Below are positions 1 through 64,000 of a stretch of DNA of 64,000 nt, in pieces. The stretch comes from Chlorogloea sp. CCALA 695 (lineage in GTDB: Bacteria > Cyanobacteriota > Cyanobacteriia > Cyanobacteriales > Chroococcidiopsidaceae): NCBI RefSeq assembly GCF_003003885.1, contig NZ_PVWN01000021.1:1-64000 (forward strand), read 5' to 3'. Each line of letters begins with the position of its first letter. Position 1 is the stretch's first letter. The notes under the pieces are model-generated. The model ran no database searches. It saw only the letters and a program-made list of their open reading frames with translations, and had not been told where the DNA came from. The translations under genes were made by a program, and so were the position numbers.

Positions 1-75
1 AAGCCGGATACTTGGAAACTTGTAAGTCCGGTTTCTAGGGGGGAAGGGAGCAGTAATGCTCCTGCCCTACCCGAC
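1..75 (+). mobile_element. 3' end of inner group II intron (domains V and VI)
   Basis: The window opens in a group II intron. Positions 1-34 fit a 34-nt domain V: an 8-bp basal stem starting AAGCCGGA and closing TCCGGTTT, a two-base AG bulge, and a GAAA tetraloop at 15-18. The upper stem contains two U-U mismatches, so it may be weakened. Positions 35-75 form a domain VI hairpin (GGAGCA, loop GTAA, TGCTCC) ending CTACCCGAC, with the AY end expected of these introns. The downstream sequence is in frame with a reverse-transcriptase C-terminus belonging to a different intron, so this element is inserted inside that ORF. The 5' part lies outside the window. The 3' splice site at 75 is inferred. 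Confidence 0.75.
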
Positions 76-806
76 TAATCATACGACCACAAGATAATGC
101 GACGGAGATACTCGAAAGGATTAGTCAGTTTCTAGCCATCAGAGGAATGAAGGTAAGTGAGAATAAGACAAAGATAACCGCTACGACAGAGGGTTTTGAC
201 TTCCTTGGCTGGCACTTTAAAGTGCAAAGCAACGGAAAATTTAGATGTACCCCCTCAGTGGAGAACTTCAAGAAATTCCGCCAGAAGGTAAAAGCAATCG
301 TCAACTGCTCGAATTATGGAGCTAAGGAAAAGGCAACCAGGTTAGCCCCCTTAGTTAGAGGCTGGAGAAATTACCACAAATTCTGCAAGATGGATGGGTC
401 GCGGTTCTCGCTATACCACATTCAAAACAGAGCCTTTAAGGTATTTAACAAGGAAGCCAAACTAGACCGCCATTCTAGCAAGAAATTACTAGACAAGGCG
501 TTCCCAGCAGTTCCCTACTCCGAAAACAAATTTGTCAACGTCAAAGGAAACAAATCACCTTACGACGGAGATATAATCTACTGGAGCGAACGCAACAGTA
601 AGTTATACGACGACCACACCTCTAGAGCCTTAAAACGGCAAAACCATACGTGCGGACATTGCGGCATGAAGTGTCTCAGCGACGAGCGGGTACATTTACA
701 CCACATAGACGGGAATCATAGCAACTGGAGAAATAAAAATCTAGTAGCTCTACATGAATCTTGTCATAACTACGTCCACATGGGCAAAAGGGAACAACAA
801 CCCTAA
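76..806 (+). CDS. Group II intron reverse transcriptase/maturase, C-terminal part (partial)
   Basis: Intron-encoded protein acting in splicing and retrohoming of the outer intron. The frame is open from the inner intron's 3' splice site, so the ATG at 147 is not a true start. Residues just before it (TEILERISQFL, then RGMKVSENKTKI) match the region that follows the YADD active site of these reverse transcriptases, with the GFDFLGWHF motif after it. A maturase (X) domain follows, with VRGWRNYHKF. The C-terminus is an HNH endonuclease: CGHCGMKC, LHHIDGNHSNWRNKNL, then CHNYVH, with paired cysteines and histidines intact. The N-terminal half, including YADD, would lie upstream of the inner intron. 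Activity would require the inner intron to be spliced out. Confidence 0.85.
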
Positions 807-894
807 GAATATCTGGGAGCCGGGTGAGGCAAAAGTTTCATGCCCGGATCTGTAGGAGAGGTGCGGGGTTGTAATAGCCCCCATCGACTCTAAC
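76..894 (+). mobile_element. 3' part of outer group II intron (interrupted by the inner intron)
   Basis: This segment holds the end of an intron-encoded protein ORF (to 806) followed by its own domains V and VI. Domain V is 817-850, again exactly 34 nt: basal stem GAGCCGGG/CCCGGATC, upper stem TGAGGC/GTTTCA, loop AAAA, bulge TG. Domain VI spans about 851-894 and ends CTCTAAC, which sets the probable 3' splice site after 894. The next base opens a reading frame that continues into a LAGLIDADG endonuclease, so the exon is an intein endonuclease gene. Together with the element at 1-75 this forms a twintron-like arrangement. The 5' half of the intron is outside the window. Confidence 0.8.
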
Positions 895-1379
895 TAACAG
901 AAATACTAATCGATGAGCTTCAATACTCTGGGGAAATGAGAATTATTCAACCTGGGGTTTACACACCTCATTATCGAATAAATTTTTCGTCGCTAAGGTT
1001 AGCAAGTGCGCTAAGTAGATATGGTGTAGTGACGGGAAGGATGTCTACAGCTAATTATTACTTTCCTAAAAAGTTAGAATATTTAGCTGCTTATCTATTG
1101 GGCTATTTTGATGGCGATGGATGTGCTTATGTCAATAAAGGTAGAAGTGGAGGTCTTGTTTGTATTGTTGGTGCTTGGGAATTTACTTACGAATTAGCAA
1201 GAATTTTAAATATGGGTTCTGTACAAGAACACCAATCAAAGAAAGTTTACTACTGGAGAATTTTTAGCCGCGAACATATACAATCATTTTATAATTTTGT
1301 GTATACAAATCAAAGTTTAGGGTTACAACGAAAAAGACAAAAAATCGAGCAAATATTAGAGGGCTACAAACGTGGTTAA
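895..1379 (+). CDS. LAGLIDADG homing endonuclease domain of the DnaE intein, C-terminal half (partial, ends in TAA)
   Basis: The frame is open from the outer intron's 3' splice site and ends with TAA at 1377-1379. The ATG at 936 is internal, since the reading continues upstream as TEILIDELQYSGE. The diagnostic motif LLGYFDGDG (1095-1121) is the second LAGLIDADG helix of a double-motif intein endonuclease. The stretch before it (LASALSRYGVVTGRMS...FP) resembles the linker between the two motifs, so the first motif should lie 5' of the introns. The ORF leads directly into the intein C-terminal segment in a different frame and overlaps it by 8 bases. In a contiguous intein this domain sits between the N- and C-terminal splicing blocks. 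That is exactly the position here, so it is read as a relic of the ancestral DnaE intein. Confidence 0.75.
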
Positions 1380-1479
1380 AATAATTAGTTGTAAATCGTT
1401 AGGTATTCAAACTGTATATGATATTGGAGTCGAAAAAAATCATAATTTTATATTAGAAAATGGAGCAGTTGCTTCAAAT
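1372..1479 (+). other. DnaE split intein, C-terminal fragment (36 aa)
   Basis: The segment encodes MVKIISCKSLGIQTVYDIG through GAVASN. Block F features are seen in VYDIGVEKNHNF, including its histidine. Block G ends SN followed by the +1 cysteine (TGC at 1480-1482). The penultimate residue is Ser rather than His, as usual for the DnaE family. All residues needed for the C-terminal half reaction (terminal Asn36, Cys+1) are present, so trans-splicing competence is expected. Confidence 0.93.
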
Positions 1480-2718
1480 TGCTTTAACAAATCTCATTCA
1501 ACAGCTTATGCCTATGTAACTTATCAAACAACTTACTTGAAAGCAAATTATCCTGTGGAATATATGGCGGCGTTGTTAACATCAAATAGCGGCGATACAG
1601 ATAAGGTGCAAAAGTATATTGCTACTTGTTTGACAATGAATATTCCTATAGAACAAGTAGATATCAATCATTCGGTTATAGATTTTGCGCCTCTTGACAC
1701 TACAATTTTGTTTGGATTTTGTGCGGTGCGAAATCTTGGATTAGGTGCAAGTGAATGTATTTTAGAAGCAAGAAATAATGGTGGTGAGTTTAAGTCATTA
1801 GCCGATTTGTGCGATCGCGTAGATTTGCATACAGTCAGCCGTCGCGCTTTGGAAACTCTGATTTTATGCGGTGGTTTTGACAAAATTGAGCCTAATCGCA
1901 ACCAATTAATCCACGATTTAGATGTAGTTTTAGATTGGTCGCAATCGCGCCTCAAAGAACGCGCCAGTGGGCAAGTAAACCTCTTTGATTGGAGCGGTTT
2001 AGAAAATAACGAGCAAGCAAGTAATAAGTTTGATTCCGTCCCTAAAGCTGCAAAAGTAGCGGATTTTTCTCAACAAGAAAAGCTAAATAAAGAAAAAGAA
2101 TTACTTGGCTTTTACGTTTCCGATCATCCCCTAAAATCTGTGCGTTCCGCCATGCAAGTTTTAGCACCAATTAATTTAAGCGAATTAGAAGCGCAAAGCA
2201 AAAAAGCCTTACTGTGTGCAGTAGTGATGATTAGTAGCATTAAACCAATTACCACCAAAAAAGGCGATCGCATGGCGATTGTAAAACTCGAAGACTTGAC
2301 AGGACAAACGGAAGCTGTAGTATTTCCGAGAACCTTCGAGCAAATTGGCTCGTTGCTAGTTACCGATGCGCGCCTAATTGTTTGGGGTAAACTCGATCGC
2401 AAAGATGATGATGAGCTTCAGCTAATTATTGAAAATGCTCAATTGATTGACAAAGTGCAAATGTTAATGGTGGAATTAACAATCGAACAAGCCGTAGACA
2501 CTTCAAAGCAAAACCAGTTAAGAAGCATTCTGCAAGAGCAATCTGGCGACAAAGATAAAGCCAATACTCCCGTACTTGCGATCGTCACAGCAATAAATAA
2601 CCGTCAATTAGTCCGTTTTGGTCGTCAGTATTGGGTACAAAACTGCAATGCTGCGGTACAGTCGCTCACCACTGCAAATTTTATGGCTTATGCTCAACCT
2701 TTAACCAATTTTACCTAG
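1372..2718 (+). CDS. dnaE: DNA polymerase III alpha subunit, C-terminal half with N-terminal split-intein fragment (IntC-DnaE-C)
   Basis: C-terminal half of the replicative polymerase catalytic subunit. It is joined to the N-half by protein trans-splicing. Residues 1-36 are the C-intein. Splicing leaves Cys37 (CFNKSHSTAYAYV) as the first extein residue. The extein includes a helix-hairpin-helix-like region near residues 138-172 and an OB-fold near 275-365. Start: GTG at 1372 gives exactly the 36-residue IntC of other cyanobacterial split DnaE inteins. GAGGG at 1359-1363, 8 nt upstream, is a plausible ribosome site, and the frame upstream is closed by TAG at 1357. The endonuclease ORF overlaps it by 8 bases, so translational coupling is likely. 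The extein length (412 aa) is normal. The N-half is not in the window. Confidence 0.95.
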   Translation: MVKIISCKSLGIQTVYDIGVEKNHNFILENGAVASNCFNKSHSTAYAYVTYQTTYLKANYPVEYMAALLTSNSGDTDKVQKYIATCLTMNIPIEQVDINHSVIDFAPLDTTILFGFCAVRNLGLGASECILEARNNGGEFKSLADLCDRVDLHTVSRRALETLILCGGFDKIEPNRNQLIHDLDVVLDWSQSRLKERASGQVNLFDWSGLENNEQASNKFDSVPKAAKVADFSQQEKLNKEKELLGFYVSDHPLKSVRSAMQVLAPINLSELEAQSKKALLCAVVMISSIKPITTKKGDRMAIVKLEDLTGQTEAVVFPRTFEQIGSLLVTDARLIVWGKLDRKDDDELQLIIENAQLIDKVQMLMVELTIEQAVDTSKQNQLRSILQEQSGDKDKANTPVLAIVTAINNRQLVRFGRQYWVQNCNAAVQSLTTANFMAYAQPLTNFT

Positions 2719-2800
2719 AAGTCGCCTACTTCCATCAAAATTAAACCCAGCATATTTTTCCCACTACCATCTAAAAGGTTTGAGTATTTAAAATTAACTA

Positions 2801-2992
2801 CTACTCCTGCAAATGGCTTTTCTCTGGTTCGAGAGGAGGAATTTGATCTGCTGTTAGAGTAATAATTTTACCATCTTGCCAAATACTAATTGATTCTCCT
2901 AGTTTGCGGTGCTTTTCTATAGCTTCAGCGATCGCTAATTTCACCCCAGCATCAATTTTTTGATATAGTTCTATTAATGATTGTTCATTCAT
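2801..2992 (-). CDS. Small hypothetical protein, possible antitoxin partner of the zeta-like kinase
   Basis: A 63-residue protein with a helical N-terminus (IELYQKIDAGVKLAIAEAIEKHRKLG) followed by a short strand-rich tail (ISIWQDGKIITLTADQIPP). Its start overlaps the end of the upstream zeta-type kinase gene by 8 bases, so the two are almost certainly co-transcribed and translationally coupled. I do not recognise a named family. The pairing suggests an antidote or accessory subunit, but the order (kinase first, small protein second) is the reverse of classical epsilon-zeta. The antitoxin role is inference only. Confidence 0.6.
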   Translation of the reverse strand: MNEQSLIELYQKIDAGVKLAIAEAIEKHRKLGESISIWQDGKIITLTADQIPPLEPEKSHLQE

Positions 2993-3560
2993 CGGTAATT
3001 TTTATTATCTGATTCCAGATTTCAGGTTGATAAATAAGCGGTTTTTTCTCAATGTCACAAACTGCAACTACTTGAGAACCCGGACTAGAGTTATCATATA
3101 TAACCCAAGTGTCACATAACGGTAAATATAATTCTAGTAAATTTTTAATGCCTCTTATATAACGGCGGCGAATGACATCTTCAGGAATATTATGCCCGCC
3201 GCTCTCTACTCGCCTGCGTACTCGCTTTATTGCTAATTCAGGACTTTGTAGCCAAAAGAAAATTAAGTTAATAGTGTAACCTTTTAGCTTAGATTTTCTT
3301 AAAAAACTAGCGAAATATCGAGCAGCAAGAGTAGTTTCAAAAGCAAAATCAGTACCAGAATTAGCAAGTATTTCTAATCTTTCTAACATTAACCTTCCGG
3401 CGAGAATAGCAACGGATTCTGGGTTAAACATTGAAAGCCCCGCAGCAATTTCATCGGCGTTAATATACTCAATAACTCCTAGAAAGTTGGGTAATAATCT
3501 TTTAGCTGTAGTTGTCTTTCCTGAACCATTTGCACCACCAATAAGATAAAGATTAGACAT
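2985..3560 (-). CDS. Zeta-toxin-like P-loop kinase
   Basis: About 191 residues, predicted cytoplasmic ATP-binding kinase. A Walker A motif GANGSGKTT begins at residue 9 (Lys15, Thr16). It is followed by INADEIAAGLS and FAFETTLAA, the pattern of the zeta-toxin/UDP-GlcNAc kinase-like family. An Arg-rich stretch, IKRVRRRVESGGHNIPEDVI, matches the lid-like region of these enzymes. The start MSNLYLIGG (ATG at 3560) places the P-loop near the N-terminus as usual; a GTG at 3575 would add five residues. The small ORF behind it overlaps by 8 bases. Whether this is a toxin or a housekeeping kinase cannot be told from sequence. It is divergent from the GH57 gene. Confidence 0.75.
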   Translation of the reverse strand: MSNLYLIGGANGSGKTTTAKRLLPNFLGVIEYINADEIAAGLSMFNPESVAILAGRLMLERLEILANSGTDFAFETTLAARYFASFLRKSKLKGYTINLIFFWLQSPELAIKRVRRRVESGGHNIPEDVIRRRYIRGIKNLLELYLPLCDTWVIYDNSSPGSQVVAVCDIEKKPLIYQPEIWNQIIKITDE

Positions 3561-3640
3561 TACCAATAGTTTCACTAAGTTTTTAGTTAGGAAAGTTGAA
3601 AATTTAGTAACATAAACTTATCTTACTAAAATTAATAAAA

Positions 3641-5101
3641 ATGGTTGCAGCATCAGAATCGCTAACCTTACCGACTTTACCAGAAATAATTGATGGATTG
3701 CCAAATATTTGTGGTTCAGAATCTTTGGTTGAAACGGTAGTTAAAAACGATAGACCAGTATTTTTACCCACAAGTAATATAGATATTCAAAACGTAAAAG
3801 CTACCTTTGCGATCGCCTTACATATGCAGCAACCGATAATTCCGGCGGGAAGCAATGGCGAATTAATTAGCAATTTGCAATATATGTTTGAGCATTCCTC
3901 TGAAGGAGATAACCATAATGCTGCGCCTTTTGCTCATTGTTACAGTCGCATGGCGGATATGATTTGCGATCTTGTCAGTAGAGGCAAAAATCCGCGTGTA
4001 ATGTTGGATTATTCCGGTAATTTGCTATGGGGATTGCGGCAAATGGGACGAGGGGATGTGATAGACAATCTTAAACGGATAACGTGCGATCGCACCTATC
4101 AACCTTATGTAGAATGGCTAGGGACAATGTGGAGTCATGCTGTAGTTCCCTCTACTCCAATTCCCGATATTAAACTGCATATTCGCGCTTGGCAACATCA
4201 TTTTGCAGCAATTTTTGGCTGGGAGGCTTTAGCACGAGTTAAAGGGTTTTCTCCGCCAGAGATGCACTTACCTAACCATCCCGATACTTTGTTTGAATTT
4301 GTCAAAGCTTTACTAGACTGCGGCTACCGTTGGGTGATGGTACAAGAGCATTCTATAGAAACTTTAACTGGGCAACCTCTACAGTACAAGCATTTACCCC
4401 ACCGTTTAGTAGCGCGTAATTCTCAAGGGGAAACTTTAAGTATTACAGCCTTAATTAAAACTCAAGGATCGGATACTAAATTAGTCGCGCAGATGCAGCC
4501 GTATTATGAGGCGAAAACCTTATCAAGGCAAACTTTAGGCAATGTTTCTGTACCACCAATAGTTACTCAAATTGGTGATGGCGAAAATGGTGGCGTGATG
4601 ATGAATGAGTTTCCCGGCGCATTTATGAGAGCTTGGGAAGAAATGGGTAATGATGTTGTTAGCGTCACGGGTACAGAGTATTTAGAATTGATTTCGTCTA
4701 TTGGTTGTACTGCGGAGGATTTTCCCACCTGTCAAGCTGTAGGACAACATCAGATTTGGGAGCAAGTAAATTCTAAGTACGCACCCGATGCGGTGAATAA
4801 TGCGATCGCCTTTCTGAAGCAAAATAACCCAAATTTTCATGTAGATGGCGCTTCTTGGACTAACAATTTAAGTTGGGTAAAGGGTTATGAAAATGTCTTA
4901 ACTCCGATGAATCAACTTAGCGCTTTGTTTCACCAGAAGGTAGATCCAGCAAATACTCAATCATCTAACTATCGTCAAGCGTTGCTACACAATCTTTTAT
5001 TACAAACCAGTTGTTTTCGTTATTGGGGACAAGGCGTGTGGACAGATTACGCACGGGAAATTTACAGGCGCGGTGAAAAGATATTGACAGATAATTTTTA
5101 A
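3641..5101 (+). CDS. Glycoside hydrolase family 57-type protein
   Basis: A 486-residue cytosolic protein without signal peptide. Family features are the N-terminal strand IALHMQQPIIP (motif-1-like), HCYSRMADMICDL, a central GFSPPEMHLP segment in the position of the catalytic-Glu motif, and MVQEHSIE. GH57 members in cyanobacteria act on alpha-glucans, as amylases, branching enzymes or amylopullulanases. Which reaction applies here is not evident, and assignment of nucleophile and acid/base is uncertain. The ATG start is consistent with the intergenic gap to the divergent kinase gene. A diverged, broken copy of its last 300 bases lies 3.3 kb downstream at 8136-8435. Confidence 0.8.
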   Translation: MVAASESLTLPTLPEIIDGLPNICGSESLVETVVKNDRPVFLPTSNIDIQNVKATFAIALHMQQPIIPAGSNGELISNLQYMFEHSSEGDNHNAAPFAHCYSRMADMICDLVSRGKNPRVMLDYSGNLLWGLRQMGRGDVIDNLKRITCDRTYQPYVEWLGTMWSHAVVPSTPIPDIKLHIRAWQHHFAAIFGWEALARVKGFSPPEMHLPNHPDTLFEFVKALLDCGYRWVMVQEHSIETLTGQPLQYKHLPHRLVARNSQGETLSITALIKTQGSDTKLVAQMQPYYEAKTLSRQTLGNVSVPPIVTQIGDGENGGVMMNEFPGAFMRAWEEMGNDVVSVTGTEYLELISSIGCTAEDFPTCQAVGQHQIWEQVNSKYAPDAVNNAIAFLKQNNPNFHVDGASWTNNLSWVKGYENVLTPMNQLSALFHQKVDPANTQSSNYRQALLHNLLLQTSCFRYWGQGVWTDYAREIYRRGEKILTDNF

Positions 5102-5178
5102 CTAATAGATAGGTAGGATCTGCAACAACATTTTTTTGAGTTTACACTCGTTTACAAATACTTTTAACTGATGTATAC

Positions 5179-6726
5179 GTGCCTGAATTAGTCCCGATTC
5201 TAATTATTTTGTTGCTGATTGCTACTACCGTCGCCTTGGTTTCGCGGCGGCTAAGAATCCCTTATGTTACGGGTTTAGTTTTAGCAGGTTTGCCCATCAC
5301 CGAGCTATTGTCCCGTCGTGTTGGGTTAGATCCCTACCTAGTTTTAAACCTTTTTCTGCCAATTTTAATTTTTGAAGCTGGCATTAATACCGATGTTCGC
5401 CGTCTCCGCAGCACTTTTAAACCCATTGCTCTATTGGCGGGCCCTGGGGCATTGCTTGCCACTGCTATTATCGCCGTACTCTTAAAATTTGGGCTGACAT
5501 TAGACTGGATACCTGCCCTGTTTTTAGGCGTAATTCTGGCAAATACAGATACGGTGTCAATGATTGCCGTATTTAAGGATATTCCTGTTCCTGCCCGACT
5601 TTCAACTATTGTTGAAGGCGAAACTTTATTTAACGATGCCGCCGCTTTAGTTTTATTCAACCTAATAGTAAAAGTATATTCAACGGGTTCTTTGACCTTT
5701 TTAGAAGGAGTCCAAGAATTTTTATTTGTGGCGGTGGGAGGCAGCCTAGTAGGTTTAGTTTTAGGCTACTTGAGCATACCTATATTTGCCCGTTTAAACG
5801 ATCCTCTCAGCAGTCTGTTATTAACGGTTGCTGTTGCTTTGGGAACCTCTCAGGCGGGGCAGTTTCTTGGTGTATCTGGCCCGGTGGCGGTGGTGGTGGC
5901 GGGGCTAATTTTTGGTAATCTGGGACTTTCTCAAACTAATTCTGCGGGCGATCGCCTTACACTATTAAGCTTCTGGGAATATGCTGGTTTTGGAGTCAAT
6001 ACTTTTATATTTCTGCTCATTGGCATAGAAATAAACCCCATCACGCTCATTAAGATTTTGCCCGCAGTTTTACTTACAGTTGCAGTTTACCAAGTGGGTA
6101 GGGTTCTTACTGTTTACCCGTTGCTTGCTGGAATACGCTGGATCGATCGCCCAATTCCCTTACGCTATAAACATTTACTTTTTATCGGCAACATCAAAGG
6201 TTCGCTCTCAATGGCTTTAGCGTTGAGCTTACCTACCAATTTACCAGGGCGAGAATATCTGATTGTTTTAGTCTATGGCTGCGTGTTGGTGTCCTTAGTA
6301 GGTCAAGGTTTAAGCTTGCCTTGGCTAGTAAAACGCTTAAAATTAGCTAATGTTTCCGAAACTCGCCAGCAAATTGAACAGTTGCAAGCTCAGTTAATTA
6401 CAGGTAAAGCCGCTCAAGATGAATTAGATAGCTTGTTGAAGTCAGGAGTATTGCCTAAAGCCGTTTATGAAGAAATGCGCGCAGGTTATCAGGTACGAGT
6501 AGCAGGAGCAGAAAAAGCACTGCGGGAAATCTATAACCGCCGCCCAGATACATCGGATGCCACCACAGGCGATCGCACTAAACTTGATGCTATTCGCCGC
6601 CGCCTACTGCTGGCAGAAAAAGGAGCTTTGGGTGAAGCTATCCGCAAACAAATTCTTTCGCCTGAAATTGTGCGATCGCGTTTGCAAAATATTGACGAGC
6701 AACTGCTAAAACTCGAAGATGATTAG
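5179..6726 (+). CDS. Na+/H+ antiporter, CPA1 (NhaP/NhaS1-like) family
   Basis: A 515-residue polytopic inner-membrane exchanger. About twelve hydrophobic segments occupy residues 1-390, followed by a hydrophilic, partly coiled-coil cytoplasmic tail (about 395-515). The ion-binding signature is visible as EGETLFNDAAALVLF, carrying the Asn-Asp pair typical of electroneutral CPA1 exchangers. Start is GTG (PELVPILIILL), because no ATG gives the first helix. The tail overlaps the convergent DUF3124 gene by 4 bases. A neighbouring RCK-domain protein suggests a local ion-homeostasis block. Substrate (Na+ versus K+ or Li+) is inferred from the family. Confidence 0.88.
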   Translation: MPELVPILIILLLIATTVALVSRRLRIPYVTGLVLAGLPITELLSRRVGLDPYLVLNLFLPILIFEAGINTDVRRLRSTFKPIALLAGPGALLATAIIAVLLKFGLTLDWIPALFLGVILANTDTVSMIAVFKDIPVPARLSTIVEGETLFNDAAALVLFNLIVKVYSTGSLTFLEGVQEFLFVAVGGSLVGLVLGYLSIPIFARLNDPLSSLLLTVAVALGTSQAGQFLGVSGPVAVVVAGLIFGNLGLSQTNSAGDRLTLLSFWEYAGFGVNTFIFLLIGIEINPITLIKILPAVLLTVAVYQVGRVLTVYPLLAGIRWIDRPIPLRYKHLLFIGNIKGSLSMALALSLPTNLPGREYLIVLVYGCVLVSLVGQGLSLPWLVKRLKLANVSETRQQIEQLQAQLITGKAAQDELDSLLKSGVLPKAVYEEMRAGYQVRVAGAEKALREIYNRRPDTSDATTGDRTKLDAIRRRLLLAEKGALGEAIRKQILSPEIVRSRLQNIDEQLLKLEDD

Positions 6727-7265
6727 ATAGGCGATTTCTGAGGGGTTGTTTGATTTATAATCACTTTACCCGGACTAATCCAAGAAATTCCTTGTTGTAA
6801 AGCACTCCCAATCATTACCGCTTCTACTATTGGTTCAGAAATATCTGTTTTGGCTACCCATTCCACAATAAAATTTGCCCCACTACCGCCACTGGTATCG
6901 TTTCTATCTACTACAAAATTTGTAGAAGCTAGTGCATCAAGTTGAATGGGACGTTCTATATACTGCCGGATTAATTTACCATTCGAGTCATAGTAGCGTA
7001 CCGCCGTAACAATCATGGGGTTAGTTAAATCTGTATTGCGAATACTCAATGTAGCCGCCAAATCGAAATACTTTTGCCGATTTTCATAATAAATATGCGA
7101 ATAAATCGGCACATAAATAGTTTGTCCCATTGCGGCTTGAAAATTTTGCTCTAAAATCACCACTTTTGGAGATGAAACGATTGGCGGCGGTGGAACTTCC
7201 GATGGGGTACAAGCAGTCAGAAAAATTAGCGCGAATTCTATACAAATTAGGCGGTATGGCTTCAT
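6723..7265 (-). CDS. DUF3124 family lipoprotein
   Basis: 180 residues. The N-terminal signal peptide has a lipobox LTAC, with the lipid-modified cysteine at residue 19, followed by a Pro/Ser linker. The remaining domain (VPIYSHIYYENRQKYFDLAATLSIRNTD ...) is beta-rich and matches the DUF3124 group of periplasmic lipoproteins, whose function is unknown. It starts 5 bases after the stop of the RCK-domain gene on the same strand, so the two form an operon. Confidence 0.75.
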   Translation of the reverse strand: MKPYRLICIEFALIFLTACTPSEVPPPPIVSSPKVVILEQNFQAAMGQTIYVPIYSHIYYENRQKYFDLAATLSIRNTDLTNPMIVTAVRYYDSNGKLIRQYIERPIQLDALASTNFVVDRNDTSGGSGANFIVEWVAKTDISEPIVEAVMIGSALQQGISWISPGKVIINQTTPQKSPI

Positions 7266-7270
7266 CCGAA

Positions 7271-7948
7271 TTATTTACAACCTTCGATAAAATCAATGAC
7301 TTGATGCAGTGAGCCTGGTTTTGTAACAATTAGAACTGTTGAACCAGGTTCTAATACCGTACTACCGTTAGGAATTATCAAGTTTTCATGAACATGAGCT
7401 TGATAGCCAATGATTAAGGAGCCTGTAGGAAAGCGAGAATCAAGAGCAATTTCGGCAACGCTACGCCCAGCAACATAACAATTTTCTGGGATTGCAAGTT
7501 TTAGCACTTCAATTTGTCCCTGCTCAAAGTGCATCATTGATTCTACTTGTGGATATTCAATCGCATTTACCATCGTTGATACTGCCAAATCCACCGTACT
7601 AACTATATGATTTGCTCCGACTATGCGTAATGGCTCGGCAAAATCGCGGTGGCGCATCCGAGTCACAATGTGCGGCGCTCCGTAGTGTTTGGCAAGCGTT
7701 ACCATCGCTAGATTTAAGGCATCGCTCCGCAATGCAGCTACTACCGAGTCAGCTTTACCAATGCCCGATTCTAACAATACTTCGGTACTTACAGCACTGC
7801 CAACAAACGCCATCACTCCTACTTGTTCGCGGGCATAACGGCAGGCAACGGGATCGATATCAATTACCGCCACTGTATGACCTAATTCTACAAGCCTGTG
7901 TGCCAAACTCAGCCCAATTAAACCGCCGCCACCAATTAGCACGTACAT
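7271..7948 (-). CDS. RCK (TrkA-N/TrkA-C) domain protein, potassium-channel/transporter regulator type
   Basis: 225 residues. A Rossmann NAD-binding TrkA-N domain starts at residue 1 (VLIGGGGLIGLSLAHRL, with Asp at the end of strand 2 in AVIDID). A TrkA-C ligand-binding domain follows from about residue 140 (IEVLKLAIPENCYVAGRSVAEI). Such proteins gate K+ uptake systems (Trk/Ktr) or channels in response to NAD(H) or nucleotides. No membrane channel gene is adjacent, although a Na+/H+ antiporter lies one gene away. The partner is therefore unknown. It probably forms an operon with the DUF3124 lipoprotein. Confidence 0.85.
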   Translation of the reverse strand: MYVLIGGGGLIGLSLAHRLVELGHTVAVIDIDPVACRYAREQVGVMAFVGSAVSTEVLLESGIGKADSVVAALRSDALNLAMVTLAKHYGAPHIVTRMRHRDFAEPLRIVGANHIVSTVDLAVSTMVNAIEYPQVESMMHFEQGQIEVLKLAIPENCYVAGRSVAEIALDSRFPTGSLIIGYQAHVHENLIIPNGSTVLEPGSTVLIVTKPGSLHQVIDFIEGCK

Positions 7949-8135
7949 GGTAGTTGCCCTTTAACGCTTTCTTTGCTTCAGTCTACAAGCAACCAAAAAA
8001 TTTTGGCTGTATCCATTTGTCTTAATTATCAGCTATTCGCAACCAAGCCTTAGTCACCTACAAGGTTTTGTAACCTTTTCAAGTGAAAAGCTTTTGTTTA
8101 AGTAGAGTCAAAAGTCTCGCAATTTACAGAGGCAG
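7949..8135. other. Intergenic region with two mutually exclusive hairpins
   Basis: Upstream of the RCK gene and before the GH57 remnant. AAGGTT/AACCTT (8062-8077) and CTTTTC/GAAAAG (8075-8090) share three bases, so only one hairpin can form fully at a time. The second is followed by CTTTTGTTT. No protein-coding signal is seen. A regulatory role is speculative. Confidence 0.35.
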
Positions 8136-8435
8136 GCGATCGCTTTTCTTAAGCAAAATAACCCAAATTTTCATGTCGATGGCGCTTCTTGGACTAACAA
8201 TTTAAGTTGGGTGAAGGGTTACGAAAATGTTTTAACTCCTATAAATCAACTTAGCGCTTTGTTTCACCAAAAGGTAGATCCGGCAAATACCCAGTCATCT
8301 AACTATTGTCAAGCGTTGCTACACAATCTTTTATTACAAACCAGTTGTTTTCGTTATTGAGGACAAGGCGTGTGGACAGATTACGCGCGAGAAATTTACA
8401 GACGCGGTGAAAAGATATTGACAGATAATTTTTAG
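8136..8435 (+). pseudogene. Truncated, decayed copy of the 3' end of the GH57 gene
   Basis: The 300 bases align without gaps to 4802-5101. I count 18 differences by eye (about 94 percent identity). Fourteen are synonymous codon changes and one swaps stop codons (TAA to TAG). Two are missense (Met to Ile, Arg to Cys) and one turns Trp (TGG) into TGA. No start or upstream GH57 sequence is present, so the fragment is not expressed as a protein of this family. The synonymous bias suggests the copy diverged while still under coding constraint and decayed later. Confidence 0.92.
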
Positions 8436-8726
8436 TAGTAAGCGATCGCCTCCAAGAGGCGATGAGCGTTAGCAGCGCTTTTCAGTAAATAAACTTTTTC
8501 AACTAAGCTAATTAAATCTGACTGGGCAATCAAAGCTATGTAGATTTATTTTATTACTGGTGGGAATTACAGAATTCTACTGAAACAATCCCCCAAGTTC
8601 AAAGCGGTTTAAATAATTTTGCGGCAGGGCGATCGCGCTTTTTTAGTGTTTAGTATCAGCAAGCAAATTTAGTGTTTAGATATACTGTATTTATTGAAGT
8701 TTACTTTGCCAGGAAACCTCGAAAAC
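8436..8726. other. Intergenic region before the VapBC-like pair
   Basis: AT-rich with two HIP1-containing segments (8442-8450 and 8627-8636) and a direct repeat of TTAGTGTTTA (about 8644 and 8670). No convincing ORF or RNA gene is seen. The promoter of the downstream toxin-antitoxin pair is expected near 8660-8700 (TATACTGTAT-like), but this is weak. Confidence 0.3.
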
Positions 8727-8936
8727 ATGACAGATCGAGAGCAATTGATTCAGGAACTCGAACAGGCTCCTGACGAGCTAGTACAAACAATGCTAGATTT
8801 TTTACATCGGATTAAGGCTGTACGCAAAAGTCATCCTCTTAGAAAGTTTGTAGGAATTTTAAGTGACTCAGAGGCAGAAGAACTACAACAAGCGATCGCC
8901 AAAGATTGTCGGCGGGTAGATTTGAATGAGTGGTGA
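8727..8936 (+). CDS. VapB-type antitoxin candidate
   Basis: About 69 residues from ATG 8727 (MTDREQLIQELEQAPDELV), with AGGAA about 11 bases upstream. A TTG at 8694 would add 11 residues. It is mostly helical and acidic at the start, with LDFLHRIKA and a C-terminal KFVGILSDSEAEELQQAI segment, typical of small cyanobacterial antitoxins paired with PIN toxins. It overlaps the PIN gene by 11 bases, consistent with coupled translation. It would neutralise the toxin and likely autorepress the operon. The DNA-binding fold is not recognisable by eye. Confidence 0.7.
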   Translation: MTDREQLIQELEQAPDELVQTMLDFLHRIKAVRKSHPLRKFVGILSDSEAEELQQAIAKDCRRVDLNEW

Positions 8937-9315
8937 GATTGCCCTAGATACTTCTGTTGCGGTTCGTTTTTTGAATGGAGACACAGTAATTACTGAAAGA
9001 GTATTGGCATTACCAGAAATAGTTTTGCCAATCGTTGTTGTCGGAGAATTGTTATTTGGTGCGGAAAACTCTACACGTCCCTTGCAAAATTTGCCTCGAT
9101 ATCTGGAGTTTATATCAGCTTGCGTCGCTATACCATTAGGAAGAGAAACCGCAACAACCTATGCTCGAACCCGTTTAGCATTGAAGCGTAAGGGGCGACC
9201 AATTCCCATGAATGATGTATGGATCGCCGCGCAGTGCATGGAACATGGTTGGATATTGGTGACAGATGATAGTGACTTTGATTATGTTGATGGCTTGATG
9301 TTAGAACACTGGTAG
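8926..9315 (+). CDS. vapC: VapC-family PIN-domain ribonuclease toxin
   Basis: 129 residues, PIN domain throughout. Acidic metal-binding residues are in place: Asp8 (IALDTSVAVRF), Glu41 (VVVGELLFGA), Asp97 (PMNDVWIAA) and Asp114/115 (LVTDDSDFDYV). VapC toxins are Mg2+-dependent RNases that cut tRNA or rRNA. The start overlaps the antitoxin stop, ATG lying 11 bases inside. All catalytic residues are intact, so the toxin is probably functional. Confidence 0.88.
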   Translation: MSGEIALDTSVAVRFLNGDTVITERVLALPEIVLPIVVVGELLFGAENSTRPLQNLPRYLEFISACVAIPLGRETATTYARTRLALKRKGRPIPMNDVWIAAQCMEHGWILVTDDSDFDYVDGLMLEHW

Positions 9316-9462
9316 CTAAGGTATACGGTAGCCAGTTAACAAGCTAAACGCGAACATCATGCTTCTGACTGAATAACATCTTTTGGTAAGAGTTTCTAAT
9401 AGTTTGAAGCCGTTGACTTACCGTTTGTGTAAAAATCTTATCCTCTTTTGCCTAACTAAGCA

Positions 9463-9491
9463 AACAAAAAGCGCCAGAATATTCTAGCGCT
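9463..9491 (-). terminator. Rho-independent terminator of the ATP synthase operon
   Basis: On the minus strand AGCGCTAGAATATTCTGGCGCT folds to a stem with nearly perfect pairing and is followed by TTTTTGTTTG. It lies 28 bases after the atpG stop. Confidence 0.85.
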
Positions 9492-9518
9492 CTTGACAAA
9501 TTTTAATTAATGTGTTAT

Positions 9519-10466
9519 TTAAGTTAATGCTTCCGCACCACCAACAACTTCTAGAATCTCTTGAGTAATCGCCGCTTGACGAGCTTTGTTGTAAGTCAAC
9601 GACAGGCTGCCAATTAGTTCTTTGGCGTTGTCACTGGCACTATTCATCGCCGTCATTCGGGCAGCTAGTTCGCTGGCTGCCGATTCTTGTAACGCTCTTA
9701 GTAGCTGGTTATTTAAGTACAAAGGCAACAAAGCATCAAGAATTTGTACCGGATCTTGCTCAAATAACATATCGCGGGGAAAAGGACGAGCTTCGGTAGT
9801 AACTCTTTGCCTTTCAACTTCAAACTCACCGCCGCGAGTTGTCAATCTAAAGATTTCATCATCCGCCGCCTCTAATCCTTGAGGATCTAAGGGTAGTAAA
9901 GTTTGAACTACGGGGCGAGAGCTAATCAACGAAACGAATTTAGTGTAAACCAATTCAATTCTGTCTACATTCTCAGATAAAAACAACGACAGCAGTTGAT
10001 CGGCAACATTAGACGCTTCTGCCGCCGTAGGAATTTGCTCTAAGCCCGTGTAAACGCCCTCAATAGGCTGGGTGCGGCGCTGGAAGTATTGCGAGGCTTT
10101 ACGACCAACTATGATGAACTTGTAGTTCCTGCCTTCAGCTTTGATTTCTTTAGCGCGATTTTCTGCTCTGCGGATAATATTGCTATTGTAACCGCCACAT
10201 AAACCGCGATCGCCTGAAATGACTAATAAGCCAACAGTTTCAACTGGACGCTGTTTAAAAAGTGGCAGATCCGCTTCTTCAAACTTTAAACGAGTTTGTA
10301 AACCAAATAATACTTGAGCCAAGCGATCAGCAAAAGGACGAGTTGCAATTACTTGCTGTTGCGCCCTCCGCACCTTAGCCGCCGCTACTAAGCGCATGGC
10401 TTCGGTAATTTTTTTGGTGTTTTTGACTGAATTGATGCGATCGCGAATTGCTTTGAGATTAGCCAT
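9519..10466 (-). CDS. atpG: ATP synthase gamma subunit
   Basis: 315 residues (also called atpC in cyanobacteria). It is the rotating central stalk of F1, coupling proton flow to catalysis on the cytoplasmic face of the thylakoid membrane. The N-terminus ([27 protein letters not shown]) and the C-terminus ([28 protein letters not shown]) are diagnostic coiled-coil helices. The extra segment around residues 195-235 ([18 protein letters not shown]) is the insertion of photosynthetic gamma subunits. It lacks the chloroplast redox cysteine pair. It is the last gene of the minus-strand atp operon, 63 bases after atpA, before a terminator. Confidence 0.98.
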
Positions 10467-10529
10467 ATTTTTATTACCTCTAATAGAAATCTAGCGATTA
10501 GCCATCTAACCGCTAAATTGCTAACAGCT

Positions 10530-12050
10530 TTATACCGATGCCATGAAGGTTTGCTTGTACTCGCTGATGGCTTCTTTTAAGAGCTTCTCAGCTTCATCAC
10601 CGAGCTTTTTCTCGCTGCGGAGCAAGTCGCCGTACTGGGCTTTGCTACTCTTGAGATAATCCCGCAGTCCTTGAGTGTAAGCAGCTATTTGGTCTACAGC
10701 AATGTCATCTAAATAGCCGTTGATTCCCGCGTACAGAATTGCTACTTGGTCGCCGACCGATAGGGGCGAGTATTGAGGCTGCTTGAGGAGTTCCTGCAAG
10801 CGCTTACCGCGTGATAGTTGATTTTGGGTTGCTTGGTCTAAATCTGACGCAAACTGAGCGAAAGCCGCCAAATCGTCGTACTGAGCTAGTTCTAGCTTGA
10901 TTTTTCCAGCTACTTGCTTCATTGCTTTAGTTTGAGCCGCCGAACCTACCCTTGATACTGAAATACCAGGGTTTACCGCCGGACGCAAGCCAGAGTTAAA
11001 CAAGTTGGAAGATAAAAAGATTTGTCCATCCGTAATCGAAATTACGTTAGTAGGAATGTAAGCCGATACGTCTCCAGCTTGAGTTTCGATAATTGGTAAC
11101 GCTGTCATGCTACCTTCACCGAGTTCGTTGCTCAATTTTGCTGCCCGTTCTAGCAAGCGAGAGTGGAGATAAAATACATCGCCTGGGTAAGCTTCCCGTC
11201 CTGGTGGACGACGTAGCAATAGCGACATCTGACGATAAGCTTGGGCTTGCTTGGAAAGATCGTCGTAAATAATTAAAGTTGCTTTGCCCTTATACATGAA
11301 GTATTCAGCCAAACTCGCGCCTGTATAAGGAGCTAAGTATTGCAAGGTAGCGGGAGCATTAGCATTAGCTGCTACAACGATGGTGTATTCCATCGCGCCT
11401 TTTTCTTGCAACACGTTGACAATATTGGCTACCGTAGAAGCTTTTTGTCCGATCGCTACATAAACACAAACTACATCTTCACCTTTTTGGTTAATAATTG
11501 TGTCGATGGCGATGGATGTTTTGCCAGTTTGGCGATCGCCAATAATCAATTCCCGTTGTCCGCGTCCTACAGGAATCATCGCATCAATCGCTGTAATCCC
11601 AGTTTGCATCGGTTCGTATACCGAGCGACGCTCAATAATTCCGGGTGCGCCGGATTCAATTAAACGGCTTTCTGTCGTCTGAATATCGCCTTTGCCATCA
11701 ATGGGACGAGCTAGAGCATCTACAACTCTACCAATCATTGCATCGCCAACAGGGACTTGAGCAATTTTTCCAGTAGCCTTAACGGTGCTACCTTCTTGAA
11801 TATCTCGCCCTTCGCTCATCAATACCGCGCCTACGTTGTCTTCTTCGAGGTTTAAGGCGATACCAATCGAGCCATCTTCAAATTCGAGTAATTCCCCAGC
11901 CATCGCTTTTTCTAAGCCATAGATCCGGGCAATACCGTCTCCTACTTGCAATACCGTACCAACGTTATCGACTTTAACATTTTGATCGTATTGCTCAATT
12001 TGCTGCTGGATAATGCTGCTAATTTCGTCGGGTCTAATACTAATAGCCAT
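10530..12050 (-). CDS. atpA: ATP synthase alpha subunit
   Basis: 506 residues, the usual length. It is the non-catalytic nucleotide-binding subunit of the F1 hexamer. The Walker A motif GDRQTGKTS is at residues 171-179, and [34 protein letters not shown] carries the family's conserved region, with the arginine finger in the SRVG segment. It is the seventh gene of the operon, 93 bases after atpH. The beta and epsilon genes are absent from this cluster, as is normal in cyanobacteria, where they form a separate operon. Confidence 0.99.
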
Positions 12051-12143
12051 GTTTATCTTTTGTGATTTAGGATTGTTTGACTGTTAAAGGGGATTTAATT
12101 CCCGCTCAAATTGCCTTGAGCTAATCAAGGAATATTTAAAACC

Positions 12144-12704
12144 TTAACTAGCGCTAGTTAAGCTTAAAGACAAGCGGCGCAACTGACCTCGAAGACTAGC
12201 ATCAATTACCTGAGAGCCAACTTTAACAACTGCTCCAGCAATTAATTCTGTATCGAGTTTCATATCTAGCTCGACTTCGCGGGCATTAGTCATCGCTTTA
12301 ACTTTATCTTTAATCGATTGCTGTTGAGCTTCGCTTAATTCTATTGCCGAAATTACTTCAGCGAGAACTGTTTGATTTAGCTGACGCAAAAGATTCAAAT
12401 ACTGCTGACAAATGCCTTCTAACAGCACAATTCGCCGCCGATCTACGAGTATTCGCAAAAAGTTACGCAAATAAGGATGGACGCGATCGCCAATTACTTG
12501 CTCTAGTACGTGCTTTTTGTCTTGCTCTTTAACAAAAGGATTAGCTACAAAACTCTGTAACTGGTCGGAACTTTGGAGCAAGTTCAGTAAAGATCGGACA
12601 TCTTCGCCAATTTCCTCAGTAATATTTTGCGATTTTGCCGAAGACATTAGCGCCTGAGCGTAAGGCATTACTACTTCCGAATTTATACCGCTATTTCCTT
12701 TCAT
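12144..12704 (-). CDS. atpH: ATP synthase delta subunit
   Basis: 186 residues (atpD in older cyanobacterial usage). It links the F1 head to the b/b' peripheral stalk. Family features are the N-terminal six-helix domain (VVMPYAQALMSSAKSQ, then LLQSSDQLQSFVANPFV) and the C-terminal VKVGSQVIDASLRGQLRRLSLSL. Start and the upstream atpF stop share one base (12704), so translation is coupled. Confidence 0.97.
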   Translation of the reverse strand: MKGNSGINSEVVMPYAQALMSSAKSQNITEEIGEDVRSLLNLLQSSDQLQSFVANPFVKEQDKKHVLEQVIGDRVHPYLRNFLRILVDRRRIVLLEGICQQYLNLLRQLNQTVLAEVISAIELSEAQQQSIKDKVKAMTNAREVELDMKLDTELIAGAVVKVGSQVIDASLRGQLRRLSLSLTSAS

Positions 12705-13270
12705 TAGGCTTCACTCCCTAATAGCGCTATGCTACGGTCTAATAATTTTTGCTCGACGTTGCTGTCTACTCGCTGACGCAACTCTAATTCTACTTTCTGC
12801 AAAGCTTTGGCGACTACTTGGCGACGTAAATCGGCGATCGCTCTTTCGGTTTCCGTACTCAAGTCATTCGCCGCCATTTGTTTCATCTGCTCTACATCTT
12901 TGGCTGCTTGAGCTAAAATTGCTTCTTTGGCAATTTGGGCATTTTCTTCGGCAGTTTGGCGGATTCTTTGCGCCTCAGCTTGAGCTTGAGTTAGCTTTTG
13001 CTGCGCCTCCGACAAGGCTTTTGCTGATTCTTTGGCACTTTTTTCCGCCGCTTGAATTTCGGTTGTGATCGTGGCTTTGCGCTCTGTCAAAATCTTAGTC
13101 AACAGCCCCTTGCCAAAATAAACCAATGCCCCAATCAAAATTGCTAGATTAATGATATTTGTTTCAAAAATATCAAGATTTAGACCAAAACCGCCTTCTG
13201 CTTCTACTTCCGATGCGTGGGCAAAGCTTGCTTCGGCGGCGGTTAGTAAATAACTTCCGATTATACTCAT
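12704..13270 (-). CDS. atpF: ATP synthase subunit b
   Basis: 188 residues of the peripheral stalk. It has a short N-terminal extension, a single membrane helix (NIINLAILIGALVYFG, about residues 37-55) and then a long amphipathic helix rich in Ala, Lys, Gln and Glu that dimerises with b'. The gene lies between b' and delta, and its stop overlaps the start of atpH. Start is the ATG at 13270. Confidence 0.97.
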   Translation of the reverse strand: MSIIGSYLLTAAEASFAHASEVEAEGGFGLNLDIFETNIINLAILIGALVYFGKGLLTKILTERKATITTEIQAAEKSAKESAKALSEAQQKLTQAQAEAQRIRQTAEENAQIAKEAILAQAAKDVEQMKQMAANDLSTETERAIADLRRQVVAKALQKVELELRQRVDSNVEQKLLDRSIALLGSEA

Positions 13271-13332
13271 CTACAACTGCCCTGCTCGATTGCTAATAAA
13301 ATAAATTTTGTTGTTAGTGCGTGGCAATTGTT

Positions 13333-13758
13333 TTATCTAGCTGGCTCTAACAGTTTGTCCATAATTTGCCGACCTAGAGCATCTACTTGTTGCTCCAATG
13401 AGCGCATTGCTTCAGTCTTTTGCGCGTCTATTTCTTGTTGTGCTTGCTCTCTTTGGCTTTGAGCTTCTTTTTGAGCTTCAGCAACTTTTTGATTAGCAAT
13501 GGTTTGAGCTTCGTTTTGGGCAGTAGTAATGACTGATTGAGCCTGTTTCCGGGCTTCGTTTAACTGCTGCTTGTACTGGGCTGCCAATTGCTCGGTTTTA
13601 GCCAGGATTTCGCGGGCATCCGTTTTGCTGGTACGAATAAAATTTGTGCGCTCGTCCAATACTTTAGTAAGTGGCTTATAGAAAATTACGTTCAATACGG
13701 CTGCTAGAAGGAGAAATTGCAATGCCATTAACGGCAAAGTAGCGTCAAAATCAAACAT
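13333..13758 (-). CDS. atpF2: ATP synthase subunit b'
   Basis: 141 residues from ATG 13758 ([23 protein letters not shown]). A TTG at 13773 would add five residues but overlaps the ribosome site AAAGGGAAAA, so the ATG is preferred. One membrane helix is followed by a long Gln/Ala/Lys/Glu helix. The b/b' heterodimer is typical of photosynthetic ATP synthases. A 156-base gap with a palindromic hairpin separates it from atpE upstream, the widest gap in this part of the operon. Confidence 0.95.
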
Positions 13759-13879
13759 TGTTTTCCCTTTCAACTAGAACAGCAGTTTTAATTACAGGCA
13801 ACATCATTCAACCTTTGATAAATTCAATAAACCCAATCGGGTAATTACCTTAATCGCTCGAAATTAACTGGCTTTTGGC

Positions 13880-13904
13880 TAGAGACGCGATTTCCACGTC
13901 TCTA
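13880..13904 (-). repeat. Palindromic repeat TAGAGACG...CGTCTCTA in the atpE-atpF2 spacer
   Basis: An 8-bp perfect stem with a 9-base loop, in the spacer right after the atpE stop. The same stem sequence, extended to 13 bp, occurs at 27643-27669, so it belongs to a dispersed intergenic palindrome family rather than being an operon-specific element. Confidence 0.7.
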
Positions 13905-13914
13905 AATTTGGCTC

Positions 13915-14193
<279 letters not shown>

Positions 14194-14246
14194 CTAAACA
14201 AGCGGTTAATTGATTGGTGGGGTAAGCGTGGAAATGACAAACTGTG

Positions 14247-15005
14247 TCAATGTCCTTCTTCTTCCCCACCATGCCCTTCTAGGGCTTCATGGATGTACGC
14301 GGCGGCTAGGGTAGCAAAAACCAGTGCTTGAATAGCGCTAGTAAATAAACCCAAAGCCATTACGGGCAGTGGTACAAACAAGGGAACAAGTAAAACCAAT
14401 ACTCCTACCACCAGTTCATCCGCCAAGATGTTACCAAATAAACGGAAGCTTAGGGAAAGAGGTTTGGTGAAATCTTCTAAAATGGCGATCGGTAGTAGTA
14501 TCGGTGTAGGTTCGATGTATTTTGTAAAATACCTCAAACCTTTTTTACTAAAACCCGCGTAAAAGTACGCCAAAGAAGTCAGTAAGGCTAAAGCTACTGT
14601 GGTATTGATATCGTTGGTGGGGGCGGCTAGTTCGCCTTCTGGAAGTCTAATCAACTTCCAGGGTATTAAAGCGCCTGACCAATTTGATACAAAAATGAAC
14701 AGAAATAAAGTTCCAATAAATGGAACCCAGGGACGGTATTCTTTTTCGCCGATTTGATTTTTTGCTAAATCCCGAATAAATTCTAGGGCATATTCCATAA
14801 AATTTTGGATGCCGCTAGGGATTCGTTGGATGTTTCGAGTTGCAGCAATTGAAACTATAACTAGAAGGGCAATTACAAACCACGACGTGAGAAAAACTTG
14901 TCCGTGAATTTTCAGACTGCCCAATTGCCAGTAGAAATGCTGACCGACTTCTAAGGCGGCGAGAAACTTATAGTTAAAGGCGTTTAACACACTGAGCATT
15001 TCCAT
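14247..15005 (-). CDS. atpB: ATP synthase subunit a
   Basis: 252 residues (atpI in some cyanobacterial annotations). It is the polytopic stator subunit providing the proton half-channels. The essential arginine is in [18 protein letters not shown]. The C-terminal helix [23 protein letters not shown] is typical. It ends with the acidic-His tail GGEEEGH. It stands 83 bases before atpE. Confidence 0.98.
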
Positions 15006-15065
15006 TGCGGAAGTTTACAATCCTAAGATATTAGGAGTTAACTTGCGATTTTTTCTCGATCTAAC

Positions 15066-15503
15066 TTATGAGTCAGGAGTCAAAACCGTGCGGAGAGTAT
15101 AAACGAGGAGCGTAGCTTTATAGGTCAGAAATCCCAAGAATACTGGCAAGATTTGCAATTGATTCCATTGACTTGCTAAAACTAGCAATCCAACTACCAA
15201 CGCCAATCTATTTTTATTAAACTTGGGGTTTTCTGCGCCAATTTGCTCGACGTTTTTACCCAACATTTTCAAGTAAACCACACCAGTGCATGACCCGATC
15301 AGATAATTTAGGGCAATGTTGAGTGAGTAAAAAATCCATACAGAAATAAAAATTATCCCGGTCAAAACCAAGGTAATTAGTAGCAACTCTTGGGAGAGTT
15401 GATAAAATTCCTGCATCGATTTTCCCGATTCTGAAGGGACAGAATCTGGCGGAGAATTTTCTTCTACTTCGGGTGTGGTTGTGGGTTCGTTTAGCAAGCT
15501 CAC
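15066..15503 (-). CDS. atp1: ATP synthase protein I (assembly factor)
   Basis: 145 residues, first gene of the operon. A hydrophilic Pro/Glu/Ser-rich N-terminus (residues 1-30) is followed by four hydrophobic segments ([66 protein letters not shown]). In the family this protein helps assemble the c-ring. Its place ahead of atpB is conserved in cyanobacteria. The operon promoter should lie in 15504-15592. Confidence 0.9.
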
Positions 15504-15592
15504 AGGACTCGCAAACCTTTTAAATAATTGGTTTGACTCGTTAGAGCCAGAAAATATCGTATCACGTCGCGGTAACGATTCTTAAAAAATAA

Positions 15593-16804
15593 TTAACTAG
15601 GCGTGAGCATAATTAGTTGCTGAGTAAGTAAACTTCTCACCTGATTTAACTCCAACGGTACTTGGGTCAAGATTTCGCCTACAGTTTTGGTTAAATTGCG
15701 AAGCCCGTAACCGGGCGTGCTTGCGCTATCGCACTGTTGCATAAACTCAAATTCTGGTTCTGATAAGTTGACAATTTGGTAATCGTAGTTAAATAAGCAC
15801 TTATTCTCCCAGCCTTCCATACAAGGATGACGTTCAGGAATTGCAGCTAAAAGCTTTTCATCGATAGACCAATCGTTTTTAGGTAAAGGCGCACGTCCTA
15901 AAAAGAATTCGTAATGAGCTACTTCGGGATCTAATAATTCAATTAAACGGAAAGTGGCGCGATCGCTTAACTTCTTTACTCTTTCCTGTAACGAAGGTTC
16001 TTTGCCCAAAAGTCGCTCTATTTGCCAGAACTTAGGATTAGAGAAGCCTAAAAAGTCCAATCCTGAAGCATCAATTAGTTCAAATAAAGTTTCAATATTG
16101 TAGTCAATCTCGTGGGGATGGACGTACATATCAGCAAAACATTCATCGCGCTGGTTTTCCATTGACCAACGCTCTTTTTCGCGCTTGACGATGCGGTTGT
16201 TTTCTGGTAGCGAGGCAAATAGTTTGCGCCCAACTTCTACACCGTCGCGGTAATCGCCTTTGTCATTTTGCAGCAGTGCGATCGCGCGTTGCATTAAACT
16301 AATTTCCCAGCGTCCCAACTCTCCATACACGAAAATGTGCATCAACCCACCGGGAGCTAACTTTTTAGCTAAAGCCTGAATCCCGCGAATGGGATCTTCT
16401 AAGTGGTGCAGTACACCAACAGAGTTAATTAAATCAAACTCTCCCTCAATCTGGTCTGCGTCGTATAAGCTTAATTGACGAAATTGAACGCGATCGGCTT
16501 TTGACCTTTGACAGCGCTCTTTAGCCACCGCTAAAGTACCTTCACTGATATCAATACCAACAACTTGAGCTTGGGGGTTTAAGTGTACTAAGTATTCTGT
16601 ACTTACACCCGAACCACAGCCAGCATCAAGAATGCGAATATCTTGTTTTTGGGGCTTTTGTCCGGTGCAGAAATTGTAAGCCGCTTGCCAATTCCAGCGC
16701 CAGTTATAACCCGGTGGCGGCTCATCTAGCAAGGGTTCGGGGGGAAATGGGTAAGTATCGTAGAGTTTGGCAACAGCAGCGCTAACGCTTTGAGGATCTG
16801 GCAT
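15593..16804 (-). CDS. Class I SAM-dependent methyltransferase
   Basis: 403 residues, cytosolic. Motif I ILDAGCGSG is at residues 58-66, followed by VVGIDIS (acidic motif) and FDLINSVGVLHHLEDP (motif IV). The N-terminus YDTYPFPPEP is typical of a cyanobacterial family annotated only as methyltransferase, and the C-terminal 150 residues have no evident fold. Its substrate is unknown. The last 40 residues contain an inserted 38-bp palindromic repeat (15697-15734) encoding CDSASTPGYGLRN, which may have altered the C-terminus. Confidence 0.85.
   Translation of the reverse strand: MPDPQSVSAAVAKLYDTYPFPPEPLLDEPPPGYNWRWNWQAAYNFCTGQKPQKQDIRILDAGCGSGVSTEYLVHLNPQAQVVGIDISEGTLAVAKERCQRSKADRVQFRQLSLYDADQIEGEFDLINSVGVLHHLEDPIRGIQALAKKLAPGGLMHIFVYGELGRWEISLMQRAIALLQNDKGDYRDGVEVGRKLFASLPENNRIVKREKERWSMENQRDECFADMYVHPHEIDYNIETLFELIDASGLDFLGFSNPKFWQIERLLGKEPSLQERVKKLSDRATFRLIELLDPEVAHYEFFLGRAPLPKNDWSIDEKLLAAIPERHPCMEGWENKCLFNYDYQIVNLSEPEFEFMQQCDSASTPGYGLRNLTKTVGEILTQVPLELNQVRSLLTQQLIMLTPS
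15697..15734. repeat. 38-bp dispersed palindromic repeat, copy 1 (inside methyltransferase gene)
   Basis: 36 of 38 bases are identical to 38304-38341. It contains the hairpin GCCCG-TAAC-CGGGC, and its outer arms TGCGA/TCGCA are inverted repeats. It lies in the coding sequence, read on the minus strand. Confidence 0.8.
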
Positions 16805-16870
16805 AGTAAGGAAAATTGCAGCATCCCGTAGTTTAACGAATGTCCGACTACTAAGGCTATTAATAAAATT

Positions 16871-18148
16871 ATGAGTAATCGTATTGTATTTGCTACTTAT
16901 GGCTCTTTAGGCGATTTGCATCCTTACATGGCGATCGCAGTGGAATTAAAGCAACGGGGTCATAGTGTGGCGATCGCTACAAGCGAGATTTATCGAGATC
17001 GAGTTGAAGCAGAAAATCTTGATTTTTACCCTGTCCGACCCGACTTGCCAGCTAAAAACACCGAGGAAGCTCAAGTAGCTATTAAGCAGGCTATGGACGA
17101 ACAAAAGGGAACAGAGTACGTCTTACGCCAGTTAATTTTGCCCTACTTGAAAGACAGCTACAACGATCTAGTGCAAGCTTTACCGGGTGCGGACTTACTT
17201 ATCACTAATCCTGCAAGTGTCGCGGGTGCTTTGATAGCTGAAAAAACGAGCATAAATTGGATTTCTACGGTATTAGCGCCAATTTCCTTTTTATCAGCCT
17301 ACGATCCGCCAGTCTTAGGAAATAACATTAGTCGCATTGAATTAGGGCTATTTTCTACTCCCATCAATAAATTACTAATGTATTTAGGCAAACTTAGTAT
17401 TTTTTCTTGGAGTTTACCCATACAAGAACTTCGGGCTGAATTAGGGTTATCACCAGCAAAAGATCCTTTTTTTCAAGACCAACATTCACCGGATTTAGTT
17501 CTAGCTTTATTTTCTCAAGTTTTTGCTCAACCTCAAACCGATTGGTACAAGAAAACTTCCGTTACTGGATTTCCCTTCTACGATCGCCAAGCCACAGAAC
17601 TATCGCCAGAATTATTAGAATTTATTGAATCCGGTTCGCCGCCGATTGTTTTTACTTTGGGTTCTGCGGCTGTAAATGATGCAGGTAGTTTTTACATTGA
17701 AAGTGCGCTCGCAGCTAAACAGTTAGGATGCCGTGCTGTATTGATAATTGGAGAGGATACGCGCAATCAACTACCAGAAAATTTATTATCAGCAGATATT
17801 GTTACTTTCAGCTACGCGCCATACTCTAAAATATTTCCCTACGCCTCAGTTATTGTACATCAAGGTGGAGTTGGCACAACCGCCGAAGCCTTAAGATCCG
17901 GTCGTCCTATGCTAGTTATGCCCTACAGTCACGATCAACCCGATAATGCTGCACGGGCAGAAAGGTTAGGTGTAGCCCGAACTATTAAGCGTAACAAGTA
18001 TCAGGCGATCGCTGTAGCATCCGAGTTAAAACAGTTATTGCACGAGCCAAAGTACGCTCAACAAGCAGCGTTAATAGGGCAGCAAATTCGCTCAGAGGAT
18101 GGGGTAAAGGTAGCGTGCGATCGCATTGAAGCGTATTTGAGTTTATGA
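16871..18148 (+). CDS. GT1-type glycosyltransferase (UGT/MGT fold)
   Basis: 425 residues, GT-B fold. The N-terminal acceptor domain begins FATYGSLGDLHPYMAIAVELKQRGH. The C-terminal donor domain carries FTLGSAAV and the signature HQGGVGTTAEALRSGRPMLVMPYSHDQPDNA, with His and Gln positions of the nucleotide-sugar site. Relatives glycosylate lipids, sterols, carotenoids or macrolides. The acceptor here is not predictable, though a carotenoid or glycolipid is plausible in this phylum. It is divergent from the methyltransferase gene (66 bases apart). Confidence 0.88.
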   Translation: MSNRIVFATYGSLGDLHPYMAIAVELKQRGHSVAIATSEIYRDRVEAENLDFYPVRPDLPAKNTEEAQVAIKQAMDEQKGTEYVLRQLILPYLKDSYNDLVQALPGADLLITNPASVAGALIAEKTSINWISTVLAPISFLSAYDPPVLGNNISRIELGLFSTPINKLLMYLGKLSIFSWSLPIQELRAELGLSPAKDPFFQDQHSPDLVLALFSQVFAQPQTDWYKKTSVTGFPFYDRQATELSPELLEFIESGSPPIVFTLGSAAVNDAGSFYIESALAAKQLGCRAVLIIGEDTRNQLPENLLSADIVTFSYAPYSKIFPYASVIVHQGGVGTTAEALRSGRPMLVMPYSHDQPDNAARAERLGVARTIKRNKYQAIAVASELKQLLHEPKYAQQAALIGQQIRSEDGVKVACDRIEAYLSL

Positions 18149-18183
18149 AGTGCGATCGCGCATTTAATCCGAGACTAACGCCA

Positions 18184-18390
18184 CTAAATAGGCTCTCCAT
18201 CTTCGAGCGTATAAAGATCGGGTTCTTCACTTAAAAAGTTAAAACTTCCGTTGTTTTGAGCCATTTGCATTAGCTCAGAAGTTTTCGGTTCCGAGCCTTC
18301 ATAAAAAAGTTTTGATTCTAAAAGTAGTCTTTCTGCTGGCGAGAGAGACAAAATTATTTGGATTAAAGACTCAACTAAATTGGCATTCAT
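18184..18390 (-). CDS. Small hypothetical protein, antitoxin-like
   Basis: 68 residues. The helical N-terminus (LVESLIQIILSLSPAERLLLESKLF) resembles short cyanobacterial antitoxin-type proteins, and the C-terminus DLYTLEDGEPI is a recurrent tail in that phylum. No toxin gene is adjacent: neighbours are the glycosyltransferase (convergent) and apcE (divergent). It may be an orphan or a general small protein. Its function is unknown. Confidence 0.55.
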   Translation of the reverse strand: MNANLVESLIQIILSLSPAERLLLESKLFYEGSEPKTSELMQMAQNNGSFNFLSEEPDLYTLEDGEPI

Positions 18391-22214
<3,824 letters not shown>

Positions 22215-22242
22215 ACTGCCTTAAAATCACTTACTCATAAAA

Positions 22243-22268
22243 ACCAGCAAAGACTTTGCTGGTTTTTT
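22243..22268 (+). terminator. Terminator after apcE
   Basis: 9-bp perfect stem ACCAGCAAA-GAC-TTTGCTGGT followed by a six-base T run, 29 bases after the apcE stop. It probably makes a monocistronic apcE message, with partial read-through into apcAB possible. Confidence 0.9.
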
Positions 22269-22593
22269 CTATTGAGGTCGTTCAGTACCAGTTTTTGCCG
22301 CTAATTAATGCCGTAAAAGATTAAGAAAGTATGTAATTGTTCGTCTAAATGAAAAATATATTAATAAGTATTAAGAGGTGAGTCAAAACGTGAACGAAAT
22401 GCAGGAGAATGTTTGCGGAAGGTAAATGAGTTTAAAAGTTTTGTGTATAGGTTTACGCAAGCACCTAAAAAGAATTACTGTCATTAAAGCAGTAGTTGTG
22501 TAGAGATACACGCTATTTTAGATAAACTCAGTTAAATAATTTAAGCCCAAACCAGTTTAAAACATTGGTTTATTCTTTTGGAGGAATCGGTTA
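22269..22593 (+). promoter_or_regulatory. apcA promoter/leader region (325 bp)
   Basis: AT-rich non-coding leader without a recognisable ORF. A strong Shine-Dalgarno GGAGG is at 22580-22584, 9 bases before the apcA ATG. A separate strong promoter is expected because apcAB is expressed far above apcE, but no box could be assigned with confidence. Confidence 0.5.
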
Positions 22594-23079
22594 ATGAGTA
22601 TTGTCACGAAATCAATCGTGAATGCGGATGCCGAAGCTCGCTACCTCAGCCCCGGCGAGCTAGATCGGATCAAAAGCTTTGTTGGTAGTGGAGAGCGCCG
22701 TTTACGGATCGTTCAAGCTTTGACAGAGAACCGCGAGCGGATTGTTAAACAAGCTGGCGATCAGTTGTTCCAAAAGCGTCCTGACGTAGTATCTCCTGGT
22801 GGAAATGCTTACGGTCAAGAAATGACTGCTACTTGCCTCCGAGACATGGATTACTACTTACGTTTGATCACCTACGGAGTAGTAGCTGGCGACGTTACAC
22901 CCATCGAAGAAATTGGTGTTGTAGGCGTTCGGGAAATGTATCGCTCTCTCGGTACTCCAATTGAAGGCGTTGCTGAAGGCATCCGCGCCATGAAAAACGT
23001 TGCTACTTCAATGATGTCTGGTGAAGACTCCGCAGAAGCTGGATCTTACTTCGACTACTTAGTCGGTGCTATGCAGTAA
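22594..23079 (+). CDS. apcA: Allophycocyanin alpha subunit
   Basis: 161 residues, the family's exact length. It is the light-harvesting phycobiliprotein of the phycobilisome core. Phycocyanobilin attaches at Cys81 ([13 protein letters not shown]). The globin-like helices are complete ([21 protein letters not shown] at the start; [13 protein letters not shown] at the end). It is followed by apcB after 44 bases with an AAGGAA ribosome site. Confidence 0.99.
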
Positions 23080-23123
23080 GTAGCTGCAAAACTACTCAAA
23101 AAATTGCTAAAGGAATCAAGACT

Positions 23124-23609
23124 ATGCAAGACGCAATTACTTCTGTAATCAATTCTTCAGACGTTCAAGGTAAGTACCTTGACAACTCCTCCATGGAGAA
23201 GTTAAAAGGCTACTTCCAAACTGGCGAACTTCGCGTTCGTGCAGCCAGTACAATCAGCGCTAATGCCGCAGCGATTGTAAAAGAAGCAGTAGCTAAGTCC
23301 TTGTTGTACTCGGACATCACTCGTCCCGGTGGCAATATGTACACTACTCGTCGCTATGCTGCTTGCATCCGCGATTTAGACTACTACTTGCGTTATTCAA
23401 CCTACGCAATGTTAGCTGGAGATCCTTCAATCCTCGATGAGCGCGTACTCAACGGATTGAAAGAAACCTACAATTCGTTAGGCGTACCCATCGGTGCAAC
23501 CGTTCAATCTATCCAAGCAATGAAAGAAGTAACCGCAAGCTTAGTTGGCCCTGATGCTGGCAAAGAAATGGGTGTTTACTTTGACTACATTTGCTCTGGT
23601 TTAAGCTAA
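23124..23609 (+). CDS. apcB: Allophycocyanin beta subunit
   Basis: 161 residues. It forms the alpha-beta protomer of the core trimers with ApcA. The bilin cysteine is Cys81 ([15 protein letters not shown]). Asn71 in PGGNMY is the conserved methylated asparagine position. It is co-transcribed with apcA. A structured 244-base spacer separates it from apcC. Confidence 0.99.
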
Positions 23610-23645
23610 TAGCTGTACAAGCTAAGTAGCATCTTTATTTGAGGT

Positions 23646-23745
23646 CTGGGAGTTAATTTGTGAGTGCTAGAAAGTTTTGTTGCTTATCTTGACTAAAGCT
23701 AGTCAATGAGTACAGACAGTCTAGTATTGACGAGTTGACTCCCAG
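23646..23745 (+). other. Structured apcB-apcC intercistronic region
   Basis: Outer arms CTGGGAGT (23646-23653) and ACTCCCAG (23738-23745) are perfectly complementary and enclose smaller hairpins GACTA-AAGC-TAGTC (23691-23704) and GTCAAT...ATTGAC (about 23703-23731, sharing two bases with the previous one). The spacer may be an RNA fold governing apcC stoichiometry or message processing. No T run follows, so it is not a classical terminator. Confidence 0.5.
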
Positions 23746-23853
23746 CCTTCGATCAAACTATAGATAAGAGTAGAGTAAAGGCGATCGCATAGGACTTTAC
23801 TTACAACCATTGAAATCAAAATTTTTTTATTAAGCCACAGGAGATTCTTACCG

Positions 23854-24057
23854 ATGCGAATGTTTAAAATAACGGCTTGCGTTCCCAGTCAAACACGGAT
23901 TCGCACCCAAAGAGAATTACAAAATACTTATTTTACTAAGTTAGTTCCTTATGAAAATTGGTTCCGCGAACAGCAGCGCATTATGAAAATGGGCGGCAAA
24001 ATTATGAAAGTTGAACTAGCAACTGGTAAGCCTGGTATGAATACTGGCTTAGCCTAA
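23854..24057 (+). CDS. apcC: Phycobilisome small core linker (Lc, about 7.8 kDa)
   Basis: 67 residues, CpcD-type linker fold. It starts MRMFKITACVPSQTRIRTQRELQNTYFTKLV and ends KIMKVELATGKPG, basic throughout. It caps allophycocyanin trimers in the core cylinders. A ribosome site GGAG lies about 11 bases before the ATG. It is last of the apc cluster and is followed by a strong terminator. Confidence 0.98.
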   Translation: MRMFKITACVPSQTRIRTQRELQNTYFTKLVPYENWFREQQRIMKMGGKIMKVELATGKPGMNTGLA

Positions 24058-24086
24058 TTACTTTAATTAAAGTAGATTTGCGTTTG

Positions 24087-24112
24087 AGGAGGTGTTACAG
24101 CCTCCTTTTTTT
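24087..24112 (+). terminator. Terminator after apcC
   Basis: AGGAGG-TGTTACAG-CCTCCT stem followed by a run of seven T residues, 30 bases after the apcC stop. Confidence 0.9.
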
Positions 24113-24209
24113 GTTGTATTGGATGTAAAATTTAAAACTATCAAATTACACTTGCGCTATAGAGCAACCAGTGTCAAACTCCTAATGTCGTGAAGTCCTT
24201 TGATTTATT

Positions 24210-25391
24210 GTGGAATTACGCCAATTAATCCCCTTATTTGATACTTCTGTTTCCCGGTGGGCTACTTTGGCGCGGTTATTGCGCTGGCTAACTTTACTTT
24301 GGGTATTTATCGGCTTAGTCATCTTGTTTTCCGCCTCTTATCCTGTGGGCGAAGCAGAATTTGGGGATGGGTGGTACTACTTTAAGCGGCAAATTATCTC
24401 AATAATTATTGGCTTAGTGGTATTCAATTGGGTGATACATTCACCGTTGCGGCGAATTTTAGGCATGGCGCACTGGTTTGTATTTCTGTTTTTAGCACTG
24501 ATTTTTGTAACTTTAATTCCAGGAGTAGGAACAAATACTAATGGTGCAGCGCGTTGGATAGCTTTGGGTTCATTTCAGTTGCAGCCTTCAGAATTAATTA
24601 AGCCGTTTTTAGTGCTGCAAAGCGCGCGCTTATTTGGGCAATGGCATAAATTAAAGTGGCAATCCCGGCTGATTTGGCTAAGTATTTTTGCTTTGGTGCT
24701 AGGGGGAATTTTAGCCCAGCCAAACTTGAGTACAACCGCTTTGTGTGGGATGGCTTTGTGGCTAATAGCACTGGCGGGGGGATTGCCTTATACTTATTTG
24801 ACTATGACGGCTATAGGGGGCGTACTGCTGGCTTTTGGTAGTATTAGCAGGCACGACTACCAAAAACGACGGGTACTGTCATTTCTCAATCCTTGGGAAG
24901 ATGCGTTGAACAATGGTTATCAATTGGTACAAAGCTTGCTGGCTATTGGGTCTGGCGGTAGTTGGGGGATGGGATACGGGCTATCTCAGCAAAAATTATT
25001 TTATCTACCAATTCAGTATACAGATTTTATTTTTGCAGTATTTGCCGAAGAATTTGGTTTTGTTGGCTGTACGTTGTTTTTACTATTGTTGGTAGTTTAT
25101 GGGGCGATCGCTTTATTCGTAGCATTTAAAACTACAAATCCGGTGCATCGCTTGGTAGCTATTGGCGCAATGATTTTTTTGGTAGGACAATCATTGTTAA
25201 ATATTGGCGTAGCTGCGGGTGCTTTACCTACTACGGGTTTACCTTTACCTTTGGTTAGCTATGGTGGTAATTCAATTATTGCGAGTTTGCTGATAGCTGG
25301 GTTGTTAATTCGCGTCGCTAGAGAAAGCAGTGAGGGACAAGTTGTGTCTTTACCGCAGCGTAGTTCTGTAAAGGGGCGATCGCGTTTTTAG
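24210..25391 (+). CDS. ftsW: FtsW/RodA/SpoVE-family cell division glycosyltransferase
   Basis: 393 residues, about ten membrane helices. SEDS-family peptidoglycan polymerase acting at the septum with its class b PBP. The signature region is GMGYGLSQQKLFYLPIQYTD followed by FAVFAEEFGFVG, and the C-terminal TTGLPLPLVSYGGNS is the classical SEDS motif. Start is GTG at 24210, because TGA lies three codons upstream in frame. RodA is an alternative, but FtsW is more likely given the typical cyanobacterial annotation. Confidence 0.88.
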   Translation: MELRQLIPLFDTSVSRWATLARLLRWLTLLWVFIGLVILFSASYPVGEAEFGDGWYYFKRQIISIIIGLVVFNWVIHSPLRRILGMAHWFVFLFLALIFVTLIPGVGTNTNGAARWIALGSFQLQPSELIKPFLVLQSARLFGQWHKLKWQSRLIWLSIFALVLGGILAQPNLSTTALCGMALWLIALAGGLPYTYLTMTAIGGVLLAFGSISRHDYQKRRVLSFLNPWEDALNNGYQLVQSLLAIGSGGSWGMGYGLSQQKLFYLPIQYTDFIFAVFAEEFGFVGCTLFLLLLVVYGAIALFVAFKTTNPVHRLVAIGAMIFLVGQSLLNIGVAAGALPTTGLPLPLVSYGGNSIIASLLIAGLLIRVARESSEGQVVSLPQRSSVKGRSRF

Positions 25392-25464
25392 ATTAATGGC
25401 AGCTATAAGTTTTGGATAACTAAGTTAAAATTGAGCAGTAATCAGCATTTCATGCTCGAAAAGA

Positions 25465-26193
25465 ATGCAAACTTATATATACGAACTAGAACACTTTGCT
25501 AATAATCTAGTTACGAGCCAACTAACTCATCTAAATTTGACGAGTATTGTAATTATTTTTACAGCCGGATTGCTTACGAGCTTAACCCCATGTATGCTGT
25601 CGATGCTGCCAATCACAATTGGTTATATTGGCGGCTATGAAACAAAAAACCGCTTGCAAGCTGCGATCGCATCTACTTGGTTTGCTTTAGGTCTTGCCAC
25701 TACTTTAGCAGCCCTAGGCATAGTTGCTGCCTTTGTGGGTAAGGTTTACGGGCAAGTAGGAATAGGTTTACCAATTATTGTTAGCATTATTGCTATTTTA
25801 ATGGGGCTAAATTTATTAGAAGCATTGCCCTTACAATTGCCGTCTTTTGGGGGAATGAACTGGATTTCTAAAGATTTCCCTCCATCCGTACGTTCTTATT
25901 TAATCGGCTTAACTTTTGGGGTAGTGGCTTCTCCTTGCAGTACGCCAGTGCTGGCAACTTTACTCGCTTGGATTGCTAGTACCCATGACTTAGTTTTAGG
26001 TGCAGGTTTGCTGCTTGCTTATACGGTGGGTTACGTTACGCCGTTAATTTTGGCAGGAACTTTTACCGCCGCCATTAAAAGTTTACTAGAGTTGCGGCGG
26101 TGGTCAGGATGGATTACCCCCGTAAGCGGGGCTATTATGGTAGGTTTTGGTGTATTTTCCTTGTTATTTCGGCTTCCTGTAGGAATATTTTAA
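25465..26193 (+). CDS. ccdA: Cytochrome c biogenesis thiol-disulfide transporter CcdA
   Basis: 242 residues with six hydrophobic segments. It passes reducing equivalents from stromal-side thioredoxin across the thylakoid membrane, to keep apocytochrome c haem-binding cysteines reduced. The two active cysteines are in LTPCMLSMLPI and ASPCSTPVLATLLAW, the paired motif of the DsbD/CcdA membrane domain. Its stop is immediately followed by the ccs1 ATG, giving a two-gene system II cytochrome c maturation operon. Confidence 0.95.
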   Translation: MQTYIYELEHFANNLVTSQLTHLNLTSIVIIFTAGLLTSLTPCMLSMLPITIGYIGGYETKNRLQAAIASTWFALGLATTLAALGIVAAFVGKVYGQVGIGLPIIVSIIAILMGLNLLEALPLQLPSFGGMNWISKDFPPSVRSYLIGLTFGVVASPCSTPVLATLLAWIASTHDLVLGAGLLLAYTVGYVTPLILAGTFTAAIKSLLELRRWSGWITPVSGAIMVGFGVFSLLFRLPVGIF

Positions 26194-27600
26194 ATGACTT
26201 TAGATAATATACCTGAAGCCCAACCTTCTATTTGGTCGGCTCCGCAAAGATTCATAAAAAAAGAACTATTACCTGTACTTACAGATTTACGGTTGGCGAT
26301 TTTGCTGCTACTTGCGATCGCGCTTTTTAGTATTAGCGGTACAGTAATTGAGCAAGGGCAACCTGTCGCCTTTTACCAAGCCAATTATCCCGAAGATCCA
26401 GCTTTATTTGGTTTTCTTAGCTGGAAAGTGCTTCTAGCGGCGGGTTTTGACCATGTTTATCGTACTTGGTGGTATTTAGCCTTACTAATACTATTTGGCA
26501 TTAGCTTAACGGCTTGTACTTTTACAAGACAATTGCCAGCATTAAAAGCTTCACGCACATGGAAGTTTTACGATAAACCCCGCCAGTTTGAAAAATTGGC
26601 TCTAAGTGCCGAACTCGATACAGGAACCCTATCAGATTTAACTCAACAACTCCAAAGCCGCCGCTACTTAGTATTTGCTGGAGAAAATAATAATTTATAT
26701 GCCCGTAAAGGCATTGCTGGACGCATTGGGCCGATTGTCGTGCATATTGGCATCGTTGCCATTTTATTAGGTGGTATTGGGGGCGCAATGACAGGCTTCA
26801 TCGCTCAAGAGTTGGTTCCTAGCGGGGAGAGTTTTGCTGTTAAAAATATAGTAGATGCTGGGCCCTGGGCAGCGCCCCAAATTCCTCAAGATTGGTCTTT
26901 GCGAGTCAATCGTTTTTGGATTGATTACACGCCTAATGGCGGCATTGATCAGTTTTACTCTGACTTATCAGTTTTAGACAAGCAAGGGCAAGAAGTTAAG
27001 CGAAAAACAATCTTTGTTAACGAACCCTTGCGTTACAAAGGCGTAACTTTGTACCAAACCGATTGGGGAGTTTCTAGCATTCGCATCCGTGTGAACAAAA
27101 GCCCGGTTTTGCAATTACCAATGGCTAAACTAAATACCAACGGGCAAGGGCGGATTTGGGCAACTTGGATTCCGACAAAAACAGATATGAGTGAAGGCGT
27201 TTCTTTACTAACTAGAGATTTACAAGGAATGCTACTACTTTACGATGTCAAAGGGCAGTTGATATCTACCTTACGCCCTGGAATGTCGACTCAAGTTAAC
27301 GGCGTAACTCTGTATATTGACGAGCTAGTTGGCAGTACGGGATTGCAAATTAAAGCTGACCCCAGCATACCAGTTGTTTATACTGGCTTCGTGCTATTAA
27401 TGCTAGGTGTGGTGATGAGCTATGTTTCTCACTCGCAAATTTGGGCTTTGCAGCAAGATGGACATTTTTATGTAGGTGGCAAAACTAATCGGGCGCAGGT
27501 AGGTTTTGAGCAAGAAATACTCGATATTTTGGCTCAACTTACTGCCCAAAAGCAGGTTGAAGACTCAACGATTAAGTCAGAACTTGCGGCTAAATCTTAA
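26194..27600 (+). CDS. ccs1: Cytochrome c biogenesis protein Ccs1/ResB
   Basis: 468 residues. It is half of the system II haem lyase, working with CcsA. Three N-terminal membrane helices occur ([54 protein letters not shown]), then a large lumenal domain (about 200-395) and a final helix near 390-410 ([20 protein letters not shown]). The segment before the first helix and [16 protein letters not shown] are typical of ResB. It directly abuts ccdA. The partner ccsA is not in the window. Confidence 0.95.
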
Positions 27601-27642
27601 AAGCCTCAATGGCAATGATTTTGCGTAATTTTAAAACCAATG

Positions 27643-27669
27643 TAGAGACGTTGCAATGCAACGTCTCTA
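27643..27669. repeat. 27-bp intergenic palindrome (GAGACGTTGCA family)
   Basis: Perfect 13-bp inverted repeat TAGAGACGTTGCA / TGCAACGTCTCTA around one central base, between convergent ccs1 and the GST gene. It shares its outer stem with 13880-13904. No T run follows, so it is read as a dispersed palindromic element rather than a terminator. Confidence 0.8.
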
Positions 27670-27699
27670 TTCATATAGTTAACCAGTAATCCGCCTAAA

Positions 27700-28332
27700 T
27701 TAAGTTAAAAGCTCGTACTTGCCACCACGTTCTAGCGCGCGCTGGTAAGCTGGACGAGTGTGGATGCGTTCGAGAAAGGCTTTAAGCTTTGGACGACTTG
27801 CATCTAAGCCTGCTTGGGCTTCTACTGCCTCTACAGGAAAACTCATTTGGATATCGGCGGCGGTAAATTCTTCGCCCACAAACCATTCGTTTTTACTAAG
27901 TTCGCTTTCTAAATAATCAAAGTGAAGTTTAATTTGGGGTGTAACAAATTGGCCAGCTACGGAGCTATCCCCTAATCCAAAATTATCAAGCAGGAGTTTC
28001 ATGACTAATAAAGGCATTGCCGAGCCTTCAGAATAATGCAACCAGTAATCGTATCGCAATTTCTCTGGTGTGCCTAATGGGGGTGCAAGCTTACCCTCGC
28101 CATAACGCTCTACCAAGTAATCAGTAATTGCTCCCGACTCTGCTAAAGTTTGCCCCTCGTCGGTAATAACAGGAGATTTGCCCAAAGGATGCACTTCTTT
28201 AAGGGCTGCTGGAGCCAGCATGGTGTTTGAGTCTCGCTCGTAACGCTTAACCTCATAATCAAGCCCAAGTTCCTCTAATAGCCAGAGAATGCGCTGAGAA
28301 CGAGAGTTGTTTAAATGGTGTACGACGATCAT
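27700..28332 (-). CDS. Glutathione S-transferase family protein
   Basis: 210 residues, cytosolic. The N-terminal thioredoxin-fold domain starts VVHHLNNSRSQRILWLLEELGL, with Ser in the catalytic position region. HPLGKSPVITDEG and LAESGAITDYLVERYG form the glutathione site (cis-Pro and Glu-Ser). The C-terminal helical domain contains FTAADIQMSFPVEA with its capping motif. The substrate (xenobiotic or peroxide detoxification) is not predictable. Confidence 0.93.
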   Translation of the reverse strand: MIVVHHLNNSRSQRILWLLEELGLDYEVKRYERDSNTMLAPAALKEVHPLGKSPVITDEGQTLAESGAITDYLVERYGEGKLAPPLGTPEKLRYDYWLHYSEGSAMPLLVMKLLLDNFGLGDSSVAGQFVTPQIKLHFDYLESELSKNEWFVGEEFTAADIQMSFPVEAVEAQAGLDASRPKLKAFLERIHTRPAYQRALERGGKYELLT

Positions 28333-28382
28333 ATAGTGATTTTTAGATTGTATATTTGGTAAAGAAATGCGATTGCTGTTTA

Positions 28383-28838
28383 TTAGCTAATTACAACTGC
28401 CCTGGGGTTGACTTCCAAAATTAGGCGATCGCCATAATGTATTTGAGGAATCAACGAACTTACTATTACTTCTACAATTGCCGGAGCTTGAAAGTGTCCA
28501 ATTTTTGTCTCAGGATGAGGATAGTAAACTAATCCCAAGTAGGTAATCTCTTGAAAGATAACTCTACATGGTGAAAAGGAAAAGTCCTCAGAGGGGTATT
28601 CCTGATGCCACTGAATGTTTTTAAATGTATATTCCGGCTGCTTGATAGTGAAACTTCTAGGACTAATCGATATATTTAATGTGCCAGGGAAAAAAGCGCT
28701 CAGGTCAAGCCCCAATTTTTGAAAAAAAGGGGTCTGCATTTCTATAGTCCCTCTAGGATAAGGGCTATTTTTTGCCATCCCTGACGCTACTTGATGCCCT
28801 CGGGCGATAATTCCCGCCACAGCCTGCCATTTTTGCAT
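28383..28838 (-). CDS. DUF120-like protein (archaeal CTP-dependent riboflavin-kinase fold)
   Basis: 151 residues. The pattern GIIARGHQVASGMA...PYPRGTIEMQTPFFQKLG...FPGTLNISISPRSF, followed by GHFQAPAIVEVI and YGDRLILEV, resembles the archaeal CTP-dependent riboflavin kinase fold (DUF120), notably the PGTLN strand and the closing D-x-L-x-I/L motif. Cyanobacteria normally use RibF, so the biochemical role here is uncertain. Confidence in the fold is moderate, in the reaction low. It precedes GST on the same strand and follows queF. Confidence 0.6.
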   Translation of the reverse strand: MQKWQAVAGIIARGHQVASGMAKNSPYPRGTIEMQTPFFQKLGLDLSAFFPGTLNISISPRSFTIKQPEYTFKNIQWHQEYPSEDFSFSPCRVIFQEITYLGLVYYPHPETKIGHFQAPAIVEVIVSSLIPQIHYGDRLILEVNPRAVVIS

Positions 28839-28862
28839 AGTCTAGGCGCACCGCCAGTATTT

Positions 28863-29297
28863 TTAATTTGCCTTTTGATGCCTAACTTCAATTACTGTAT
28901 GGACGTTACCGCGTGGAGAATAATCGCCTTTAATATAGACTTCCAATGGATCGCAAGCGACTACAAAGTCATCTAAAATTTGGTTAATTGATTCTTCGTG
29001 AGAAATATAGCGATCGCGGTAACTATTGATATACAGTTTAATTGCCTTTAATTCCACAACTAAGCGATCAGGAACGTAAGTAATGTAGATAGTTGCAAAG
29101 TCAGGGTAGCCAGAAAACGGACACTTACAGGTAAATTCTGGTAAGGTAACGTGAATATCGTACCTGCGCCCTATACGTGGATTGGGAAAGGTAATTAGTT
29201 CGCCTTTAGCAATCTCGCGTTCGCCATACTTCATTTCTACTGTAGTAGGCTGTTTGTTTTCTGCACTTTGTTGCCCAGCTAAAGAGTCATTAGTCAT
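28863..29297 (-). CDS. queF: NADPH-dependent 7-cyano-7-deazaguanine reductase
   Basis: 144 residues from ATG 29297 (MTNDSLAGQQ). A longer ORF start would overlap the upstream gene. QueF reduces preQ0 to preQ1 in queuosine biosynthesis. The catalytic Cys59 and Asp66 are in FTCKCPFSGYPDFA with the correct seven-residue spacing. The family motif ELKAIKLYINSYRDRYISHE follows. It lies 4 bases after the stop of the Cys-rich gene (29302), so the two are co-transcribed. Confidence 0.93.
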   Translation of the reverse strand: MTNDSLAGQQSAENKQPTTVEMKYGEREIAKGELITFPNPRIGRRYDIHVTLPEFTCKCPFSGYPDFATIYITYVPDRLVVELKAIKLYINSYRDRYISHEESINQILDDFVVACDPLEVYIKGDYSPRGNVHTVIEVRHQKAN

Positions 29298-29301
29298 CGG
29301 C

Positions 29302-29700
29302 TTAATTGCTACTCTGCCAATCTGGACAATTATTATCTTCCCAGCCGTAAGGGTGCATTCCACATACTAACAAGTTACCGTTGTAAACTTGTCCATGATA
29401 TTGAGAGCAACCTTTGCAAGCAGGATGCCTAGTGTCTGTAGGTTCCACTAAATGAGGAAAAGGCTGTTCCAAATCGTTCATCACGTCTTCAAGGTCGCTG
29501 TAAACATCAAAGAGTGGTTCTGCCCAATCTTGCAAATACAAATCGAACTCTATCTCAATTGTATTTTGCAGTTGTGAGGCAATTGTTTCTGATACTTCAA
29601 AAAATGAGTCTACTACTTCTGTAACTCCGACAAAGAAATGCTCTACTTCATCGGTGACATCTTCAAGAATTTCTAAAAAGTCTTTTTGCCAGTTTTCCAT
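29302..29700 (-). CDS. Conserved cyanobacterial hypothetical protein with C-terminal cysteine cluster
   Basis: 132 residues in two parts. Residues 1-85 are strongly acidic and helical, with many Glu and Asp (FLEILEDVTDEVEHFF...LEDVMNDLE). The C-terminus has HPACKGCSQYHGQ and a later CGMHPYG...NNCPDW, a four-cysteine set (CxxC, C, C) suggestive of a small zinc or iron-sulfur site. Its function is unknown. It stands directly before queF on the same strand, which itself handles a Zn-independent reaction, so linkage is only positional. Confidence 0.75.
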   Translation of the reverse strand: MENWQKDFLEILEDVTDEVEHFFVGVTEVVDSFFEVSETIASQLQNTIEIEFDLYLQDWAEPLFDVYSDLEDVMNDLEQPFPHLVEPTDTRHPACKGCSQYHGQVYNGNLLVCGMHPYGWEDNNCPDWQSSN

Positions 29701-29803
29701 CCGCTTTTAAGCGTTTTAAGCTATTAAAAGTTTTACTTGCGGCGATCACCCTATTCTATGTATAGCGAATGCTTACAAGTTAAGGTTTTAAATTCAATTT
29801 ACT

Positions 29804-30172
29804 TTACTTATCGCGCTTGAGATTTTTTAGTTCTTCTTGCAATCCCATAACTTGTTGACGGAGATTGTCTACATCTTGAACTTTCTCTGGAGTCGTGGCG
29901 CTTTCGTCTTCCGAGATAATTTCTATTCGGCGCGGTTCGGTGGGGGTGCTAGTTGGTTCAGCGTTAGGCGTTTGGGCAGCTTGTTGAGCTTTCTGCATCA
30001 TATCTTCAACAAACTTTTTAGCTTCTTCGGTGTTCATTTCACCACGAGAAACCATTTCATCCGCTAATTTTTGGGCTTGCGCTCTAATTCCCCCAGCTTT
30101 TTCGCCAGCGTAGGAAGCTAGACCAACGCCGAGATAAAAAGCTTTTTGTACAATATCTCCAAAACCAGGCAT
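29804..30172 (-). CDS. Phasin-like helical protein
   Basis: 122 residues. The start MPGFGDIVQKAFYLGVGLASYAGEKAGG is followed by helices with EMVSRGEMNTEEAKKFVEDMMQKAQ, matching the phasin-like/poly(hydroxyalkanoate) granule-associated family common in cyanobacteria. The C-terminus is Pro/Thr/Glu-rich, then a final coiled coil LRQQVMGLQEELKNLKRDK. It may coat granules or act as a scaffold; no PHA synthase gene is in the window. The SRP RNA lies between it and rca. Confidence 0.7.
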   Translation of the reverse strand: MPGFGDIVQKAFYLGVGLASYAGEKAGGIRAQAQKLADEMVSRGEMNTEEAKKFVEDMMQKAQQAAQTPNAEPTSTPTEPRRIEIISEDESATTPEKVQDVDNLRQQVMGLQEELKNLKRDK

Positions 30173-30192
30173 GGCGGTTTTTGCTCTCTTGA

Positions 30193-30295
30193 AAACTAGG
30201 GAACCCGGAGACCACGCCTACCACAAGCATCCCGTATTGCTGCTACCTTCCGGTTCTGACAAGATTTGGGCGTTGCGATCGCATGGATCCAGGTC
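30193..30295 (-). ncRNA. ffs: Signal recognition particle RNA (small bacterial type)
   Basis: Read on the minus strand the region contains GTCAGAACCGGAAGG, then TAGCAGCAATACGGGATG, the conserved Ffh-binding helix 8 core with its GGAA tetraloop. Flanking CGCC and GGCG arms extend the hairpin, and the 3' end CCGGGTTCCC is typical. The length is about 100 nt. Ends are estimated from the promoter and the loss of pairing. It sits between rca and the phasin-like gene, on the same strand. Confidence 0.85.
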
Positions 30296-30302
30296 TAAAT
30301 TT

Positions 30303-30330
30303 AATATAGCATTTTTAGCGCCACTAGCAA
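30303..30330 (-). promoter_or_regulatory. Sigma-70-type promoter of the SRP RNA
   Basis: On the minus strand TTGCTA (-35), a 16-base spacer and TATATT (-10), with transcription expected near 30295, just before the SRP RNA body. It lies directly after the rca stop. Confidence 0.6.
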
Positions 30331-30349
30331 TTTTTGTTGTCTATTTCCT

Positions 30350-31696
30350 TTAATTTGGGCGCTGAACGATTTTTTCCCATAACCGCCGCCTAGTTATTGA
30401 TTCAATCCCAAACAAACGCACGTAATCATCCTCATGTTCTGTTAGGCAAGATTCTAAAGCAATAATTGCCTCTGATTCTCCCACCACTACAGAACCGTAA
30501 TTTTGCCACGAGTTCATCTTAAATCGGCGTTTATCGACAAATTCAATCCCAATATTATGACCTTGGGCTAAATCTGTCCGCATCCGTTCGAGGGTTTCTA
30601 AGCCGATGCGGGTTGAAAGAACATCGTTATGACGGCTAGGATCAACATGAGTATTATAGTTAGCGGGTTTGATTGGGTAGGTAAATCGATTCGGATTAAA
30701 AGTTGAATCCGATGTAGGGGTTTCGGAATAGTTGCTAATATTAGTACGCTCGGGTGTAATCGATGGTTTGGATTCTGGGCGATCGCTCTTTATTGAGGGG
30801 GGAAAACTTCTATCTTGGAGAACTTGATTGTATTCTCTAACCAAGCCAGAGTTTTCTACTCTTTGCTGTTCTTGTACCATCAAGTTGCCGTATTCCATCA
30901 AGCGCGGTAGTTGGAAATTGGGTTTAGCAAAAGTAGGTGCGCCTTCAGTGCTATTAACTACGCGCAAAGATACCTTTTCAAAACCCGTACTGTGAATAAA
31001 TGAGCGAATTTGCTCGTCATAAATGCGCGATCGCAAAGCACTAAAAAAGTCTATAGGCTGGTTGATATAAGTATCAACAAGTTTTTCAATATCGCTTTTT
31101 GGCAATCCATCAGGTGCAAATATCCCGCTCACAATCCCCACTTTGTCATCGCGGTTAGGTTCCCAGAAGAACTTTTCCATTCTTCCATCCCGAATCAATG
31201 GGGCGTACAAAGTCGAAAAATCATTTCCCGTGACAATAATTGGGATGCGTTGGAGAGGCGTAGAATCGTAAGAACCTGGCAACTGTACGTCGGTAGGATT
31301 ATCGGCAATATTCATCAATGTGCCATTGACTAACTGCGTATTGACGGTATATTGAGTACCACGATCGAATCTTCCCGCCCCCGCGTCCAAGTCATTAATC
31401 ATCAACACGCACATTTTGCCGCGTACTTTGCTCAATTCGGAGGCTTCACGGTAGCGCAAACGCACCAATCGTCCCGGATCTCCCGCATCAGGACTTTCTA
31501 GTTCTCCGGCGGACATATAAATCGCTTCAATGCCCATGCGTTCAAATACTAATTCGCATTGAAAGGATTTGCCTTCGCCTTTGCGTCCATGAATGCCCAA
31601 AATGAGCGGTACGCGCACGCCCGGTAACTCCAAAAAGTTCTTAGTAATGTGAACCGCAAGTTTATCTAGAAAATTAGGAGAAATGTAATAGCTCAT
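30350..31696 (-). CDS. rca: Rubisco activase with C-terminal SSUL domain
   Basis: 448 residues, AAA+ ATPase that removes inhibitory sugar phosphates from Rubisco. The Walker A motif GRKGEGKS is at residues 37-44, and Walker B is in VLMINDLDAGAG. PIIVTGNDFSTLYAPLIRDGRMEKF is sensor 1 with the arginine-finger segment. After a low-complexity linker (about 290-350) residues 355-445 form a Rubisco small-subunit-like domain (GHNIGIEFVDKRRFKMNSWQ), which targets activase to Rubisco in carboxysomes. It is the fourth gene of the rbc cluster, behind an rbcS terminator. Confidence 0.97.
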   Translation of the reverse strand: MSYYISPNFLDKLAVHITKNFLELPGVRVPLILGIHGRKGEGKSFQCELVFERMGIEAIYMSAGELESPDAGDPGRLVRLRYREASELSKVRGKMCVLMINDLDAGAGRFDRGTQYTVNTQLVNGTLMNIADNPTDVQLPGSYDSTPLQRIPIIVTGNDFSTLYAPLIRDGRMEKFFWEPNRDDKVGIVSGIFAPDGLPKSDIEKLVDTYINQPIDFFSALRSRIYDEQIRSFIHSTGFEKVSLRVVNSTEGAPTFAKPNFQLPRLMEYGNLMVQEQQRVENSGLVREYNQVLQDRSFPPSIKSDRPESKPSITPERTNISNYSETPTSDSTFNPNRFTYPIKPANYNTHVDPSRHNDVLSTRIGLETLERMRTDLAQGHNIGIEFVDKRRFKMNSWQNYGSVVVGESEAIIALESCLTEHEDDYVRLFGIESITRRRLWEKIVQRPN

Positions 31697-31750
31697 AACT
31701 GTGGTTGAATAATGCTGCTAATTTATTTTTACTTTTTACACAGTAAATAA

Positions 31751-31774
31751 GAGAGGCAGACAAGTCCACCTCTC
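31751..31774 (-). terminator. Terminator-like hairpin after rbcS
   Basis: On the minus strand GAGAGGTGGACTTGTCTGCCTCTC folds with a 6-bp GAGAGG/CCTCTC base plus weaker inner pairs, followed by TTATTTAC. It separates rbcLXS from rca and probably lowers rca expression. Confidence 0.65.
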
Positions 31775-31839
31775 CTAGGGTATGAAACAATAACTTAAAC
31801 TATCGCTTCAGGTTTATTTGAAACACAAAACGTTGCGCT

Positions 31840-32163
31840 CTAGCGAGGCTTGTGAACGATAAAGCTAAGAATTTGGCACTGCTTGATGTTGTCAAAACCA
31901 ACTACGCGGATGTAGCAGTTGGAATAATCAGAACGACAAGCGCGAACTTCACTCAACACTTCTTCAGGGCTTCTAGCGTTGAACAAAGGCAACTTCCACA
32001 TTGTCCAATACAATTCTGTTGGATCGGAAGTTTCGTTAAATTCAATGGCGGGGAAATAACCCTGAGTCAAAATGTACTGAATCTGCCTAGTAATCTGAGC
32101 GTCAGATAAAGGGGGCAAATAAGACAGGGTTTCAAAGCGACGCTCTTTTGGTAGAGTTTGCAT
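31840..32163 (-). CDS. rbcS: Rubisco small subunit
   Basis: 107 residues, form IB. It forms the caps of the L8S8 enzyme that fixes CO2 in carboxysomes. The family signature is [30 protein letters not shown], with [12 protein letters not shown] and [20 protein letters not shown]. Length and motifs are complete. Preceded by rbcX, with 124 bases between them. Confidence 0.99.
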
Positions 32164-32287
32164 GATTTAAAAATGTGGGGATAGTGGGACAAATCGTTTT
32201 CCCCTTCTTTGCCAAGAAGGAGATTGTTTCTTGAGATAACACTAACTAGCAAGGGTAAATTAAAGGCGATCGCCGCCTGTAAAAGTC

Positions 32288-32695
32288 TTAACTAGATTGG
32301 CTATCCGGTTGAGATTCGGTAACAGTAGGAGTTTGCGTCAGGCTGGAGCTTGATACATTTAATTGCGTGAGCCGCTCTAGCTGCTGACGGCGATGTTCCA
32401 TATTGGCTTCGGCTATCCCTGTGCAAATCATCTCTGGCAAAAAGTCCGTTACTTCTTGCGCTAAGTGTTCTCTCACAGTCAATATTCGCAAGGCTAAAGC
32501 TTGTTTTTCTTGAAACAACGCTTGAATGTATGCTTCTCCATCTTGGATTTTTTCTCTTGAGGAGAAGTGATGCAACCAAAACCCCAAAGGCGGATCGGTT
32601 TCATTCAATTGAGCTAGTACCACTCTTACTGCTTGATAAGTCAAATAGCTTTGTAGTGTTTTAGCTGTATCTTTCGCAATTTGTTTGAGATCCAT
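32288..32695 (-). CDS. rbcX: Rubisco assembly chaperone RbcX
   Basis: 135 residues, four-helix homodimer that binds the C-terminus of RbcL to promote L8 assembly. The N-terminal LKQIAKDTAKTLQSYLTYQAVRVVLAQL is the classical hydrophobic cleft, and ETDPPLGFWLHHF follows. The C-terminus is a Ser/Thr/Gln-rich extension (about residues 113-135), variable in the family. Its place between rbcL and rbcS is conserved in many cyanobacteria. Confidence 0.97.
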   Translation of the reverse strand: MDLKQIAKDTAKTLQSYLTYQAVRVVLAQLNETDPPLGFWLHHFSSREKIQDGEAYIQALFQEKQALALRILTVREHLAQEVTDFLPEMICTGIAEANMEHRRQQLERLTQLNVSSSSLTQTPTVTESQPDSQSS

Positions 32696-32724
32696 ACTAG
32701 CGCCCCAGCCCTAAATGTAGTGAT

Positions 32725-32770
32725 GTATGAGCTATTAAGTTAAGTTAACTCAAAACTAACTAGCTCATAC
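32725..32770 (-). other. Stem-loop in the rbcL-rbcX spacer
   Basis: Perfect 10-bp arms GTATGAGCTA/TAGCTCATAC around a 26-base AT-rich loop, 17 bases after the rbcL stop. No T run follows, so it may act in mRNA stability or processing that keeps rbcL above rbcX. Confidence 0.6.
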
Positions 32771-32787
32771 TTCGACCTACTTACTTA

Positions 32788-34218
32788 TTAAACTGTATCC
32801 ATTGCCTCGAACTCGAACTTGATTTCTTTCCATAGTTCGGCAGCAACAGCAAGTTCAGGCGACCACTTACAAGCTTCGCGGATAATATCATTACCTTCAC
32901 GAGCTAGGCTGCGTCCTTCGTTACGAGCTTGAACGCAAGCTTCTAAAGCTACGCGGTTAGCAGTAGCACCAGGCGCGTTACCCCAAGGGTGTCCGAGGGT
33001 TCCACCACCAAACTGCAATACGGAGTCATCGCCGAAGATTTCTAGTAAGGCGGGCATATGCCAAATGTGGATACCACCAGAAGCAACAGCCATTACACCA
33101 GGCATTGAAGCCCAGTCTTGAGTGAAGTAAATACCGCGAGATTTGTCTTGCTCAACGTAGTTTTCACGCAACAAGTCAACAAATCCCATCGTGATGCCGC
33201 GTTCGCCTTCTAGCTTACCAACAACAGTTCCGGTGTGGATGTGATCTCCACCAGACATTCTGAGGGTTTTTGCCAAAACGCGGAAGTGGATGCCGTGATT
33301 TTTTTGACGGTCAATAACGGCGTGCATAGCACGGTGAATGTGTAGCAAGATACCGTTCTTACGACACCAATGAGCCAAGGTTGTGTTGGCTGTAAAACCC
33401 GCCGTCAGGTAGTCGTGCATGACGATGGGCATTTTGAGTTCTTTGGCGTACTCAGCCCGTTCTAGCATCTGTTCGCAGGTGGGGGCGGTAACGTTTAGGT
33501 AGTGACCTTTGATTTCCCCGGTTTCTGCTTGAGCTTTGTGGATAGCTTCTGCTACAAACAAAAAGCGATCGCGCCATCTTTGGAATGGTGCAGAGTTGAT
33601 GTTTTCGTCGTCTTTGGTGAAGTCCAAACCACCACGCAAACACTCATAAACTGCCCGTCCGTAGTTTTTGGCAGATAAGCCCAATTTCGGCTTGATCGTG
33701 CATCCTAATAAGGGGCGACCGTACTTGTTGAGTTTATCGCGCTCTACTTGGATACCATGAGGAGGTCCTTGGAAAGTTTTGAGGTAAGCAACAGGGATGC
33801 GGAGGTCTTCAAGGCGCAAAGCCCGTAATGCTTTGAAACCAAATACGTTACCTACAATTGAGGTCAACATATTTGTTACAGAACCTTCTTCAAACAAGTC
33901 TAAAGGATAGGCAACGTAACAGATATACTGATTGTCTTCGCCAGCAACGGGTTCGATGTCATAACAACGACCTTTGTAGCGATCGAGGTCAGTAAGCAAG
34001 TCTGTCCATACCGTTGTCCAAGTACCTGTAGAAGATTCGGCTGCTACTGCTGCTCCTGCTTCTTCTGGGGGTACTCCAGGCTGGGGAGTCATGCGAAACG
34101 CCGCCAAAATATCTGTATCTTTAGGCGTGTAATCAGGAGTGTAATAAGTAAGTCTGTAATCTTTTACACCAGCTTGATAGCCAGTTTTTGTCTGAGTTTT
34201 TGTTTGGGAGTAAGACAT
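32788..34218 (-). CDS. rbcL: Rubisco large subunit (form IB)
   Basis: 476 residues. Catalytic residues are visible: Lys176 (CTIKPKLG), carbamylated Lys202 ([15 protein letters not shown]), and loop 6 ([12 protein letters not shown]). The N-terminus [20 protein letters not shown] is green-type. It is the first gene of rbcL-rbcX-rbcS-rca. Preceded by a 300-base leader/promoter region shared divergently with the ABC-F gene. Confidence 0.99.
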
Positions 34219-34518
34219 ATTTTTCTTCTAAAGAAGTCGATCACTGGTACTTGCTCGCTTTACAAGCTGCTTCATAATATATCAAGAATTTGATAAGTTA
34301 AAATTTTAATTTACTCAACGTAACCATAAGAATATTTTATATTTATTGCTTATTGTGAAAATATACGGTAATAGTACAGATACCTATTGCCAAAAATGCC
34401 AAGTTGCGATTATAAGAAATTAATCGGAGACAGGAGCAGCTTTTGCTTCTAGTCAATAAATTTTGTTAAGATTAATGCGACTAAAGTGCGATCGCCTTTC
34501 CTCTCTTGGAGATTTTTA
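34219..34518. promoter_or_regulatory. Divergent promoter region between rbcL and the ABC-F gene
   Basis: 300 bases without ORF. The rbcL side is AT-rich with a small palindrome CTTCTTTAGAAG just upstream of the rbcL ATG. The ABC-F side carries GGAG (34508-34511) as ribosome site. No CbbR/NtcA site can be assigned reliably by eye. Confidence 0.5.
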
Positions 34519-36204
34519 ATGCTGCGACTAGAACATATCAGTAAGATTTACCCTACAGGCGAAGTTCTCAAAGATGTAAACTGGGAAGTCAAACCAGGCG
34601 ATCGCACGGGGCTAGTTGGCGTTAACGGTGCAGGGAAATCTACCCAACTCAAAATCATTGCTGGAGAAATAGAACCTACTAGCGGCGAAATTGTCCGTCC
34701 TGCAAGTTTGCACATAGCTTATTTAACCCAAGAATTTGAAGTAGATCCAACACGGACAGTAAAAGAAGAATTTTGGCAAGCCTTCGATGAAGCAAACCAA
34801 GTACACCAAGCTTTATCAGACGTACATCGGGCGATGGAAAGCGCCAACCCCGAACAGTTAGACAAGTTGATCGATAAAATGGATCGCTTGCAAAGGAAAT
34901 TTGAAGCTTTAGATGGGTACAATTTAGAGGCGCAAATCGAGAAAATACTGCCAGAAATGGGCTTTGATGCTACAGATGGCGATCGCCTAGTTAGTGCTTT
35001 TAGTGGCGGCTGGCAAATGCGGATGAGTTTGGGCAAAATTTTACTGCAAAAGCCCGACTTATTATTACTAGACGAGCCGACAAACCACTTAGACTTAGAG
35101 ACAATTGAGTGGTTAGAAATATATCTCAAAAAGTTACTGACCCCAATGGTAATTGTGTCTCACGACCGAGAATTTTTAGATCGTCTTTGCACCCAAGTTG
35201 TTGAAACAGAAAGAGGAGTTTCCGCTACTTATTTGGGCAATTATTCAGCTTACTTGCAACAAAAACATGAGGCTCAAGAAGCTCAATTAAGCGCCTACGA
35301 ACGCCAGCAGAAAGAATTAGAGAAACAACAAGCCTTTGTAGATAGATTCCGAGCTAGTGCGACTCGTAGCACCCAAGCAAAAAGCCGTGAGAAACAACTA
35401 GATAAAGTTGAAAGAGTTGAAGCGCCTACGGGGGGGATGAGGACTTTACATTTCCGTTTTCCGCCTTCGCCGCGCAGTGGTAGAGAAATAGCCTCAATTG
35501 AGGAACTTACCCATACTTATGATGACAAAGTATTATTTTTAGGCGCAAACTTATTAATAGAAAGAGGCGATCGCATAGCTTTTTTAGGACCTAATGGTGC
35601 GGGTAAATCTACTTTGCTCCGGTTAATAATGGGCTTAGAACCTCCTACTGAAGGCATAGTAAAAACAGGCGATCACAATGTTATACCTGGTTACTTTGAA
35701 CAAAATCAAGCAGAAGCACTAAATCTGGCAAAATCGGTAATGGAAACCATCCATGACGAAGTACCTGATTGGACTAACGAAGAAGTTAGAGCAATTTTAG
35801 GGAGATTTTTATTTAGTGGTGACACTGTATATAAACAAGTAGGGGCTTTAAGTGGTGGAGAAAAAGCCCGTTTAGCTTTGGCAAAAATGTTGCTGCGCCC
35901 AGCTAACTTCTTAATTTTAGATGAGCCAACTAATCACCTAGACATTCCAGCTAAAGAAATGCTTGAAGAAGCAATCCAAAACTATGATGGTACGGTAGTA
36001 ATAGTTTCTCATGATCGCTACTTTATTTCTCAGGTGGCAAACAAAATAGTAGAGATCCGTGATGGCGAATTTCGCATCTATCGCGGGGATTATCATTACT
36101 ATTTAGATAAAATTGCTGAAGAAAAAGAGCAAGCAATGGTAGAAAAAGCCGCCGCCGAAAAAGCGGCAAAAAAAGCTGCTAAAACCTCGTCGAAGCGTAA
36201 ATAA
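34519..36204 (+). CDS. ABC-F family ATPase (EttA/Uup-like)
   Basis: 561 residues from ATG 34519, which has GGAG 7 bases upstream; a GTG at 34486 would add 11 residues without an upstream site. Two tandem ATPase domains: Walker A GVNGAGKST and GPNGAGKST; ABC signatures FSGGWQMRMSLGK and LSGGEKARLALAK; Walker B LLLLDEPTNHLD and LILDEPTNHLD. No membrane segments are present. The linker between the domains is helical, and the C-terminus is a basic tail (KKAAKTSSKRK). Family members act on ribosomes; the specific subfamily is uncertain. Confidence 0.92.
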   Translation: MLRLEHISKIYPTGEVLKDVNWEVKPGDRTGLVGVNGAGKSTQLKIIAGEIEPTSGEIVRPASLHIAYLTQEFEVDPTRTVKEEFWQAFDEANQVHQALSDVHRAMESANPEQLDKLIDKMDRLQRKFEALDGYNLEAQIEKILPEMGFDATDGDRLVSAFSGGWQMRMSLGKILLQKPDLLLLDEPTNHLDLETIEWLEIYLKKLLTPMVIVSHDREFLDRLCTQVVETERGVSATYLGNYSAYLQQKHEAQEAQLSAYERQQKELEKQQAFVDRFRASATRSTQAKSREKQLDKVERVEAPTGGMRTLHFRFPPSPRSGREIASIEELTHTYDDKVLFLGANLLIERGDRIAFLGPNGAGKSTLLRLIMGLEPPTEGIVKTGDHNVIPGYFEQNQAEALNLAKSVMETIHDEVPDWTNEEVRAILGRFLFSGDTVYKQVGALSGGEKARLALAKMLLRPANFLILDEPTNHLDIPAKEMLEEAIQNYDGTVVIVSHDRYFISQVANKIVEIRDGEFRIYRGDYHYYLDKIAEEKEQAMVEKAAAEKAAKKAAKTSSKRK

Positions 36205-36361
36205 ATTTAGAGATTTTTAAAATTTTTGAGCAAGCAAAAAGAGATAAGAACTAAAAATCTAATAAAACATCAAAAAAAACCAAGTAAATTTGGTTACATT
36301 AGTTGCCAGCAATGGTATTATTGCGGTGAGTTCAAACTATTAAATAGAGGGCAATAGGCTT

Positions 36362-37957
36362 ATGACCCAAGCACCTGTCGCTCCCGTGGTGCTAGTCATT
36401 CTAGACGGGTGGGGCTACCGCGAGGAAAAGGATGGCAATGCGATCGCCAACGCAAAAATTCCTGTCATGGATAGCCTCTGGGCTGCCTATCCTCACACTT
36501 TAATTAAGACCTCTGGTAAGGCTGTAGGCTTGCCAGAAGGACAAATGGGTAACTCTGAAGTGGGACATCTAAATATTGGCGCTGGGCGTGTAGTACCCCA
36601 AGAATTGGTGCGGATCTCAGACGCGGTGGAAGATGGAACGCTGTTGCAAAATCCGGCGTTAGTCAAAATTTGTACAGAAGTACGCGATCGCCAGAGCAAA
36701 CTGCACTTAATCGGACTAACTTCCGAAGGCGGCGTACATTCTCATTTGAGCCATTTGTTAGGATTGCTTGACTTAGCTAAGGCTCAAGGAATTAGTAATG
36801 TTTGCATTCACGCCATTACAGACGGACGAGATACAAGTCCAAACGAAGGGATAGAGGCTATTGAGAAAGTTCAAAAACACATTGATAGTATAGGTGTAGG
36901 GCAGATTGTCACGGTTAGCGGTCGTTATTACGCAATGGATCGCGATCGCCGTTGGGATAGAGTCCAAAAAGCCTACGATGTGATGACGAGAAATGGAGAA
37001 ATCGGCGGTTCGGCATTAGATATAATCCAGTCATCCTATGCCCAAAACATCACCGATGAATTTATTATGCCCACGCGGGTAGCCCCTGGAGCGATTGAAT
37101 CAGGAGATGGGGTAATATTTTTCAACTTCCGCCCTGATCGCTCAAGACAATTAACTCAAGCATTGGTAAATAAAGAATTTAACGGTTTTGATCGCCAGCA
37201 AATTAAGCCTTTATCGTTTGTTACATTCACACAGTACGAGCCAGATTTGCCCGTAAAAGTTGCCTTTGAACCGCAAAACTTGAACAATATCCTAGGGGAA
37301 GTAATCGCCCAACATGGTTTAAAGCAGTTTCGCACCGCAGAAACAGAAAAGTATGCCCATGTAACTTACTTTTTTAATGGTGGCTTAGAGGAGCCATTAG
37401 AGGGGGAAGATCGAGAATTGGTCATGAGTCCAATGGTAGCTACTTACGATCGCGCTCCGGCCATGTCAGCCGAGGCAGTAACCGATATCGCCACCACCGC
37501 GATTAAAAAACGCATCTATTCTTTAGTTGTGATCAACTACGCCAACCCAGATATGGTAGGGCATACAGGACAAATACCCGCCACAATTCAGGCATTAGAA
37601 ACGGTGGATCGCTGTTTGGGAAGATTGCTTGAAAGTATCAGCAAAGTGGGCGGAACAGCGATCGTTACTGCCGATCACGGTAATGCCGAGACTATGATTG
37701 ATGACGAAGGGAACCCGTGGACGGCTCATACTACCAACCCTGTACCTTTAATCTTGATTGAAGGTGAACAAGCAAAAATACCCGGCTATGGCGCAGAAGT
37801 AGAACTAAGAAATGATGGAGCGCTAGGTGATATTGCTCCCACGATTTTACAAATTTTACAGCTACCACAACCCGTAGAAATGACTGGGCGTTCTTTGTTA
37901 GAGCCATCTCAGTATCAATTGTCAGCAATTCGGACTCCGGTAGAACTAAGTTTGTAG
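36362..37957 (+). CDS. gpmI: 2,3-bisphosphoglycerate-independent phosphoglycerate mutase
   Basis: 531 residues, Mn-dependent glycolytic enzyme converting 3- to 2-phosphoglycerate. Metal-binding Asp15 (VILDGWGYR) and phospho-Ser65 (MGNSEVGHLNIGAGR) are in place, with ADHGNAETM and HTTNPVPL at the C-terminus. Start ATG has a purine-rich leader AGAGGGCAATAGG. It is followed after 95 bases by secG, so the two may be co-expressed. Confidence 0.98.
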   Translation: MTQAPVAPVVLVILDGWGYREEKDGNAIANAKIPVMDSLWAAYPHTLIKTSGKAVGLPEGQMGNSEVGHLNIGAGRVVPQELVRISDAVEDGTLLQNPALVKICTEVRDRQSKLHLIGLTSEGGVHSHLSHLLGLLDLAKAQGISNVCIHAITDGRDTSPNEGIEAIEKVQKHIDSIGVGQIVTVSGRYYAMDRDRRWDRVQKAYDVMTRNGEIGGSALDIIQSSYAQNITDEFIMPTRVAPGAIESGDGVIFFNFRPDRSRQLTQALVNKEFNGFDRQQIKPLSFVTFTQYEPDLPVKVAFEPQNLNNILGEVIAQHGLKQFRTAETEKYAHVTYFFNGGLEEPLEGEDRELVMSPMVATYDRAPAMSAEAVTDIATTAIKKRIYSLVVINYANPDMVGHTGQIPATIQALETVDRCLGRLLESISKVGGTAIVTADHGNAETMIDDEGNPWTAHTTNPVPLILIEGEQAKIPGYGAEVELRNDGALGDIAPTILQILQLPQPVEMTGRSLLEPSQYQLSAIRTPVELSL

Positions 37958-38052
37958 TTGAGTGTGCCGAGCGCAATTAGGTTAAAATTTGAAATGCTGG
38001 CAGCTAGTAGTAAAGGTTGCCAGAAAAAACTGTTGGTTTAGGAACTTGTTAA

Positions 38053-38286
38053 ATGACGTTATATAAAATAGTAGAAGCAATCTGGTCAATCTCTGCGGTA
38101 GGTTTAACGATTTTGGTATTGCTTCATAGTCCTAAAGGTGATGGAATTGGCGCGATTGGCGGACAAGCTCAATTGTTTAGCAGTACCAAGAGTGCCGAAA
38201 GTACCTTAAATAGAATTACTTGGACGCTAACAGTGATTTTTTTGGGATTGTCTTTAGTTTTAAGTGCAAACTGGATTCCTAGATAG
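38053..38286 (+). CDS. secG: Preprotein translocase subunit SecG
   Basis: 77 residues with two membrane helices (AIWSISAVGLTILVLLHS and WTLTVIFLGLSLVLSANWI). The loop SPKGDGIGAIGGQAQLFSS is the family signature. It assists the SecYE channel at the thylakoid and plasma membrane. The stop TAG is immediately followed by TTGATG, the start of the metalloprotease gene. Confidence 0.96.
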   Translation: MTLYKIVEAIWSISAVGLTILVLLHSPKGDGIGAIGGQAQLFSSTKSAESTLNRITWTLTVIFLGLSLVLSANWIPR

Positions 38287-38289
38287 TTG

Positions 38290-39057
38290 ATGCCGTTGAG
38301 AAATGCGAAGCCCGTAACCGGGCGCGCTTGCGTTATCGCACGGGTACAACCTTGGCAACACTTAAAGCGATCGCAATTAGTAATTTGGGTAGCTATTGTT
38401 ACAGGGTTATTGATAGTTCTAACTTCTACGGAGTTTAGTGCGGCAAAACCTGTTAATTTTTTAGCTGCAACTAAAAGCCATCCGTTACCAATTAGCTTAA
38501 ATCAGTGGCAAGATTTAACAGATAGCGGTGACTACTTTGATCGAGTAAAGTTAACGGAAGTTGGCTATTTAATTTGGTCGCAGTTTCCTATCAAAGTTTA
38601 TATAGATGACACTCAAGTTGAAACGTGGTTGCAGGTAAAAGCCGCCGTCAAAGAGTGGAATAGTTATTTACCCTTGCAAGTAGTTGAAAAGCCAGATATC
38701 GCTGATGTTAGGATATCGTTTAAGACTCCGCCTCTAGGAACGAAAGTATTACGGGCGCGATCAGCTTTAACTCAGTATGAATTATATATTAAGCTCTTTT
38801 CTAACTCTGCTTCAGTTTTAGCTCACCGTTGCACAATTATATTAAGTCCCAATCAGCCCAGCAAATACATTAAAGCTGCCGCTTTGCATGAATTAGGTCA
38901 TGCTTTAGGAATTTGGGGGCATAGTTTAGTTGCTAGCGATGCTTTATATTTTTCCCAAGTATCAAATCCGCCGCGTATTTCCCCTAGAGATATCAATACT
39001 CTCAAACAAATTTATCAACAGCCAACCCTTTTAGGGTGGAAGGTAGAAAGCAAATAA
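38290..39057 (+). CDS. Matrixin-like (M10-type) metalloprotease
   Basis: 255 residues from ATG 38290 (TTG at 38287 is an alternative). It is anchored by a single helix (about 30-48, VIWVAIVTGLLIVLTSTEFS). The zinc-binding motif ALHELGHALGIWGHS (first His about residue 200) has the HExxHxxGxxH pattern of metzincins. The N-terminus (LRNAKPVTGRACVIARV) is encoded by an inserted 38-bp palindromic repeat, so the first 18 residues are unlikely to be ancestral. No other in-frame start is found downstream, so the repeat lies inside the coding region. The substrate is unknown. Confidence 0.85.
   Translation: MPLRNAKPVTGRACVIARVQPWQHLKRSQLVIWVAIVTGLLIVLTSTEFSAAKPVNFLAATKSHPLPISLNQWQDLTDSGDYFDRVKLTEVGYLIWSQFPIKVYIDDTQVETWLQVKAAVKEWNSYLPLQVVEKPDIADVRISFKTPPLGTKVLRARSALTQYELYIKLFSNSASVLAHRCTIILSPNQPSKYIKAAALHELGHALGIWGHSLVASDALYFSQVSNPPRISPRDINTLKQIYQQPTLLGWKVESK
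38304..38341. repeat. 38-bp dispersed palindromic repeat, copy 2 (inside metalloprotease gene)
   Basis: 36 of 38 bases match 15697-15734. Differences are one T/C and one C/T. The element encodes part of the protease N-terminus in one frame, and in the methyltransferase it is read on the opposite strand, so it tolerates both. Confidence 0.8.
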
Positions 39058-39096
39058 AACTATTATGACAATTGTGCCAATTAAAGGCTAAAACTT

Positions 39097-40236
39097 TTAT
39101 ATTCCTACCCTTACTCGCCGTTGCTGTAAAACTTGAGTGTACAACTGCTCTAAACACGTAATGTTGTAGTTGAGAGTATAGCGCTCTAACACTCTTTGTC
39201 GGGCTTTTTTGCCTAGCATTGGTGCGATTTCAGGGTGATCTTGAAATAATGGTAACAATGTTTGCAACTGCGATCCGACGCGGCGAGTATTTAATAAAAC
39301 CCCCACTTCTTCTAATACTTCCCCATCAGCGCCGACATCGGTTGCCAAACAAGCAATCCCACAAGCCATTGCTTCTAATAAGGACAAGGATAACCCTTCT
39401 ACTAAAGAAGGCAAGATAAATACATCTGCGCCTCTAAGAATTTCAATTCGCCGCTTTTCGTCGGCTACAAATCCTAACCAAATAATGCCATGTTCGGAGC
39501 CGTAAAAAGGCTTTAGAGAAGGTGTTAAAGGGCCATCCCCTACAATCAATAGTTTACTCTCTGGCTTCATTTCGGCTTGCTTCCAAGCTCTTAAAAGTGC
39601 CTCTACGTTCTTTTCTGCGGCTAGTCTTCCTTGATAGACAAATAAGGTTTGAGCATTAAACTCCGCTTTAATTGCCGAAGCACCAGGAGAATATCTTTGC
39701 ACATCTACGCCGTTAGGAATTACCGCTACATTGTTTGCAGGTACGCCCAAACGTGCTAAAACTTCTCGCTGTACTTGGGAAAAAACAATCGTGCGATCGT
39801 AGTTAACTAAAAACGGCGCGTAGAGTTGGTAGGCTAAAAGTTGGGTTCCCGATTTAAACTTTGCTCCTTTACCTGCAAAGGGTGTATGAAAAGTAGAAAC
39901 TAGCGGTAAATTTAGTTCGGCGCAGATTTCTGGTAAAAGAAAATCCAAGGGCGATAAAGTTAGCGAAGCATGAACCAAATCCGGCTTTAGCTGACGCAGA
40001 AAGTCGCTTAAAACTTTACTCGATTTAAAAGAGGGAATTGTATAAACCTGAGATTTGTAGAGAAACGGTAACGAAAATTCCGCGCAGTCAGAATCGGTAT
40101 CCCTAATAGCGTCTTCTTGGGCAAAATGAAGAAAACTTACTTGGTGTCCTCGGTCTAAAAGAGCATTAGTAATTTCTCTACCGTAAGTGACATTGCCACA
40201 AAAAGGGGTTTTTTTTCCAAGCCAAGCAATATGCAT
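39097..40236 (-). CDS. GT4 family glycosyltransferase
   Basis: 379 residues, GT-B fold. The N-terminus MHIAWLGKKTPFCGNVTYG and DLVHASLTLSPLD are followed by VAVIPNGVDVQRYSPG, RLAAEKNVEALLRAW and VLPSLVEGLSLSLLEAMACG, where the EX7E motif (E...E) sits. The sequence resembles cyanobacterial membrane glycolipid glycosyltransferases; digalactosyldiacylglycerol synthase (DgdA type) is possible but not certain. It is the most downstream gene of a minus-strand group (deoC, recO, MFS, this gene). Confidence 0.85.
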   Translation of the reverse strand: MHIAWLGKKTPFCGNVTYGREITNALLDRGHQVSFLHFAQEDAIRDTDSDCAEFSLPFLYKSQVYTIPSFKSSKVLSDFLRQLKPDLVHASLTLSPLDFLLPEICAELNLPLVSTFHTPFAGKGAKFKSGTQLLAYQLYAPFLVNYDRTIVFSQVQREVLARLGVPANNVAVIPNGVDVQRYSPGASAIKAEFNAQTLFVYQGRLAAEKNVEALLRAWKQAEMKPESKLLIVGDGPLTPSLKPFYGSEHGIIWLGFVADEKRRIEILRGADVFILPSLVEGLSLSLLEAMACGIACLATDVGADGEVLEEVGVLLNTRRVGSQLQTLLPLFQDHPEIAPMLGKKARQRVLERYTLNYNITCLEQLYTQVLQQRRVRVGI

Positions 40237-40320
40237 TCTTTAAGCACTTTGAGTTTAAAAACTTTAGCGATCGCACGTAAGATCGCCAAATTTCAGTTAT
40301 TTACAAGCATTCAATAGAAA

Positions 40321-41907
40321 TTATCTATCTAAATGTGGTAAATTTTCTGCTTCTGTACGGCAAATATACCAGGTTAAGATGCCTCCTGCGATCGCAATTG
40401 CTGCCAAAATTGAAAAAACTGCTTGCAATCCAATCATTGTCTCGGCTACTCCAGCTAAAGCTAGAGGTAAACTCAGAGCAATATTTACTACATTATTTTG
40501 CAACCCAAAGACTTTACCCCGCATTTGAGGCGGAGTTTCTTGTTGAATGGTTGTTTGCATGGGAATAGACACCAACGACGAAAACACCCCTAACAGGGTG
40601 AGTGCCGTTAAAATAATCCACAGTTCTTTAGTAAATATAGATAAAGTAATTAAGCAAATCGCCATCCCAGTAGAGCCGTACAAACTCAATCGGACATGAG
40701 AAAAACTCTGCCCGTATTGCCCCAAAAGAGTAGCTCCGGCGGCAACTCCTACGCCCCCTGCTGCTAGTAAAAAGCCAAATTGGGATGATTTTAAGCCGGG
40801 GATAATTTCCGCCATTCTCACCGCTAAAACTGCTAAGGCGGCAAAAATTGAGAATAAAATTACAAGTTGAATTAAAGCATTACGAATGCGTTTATTTTCG
40901 CCTAAATAGCGGAAACCGTCGCGTAAATCTTCAAAAACGTGGTTTTGTTCCTGTTCGGGTTTCGGCTCTTTTTCACCAGTTTTTAGCAGTAATAACAGTA
41001 TTCCGGCGATCGCATAACTACCACCTACGACTAATTCTTTGCCAATTCCCACTCCTACCCCGATTTGATTTGTAATAGTATCGGCAAAAGCAAGTAACGG
41101 TTCCCCCACTGCAAACCCGACAATTACCAAAGCCATCATGGTTGTGGTGTATAAAGAATTAGCCGATAATAAATGCTTTTCTTCTACAACTAAGGGAATT
41201 GCCGCTTGTTCGGCGGGAGCAAAAAACTGTGTCAAGGTAGAAATTAAAAACGATAGCAGGAGTAAAATTCCAAAGCCTACAGGCAATCCGGCAATTGCTT
41301 TCCAGTCTTGAGTTATCCACAGCAATACTGGAATCGATAATACTAAAATGCCACGCAAGATATTTGTTGATACTAAAACAGTTTTTTTCGACCAGCGATC
41401 AACAAATACCCCAGCTACAGAACCAAATAGCACGGCGGGGATAGTAAATGCCATCATAATCGCCGATACCCAGCCGCTAATACTTTGATCGCTGGCTTGA
41501 AAGCGGCTAGAAATAATTGCAATCATCAGCACTAAATAAACTTTATCGGCTAATTGCGAAAAAACCTGACCACTCCACAGGGTTAAAAAGTTACGATTTT
41601 TTAAAACGGGGAGAAAACCAGGCTCTTGCTCGGCGAATGATTGCGGCGCAATGTAGGATGAGCTATTATCCATCGGCGGGTCTATTGCCTCTGCACCTTT
41701 ATTTAGGTTTAACTGTTCAACTGTAAGCTTTTTGTCGTCTGACACGCGATTATTTTTTTGCTCAAAAGTGGAGTTAGATGAGGGCATTTTTTGAGATTTT
41801 TTATTAAATGTCTTTGACTGGGACTTTTTAGATTTAAAAGATGAATCGGTAATAGATTTATGATTAGAGGAAATTATTTTTGTATTTGAATCGGGCTTTT
41901 GAGTCAT
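40321..41907 (-). CDS. Major facilitator superfamily transporter
   Basis: 528 residues from ATG 41907, whose ATGA overlaps the recO stop (a TTG at 41922 would add five residues). The first about 85 residues are a Ser/Lys/Asn-rich hydrophilic extension without membrane helices, followed by about twelve helices (from [22 protein letters not shown]). The motif [12 protein letters not shown] between helices 2 and 3 is the MFS signature. The substrate is unknown. Translational coupling to recO is likely, even though the functions are unrelated. Confidence 0.88.
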
Positions 41908-42803
41908 ACTTTTGGGACGCAAATAGGAGCAAAATAACTATCAATTAAGGCAGCCGAACGAATTGGGCGATCAAAATTGTACTCAACGTATTGACGTAAA
42001 ATCTTTTCAATCGATAGCCAGCTAGGATTAGATTGTTCTACTTGACTTAGCTCGGTATCTGCTAATTGCTGCATTAAAGAGAGTTCGTGACTACTAAAAC
42101 GAGCATTTAATTGTGGTAGTGCTGGATTTGTGCGGTAATGTGTCTCCGTTTCTTTTACCAAGCTAGTTGTTACTGGCTTGGCGCGGGGGGAAATTGCAGC
42201 TAGGTTTTGCGATCGCAAGCTTTCCCAAGCATCTATACTAATTATCCCTCCAGCAGCTATACTAAACCCCACTTGCTCGGTTGTGCGAAGGCTAGAGTCA
42301 GGAATAATAGTTTCATGGGTCAATTGGCATTGTTGAACTTGCGGGGTAATTCCAGCGATCGTGAGCAAGTGAAAAACTGCTTGACACAAATAAGCCAAAA
42401 CCAAAAACTCGCCATTGCTAGGCAATTGCTCTAGTCTTTTCAAATGTTCGTTAAATAGGCAAAACAATTCTACTTGAGGTTGTTCGCTCAAAGCTTGACA
42501 CAATACCATTTCTGCTAGGTATTGACACGCGGCTAACTTGCCCAAATCGCGGCTAAGACGAGGGTAAGTTGTAATCGTTTCAGCTTGAGTAATTTTATCA
42601 AGCGATCGCCCTTTAGCAATCAATAACTCGTTCACTACAAACAAACTGCTTCTACCGCCTAAGCTAGAATTTTGCTTACGCGCCCCTGGTGCTATGGCTC
42701 GAATCAAACCATATTCTTGCGTCAAAACTGTAACCAGGCGATCGGCTTCACCTAGCGGCATACTTTTAAGATTAATTCCAGTTGCTTTATAAGTTCGACT
42801 CAT
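41904..42803 (-). CDS. recO: DNA recombination and repair protein RecO
   Basis: 299 residues. The N-terminal OB-fold begins [41 protein letters not shown]; the C-terminal helical domain follows ([16 protein letters not shown]). It loads RecA together with RecR during gap repair. The zinc-binding cysteines of other RecO proteins are reduced or absent here, as in many cyanobacteria. It overlaps the MFS gene by 4 bases. Confidence 0.93.
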
Positions 42804-42862
42804 TAGTTAGCTAATAGCAGTGGGTGGAGGCTAATTTTTTTGTTAAGTAAACGATTTTAAAC

Positions 42863-43540
42863 TTAGTCTTTCTCCACAGTATCGCGTTGACGTAGTAAAT
42901 CGACACCGCGAGATGTACCTAAGCGAGTTGCACCAGCTACTACTAAATCCAAAGCTTGCTCAATTTTGATAATCCCCCCCGACGCTTTAATTCCTACGCG
43001 CTCTTTTGCTAGTTCGTAAAGCGACGTTACATCGGCTACCGTTGCTCCGCCATTCCAGCCTGTACTTGTTTTCAAAAATGTTACGCCTGCATCCATACAT
43101 AGTTCCGCAGCAATGCGCTTTTCTGCATCCGTCAGTAGGTTAGTTTCTAATATTGCCTTAACTGTGACTCCAGTTTCTTCACATATTTGGGCAATTTCTC
43201 GGTGTACTTCTTCAGTTTTGCCCATTCTGAGCCAGCCTAAATTGATTACTACATCAAGTTCTGTTGCCCCATTTTCTACCGCTTCTCGCGCTTCGTAGAG
43301 CTTGGTAGCGGAGGTATTTGCACCGCTAGGAAAGCCGATAACCGTACATACTTTAGGATTCTTCCTTTGGAGTAATTCGACGGCTAAACGCACATAACAG
43401 GGATATATGCAAACCGCCGCAAACTGATATCTATCCGCTTCTTGACACAGTTTTTCTATTTGCTCTGGTGTTGCCAAGGGGTTTAGCAGGGTGTGATCGA
43501 TTAAAGGAGCAATATCAATATCTGGATAATCTGCCGCCAT
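42863..43540 (-). CDS. deoC: Deoxyribose-phosphate aldolase
   Basis: 225 residues, class I TIM-barrel aldolase cleaving 2-deoxyribose-5-phosphate. The Schiff-base lysine is in [16 protein letters not shown]. The N-terminus [23 protein letters not shown] and [17 protein letters not shown] are classical. It lies just upstream of recO on the same strand, 59 bases apart. Confidence 0.97.
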
Positions 43541-43724
43541 TAGGTCGCCTCACACGTTTATCTTATTAAGTTTTATCAGAAAACTTTACATAAATTACAT
43601 CTTAACTTATCAGAGTAAAGATTCAGATACATTAAAATTGATTTTTATTGTTATAAGCGATAGTTTTAATAAGCTGTCAAAATACAAAAAACAATATTTT
43701 TATGAATAATTTAAGCATACTACG

Positions 43725-45041
43725 TTGTCAAAAATTACAATTGCTGACTTACCATCAGTTCATTTATTAGATAAAAATAGATTACCTAACTGTGCAGCTA
43801 TATATTTTGTAACTGACAGTAATGGACAAATTATTTATATTGGCAGAACAGTAAACTTAGTTGCTAGATGGAAAGATCATCATCGATTTAATCAGTTAAA
43901 AAGGTTTAATCGCAAGAATCTTCTTAGTATTAGCTGGTTGAATTGTAGTAACGATCTTAGTACGCTCTCAAAGCTGGAAAATGAGTTTATAAACTTATAT
44001 AAGCCGCCGCTAAATTGGTCAAAAGTAGTACAACCTATAAGAAAAATTACTCCTGTTGAGACAGCGCTGCAACAAAGTCTCCAGCAATTAGCAAAGTTGA
44101 ATACTGTAATTTTTGGATTTGATTCCATAGCGGAAGAAAAGCCGACTATATATTTGAATTATCCCGTTTACGGTAAACGAGGACTGTCAGGGAGTGTAAG
44201 AGTTGCGTTACGCAACATTAACAAAAAAGCTAGTTCGTTGAAATGGAAAGAGTATCATACAGAACCTAAATCTTTTGGCAAATTCGGATTCTGGGAAACT
44301 GAATACAATGGTATAAAAATAGATTTGAGTCCCAGTGAAGGCTTAGTTAATATAATGCAAGACGCAACTCGTAAAACTATTGCAGGAGTAACGTTCATGG
44401 CTCTTAGTGTCTTGCAGCTAGAGACAATTATAGAAAGTGTACCAGAGATTAAAGAAGACTCTCCAGGATTAGAAGCTGTAGAGGAAGATCCTATACCAAT
44501 GAAGTTTATTGATAAACTTCCGGCTAGTAATGGGAATAATAAGAGCGTTGTTGAAGTTGAACCCTGGGAAGAATTAGAACCTATGCCTGAAGGTGAAGTT
44601 AGAGAAATGAATCGCCAGTTTTTGGATGTAGACGGCGTAGAAGTAGAAGTATGTACTAACGAAAATGGGAAGCACTTTGTTAGACATAACGTTTACTGGT
44701 GGATATCACAAAATCAGAAAGATCCAGAGCGTAACAACTTAGTAACAAACTTCAAAAGATTCGTAGATACATTGCCTACTATTAGATGGTCTGGTTATAG
44801 ATTTAGGCTTGAAACCATTGTATTTAATGAGGATGATGTAGAAGTAGAGAGTATACTGCTACCACTAACGATGTTTGAAGACCTAATGAAAAATGCCAAG
44901 TCACATTTTGCTGGCAAGCTTTTACAAGAGATGGAAAGTGGTGAATACAAGTCAAAACCGGAAGATGGAGCAAGGATAAAACTATGTGCGTGGTTACAGC
45001 ATAATTCATTATCATCACTGCTCCAAACCAACAAAGTCTAA
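43725..45041 (+). CDS. GIY-YIG nuclease-domain protein with large uncharacterised C-terminus
   Basis: 438 residues from TTG 43725, the only suitable start in frame. The N-terminal GIY-YIG domain (about 20-105) has IYF...YIGRT, the conserved Arg in NLVARW and the LENEFINLYKPPLNW glutamate. The rest (about 110-438) matches nothing I recognise, is beta/alpha mixed and acidic in the middle (VEEDPIPM, VEPWEELEPMPEG). The gene is AT-richer than its neighbours and is flanked by long non-coding gaps, so recent acquisition is likely. A role in DNA processing or defence is possible but unsupported. Confidence 0.8.
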   Translation: MSKITIADLPSVHLLDKNRLPNCAAIYFVTDSNGQIIYIGRTVNLVARWKDHHRFNQLKRFNRKNLLSISWLNCSNDLSTLSKLENEFINLYKPPLNWSKVVQPIRKITPVETALQQSLQQLAKLNTVIFGFDSIAEEKPTIYLNYPVYGKRGLSGSVRVALRNINKKASSLKWKEYHTEPKSFGKFGFWETEYNGIKIDLSPSEGLVNIMQDATRKTIAGVTFMALSVLQLETIIESVPEIKEDSPGLEAVEEDPIPMKFIDKLPASNGNNKSVVEVEPWEELEPMPEGEVREMNRQFLDVDGVEVEVCTNENGKHFVRHNVYWWISQNQKDPERNNLVTNFKRFVDTLPTIRWSGYRFRLETIVFNEDDVEVESILLPLTMFEDLMKNAKSHFAGKLLQEMESGEYKSKPEDGARIKLCAWLQHNSLSSLLQTNKV

Positions 45042-45050
45042 ACAAACTAT

Positions 45051-45086
45051 ACAGCCTTGTAACTTATCTACGATTTATAAGGCTGT
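45051..45086 (+). terminator. Hairpin after the GIY-YIG gene
   Basis: 12-base arms ACAGCCTTGTAA/TTATAAGGCTGT with one G-U pair and a 12-base loop, 9 bases after the stop. No T run follows. It could terminate either strand, since the TPR gene is convergent. Confidence 0.5.
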
Positions 45087-45121
45087 GTAACATAATTAAC
45101 ATTAGCTAAGATATATAGCTA

Positions 45122-45724
45122 CTAACGCGATCGCACTTGTTGCATAATCGTTTCTACCTGCTGTACTTCTGTAAGCTTATTTTGCGATAAGTAGAGTTTT
45201 TTTGCTCTTTGTAAAGAGGCGACAGCTTCGGGTACTTTACCTTGACTCCAAAACGCTACACCTAAGTTTTGATGAGAAGTTGGTTCGCTGGGGTTAATCT
45301 GAACTGCAAGGTTGAATACGCTAATTGCTTCGACAAAATTGCCTTGACTACCTAAAGCAATGCCTAAATTATTGTAAGTTTCTAAGTTTTGGGGATTAAT
45401 AGCTATTGCTTGTTTAAACGCTGTAACAGCTTGGGCAAATTGATTTTGACTGCTCAAAGCCAGTCCTAAATTGTTGTGGGCATTTTCAAAAGTGGGATAA
45501 ATTTTGATAGCTTGATTAAAAGCTGCGATCGCACTGTTAAATTTTCCCTGTTCTGCTAAAGTGACACCACGCTCGTTGTAGGCTTGGGCTGCTTGGATTT
45601 TTTTAGCTTCAAGTTGAGAACTTTGTTTAATTGCTACAGGTATTGACTCTGAAGCAAATATCGGTGGAGCTAGTATAGCTGTACTCATTATGCTTAATAT
45701 TACTGCCACAATATTTTTTTGCAT
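45122..45724 (-). CDS. Exported tetratricopeptide repeat protein
   Basis: 200 residues. Signal peptide at 1-24 (KNIVAVILSIMSTAILAPPIFAS). At least three TPR units follow (GVTLAEQGKFNSAIAAFNQAIKIYP; LGLALSSQNQFAQAVTAFKQAIAINP; LGIALGSQGNFVEAISVFNLAVQINP), plus a fourth, weaker one (LGVAFWSQGKVPEAVASLQRAKKLY). It is a scaffold of unknown partner. It lies downstream of the rpoC2 terminator. Confidence 0.85.
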   Translation of the reverse strand: MQKNIVAVILSIMSTAILAPPIFASESIPVAIKQSSQLEAKKIQAAQAYNERGVTLAEQGKFNSAIAAFNQAIKIYPTFENAHNNLGLALSSQNQFAQAVTAFKQAIAINPQNLETYNNLGIALGSQGNFVEAISVFNLAVQINPSEPTSHQNLGVAFWSQGKVPEAVASLQRAKKLYLSQNKLTEVQQVETIMQQVRSR

Positions 45725-45810
45725 AAAGATTTTGATAATAAACTATTAGAACATTGTAGGCAATTTGCCCTCATTATGGAGCGATCGTTGTAGATAGCAG
45801 GTTGTAAGTA

Positions 45811-45834
45811 AAAAAGCCTAGCGATCGCTAGGCT
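45811..45834 (-). terminator. Terminator after rpoC2 built on a HIP1 core
   Basis: Palindrome AGCCTAGCGATCGCTAGGCT (45815-45834) followed on the minus strand by TTTTTTAC. The centre is the HIP1 octamer GCGATCGC. It lies about 26 bases after the rpoC2 stop. Confidence 0.85.
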
Positions 45835-45860
45835 CCTTAAGTTAGAAGATAACTTAAAAT

Positions 45861-48800
45861 TTATTCGTCATCATCTTCAAAATCATCATCATCATCATCA
45901 TCTTCGTCGTCATCGTCCTCTAAGTCGTCTATTTCATCATCAACCAGTTCCTCCTCCTCTGGAGCAACCGTCGCACCGCGATCAAAGTTAAACCCTTCTC
46001 CCAAGCCGCTTTCAAAGCTATAAGCGCGGGCCGTGCGATCGTCTAACACTACGTCTAAAGGATCGTCGCCTTCTTCAAATACGCTACTAGCCTCTAAAGT
46101 TGGTTCCTCAGAAACCGACAATGGCTCCTCGTAAGCATTGAAGCCCGTACCCGCAGGAATCAAGCGCCCAATAATAACGTTTTCCTTCAAACCACGCAGC
46201 CAGTCAGATTTCCCTTCAATAGCAGCTTCGGTTAGTACCCTAGTAGTTTCTTGGAAAGATGCCGCAGAAATGAAGCTATCAGTATTGAGCGAAGCCTTAG
46301 TAATCCCCAATAACATTGGCGTGTATTGAGCTAAAGCGCCCCCCGTAATACTCATTGCTACATTCACCTGTTCGATTTGACGTAGCTCAATCAACTCTCC
46401 AGGTAAAATTGTCGTGTCTCCACCATCATCTACCCGCACCTTAGCTGTCATCTGCCGCACAATAGTCTCAATATGCTTATCAGCAATATCAATTCCTTGG
46501 GATTGATAAACCAACTGCACCTCGTTTACCAAGAAGTTCTGCACTTTCTGCAAAGCCTTAGTGGATGGGGTAGCATCTTTTTGAGCGGAATAGTAGTTAA
46601 AGAACACTTCCAAAATTTCGTGAGGATTGGCTGGTCCGTCGGTTAGCTGCATTCCTACATCTACTACCGAACCATCAGAAACTACAGGGTTTTGTCCAGG
46701 CCCTAGAGGATAATCAGTAATCGTACCGTTATCTTCAATTACCTTAATGGCATGGGTTTCGTCTTCTACCCTAGTTAGTTCTACAGTTCCCGGTCTAACA
46801 GCTAGAATACAAGCTTCTTTGGGCTTCCGTGCCTCTAATAGCTCCTCAATTCTTGGCAATCCCTGAATAATATCCCCAGTCTTAGTCCGCTCAAATACTA
46901 GCAATACTAAGTTGTCTCCCCGTTGAACTAATCCCGCATCATCTACCTGCAACATTGCTCCAGGGCTAACCCGGTAAGGGCGAGCGATGCGGAGAGTAAC
47001 TTTATAAGTGTTCGTGGAGAGTTGATTGTTGCCTTGAGCGGTTTCTTGTTTGCCTTGGGCAGCAATTTCAATGACTTGAGCGGATTCTTCTGTAAATACA
47101 CCCGGAGCGATTTCACTACCAGCAATTAACAAACTACCCACTTTAAAGCGGGGCTTTTCATTTGTAACTATGGTGAAACAATCCTTTTCTCTAAGAATCA
47201 AGATGCGGCGAATCGCTTCCGCGCCTTCTCTGACACCACGCACAATCCCAGACTCTTTGCACAAAACTTCCGTTTTTGCTACTACAGCTTTGGGGAGAAT
47301 TTCTTGCCCTTCAACTACATTAAATTTGGTACTGGTGCTGCCTTGAGTAACATCGGCGGGAATGTCCTTGCGAATAATTAATGATTCTAAAATCACTAAT
47401 TGCAGGCGTTTGACTTCAGAATTTACCGCATCTGTTACAAGTTCGATATCTGCCACGATGGGAGAACCGCCAGTATATTCCGCCGAATGGGTTTGATCCA
47501 TTTCTAGCACTAACTGAGTTCGCAATAGTTCGACTCCCTCTACAGATTTCACGCGCTCAGAATCTTTGTAAGGCAAGCGACTAACTGCCCTTAGTTCAAT
47601 CGAGCGCCCTTCGCCAGTGCTTGATTTTGTACTGGGAACTGAGGGAGAATCGGGGACGGAAAACTCGGTAACAGGACGAAGTAATAAAGCTGGGCCGTTA
47701 GAGGATGACTCTATGTATTCGATGTAGCGCAAATCAGAAGCAATATAGCCCGGAATCAACTCCTCTCCTGGTTGAGTAAAAGTGCCATCGCGGTTTAATA
47801 CTGATTCTGGGTCATCTAGCATCAGCAACTCGCCGGGCTTGATCACCAGTTCGCGCAAAATGTCGTTTTTCTGAGTTACTTCTACTACGCCGTTGGTTTC
47901 GCAGAAAATATCTTTAACAACTTCTGTTCCTGCTTCTACATACTGGGCATCTTCAACTAGCAATAAAGAAATGTCTTTATTAACTTCGTGGGTTTCTTCA
48001 GGAATCCAGAGAATTGTTCCACCTTTAACTACTTCGTAGCCTTGTTTGCCTTTACCTTTTTTGGCAGTTTCAATTCCAGAGTATTTAATCAAACCTCCAG
48101 TATTAGTGCGGTATTCTTCAGAAATTAATTCTGCGACTACTTGACCTGTTTGAACTTTCGTTCCTGGGGTGGCTAGAAGCGAAAACATTGCCCCATGATT
48201 GGTTTCAATGATGTAGTGGTCGCCTTGACGAGAAGATTGCTCTACGCGCACAGTGGCAGTGTCTAGCACTACGGACGCTGTGATAATTTCAATTTCACGG
48301 GAGCTATGACCCGAATCTGGAGTTTCGGCAGCCGATCGCACGATCCCGCCGTGGAGAGTATGAATTTTTGCTTCAGCCAAGACGCTATTTTCATCCACGC
48401 GATCGCCATTAACTACGCTAGGTTCGGCTCCTGGGGGCAAGTTATACACTTCTCCCGACAAAATCCAAATCAAGCCGCCTCTAGTCGCGGTGGTCGTCGT
48501 ATTGCCTTGTCTATCGGTTTTTTCTTCTGGTACTAATTCGGCAAACTTGACTTCTCCCGCCAAGTCTGAAGATACGTCTTTGGTTGCTTTTTCGGTGTGA
48601 GCGCGGTTTGTGCGGCTACCGATCGCAACTTCAGCGAGCAATTGATCAGCTTTGACTTCTTGACCATCCACAATATAGATGGTTGAACCTTGGGTTACAG
48701 GAATAGTCACAGGTTTGCCGCCACTTGCTTCTAACATCAAGTCGCCATTAGCTTCTACAAATAAAGCCTCTTCACCGTGACGAGTTCTAAAAGGTCTTGT

Positions 48801-49910
48801 CCGCAGCTTTTTGGGAATCCGAATCGTGCCTTTTTCTTCGCTGCGGACTTGACGCGCTACCTCTCCAGTAAATACGCCCCCAGTGTGGAATGTCCGCATT
48901 GTTAACTGGGTTCCAGGTTCGCCGATACTTTGGGCGGCAATAATTCCCACTGCTTCCCCTAAGTCTACTAGCTTGGCATGAGCCAGACTCCAACCGTAGC
49001 AGTGCTGACACACCGATCGCGCCGCTTCGCAAGTTAGAGGACTCCGCACCATTACTTCTTCTACCCCAGCTTTTTGAATGGCGATCGCCGTCTCGTCACA
49101 CATTGACTGATTTTTGGGACAAATTACGGCTTTTGTTTTAGGGTGAACTACGTCATTTAAAGGTACTCTCCCCAACAAGCGCGAACTTAAAGGAATCATA
49201 ATGCGATCGTTTTCCACCATTGGACGCACCATAATTCCCCGTGTCGTACCACAATCTAACTCGCGCACGATCACATCTTGAGCTACGTCTACCAAGCGGC
49301 GAGTTAAATAACCAGAATCCGCCGTTCTTAACGCTGTATCTACAAGCCCTTTTCTAGCTCCGTAAGAAGAAATAATGTACTCTGTTACCGTCAACCCTTC
49401 TCTAAAGTTTGTTTTAATCGGTTGGTCGATAATTTCTCCCTGGGGATCAGCCATCAAACCCCGCATTCCTACTAGCTGGCGGACTTGAGAGATATTTCCT
49501 CTCGCACCAGAAAACGCCATCATGTACACAGAATTGAGGGGGTCTGTAGCTTTAAAATGCTCCACCACCTCATCTTTAAGGGATTCCGAGGTACTATTCC
49601 AAGTATCAATTACCTTTTGGAAGCGTTCTACTTCGGTAATTTCGCCGCGCGTATAGCGTTCCTCGGTCGCTAAAATTTCCGTTTCTGCTGCTTCTAAAAG
49701 CAGTTTTTTGGTAGGGGGAACCTTCAAGTCGTCCACGCTAATTGAGATTCCGGCTACTGTAGCGTAACGAAAACCCAAATCTTTTAATCGGTCGGCGATC
49801 GCGGCGGTTTTGGCAGTGCCATAGTGCGTAAACGCCCAGGCGATCAACTTTTTGAGTTGACCTTTATCTACCACGCGATTGCGAAAAATCATTTCTTTGC
49901 CGTCTGCCAT
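45861..49910 (-). CDS. rpoC2: RNA polymerase beta' subunit, C-terminal half (RpoC2)
   Basis: 1349 residues. Cyanobacteria split beta' into RpoC1 and RpoC2. The N-terminal part has [15 protein letters not shown] and [33 protein letters not shown] (trigger-loop region with the conserved [11 protein letters not shown]). A cysteine set near residues 215-305 ([21 protein letters not shown]) is the second zinc site. A very large insertion (about 340-980) is the SI3 typical of the phylum. The C-terminus ends in an almost uninterrupted Asp/Glu tail encoded by trinucleotide repeats. Confidence 0.99.
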
Positions 49911-49948
49911 TTTTGCTTTCCCTTATGTTAGTCAACTAGCTGTCAGAT

Positions 49949-51817
49949 TTACTGCAATACTTCTTGAATGGTTTTGTTGTAGATAATCCTGCCGGGAGTA
50001 GTACGCACAAACTGAGAAATTAGTTCTCCGTCGGAGTTTTCACGACGGCGGATATTATTGTTTGTAATCACCCGCGTCCCATCACTCTGCTTTTCAACCT
50101 TTTCTACGCCGTCATCGTCCGAGTCTACTAAGCCATCAAAGCGAACCCAAACTTTGGCATGGATATGTACCTGCTTTTGTTCGTAAGCCATGATTGCGTC
50201 GTCTAAAGAAGCAAAATAGCGAACTCCCCCATCATTACTATTGGGATTTTCTGCCGTTAAGTAATAGCAACCCAACACCATATCTTGACTTGGAGTTACA
50301 ATCGGTCTGCCTGTTGCCGGAGACAAGATATTATTAGAAGCCAACATCAGTAGCCGTGCCTCTGCTTGACTTTCCAACGACAAGGGAATATGTACCGCCA
50401 TTTGGTCGCCATCGAAATCAGCGTTAAAAGCCGGACATACTAAGGGGTGCAGTTGAATCGCCCGACCTTCTACTAAAATTGGTTCAAAAGCTTGAATTCC
50501 CAATCTATGCAAAGTAGGAGCGCGGTTAAGCAATACAGGATGTCCTTCAATTACTTCTTCTAAAACACCCCAGACGCTAGGATCGCCGCGAGAAATTAGC
50601 TTTTTGGCAGCTTTAATATTGTTAACTACATTGCTGCGAATCAGCCGATGAATCACAAAGGGTTGAAATAGCTCAATTGCCATTTCTCTAGGCAAACCAC
50701 ACTGATGAATTTTCAGCTTTGGCCCGACAACAATTACCGATCGCCCAGAATAATCTACCCGTTTTCCGAGTAAGTTTTGGCGAAAACGACCTTGTTTGCC
50801 TTCAATAATGTCTGACAAAGACTTTAAGGGGCGGTTGTTTGCGCCTACTACCGTCCGTCCGCGTCTCCCGTTGTCAATTAAAGCGTCCACCGCTTCTTGC
50901 AACATCCTTTTTTCGTTGCGAACGATAATTTCTGGTGCTAAGATTTCTTGCAATCTGGCTAAACGGTTATTCCGGTTAATCACTCGGCGATAAAGATCGT
51001 TTAAGTCGCTAGTTGCAAAACGTCCGCCGTCTAGCTGTACCATAGGGCGCAAATCTGGCGGGATGACGGGAATTACCTTCATTACCATTGATTCGGGCAA
51101 TGAACCTGTAGCAACAAAGTTGTCAATTACTCGTAGACGCTTAATTAACTTGGCGCGTTTTTGCCCTTTGGCATTAGCAATCTCTTCGCGTAAGCTTTCC
51201 GCTTCAGCTTCTAATTTAATATCTGATAACAGCCGCGCCAAAGCTTCCGCGCCGATACCTACTTCAACTCCACTTAGTTCCGATTCTTCGCTATAAAGTT
51301 GGTCTTCTATTTCTAACCACTGATCTTCTGTCAGTAATTGCTTATAAGCGAGAGTATCAGCATTGCCTGGGGATAGAACCACGTAAGCATTGAAGTAAAC
51401 AATTTGCTCCACATCCCGTAAAGGCATATCTAGCAAAATCGCAATATAGCTAGGTATCCCTTTAAGATACCAAACGTGAGCGACAGGGGCGGCAAGCTTA
51501 ATAAAACCCATGCGATGGCGGCGAACTCTAGCTTCAGTTACTTCCACTCCACAGCGTTCGCAAACAATACCGCGATGTCTAACTCTCTTATACTTACCGC
51601 AATGACATTCCCAGTCTTTAGCCGGGCCAAAAATCCGTTCACAAAATAAGCCATCCATTTCTGGCTTTAGAGTACGGTAGTTAATAGTTTCTGGCTTTGT
51701 AACTTCTCCTACTGTTTGACCATTAGGTAGGGTTCGTTCTCCCCACTGCCTAATTCTCTCTGGGGAGGCGATGCCAATTTTGACGTAATCAAATTGCGTG
51801 ATTTGTGGCGTTCTCAT
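49949..51817 (-). CDS. rpoC1: RNA polymerase beta' subunit, N-terminal half (RpoC1, gamma)
   Basis: 622 residues. The zinc site is in [20 protein letters not shown] (first cysteine about residue 70). The catalytic Asp triad is in [12 protein letters not shown] (about 464-475). It ends where RpoC2 begins in other lineages. Only 38 bases separate it from rpoC2, while 78 bases with a hairpin separate it from rpoB. Confidence 0.99.
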
Positions 51818-51857
51818 AAGTTAAGTAAGGATGGGGAGAAAGGGAATAGATCGCACT

Positions 51858-51893
51858 AAAAGGTAGAAGTAGAAATTCTTACTTCTACCTTTT
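51858..51893 (-). other. Long perfect hairpin between rpoB and rpoC1
   Basis: Perfect 14-bp stem AAAAGGTAGAAGTA/TACTTCTACCTTTT with an 8-base loop, starting 2 bases after the rpoB stop. The stem ends in TTTT/AAAA, so on the minus strand it is a U-ended hairpin that resembles a weak terminator or attenuator. Confidence 0.75.
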
Positions 51894-51895
51894 AG

Positions 51896-54800
51896 CTATA
51901 CTTCTTCTTCGAGTGCTTCGCGGCTGAGAGATTCGTAGGTAGGACGGTTAGGAGTGCGACGACCCCCGGTATCTGCCATCAAATCAATTTCCACGTCTAG
52001 AGAACTACCATCAGATTGAAGTTCTACTTTATGGACGGCAATATCTAAGCCCAGCGATTGCAATTCTCGCATCAGCACTTTAAACGACTCTGGCGTACCA
52101 GGGCGGGGAATGGCTTTACCTTTGACGATCGCATTTAAGGCTTCGTTGCGTCCCTGCATATCGTCGGACTTGACTGTTAGCAATTCTTGCAAGGTATAAG
52201 CTGCGCCAAAAGCCTCCAGCGCCCACACTTCCATTTCTCCAAATCTCTGACCGCCTTGTTGCGCTTTACCGCCCAAAGGCTGCTGTGTAACCAGGGAGTA
52301 AGGACCTGTAGAACGGGCGTGAATCTTGTCATCGACTAAATGCACCAATTTCAGCATATAAGCGATACCTACTGTTACCGGGCGATCAAAGGGTTCTCCC
52401 GTCCGACCGTCGTACAACTGAATTTTTCCTGGTTGTTCGGGGTCAAATAACCAATCTTTTCCGGTTTCTTCTCGCGCTTCGGCTAACTTGCCATGCACAA
52501 TTGTTCGTGATGATTCTTCCCCATACATTTCATCAAAGGGAGTAATCTTAAACCGCAACCCTAGGTTTTCTCCAGCCCAACCTAACAAGCATTCAAATAC
52601 TTGTCCGACGTTCATCCGCGAAGGTACGCCCAAAGGGTTGAGAACAATGTCTACGGGCGATCCGTCGGGCAAATAAGGCATATCTTCTACAGGCAAAATC
52701 CGCGAAATAATCCCTTTATTGCCGTGTCGTCCTGCCATTTTGTCGCCGACTTGAATTTTACGCTTTTGCGCTACATACACCCGGACTACCATGTTAGCCC
52801 CCGGTGGCAATTCGTCTCCTTGTTCGCGGGTAAACACACGCACGTCTACAACTCTTCCTTTTTCCCCGTTAGGTACGCGCAGTGAGTTATCGCGGACATC
52901 TCGCGCTTTTTCGCCAAAGATTGCCCGTAACAGTTTTTCTTCGGGAGGTTGATCCGATTCGCCTTTGGGGGTAACTTTACCGACTAATATATCGCCCGAA
53001 TCTACCCAAGCACCTTTACCGATAATTCCTTGTTCGTCGAGTTGGCGTAAAGCGTCTTCACCAACGTTGGGAATTTCTCTAGTAATTTCCTCTGGCCCTA
53101 GCTTGGTTTGTCTTGCCTCTATTTCATATTTTTCAACGTGAATTGAGGTGTAGACATCATCTTGGACGAGTTTTTCGCAAATTAAGATCGCATCCTCGTA
53201 GTTGTAACCTTCCCAAGGCATATAAGCTACGGTGATATTTTGTCCTAGCGCTAGTTCTCCGCCTTCAGTAGAGGAACCATCAGCAAGGACTTGTCCAGCA
53301 ACTACGCGATCGCCAAATCTAACTAAAGGTCGTTGATTTAAACAAGTATCTTGGTTTGAACGCTGATACTTGGAGATCGGATACTCAATTTCTTGAGGTG
53401 TAGCAGTGGTTTGGGATTCTCCTGTAATCTCTTTGCTTTTTACCCGGATGCGGATCTTTGTCGCATCTACATAGATTACTTCGCCATCAGTCCGGCTAAC
53501 TACCACCATGCCCGAATCCCGCGCAGCTTGTGCTTCTAAACCCGTTCCCACCAAAGGGCGCTCTGGTTTAAGTAGCGGTACAGCTTGCCGTTGCATATTC
53601 GATCCCATCAGCGCCCGGTTAGCGTCGTCATGCTCCAAAAAGGGAATTAAGCTCGTTGCTACCGAGACAATTTGTACCGGAGATACCGCCACATAATCCA
53701 CTTGATCGGGGGTAGTGCTGGCAAATTCTTGACGGTAGCGGACAGTAACTTTTTTGCCTAAAATTTGACCATTTTCATCGATAGGAAGATCGCCAGGAGC
53801 TACGCGCAGGTCGTCTTCTTCGTCCGCCGTCATGTATACGGGCTGTTTGTCAAATTGGACAATGCCTTTTTCTACAGGTCTAAAGGGTGTCTCTAAAAAG
53901 CCATACTGATTGACTTTCGCATGAGTTGCTAAGGAACCAATTAATCCCGCATTTGGACCTTCAGGGGTTTCTACCGGACAAATCCGTCCGTAGTGTGAGG
54001 GGTGAATGTCTCGCACCGCAAAGCCTGCACGTTCGCGGGTCAAGCCTCCAGGGCCCAGGGCTGACAAGCGGCGTTTGTGCGTAAGTTCAGCTAAAGGATT
54101 GGTTTGATCCATAAACTGGCTCAATTGGCTAGAGCCAAAAAATTCTTTAATTGCCGCTACTAGGGGTTTGGGGTTGACTAAAGAAGCTGGTGTTAAGGTA
54201 TCGGGGTCAGATACGGTCATGCGTTCGCGGATGATCCGCTCTAAACGATTTAAACCTACTCTGACTTGGTTTTGTAGCAATTCTCCGACACTTCTTACCC
54301 GTCTATTGCCCAAATGGTCAATATCGTCGATGCTACCCATGTCAAACTCTAAGTTGATTAGATAGTCAACGGCTGCCAAAATGTCAATAGGTGTAAGTAC
54401 CCTTGTTGTATCGGGAATCGAAAGCCGCAGCTTTTTATTAATTTTGTAGCGTCCTACCCGCCCTAAATCGTACCGTTTGGGGTCAAAAAAGCGTGATTCT
54501 AGTAGTTGATTACCGCCGGAGACTGTGGGAGGTTCGCCCGGTCTCAATTTGCGGTACAACTCCATTAGGGCATCGTCTTCGCTAAATTGCCCTTCTTTTT
54601 CAATCGTTTTTTGGAAATACTCTGGATGGCGCAAAGATTCAAAAATCTCGTTGTCTGATAATCCCAAAGCTTTTAATAACACTTGCGCTGACAGTTTGCG
54701 GGTTTTATCGATTCTGACCCAAACTAAGCCATTGCGATCAGTTTCAAATTTTAACCAAGCTCCCCGGTTAGGAATTAAACTAGCTGAGTAAGTACGGCGA

Positions 54801-55228
54801 CCGTTTTTATCTACTTCAGATTTGTAGTAAACTCCAGGACTCCGGACAATTTGGTTGACTATTACCCGTTCTGCACCGTTAATAATAAATGTGCCGCGAT
54901 CGGTCATCAGTGGCAAGTCGCCAATAAATACTTCTTGCTCTTTGATTTCCCCAGTTTCTTTATTAATTAACCGGGTGGGGACGTACATTTGCACTGCGTA
55001 GCTGCTATCGCGCCGTTTGGCTTCGTCTACGTCGTACTTCGGTTGCTTGAGTTTGTAATTATTACCTAAAAAATGTAGTTCTAATTTCCCCGTGTAGTCA
55101 GTAATTGGCGAGAAGCTATTAAGTTCTTCTATTAATCCTTCTTCTAAAAACCAACGGAAGCTAGAACGCTGAATGTCGATTAGGTCAGGTAACAAAAAGG
55201 CAGGTTCAATGTATTGGTCGGTGGTCAT
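51896..55228 (-). CDS. rpoB: RNA polymerase beta subunit
   Basis: 1110 residues, usual cyanobacterial size, catalytic partner of RpoC1/C2. Rifampicin-region residues are in [33 protein letters not shown], followed by [29 protein letters not shown]. The C-terminal [42 protein letters not shown] is complete. It is first gene of the rpoBC1C2 group, though rpsT and tatD lie upstream on the same strand. Confidence 0.99.
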
Positions 55229-55664
55229 GCGTTTTTATACTTATTGCGGCTGGTATTTACTCAACGGGCGGAAATCTTCTACGCAATTGCGCTTTGTCTA
55301 ACAGTTACGCAGTAATTGCTAACAAGAAGCTTTTTTAGGTTTTAGTTCCCTTGAGTTGGGAATTGGTAAATTCTGACGCTCTATACTTAGGCAATGATTC
55401 ATAGTATTGTCATTTTAGGGTGTAACTTTTGCGACGGTGGTTTTAGCTGCTATCCGCTTAGGCGATCGCGTACTTAATTTTTGCCCCTCAACGTTTTTGT
55501 GAAGTGGCAATTTATCGCCATTACTGTTTTGCTCTTGCATCCCTTGGTTGTAGAGCTTTAAGGGTTTGAATTGGTACGTTTTAAAATTTTCCTAGCAAAA
55601 TTTGATTCTATTGCCCGACTTTTAACTATTATGACTTTTTTCCCCTCTAGGCGTTGCTTTAAAC
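55229..55664 (-). promoter_or_regulatory. rpoB upstream region (436 bp)
   Basis: No ORF, tRNA or RNA gene is seen. It should hold the rpoBC promoter and a long leader. TTGCCTAAGTATAGAG (read on minus) looks like a weak -10 region, but no pair of boxes can be assigned safely. Confidence 0.4.
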
Positions 55665-56450
55665 TTAAACTGAGAGATTGAAAAGTTTGCAAGCATTAGC
55701 TGTCGTTATTTGAGCAATTTTTTCTACCGTTTCACCGCGCAATTGAGCAATAGCTTCAGCTACGTGCAGTACAAAAGCTGGTTCGTTGCGTTTAGTCCCT
55801 CTTTTAGGTACGGGAGCCAAAAAAGGGCAATCGGTTTCGATTAATAAACGGTCGAGGCTGACAATTTGAGCGCTTTGATGAATCTGTTGAGCATTTTTAA
55901 AAGTCACTGTACCGCTAAAACTAATATAAAAGCCCAAGTCTAAAAACCATTGAGTTTCTTCCGGCGATCCCCCCCAGCAGTGCATTACACCCCGGATTTG
56001 ATCGGAGTGGTTGGCTTGAAAGGAATGCAAAATTTGTTTTAATTGCACCGCCGCATCCCGACAGTGGATAATTACAGGAAGATTTAATGAATAAGCAATT
56101 TCTAGTTGAGATTCAAACACTAGGCGCTGCTGGGCTTCATTATCTGCCTTGTAAAAATCTAACCCGGTTTCGCCGATCGCTACTACTTTGGTATCAGACT
56201 TAGCTAACGCCGTAATTTCCTCAGCCATTGCTTCTGTCCATTTGTCTGCATCTAAGGGATGTAAACCCACGGCAAAATTAATTTCAGGATAGGTGTTAGC
56301 TAACTGTTGAATCCGGGTAAATTCATCAGGCTGTACGCAAGAGTGTACAAGCTTGACTACACCGTTTTCTTGCCAACGCGATCGCACTAACTCTAAATCT
56401 TGCTCAAATACATCAAAATTTAGATGAACGTGAGAGTCAATCAGCTTCAT
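55665..56450 (-). CDS. tatD: TatD-family metal-dependent nuclease
   Basis: 261 residues, TIM-barrel hydrolase. Metal ligands are in [31 protein letters not shown] and ETDCPFLAP, all intact. Family members are 3'-5' exonucleases involved in DNA repair and fragmentation. It is placed after rpsT and 436 bases before rpoB. Confidence 0.95.
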
Positions 56451-56504
56451 TTTTTTTAGCTGTTAGTCCTTAGTTGCTGGAGCATTCTAACGCTAAAGAT
56501 GCGT

Positions 56505-56810
56505 TTACTTGGCGTTGATGAGGCTGGCTTCTTTTCTTTTCAAACTCTTGGCTAAGAGTGCTTTTTTCCTTGCGCCATTGTTGCGATGTAAAACTTTGCA
56601 TTTCACGGCTTTGTCAATTTTACTCACCGCTACCGACAGATGCTGGTCTACTTCTTGCTTGGCTTCAGGAGTAGGATTCGCCGCGTAGCTATCTACGGCG
56701 GTGAGGTACTTCTTCATCAGTGTTTTGACGGCTGACTTATAAGCTTTATTACGCAAGCGATTTCTTTCCGCGACTTGGATGCGCTTGATAGCAGACTTGA
56801 TATTTGCCAC
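56505..56810 (-). CDS. rpsT: 30S ribosomal protein S20
   Basis: 101 residues. It starts [35 protein letters not shown], the usual S20 pattern, and is highly basic and helical. It binds 16S rRNA in the 30S body. It is first in the rpsT-tatD-rpoB direction, 54 bases before tatD. Confidence 0.97.
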
Positions 56811-57031
56811 AATTAATTAAGGAAAAACTACGGTTATATAGACAAAATACTAGATGTACCAATATAGCATCAATATTGCCACAATTGGTAGAGATATAAA
56901 AGAAAAATCCGCGTTAAGCTATGTATGGGTAGCAAGAATCGGCAAACTTGAAGCGTCAATAACTGACGAACAAGGGCGCGAAACTTGCGACTATTAGCAC
57001 TAAATCCAAAATTGATTGTATTGCGAACTTC

Positions 57032-58348
57032 ATGCTGCGAATTATTACTCAGCAAGGCGAGGTACAAGCAGAACTACAAAGGATCTGCGATCGCACCCAA
57101 GACGACCAGGTGCAACATAAAGAGGCGACAGTAAGAGAAGTTCTCCAGGCAGTAAAACGCCAGGGGGATAAAGCTGTACTGCACTATACAGCCGAGTTTG
57201 ACAACCAAGAACTTTTGGTAGAAGATTTGCGTGTCAGTGGCTCGGAATTAGATGCGGCTTATCAGCAAGTATCAAAGGAGTTGCTAGAGGCAATTCGCCT
57301 AGCTTGTCAAAATATCGAAGCATTCCATCGTCAGCGCGTCCCTAAGTCGTGGGTAGAGTTTGGGCAGGGCGTGGTATTGGGTAAACGTTATACCCCCGTA
57401 GATCGAGCAGGTTTGTACGTGCCTGGGGGTAGAGCAGCTTATCCTAGTACGGTATTAATGAATGCGATTCCAGCGAAGGTAGCCGGAGTTTCTAGGCGAG
57501 TAATTGTTACGCCGCCAGGAATAGGGAAAACAATCAACGCCGCAGTATTAGTAGCGGCGCAAGAGGCAGGAGTACAAGAAATTTATCGCGTCGGTGGAGC
57601 GCAAGCGATCGCGGCTTTAGCTTACGGAACCGAGACAATTCCCAAAGTAAATGTAATTACAGGGCCAGGAAACATATACGTTACCTTAGCCAAAAAATTA
57701 GTTTATGGAACCGTAGGTATTGACTCTTTGGCTGGGCCGTCGGAGGTGTTAATTATTGCCGATAGTGGAGCAAACCCCGAACACGTTGCCGCCGACCTAT
57801 TAGCCCAAGCAGAACACGATCCGATGGCGGCGGCGATCTTACTTACAACCGATAGTCGGATAGCTTTAAAGGTGCAAGCAGCCGCCCTGAGACAGTTAGA
57901 GGATCACCCGCGCCGGACACTCACAGAAAAAGCGATCGCTCATTATGGCTTAATTGCGGTCGTTGATTCCATAGATATAGCAGTACAACTATCTAACGAA
58001 TTTGCCCCCGAACACTTAGAGCTTGAAGTTGCCGAACCTTGGGAATTATTGCCAAATATTCGTCACGCTGGGGCAATATTTCTTGGTTACTCAACGCCTG
58101 AAGCCGTAGGAGATTACTTAGCAGGGCCTAACCATACCTTGCCAACTTCCGGCGCTGCTCGTTATGCCTCAGCTTTGGGAGTAGAAACTTTCCTCAAACA
58201 CTCTAGTATTATTCAATATTCCCCAGAAGCTTTACAGCAAGTAGCCGGAGCCATTGACGTACTAGCGAAGGCAGAAGGATTGCCCTCTCACGCTCAATCG
58301 GTAAAGCTCCGAATAGAGGATAATGAGGAAACCGGCTGGAAAGAATAA
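57032..58348 (+). CDS. hisD: Histidinol dehydrogenase
   Basis: 438 residues, zinc-dependent last step of histidine synthesis. [36 protein letters not shown] and the zinc/NAD residues in [10 protein letters not shown] and [16 protein letters not shown] are intact. Start ATG 57032 is divergent from rpsT (221 bases). It is isolated from other his genes, as is common in cyanobacteria. Confidence 0.98.
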
Positions 58349-58373
58349 TAACTCTTAGGGGAGGCGATCGCGC

Positions 58374-58802
58374 GTGTTAAACACAATTGTAGTAGCTTTA
58401 GAAAGCTCGGATCTAGGCGATCACGTTATTGAAACAGTGCAGCAACTGCAATTGTCCCCTGGGGTAAAAATTATTCTTGCTCATGTAATTTCTACCTCAG
58501 ACTCCGACTTAGAAATAGCCGCCGACCGTCCCCAAAGTGAAGCAGAAGCTACTCCCTATCGCCACATTGAAAAGCAATTGCAGGCTTATCAAGCTATGTT
58601 GCCCTTCCAGAGCGAATTAGAAATTGTCACCGGAGACCCCGCCGAAGAAATTATCCGCCTAGCAAATATTTATCATGCCGATTTGATTGCGATCGGTACT
58701 CGCGGCTTGACGGGTGTAAAAAGGATCTTACAAGGTTCTGTGAGCAGTCAAGTTGTAGAAAATGCTTCTTGTTCGGTGCTAGTAGTCAAGCCAATTGGAT
58801 AA
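58374..58802 (+). CDS. Universal stress protein (UspA family)
   Basis: 142 residues, Rossmann-like. The N-terminus LNTIVVALESSDLGDHVI and the C-terminal ATP motif IGTRGLTGVKRILQGSVSSQVVENASCSVLVVK (G2xG9G(S/T)) are complete, so ATP binding is expected. Start GTG 58374. It is downstream of hisD by 25 bases and may share its transcript. Its physiological signal is unknown. Confidence 0.92.
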   Translation: MLNTIVVALESSDLGDHVIETVQQLQLSPGVKIILAHVISTSDSDLEIAADRPQSEAEATPYRHIEKQLQAYQAMLPFQSELEIVTGDPAEEIIRLANIYHADLIAIGTRGLTGVKRILQGSVSSQVVENASCSVLVVKPIG

Positions 58803-58844
58803 CACACCATTATCAATAGCCGCCCTATTTTTGGAGAAACTATC

Positions 58845-59219
58845 GTGCAAAAAATCTTAGTTGTCGCTGTAAGTTTAGTAGCATTGCTTGCGCCAAGTAG
58901 GGTTAATAGCCAACTTATTCCTCAACCTTGGGTATCGGTAGGAGTCAATGATAGCGATGCTACCTTTGCTGTAGGAGCAAGAGCAGTAAATTGGGGCGTT
59001 GAGCTAGGCAAAGCCGAAGATGGAGCCACAGGGGTAGATGTGCTGAAATTTATTCGCGTTCCCGTAGTTTCGCCCTACGTGGGGTTAGGTTTGTACTCCG
59101 CAGATAAAGGCGTAGCTTTTTCTGGGGGCGTTCAAGTCGGAGCGACCGATAATGTATTTGTAGGCGTTGGCTACAATACAATTCGCGGCATTAATGGGCA
59201 AGTAGGAGTTAGGTTTTAA
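58845..59219 (+). CDS. Small exported barrel-like protein, unknown function
   Basis: 124 residues. Signal peptide at 1-22 (KILVVAVSLVALLAPSRVNS). The mature part alternates hydrophobic and Gly-rich strands (VGVNDSDATFAVGARAVNWGVEL; VSPYVGLGLYS; VFVGVGYNTIRGINGQVGVRF) like a small outer-membrane beta barrel. Start is GTG with GGAGA 10 bases before. No family is recognised. Confidence 0.7.
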   Translation: MQKILVVAVSLVALLAPSRVNSQLIPQPWVSVGVNDSDATFAVGARAVNWGVELGKAEDGATGVDVLKFIRVPVVSPYVGLGLYSADKGVAFSGGVQVGATDNVFVGVGYNTIRGINGQVGVRF

Positions 59220-59240
59220 TTACCAACTACCAATTACCAA

Positions 59241-59633
59241 TTACCCATTACCAGCCTTTTGAGTTAAAAACTGACGTAAATTAAATAAACTTAAAGTTTG
59301 CCCAATATTTAACGGCAATAAAGAAACCCCTTCAATTCGAGACTGTACCCAACCTTCTCCCCAGTACCATTCGTGGAAACCGTCAATTCCTTGACTGAGG
59401 ACGAGGCGCAAACACTCCGGCGTAACTACTTCTACTTGATGATGAATTGGTACAAACCCAGTCCAATTAGTAAAACTAAGCCCTGGGTGCAATTGTTCTG
59501 GCATTCCTGGATTAAAGCGTTCAAACCACAACCATTTTTGCAATTGCTTGGGATAAAGCAAGCTGTCCTTAATGGTATTAAAGGAAGCTGTAACTTCTAT
59601 TCGCAGTTGGCTTTGTTGAAAAGTACCCAGCAT
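59241..59633 (-). CDS. SRPBCC-fold family protein
   Basis: 130 residues. Segments LRIEVTASFNTIKDSLLYPKQLQKWLW and EWYWGEGWVQSRIEGVSLLPLNIGQTLSLFNLRQFL have the strand-helix order of START/SRPBCC proteins. They bind small hydrophobic ligands; the ligand here is unknown. It is convergent with the small exported gene (21 bases apart). Confidence 0.65.
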   Translation of the reverse strand: MLGTFQQSQLRIEVTASFNTIKDSLLYPKQLQKWLWFERFNPGMPEQLHPGLSFTNWTGFVPIHHQVEVVTPECLRLVLSQGIDGFHEWYWGEGWVQSRIEGVSLLPLNIGQTLSLFNLRQFLTQKAGNG

Positions 59634-59752
59634 GGCTTTAGATTGTGATTAGTTGATTTATTTTTCAGTATGGCAGAACTAAATTCTCTTGTCCCTGCGT
59701 CCTCTTTAATCTCCATCCTAGAATAGATATATAAAGAAATGTAAGGGTTGTC

Positions 59753-60655
59753 ATGGCAGATCAATTAATTCGTGCTACCGCCGCTAATGGTGGCATTCGA
59801 GCCGTAGGTGTAATTACAACTCGCCTCACCGAAGAAGCTAGAGGACGGCATAATCTCTCGTATGTAGCAACCGCAGCGTTAGGTCGTACCATGTCCGCCG
59901 GACTATTGCTGGCATCGAATATGAAACGCTCTGGTTCGCGGGTAAATATTCGGATCAAAGGTAACGGATTACTAGGCGGAATATTAGTAGACGCTGGGTT
60001 AGATGGAACAGTACGCGGCTATGTAGATAATCCAGAAGTGGAATTACCACCTAGTAGTAAGGGCAAACTAGATGTTGGTGGCGCAGTAGGAAAAGAAGGG
60101 TATTTGTATGTAGTGCGAGATGTAGGCTACGGCTACCCTTACGCTAGTACCGTTGAATTAGTTTCGGGGGAAATTGGCGAAGATGTCGCTCATTACCTTG
60201 TTACCTCCGAACAAACTCCTTCCGCTTTAGTTGTGGGGGTATTTGTGGGCGCAAATGGCGTTACAGCTTCGGGGGGGATATTGATTCAAGTATTGCCCAA
60301 AGCAGCTAGAGATGAGGCTTTAGTTGAAGTTTTAGAATCCCGTGTAGCTTCGCTCTCTGGATTTACGCCACTATTGCAAGCAGGTTTGAATCTGACGGAA
60401 ATATTTGAGCAATTGCTAGGGGATATGGAATTAGAAATATTACCCGAAACTCAATTAGTGCGCTTTAACTGCGGTTGCTCAGGCGATCGCGTTTTGGGGG
60501 CATTGAAAATGTTGGGAGCAGAGGAACTCCAAGATATGATTGAAAAAGATCGCGGCGCGGAAGCAACTTGTCATTTTTGCTCAGAAGTTTATCAAGCCAG
60601 CAGCGACGAACTAGCGCAGTTAATTTTAGACTTGCAAGCTGAATCTTCAGGATAA
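59753..60655 (+). CDS. hslO: Redox-regulated chaperone Hsp33
   Basis: 300 residues. The zinc-binding, redox-switch motif is FNCGCSGDRV...CHFCSEVYQ (CxC and CxxC), intact. The N-terminal domain begins LIRATAANGGIRAVGVITTRLTEEARGRH. It is a cytosolic holdase activated by oxidative unfolding. A 97-base gap precedes the start from the preceding convergent SRPBCC gene. Confidence 0.97.
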   Translation: MADQLIRATAANGGIRAVGVITTRLTEEARGRHNLSYVATAALGRTMSAGLLLASNMKRSGSRVNIRIKGNGLLGGILVDAGLDGTVRGYVDNPEVELPPSSKGKLDVGGAVGKEGYLYVVRDVGYGYPYASTVELVSGEIGEDVAHYLVTSEQTPSALVVGVFVGANGVTASGGILIQVLPKAARDEALVEVLESRVASLSGFTPLLQAGLNLTEIFEQLLGDMELEILPETQLVRFNCGCSGDRVLGALKMLGAEELQDMIEKDRGAEATCHFCSEVYQASSDELAQLILDLQAESSG

Positions 60656-60806
60656 AGGCGATTTCTTAAGAGATTTTGGTACAAAATATAGCTTTTTGGC
60701 AACTAGAAAGGTACGATGACAACGAGATTGATAATTGAAATCTCAAACAATAGCTGTTGTTAAATCGCAAAGCGGCTAGACCTGTAAGACAATTTGGGGA
60801 CAAATA

Positions 60807-62834
60807 ATGAGAGAGCCAGGAATTCCTAAAAATTGGTCTATGGGGAAATTTGCACGGGGCGATCATTCAAGATTACCCAATGCTGCAACTTCTCCTGCTG
60901 GCTCTCAATTGCCACATAATAGCAGTGCAGAATCGGGCGAAGTGTCAGCACAACCCGCGTTGAAACTACAGTCGCTCACGCCCAATCGTTGCCTTGATAA
61001 GCGCCCACTACCACCCAATACTGCCCCAAAAAAGCCACCAAAGTGGCTGACTAATTGGGCTATGTGGTGGGGAGTTGCAGGTTTAATTAGTAGTAGCGTA
61101 GGAGTAGTAGCAATTGCGATGCTATTAAAATTACCCGCCGCTCCTAATTGTCCAGCAATTTTTTGGCCCCTGGCTACTGCAACAGTGAGAATGCACTGCG
61201 CGGAAGTAGCGGCAAATAAGCAGACAGTGAAAGACTTGCTAGAAGCGATTTCTTTAGTAGAAGCGTTGCCCAAAAATCATCCATTAAGGGCAGAAATAAA
61301 TAAATCTATTCAACAATGGACAATAGATATTTTAGACTTGGGCGATCGCGCTTTTCAAGCAGGTAAATTACCTAGTGCGATCGCCATTGCCAAAAAAATC
61401 CCCCGAAATGTCCCCGCTTACCAAGTTGTAGAGCAGCGTATAGCTAGTTGGGAATCGGTTTGGAAAAAAGCTGAGGATACTTACAGCCAGGCTGAGGCGC
61501 AGCTACCAAAAAGAAATTGGCATGAAGCGTTTATGGCGGCGGTGGGTTTATTGAATGTAGGCAACGATTATTGGGAAACTACTAAGTACGACCAATTAAA
61601 TCGGCTGATTGAGACAGCAAAAGAAGACGCGAATAGTTTTGATAAAGCTAAAGATTTAGGCGCAAGGGGTGGAATTAGTAACCTACTTGAAGCAATTAAA
61701 CTAGCTCAAGAAATCGGTACAAGTAGTTACAGCTACAAAGACGCTCAAGCATTAATTCCTGAGTTAGGAAAAGAAATGCTTGATCTTGCTCAAAATGCCT
61801 TAGACAGAAAAGATGCGGAAGAAGCAATCTCGATTGCAAACCAAATTCCCCCAATTGCGAATTTACAATTAGAAGCAAAAGATTTTATTACAATTGCCGA
61901 AGCTTGGCGCAGTGCGTGGTTAGATAATGTGCCGGGACTTGAAGGGGCAATTGCGATCGCTCAAAAAGTAAGTCAAGATCGCCCCTTGTACAATAAAGCG
62001 CAAGAATTAATTGCTCGTTGGCAGCTAGAAATTGAAGATGTTGCCCACCTACAAAGAGCGCGAGAACTCGCAAAAGGCGGCACAGTAGGGGATTTGACCG
62101 CCGCCATTGCCCAAGCTGAGGTTGTACCTGAAAATAATCCCCGCGCCATTGAAGCTAAAGGTGAAGTAAATCGCTGGCGCACAAAAGTAGAAACTATTGA
62201 AGATCGTCCTTACTTAAACCGGGCGGAAGAATTGGCATCAGGAGAAGATGTGGGTTCTTTGCAAGCGGCAATTAATGAAGCAAGTCAAATTAGCAAAGGA
62301 CGATCTTTATATTCTGAAGCACGGCGCAAAATTCGCGATTGGCGACAACTTATTGAACAGGTAGAAGATCGCCCCTTATTAGAGGAAGCCCGTAGCCTCG
62401 CTAGTAGAGGTAATTTACCCTTGGCAATTGAAACCGCCGGACAAATTAAAACTGGGCGAAGTTTATCTAGTGAAGCGCGATCGGCAATCAATGACTGGGA
62501 AGGACAAATTAACGCGCGGGTAAATTGGCAACAAGCGCGGCAAATAGCCGTACAAGGAACCCCAGAGGCGCTAGTAAGAGCAATTCGGGTTGCTAATCGA
62601 ATTCCTAATAGCAGCCCCTTACGCTACGATGCCAACTTGACGATCGCCGAGTGGAGCAATCGCATTCTAAGTATTGCTCAAGATCGCGGACAATCTGACA
62701 TTCCTGGGGCGATTGAAGTTGCTAAACTTGTACCGTTAGGAACTGAAGCTTACCCCGGCGCTCAAGATCAAATTGCTACTTGGGAAAGGTTTTTAAATCC
62801 ACCAAAACCAGCCCCAGAACCCGAAGCTAACTAG
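60807..62834 (+). CDS. Single-pass membrane protein with tandem helical repeats
   Basis: 675 residues. A Pro/Ser/Asn-rich N-terminus (1-80) precedes one membrane helix (about 86-108, MWWGVAGLISSSVGVVAIAML). The rest is a tandem array of about 45-55-residue repeats, with recurring patterns like (R/E)AREL(A/S)..G..G.L..AI..A..(I/V)....P/L...A...I..W. At least six units are visible from residue 330 on, and the array recalls TPR-like solenoids though not canonical TPRs. The C-terminus is Pro-rich (PPKPAPEPEAN). It overlaps the convergent peptidase gene by 8 bases. Function unknown. Confidence 0.8.
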   Translation: MREPGIPKNWSMGKFARGDHSRLPNAATSPAGSQLPHNSSAESGEVSAQPALKLQSLTPNRCLDKRPLPPNTAPKKPPKWLTNWAMWWGVAGLISSSVGVVAIAMLLKLPAAPNCPAIFWPLATATVRMHCAEVAANKQTVKDLLEAISLVEALPKNHPLRAEINKSIQQWTIDILDLGDRAFQAGKLPSAIAIAKKIPRNVPAYQVVEQRIASWESVWKKAEDTYSQAEAQLPKRNWHEAFMAAVGLLNVGNDYWETTKYDQLNRLIETAKEDANSFDKAKDLGARGGISNLLEAIKLAQEIGTSSYSYKDAQALIPELGKEMLDLAQNALDRKDAEEAISIANQIPPIANLQLEAKDFITIAEAWRSAWLDNVPGLEGAIAIAQKVSQDRPLYNKAQELIARWQLEIEDVAHLQRARELAKGGTVGDLTAAIAQAEVVPENNPRAIEAKGEVNRWRTKVETIEDRPYLNRAEELASGEDVGSLQAAINEASQISKGRSLYSEARRKIRDWRQLIEQVEDRPLLEEARSLASRGNLPLAIETAGQIKTGRSLSSEARSAINDWEGQINARVNWQQARQIAVQGTPEALVRAIRVANRIPNSSPLRYDANLTIAEWSNRILSIAQDRGQSDIPGAIEVAKLVPLGTEAYPGAQDQIATWERFLNPPKPAPEPEAN

Positions 62835-63513
62835 ACGGTTGAGGATTTCTGACAATTATCATGCGGCAATCATCTACAGAAACACGCTGCTGCATTGCCT
62901 TAACTAAAGCTTCGTAGGCTGTCCAGTGTTCGGTGATGATAGTTTTTGCCTGTAATGCACTAGAGCGCTGTTTTTGATCTTGAGCGGCGACAGAAAAGCC
63001 AATTGGTGCTAGTACCTTTCGCAATTTATTAATATCGTCCGCGCCCCCTTGGGCATTGTTATAAACTAGGTTTTCGGCGGCTATTCCTGCCATCCAAATT
63101 GTGCAATAGCGGTCTAATAACTGGGCTTTTAAAGCTCCCTGTTGCAATTGAGATGCTAATTCGTCATCGGCAAAAGTTACGCCGCCAAGACCGGGTTGTT
63201 TTTGTTTTAGAGCTTCCCAAGCGCTGAGAGTATAGCCTGTAACGGGAATATCTAGAAAATGAGCAACTAAAAAGTGTCCTGCCTCGTGGTGGAGAATGCG
63301 ATCGCGGTTTTGAGGAGTCCAGGCAAATAAATCGCTAATTACCGCCCCGCCTTTGCCTTGTAAACCAAAGCTATCAAGGGTTGCAAGTCCTAAGAGTGTA
63401 AAAGTAGCGAAAGCGGGAATCGTGGGAGATAAGTTAAATAAAGGGCCGACTAAGGTTGAAAAGGTGACCAGAAAGATAGAAATTGCAACTAAATTAAGGG
63501 TAGTTTGGCTCAT
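62827..63513 (-). CDS. FtsH-peptidase-like (M41-type) membrane protein without ATPase domain
   Basis: 228 residues from ATG 63513 (MSQTTLNLVAISIFLV). Two N-terminal helices (about 5-25 and 33-47) are followed by a peptidase-like domain with the zinc motif ILHHEAGHFLVAHFL (His76, Glu77, His80). The family is common in cyanobacteria and plastids and lacks the AAA+ module of FtsH. The second metal ligand is not certain by eye. It may be an inactive or partner peptidase. It is convergent with the repeat protein, the stops overlapping by 8 bases. Confidence 0.82.
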   Translation of the reverse strand: MSQTTLNLVAISIFLVTFSTLVGPLFNLSPTIPAFATFTLLGLATLDSFGLQGKGGAVISDLFAWTPQNRDRILHHEAGHFLVAHFLDIPVTGYTLSAWEALKQKQPGLGGVTFADDELASQLQQGALKAQLLDRYCTIWMAGIAAENLVYNNAQGGADDINKLRKVLAPIGFSVAAQDQKQRSSALQAKTIITEHWTAYEALVKAMQQRVSVDDCRMIIVRNPQPSS

Positions 63514-63669
63514 AGAAAATAGGGGTCGACATTTTTTTATTATTAAGGGCGATCGCACTCAATAAACAAGCAAAGGAGAAAATGAGCTTCCGCGATTAAG
63601 ATTAAAGGCTTTCAACAGCAGCAATGGGCGCTCTAAGCTAGGATCTAATCTGTCGCCTCCCTGTCACCT

Positions 63670-64000
63670 ATGAATAAATCTAAAGAATTAGTAGAAAATT
63701 CTTTGCTTAGTAAAAACTTGCCAGCTAATCCCAATCATACCCATGAGAACGAACCCGCACCTCATCCCCATATCCACAGCGAAGAATCGTTACGCAGCAT
63801 TATCAATCGTCTGTCGCGCCTAGAAGGGCATATTCGCGGGATTAAAACAATGGTGCAAGAAAGTCGCCCTTGTCCCGACGTACTGGTACAAATTGCCGCC
63901 GTTAGAGGTGCTTTAGATCGAGTTGCAAGGCTAATTTTAGACGAACACTTAACCGAATGTATCGGTAGAGCCGCCCAAGCTGGGAATATTGAAGTAGAAA
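63670..64000 (+). CDS. inrS: InrS/CsoR-family metal-sensing repressor (partial, runs off the window)
   Basis: The first 110 residues. The N-terminal histidine-rich segment (NHTHENEPAPHPHIHS, five His) matches nickel-responsive InrS of cyanobacteria. The core metal site is Cys68 (SRPCPD), His93 and Cys97 (DEHLTEC), the classical CsoR triad. NRLSRLEGHIRGIKTMV is the DNA-binding helix region. It should derepress a metal exporter when nickel (or copper) rises. The 3' end is outside the window. ATG 63670 follows a purine-rich leader. Confidence 0.88.
   Translation, partial: MNKSKELVENSLLSKNLPANPNHTHENEPAPHPHIHSEESLRSIINRLSRLEGHIRGIKTMVQESRPCPDVLVQIAAVRGALDRVARLILDEHLTECIGRAAQAGNIEVE

What the first reader, a model, noticed from the sequence alone, without database searches (positions are those of the whole stretch)
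1..1480. Nested mobile elements: two group II introns inside the homing endonuclease of the DnaE intein
Reading 5' to 3': domain V/VI of one group II intron (1-75), then an open frame giving the C-terminal half of another intron's reverse transcriptase, then that intron's domain V/VI (817-894), then an open frame giving the C-terminal half of a LAGLIDADG endonuclease, then the DnaE C-intein and extein. So intron B sits in intron A, intron A in the intein endonuclease, and the intein in dnaE: four levels. Group II twintrons are known in thermophilic cyanobacteria, and DnaE inteins are standard. I know of no description of a twintron inside the endonuclease relic of the DnaE intein. What is seen: motifs, frames and 34-nt domain V folds. 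What is inferred: that the 5' parts lie directly upstream.
Basis: partly seen in the sequence, partly recalled or inferred. Interest (0 to 1): 0.9.

Follow-up and report, generated by a model that had tools for sequence, protein, structure and literature searches.

The report
Twintron inside split DnaE-intein endonuclease gene
In this cyanobacterium the gene for the main DNA-copying enzyme is broken in two by a split intein with a separate DNA-cutting gene between the halves, and that gene is itself interrupted by one self-splicing intron nested in another; relatives suggest that this arrangement still moves and may show how a famous split intein arose.

Summary
Window 1-1480 is the 3' part of a nested structure; its 5' part ends contig C107 of the same genome: dnaE-N with IntN, a stop, the N-half of a LAGLIDADG gene with its first motif, then 77 nt of a group II intron. 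The exons match relatives codon for codon and give a 259-aa endonuclease. The inner intron lies just behind the YADD motif of the outer intron's reverse transcriptase.

One correction: the endonuclease is no in-frame intein domain. It is a separate gene between split halves; its stop overlaps the IntC start by 8 nt in another frame, as in 17 of 18 relatives. So this is a one-locus 'fractured' dnaE with a twintron in its endonuclease gene.

The wider result may matter more. 25 of 127 intein-bearing genomes keep both halves at one locus (2 inferred across contig ends). In one genus 15 genomes carry the intein, 13 seem empty, and the endonuclease occurs only with the intein (10/15 vs 0/13). Two close relatives differ by a clean insertion. 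Intein and endonuclease data reject the extein tree. This suggests a still-mobile source of the classic split DnaE intein. Splicing and cleavage are untested; the join is inferred.

The parts
1..75 (+). 3' end (D5/D6) of the inner group II intron B; the rest lies beyond the contig start
   Evidence: Rfam RF00029 44.5 bits; window 3-77, i.e. 73 nt of B plus 2 exon nt, is identical to the edge of a second twintron on C151
76..814 (+). Outer group II intron A, 3' half of its reverse-transcriptase/maturase ORF (frame runs 78-806, from just behind YADDMV to an HNH-like end)
   Evidence: GIIM 4e-8, HNH 0.085, TIGR04416 9e-16, below its full-length cut-off; window 76-894 aligns to nt 1382-2199 of the uninterrupted 2199-nt copy on C99 at 87.5%
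815..894 (+). D5/D6 and 3' end of outer intron A (ends ...CTCTAAC)
   Evidence: Rfam RF00029 54.5 bits; fold z -3.75
895..1379 (+). 3' exon of the free-standing LAGLIDADG homing endonuclease gene (C-terminal 161 aa with the second motif GYFDGDG); 5' exon is at C107:74590-74884
   Evidence: LAGLIDADG_3 8e-7; exon junction GAA C|TA ACA continues the relatives' reading
1372..1379 (+). 8-nt overlap of endonuclease stop and IntC start (GTGGTTAA), different frames
   Evidence: same overlap in 17 of 18 relatives that include IntC
1359..1363 (+). GAGGG, likely ribosome-binding site for dnaE-C inside the last codons of the endonuclease gene (inference by eye)
   Evidence: sequence
1372..1479 (+). IntC, C-terminal half of the split DnaE intein (36 aa)
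   Evidence: TIGR01443 33.3 bits, cut-off 15.6; NF005616 695 bits, cut-off 646
1480..2718 (+). dnaE-C extein (412 aa), starts CFNKSH

Best explanation
This is a one-locus, three-gene form of the cyanobacterial split DnaE intein: dnaE-N.IntN, then a free-standing LAGLIDADG homing endonuclease gene, then IntC.dnaE-C, the last two linked by an 8-nt overlap. The two DnaE halves are made separately and joined by protein trans-splicing (inferred from homology). The endonuclease should cut intein-less dnaE so that repair copies the cassette in (inferred from motifs, fold, selection and empty sites). In this genome a group II intron (A) has entered the endonuclease gene, and a second one (B) has entered A's reverse-transcriptase gene just behind YADD. 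The exon joins that can be seen are exact to the codon, which implies that splicing of B and then A restores both proteins (inferred). Because dnaE-C has its own start, the essential polymerase should not depend on this splicing (inferred).
For: Upstream parts found, each once. Exons put side by side match relatives residue for residue; joined they give 259 aa without stops. 19 close cyanobacterial loci (L013-L031, of 80 kept out of 104) all have dnaE-N upstream of the endonuclease; 18 also have dnaE-C downstream, the 19th (L027) ending at its contig end; 15 of 19 endonuclease ORFs are intact; 8-nt overlap in 17 of 18. Endonuclease dN/dS median 0.16 in the 33 of 91 pairs with dS<1.5, mostly among seven close loci. 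Predicted fold pLDDT 88; closest I-Tsp061I 1e-8, TliVMA intein 6e-8; 3 of 3 tested match phage endonuclease family phrog_4645 nearly end to end. Clean empty site: M. vaginatus HSN003 (L030) vs G277, flanks 97.2/96.2%. In that genus the endonuclease is in 10 of 15 intein genomes and 0 of 13 seemingly empty ones, Fisher p 2.5e-4 (7e-4 without two unclear genomes), not corrected for ancestry. Extein tree rejected by intein data (AU 1e-4) and endonuclease data (9e-6) over 19 taxa. The inner intron's site is seen again on C62 and C151.
Against: No contig spans C107-C109, and no reads were looked at; most of intron A's 5' half and nearly all of intron B are missing at this locus. No splicing, trans-splicing or cleavage was measured. 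4 of 19 relatives have broken endonuclease genes. An empty site can also arise by precise loss. Intein data reject the endonuclease tree (4e-4) and endonuclease data the intein tree (1e-5); this genome's intein groups with L025/L028 (support 97) but its endonuclease with L013, so the cassette has not always moved as one unit.
Confidence: 0.88

Rival explanations
1. A contiguous DnaE intein with an in-frame endonuclease domain that carries a twintron, now with a frameshift.
For: The order IntN, LAGLIDADG, IntC is that of a full-length intein; structural similarity to the TliVMA intein endonuclease.
Against: IntN ends in a stop in this genome and in all 19 relatives, just before the endonuclease start or shortly after it in another frame; stop/start overlap with IntC in another frame in 17 of 18, so not a one-off frameshift. 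Stand-alone relatives with a similar layout exist.
Confidence: 0.04
2. The nested introns and endonuclease are dead debris: no splicing, no homing, only insertions piled up between two dnaE genes.
For: 4 of 19 relatives have broken endonuclease genes, one by an insertion of about 2.5 kb with ORFs that look like transposases by eye; G061 has an internal deletion; G310 has a stop inside.
Against: In this genome the visible frames are intact and the exon joins exact; the endonuclease is under purifying selection in relatives; both D5/D6 fold well. A recent insertion could keep frames intact without function, so this is not excluded for the twintron.
Confidence: 0.2
3. Assembly artefact: C107 and C109 belong to different places and the twintron join is a misreading of repeat ends.
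For: C107 ends 77 nt into intron A and C109 starts 75 nt before the end of intron B, both repeated elements, where assemblies often break.
Against: The endonuclease occurs once in the genome and its two parts fit exactly; the 18 relatives whose contigs reach dnaE-C have the halves adjacent. The same reasoning was borne out in G061, whose two contig ends overlap by 119 nt.
Confidence: 0.05

Closest known systems
'Fractured genes' (Dassa et al. 2009; title seen in reference lists, content recalled, paper not held)
   Same: A DNA-synthesis gene broken by a split intein with a free-standing endonuclease gene between the halves
   Different: Those were, as I recall, metagenomic and mainly phage-like; this is the dnaE of cyanobacterial genomes, at the site of the classic split DnaE intein, with a LAGLIDADG enzyme and, in this genome, a twintron in it
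Split DnaE inteins of cyanobacteria (Caspi et al. 2003, recalled; PMC2823733 and PMC3403396, passages read)
   Same: IntN and IntC halves on dnaE-N and dnaE-C
   Different: The classic form, as I recall it, has the halves at separate loci without endonuclease; PMC3403396 calls it evolutionarily stable. Here one locus, endonuclease present, and presence varies within a genus
Trichodesmium twintron (Pfreundt & Hess 2015, PMC4649490, passages read)
   Same: Group II twintron interrupting a protein-coding gene of a cyanobacterium
   Different: That paper calls its case the only one of its kind in bacteria at the time and shows splicing; here the interrupted gene is a homing endonuclease and splicing is untested
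Thermosynechococcus elongatus twintrons (Mohr et al. 2010, PMC2882425, passages read)
   Same: Inner introns identical while outer introns have diverged, at one conserved site in the outer intron's ORF
   Different: There the inner intron lies between the first two start codons and the flanks are not coding (the latter per PMC4649490); here behind YADD, in a gene, and only 73 nt of the inner intron could be compared
Group II intron inside an endonuclease ORF in Chaetomium thermophilum mtDNA (PMC4801052, search listing only)
   Same: A group II intron interrupts an ORF in another splicing element and was studied as a regulator of endonuclease expression
   Different: Fungal mitochondrion, group I intron host, single intron

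Membership tests
Fractured gene with split intein | Enzyme gene split in two, each half with an intein part, at one locus | tested here: met
   On single contigs in 18 of 19 relatives (L027 ends before dnaE-C); in this genome by fitting contig ends only
Fractured gene with split intein | Separate endonuclease gene with own start and stop between the halves | tested here: met
Fractured gene with split intein | Endonuclease active and homing | not testable with these tools
   Only indirect: empty sites, tree conflict, selection
Intein with embedded endonuclease domain | Endonuclease in frame with both intein halves | tested here: not met
   Stop after IntN; 8-nt out-of-frame overlap with IntC
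Split DnaE intein of cyanobacteria | IntN and IntC on separate dnaE-N and dnaE-C polypeptides | tested here: met
Split DnaE intein of cyanobacteria | Halves at distant loci (recalled for the classic cases) | tested here: not met
   25 of 127 surveyed genomes, this one included, are one-locus; 23 directly, 2 inferred
Group II intron | D5/D6, GTGCG 5' end, intron-encoded reverse transcriptase/maturase | tested here: met
   Intron A: D5/D6, GTGCG start on C107, maturase domain. Intron B at this locus: D5/D6 only; a GTGCG start at its site is seen on C62
Group II intron | Self-splicing | not testable with these tools
   needs RNA
Twintron | Inner intron removal restores the outer intron | tested here: inconclusive
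   The 3' side fits exactly at this locus and the 5' side on C62: ATG GTA A|TA ATC restores the reverse-transcriptase frame; the 5' side at this locus is not in the assembly
LAGLIDADG endonuclease | Two LAGLIDADG motifs with acidic residues and the fold | tested here: met

The most novel reading that the evidence does not exclude
The classic cyanobacterial split DnaE intein descends from, and still exists as, a mobile one-locus element: a phage-type free-standing LAGLIDADG endonuclease broke the intein, the cassette still spreads between dnaE genes, and the familiar two-locus form is what remains after the endonuclease decays and the halves are rearranged. In this genome the endonuclease gene itself has become a haven for a twintron, because dnaE-C no longer depends on it.
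Probability: 0.45. Interest if true: 0.9.

Novelty: new variant of a known kind. Interest (0 to 1): 0.8.

Why it matters
The origin of the split DnaE inteins, much-used trans-splicing tools, has been explained by an unseen intermediate (recalled). These loci look like that intermediate and make it testable: an endonuclease to assay, empty and filled alleles at 97% identity in one genus, and natural stages from intact endonuclease through remnant to separated halves. They also suggest that a trait described as evolutionarily stable (PMC3403396) is still coming and going. The nested introns add a bacterial case of a splicing element that could switch a homing endonuclease on or off.

Tried and rejected
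Rejected: in-frame endonuclease domain (conserved gene boundaries); unrelated intergenic intron (exact exon join); endonuclease unrelated to known ones.

Led nowhere: the key papers (Dassa 2009, Caspi 2003, Liu & Yang 2003, Liu, Yang & Meng 2003, ThyX 2004) are not held, so what they say is recalled or unknown to me. Ten literature searches showed no description of an endonuclease between dnaE-N and dnaE-C or of a twintron in it; I saw only the listed top 7 to 20 papers of each search and passages of thirteen papers, and most subscription papers are outside that library. The idea that another nuclease always replaces the endonuclease was not borne out: Uma2 was found in 5 of 7 gaps tested, and Uma2 genes are, as I recall, common in cyanobacteria. 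Of the 80 loci, 61 distant ones (L032-L092) were not examined except that one search lists them. Branching order between one-locus and two-locus inteins was not settled: the trees are rough, midpoint-rooted and were printed without support values.
Full report
WHAT IS THERE. The window starts at the first base of contig C109 of a 168-contig genome. Bases 1-75 and 815-894 are D5/D6 of two group II introns above Rfam's gathering score and fold better than every one of 200 shuffles. Between them runs the C-terminal half of an intron reverse transcriptase/maturase, after them the C-terminal half of a LAGLIDADG endonuclease, and then dnaE-C headed by IntC.

THE MISSING HALF. dnaE-N lies on contig C107 (879 aa, ending in IntN and TAG). 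One base after that stop a new ORF starts; it is the N-terminal part of the same endonuclease with the first motif (YLLGLIAADG) and runs into GTGCGATTCG, the start of a group II intron; C107 ends 77 nt later. The endonuclease profile is divided 1-99 on C107 and 99-259 on C109; the only other match in this genome is a distinct stand-alone relative on C81 (64.6 bits). Joined...GAA C|TA ACA GAA... reads E-L-T-E as in L013, and the whole is 259 aa, as in most intact relatives. C62 shares exactly the last 77 nt of C107, which fits an assembler breaking at repeats with a word length of about 77 (inference). No contig spans the join.

THE TWINTRON. An uninterrupted intron A lies on C99: 2199 nt, with an open frame of 559 codons. 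The window's A aligns to its nt 1382-2199 at 87.5%. Contig C62 shows the other side of the site: A to nt 1381...CGCTATGCAGATGACATGGTAA (R-Y-A-D-D-M-V), then a new intron start GTGCGACTCG, taken to be B because of its site. So B lies just behind the catalytic YADD motif, and its removal would restore M-V-I-I without loss. Contig C151 has a D5/D6 at the same site; the 73 nt of B that can be seen there and 2 exon nt are identical to ours, although the whole 3-894 stretch is only 75% identical. Identical inner and diverged outer introns were reported for Thermosynechococcus elongatus and read there as recent independent insertions (PMC2882425, passages). The genome has 34 D5 matches, 28 above the cut-off, with 150 of 253 candidates scored, so at least that many.

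THE LOCUS IN RELATIVES. A scan of genome contigs with the 147-aa C-terminal part kept 80 of 104 relatives; 19 are cyanobacterial and close (54-73% identical). All 19 have dnaE-N upstream; 18 also have dnaE-C downstream, the contig of L027 ending first. IntN ends in a stop in all 19, just before the endonuclease start or up to a few dozen bases after it in another frame. The endonuclease is one intact ORF in 15 of 19 and broken in L023, L024, L029 and L030. Its stop overlaps the IntC start by 8 nt in 17 of the 18 loci that include IntC, L029 being the exception. A GGAG-like stretch lies a few bases before that start, inside the endonuclease gene (by eye). This is not an intein with an endonuclease domain; it is a split intein with a gene between its halves. 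In M. vaginatus HSN003 (complete chromosome) an insertion of about 2.5 kb with ORFs that look like transposases breaks the endonuclease, so dnaE-C must be expressed without it (inference; dnaE is taken to be essential).

THE ENZYME. Two LAGLIDADG motifs with invariant acidic residues in 11 aligned sequences, LAGLIDADG_3 4e-13, predicted fold pLDDT 88.4; closest solved structures I-Tsp061I (1e-8), E-DreI (4e-8) and the TliVMA intein (6e-8), TM-scores 0.46-0.49 on the query. A phage endonuclease family covers it nearly end to end, 1.8e-40, in 3 of 3 tested. Median dN/dS is 0.16 against 0.13 for dnaE-C in the 33 of 91 pairs with dS below 1.5, mostly among seven close loci, so it has been under purifying selection there.

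DISTRIBUTION. In 291 Cyanobacteriia genomes, 130 have IntN on dnaE-N and 132 IntC on dnaE-C; 127 have both. Of these, 23 have N before C on one strand within 3 kb, 2 within 6-8 kb, 37 elsewhere on the same contig and 65 on different contigs. Two of the 65, this genome and G061, are one-locus by contig ends (G061's ends overlap by 119 nt), giving 25 of 127. The endonuclease profile reaches 1e-10 in 8 of 291 genomes; in 7 of them at dnaE, while G025's is a different stand-alone gene. G005 and G061 have shortened copies and G045 a 48-aa remnant. The other 18 of the 23 have other genes or little in the gap.

MOBILITY. Of 45 other loci compared, this genome's extein is closest to G037, same family and no intein (86% and 65% for the two parts), while its IntN is closest to Planktothrix (79%) and M. 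vaginatus (78%), whose exteins are farther (78% and 76%; 52% and 53%). M. vaginatus HSN003 and G277 match at 97.2% and 96.2% on either side of the insertion, with a clean junction. Their genus holds 29 genomes (the named M. vaginatus is recognised as G317 by its coordinates, an inference): 15 have IntN, 13 show only the extein, 12 of these with an open frame over 1170 aa, and 1 gave no match. G312 (short frame) and G314 (an IntN contig and an extein-only match on another) are unclear. The endonuclease is in 10 of 15 and 0 of 13, Fisher p 2.5e-4; without the two unclear genomes 9 of 14 and 0 of 12, p 7e-4; neither is corrected for shared ancestry. Over 19 endonuclease-bearing taxa the extein tree is rejected by intein data (AU 1e-4) and by endonuclease data (9e-6). 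Against a single travelling unit, intein data reject the endonuclease tree (4e-4) and endonuclease data the intein tree (1e-5), though endonuclease data accept the combined tree (0.39); this genome's intein groups with L025/L028 (support 97) and its endonuclease with L013. Exchange or precise loss of parts is therefore likely as well.

WHAT IS SHOWN AND WHAT IS INFERRED. Shown: anatomy, frames, homology, exact exon fit, distribution, empty sites and tree conflict. Inferred: the contig join, splicing of both introns, trans-splicing here, endonuclease activity, direction of change. For the twintron alone, recent insertion without splicing would look the same.

COMPARISON. The layout is that of 'fractured genes' (Dassa et al. 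2009, recalled). For cyanobacterial dnaE, the passages that I read describe the split form as marking whole clades (PMC2823733) and as evolutionarily stable (PMC3403396); one genus paper reports it in all strains but a basal one (PMC9403480). A sulfate reducer has a dnaE in two adjacent frames with an intein, but not a split intein (PMC6390638). Pfreundt and Hess called theirs the only bacterial twintron of this kind, in a protein gene, as of 2015 (PMC4649490). I found no description of the present arrangement in the searches listed under Tried and rejected; absence there is not proof.

Noticed in passing
G000, many contigs: Very intron-rich genome: at least 34 group II D5 matches, 28 above the cut-off; many contigs begin or end inside introns.
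   Followed up: partly
L003 (C107:3442-4625), L004 (C42:909-1510), L005 (C151), L177 (C62): Other group II introns lie at several places inside A-type reverse-transcriptase ORFs, so nesting is frequent in this genome.
   Followed up: partly
L115, L117, L123, L128, L125 (one-locus dnaE gaps without the endonuclease): A Uma2 'putative restriction endonuclease' gene lies between the DnaE intein halves in 5 of 7 gaps tested with Pfam.
   Followed up: partly
L139 863-1627 (G000 C81): A second, stand-alone LAGLIDADG endonuclease gene (254 aa) in the same genome, on a contig without dnaE.
   Followed up: no
L022, L029 (break at dnaE-N aa 707) and L023, L024 (aa 729-734): Further insertions of about 0.6 to 1.3 kb inside the dnaE-N extein, perhaps more inteins or introns.
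   Followed up: no
L030 3463-6000: M. vaginatus HSN003: about 2.5-kb insertion with ORFs that look like transposases, in the endonuclease gene between the dnaE halves of a complete chromosome.
   Followed up: partly
window 30199-30295, - strand: Bacterial small SRP RNA (56.5 bits).
   Followed up: no
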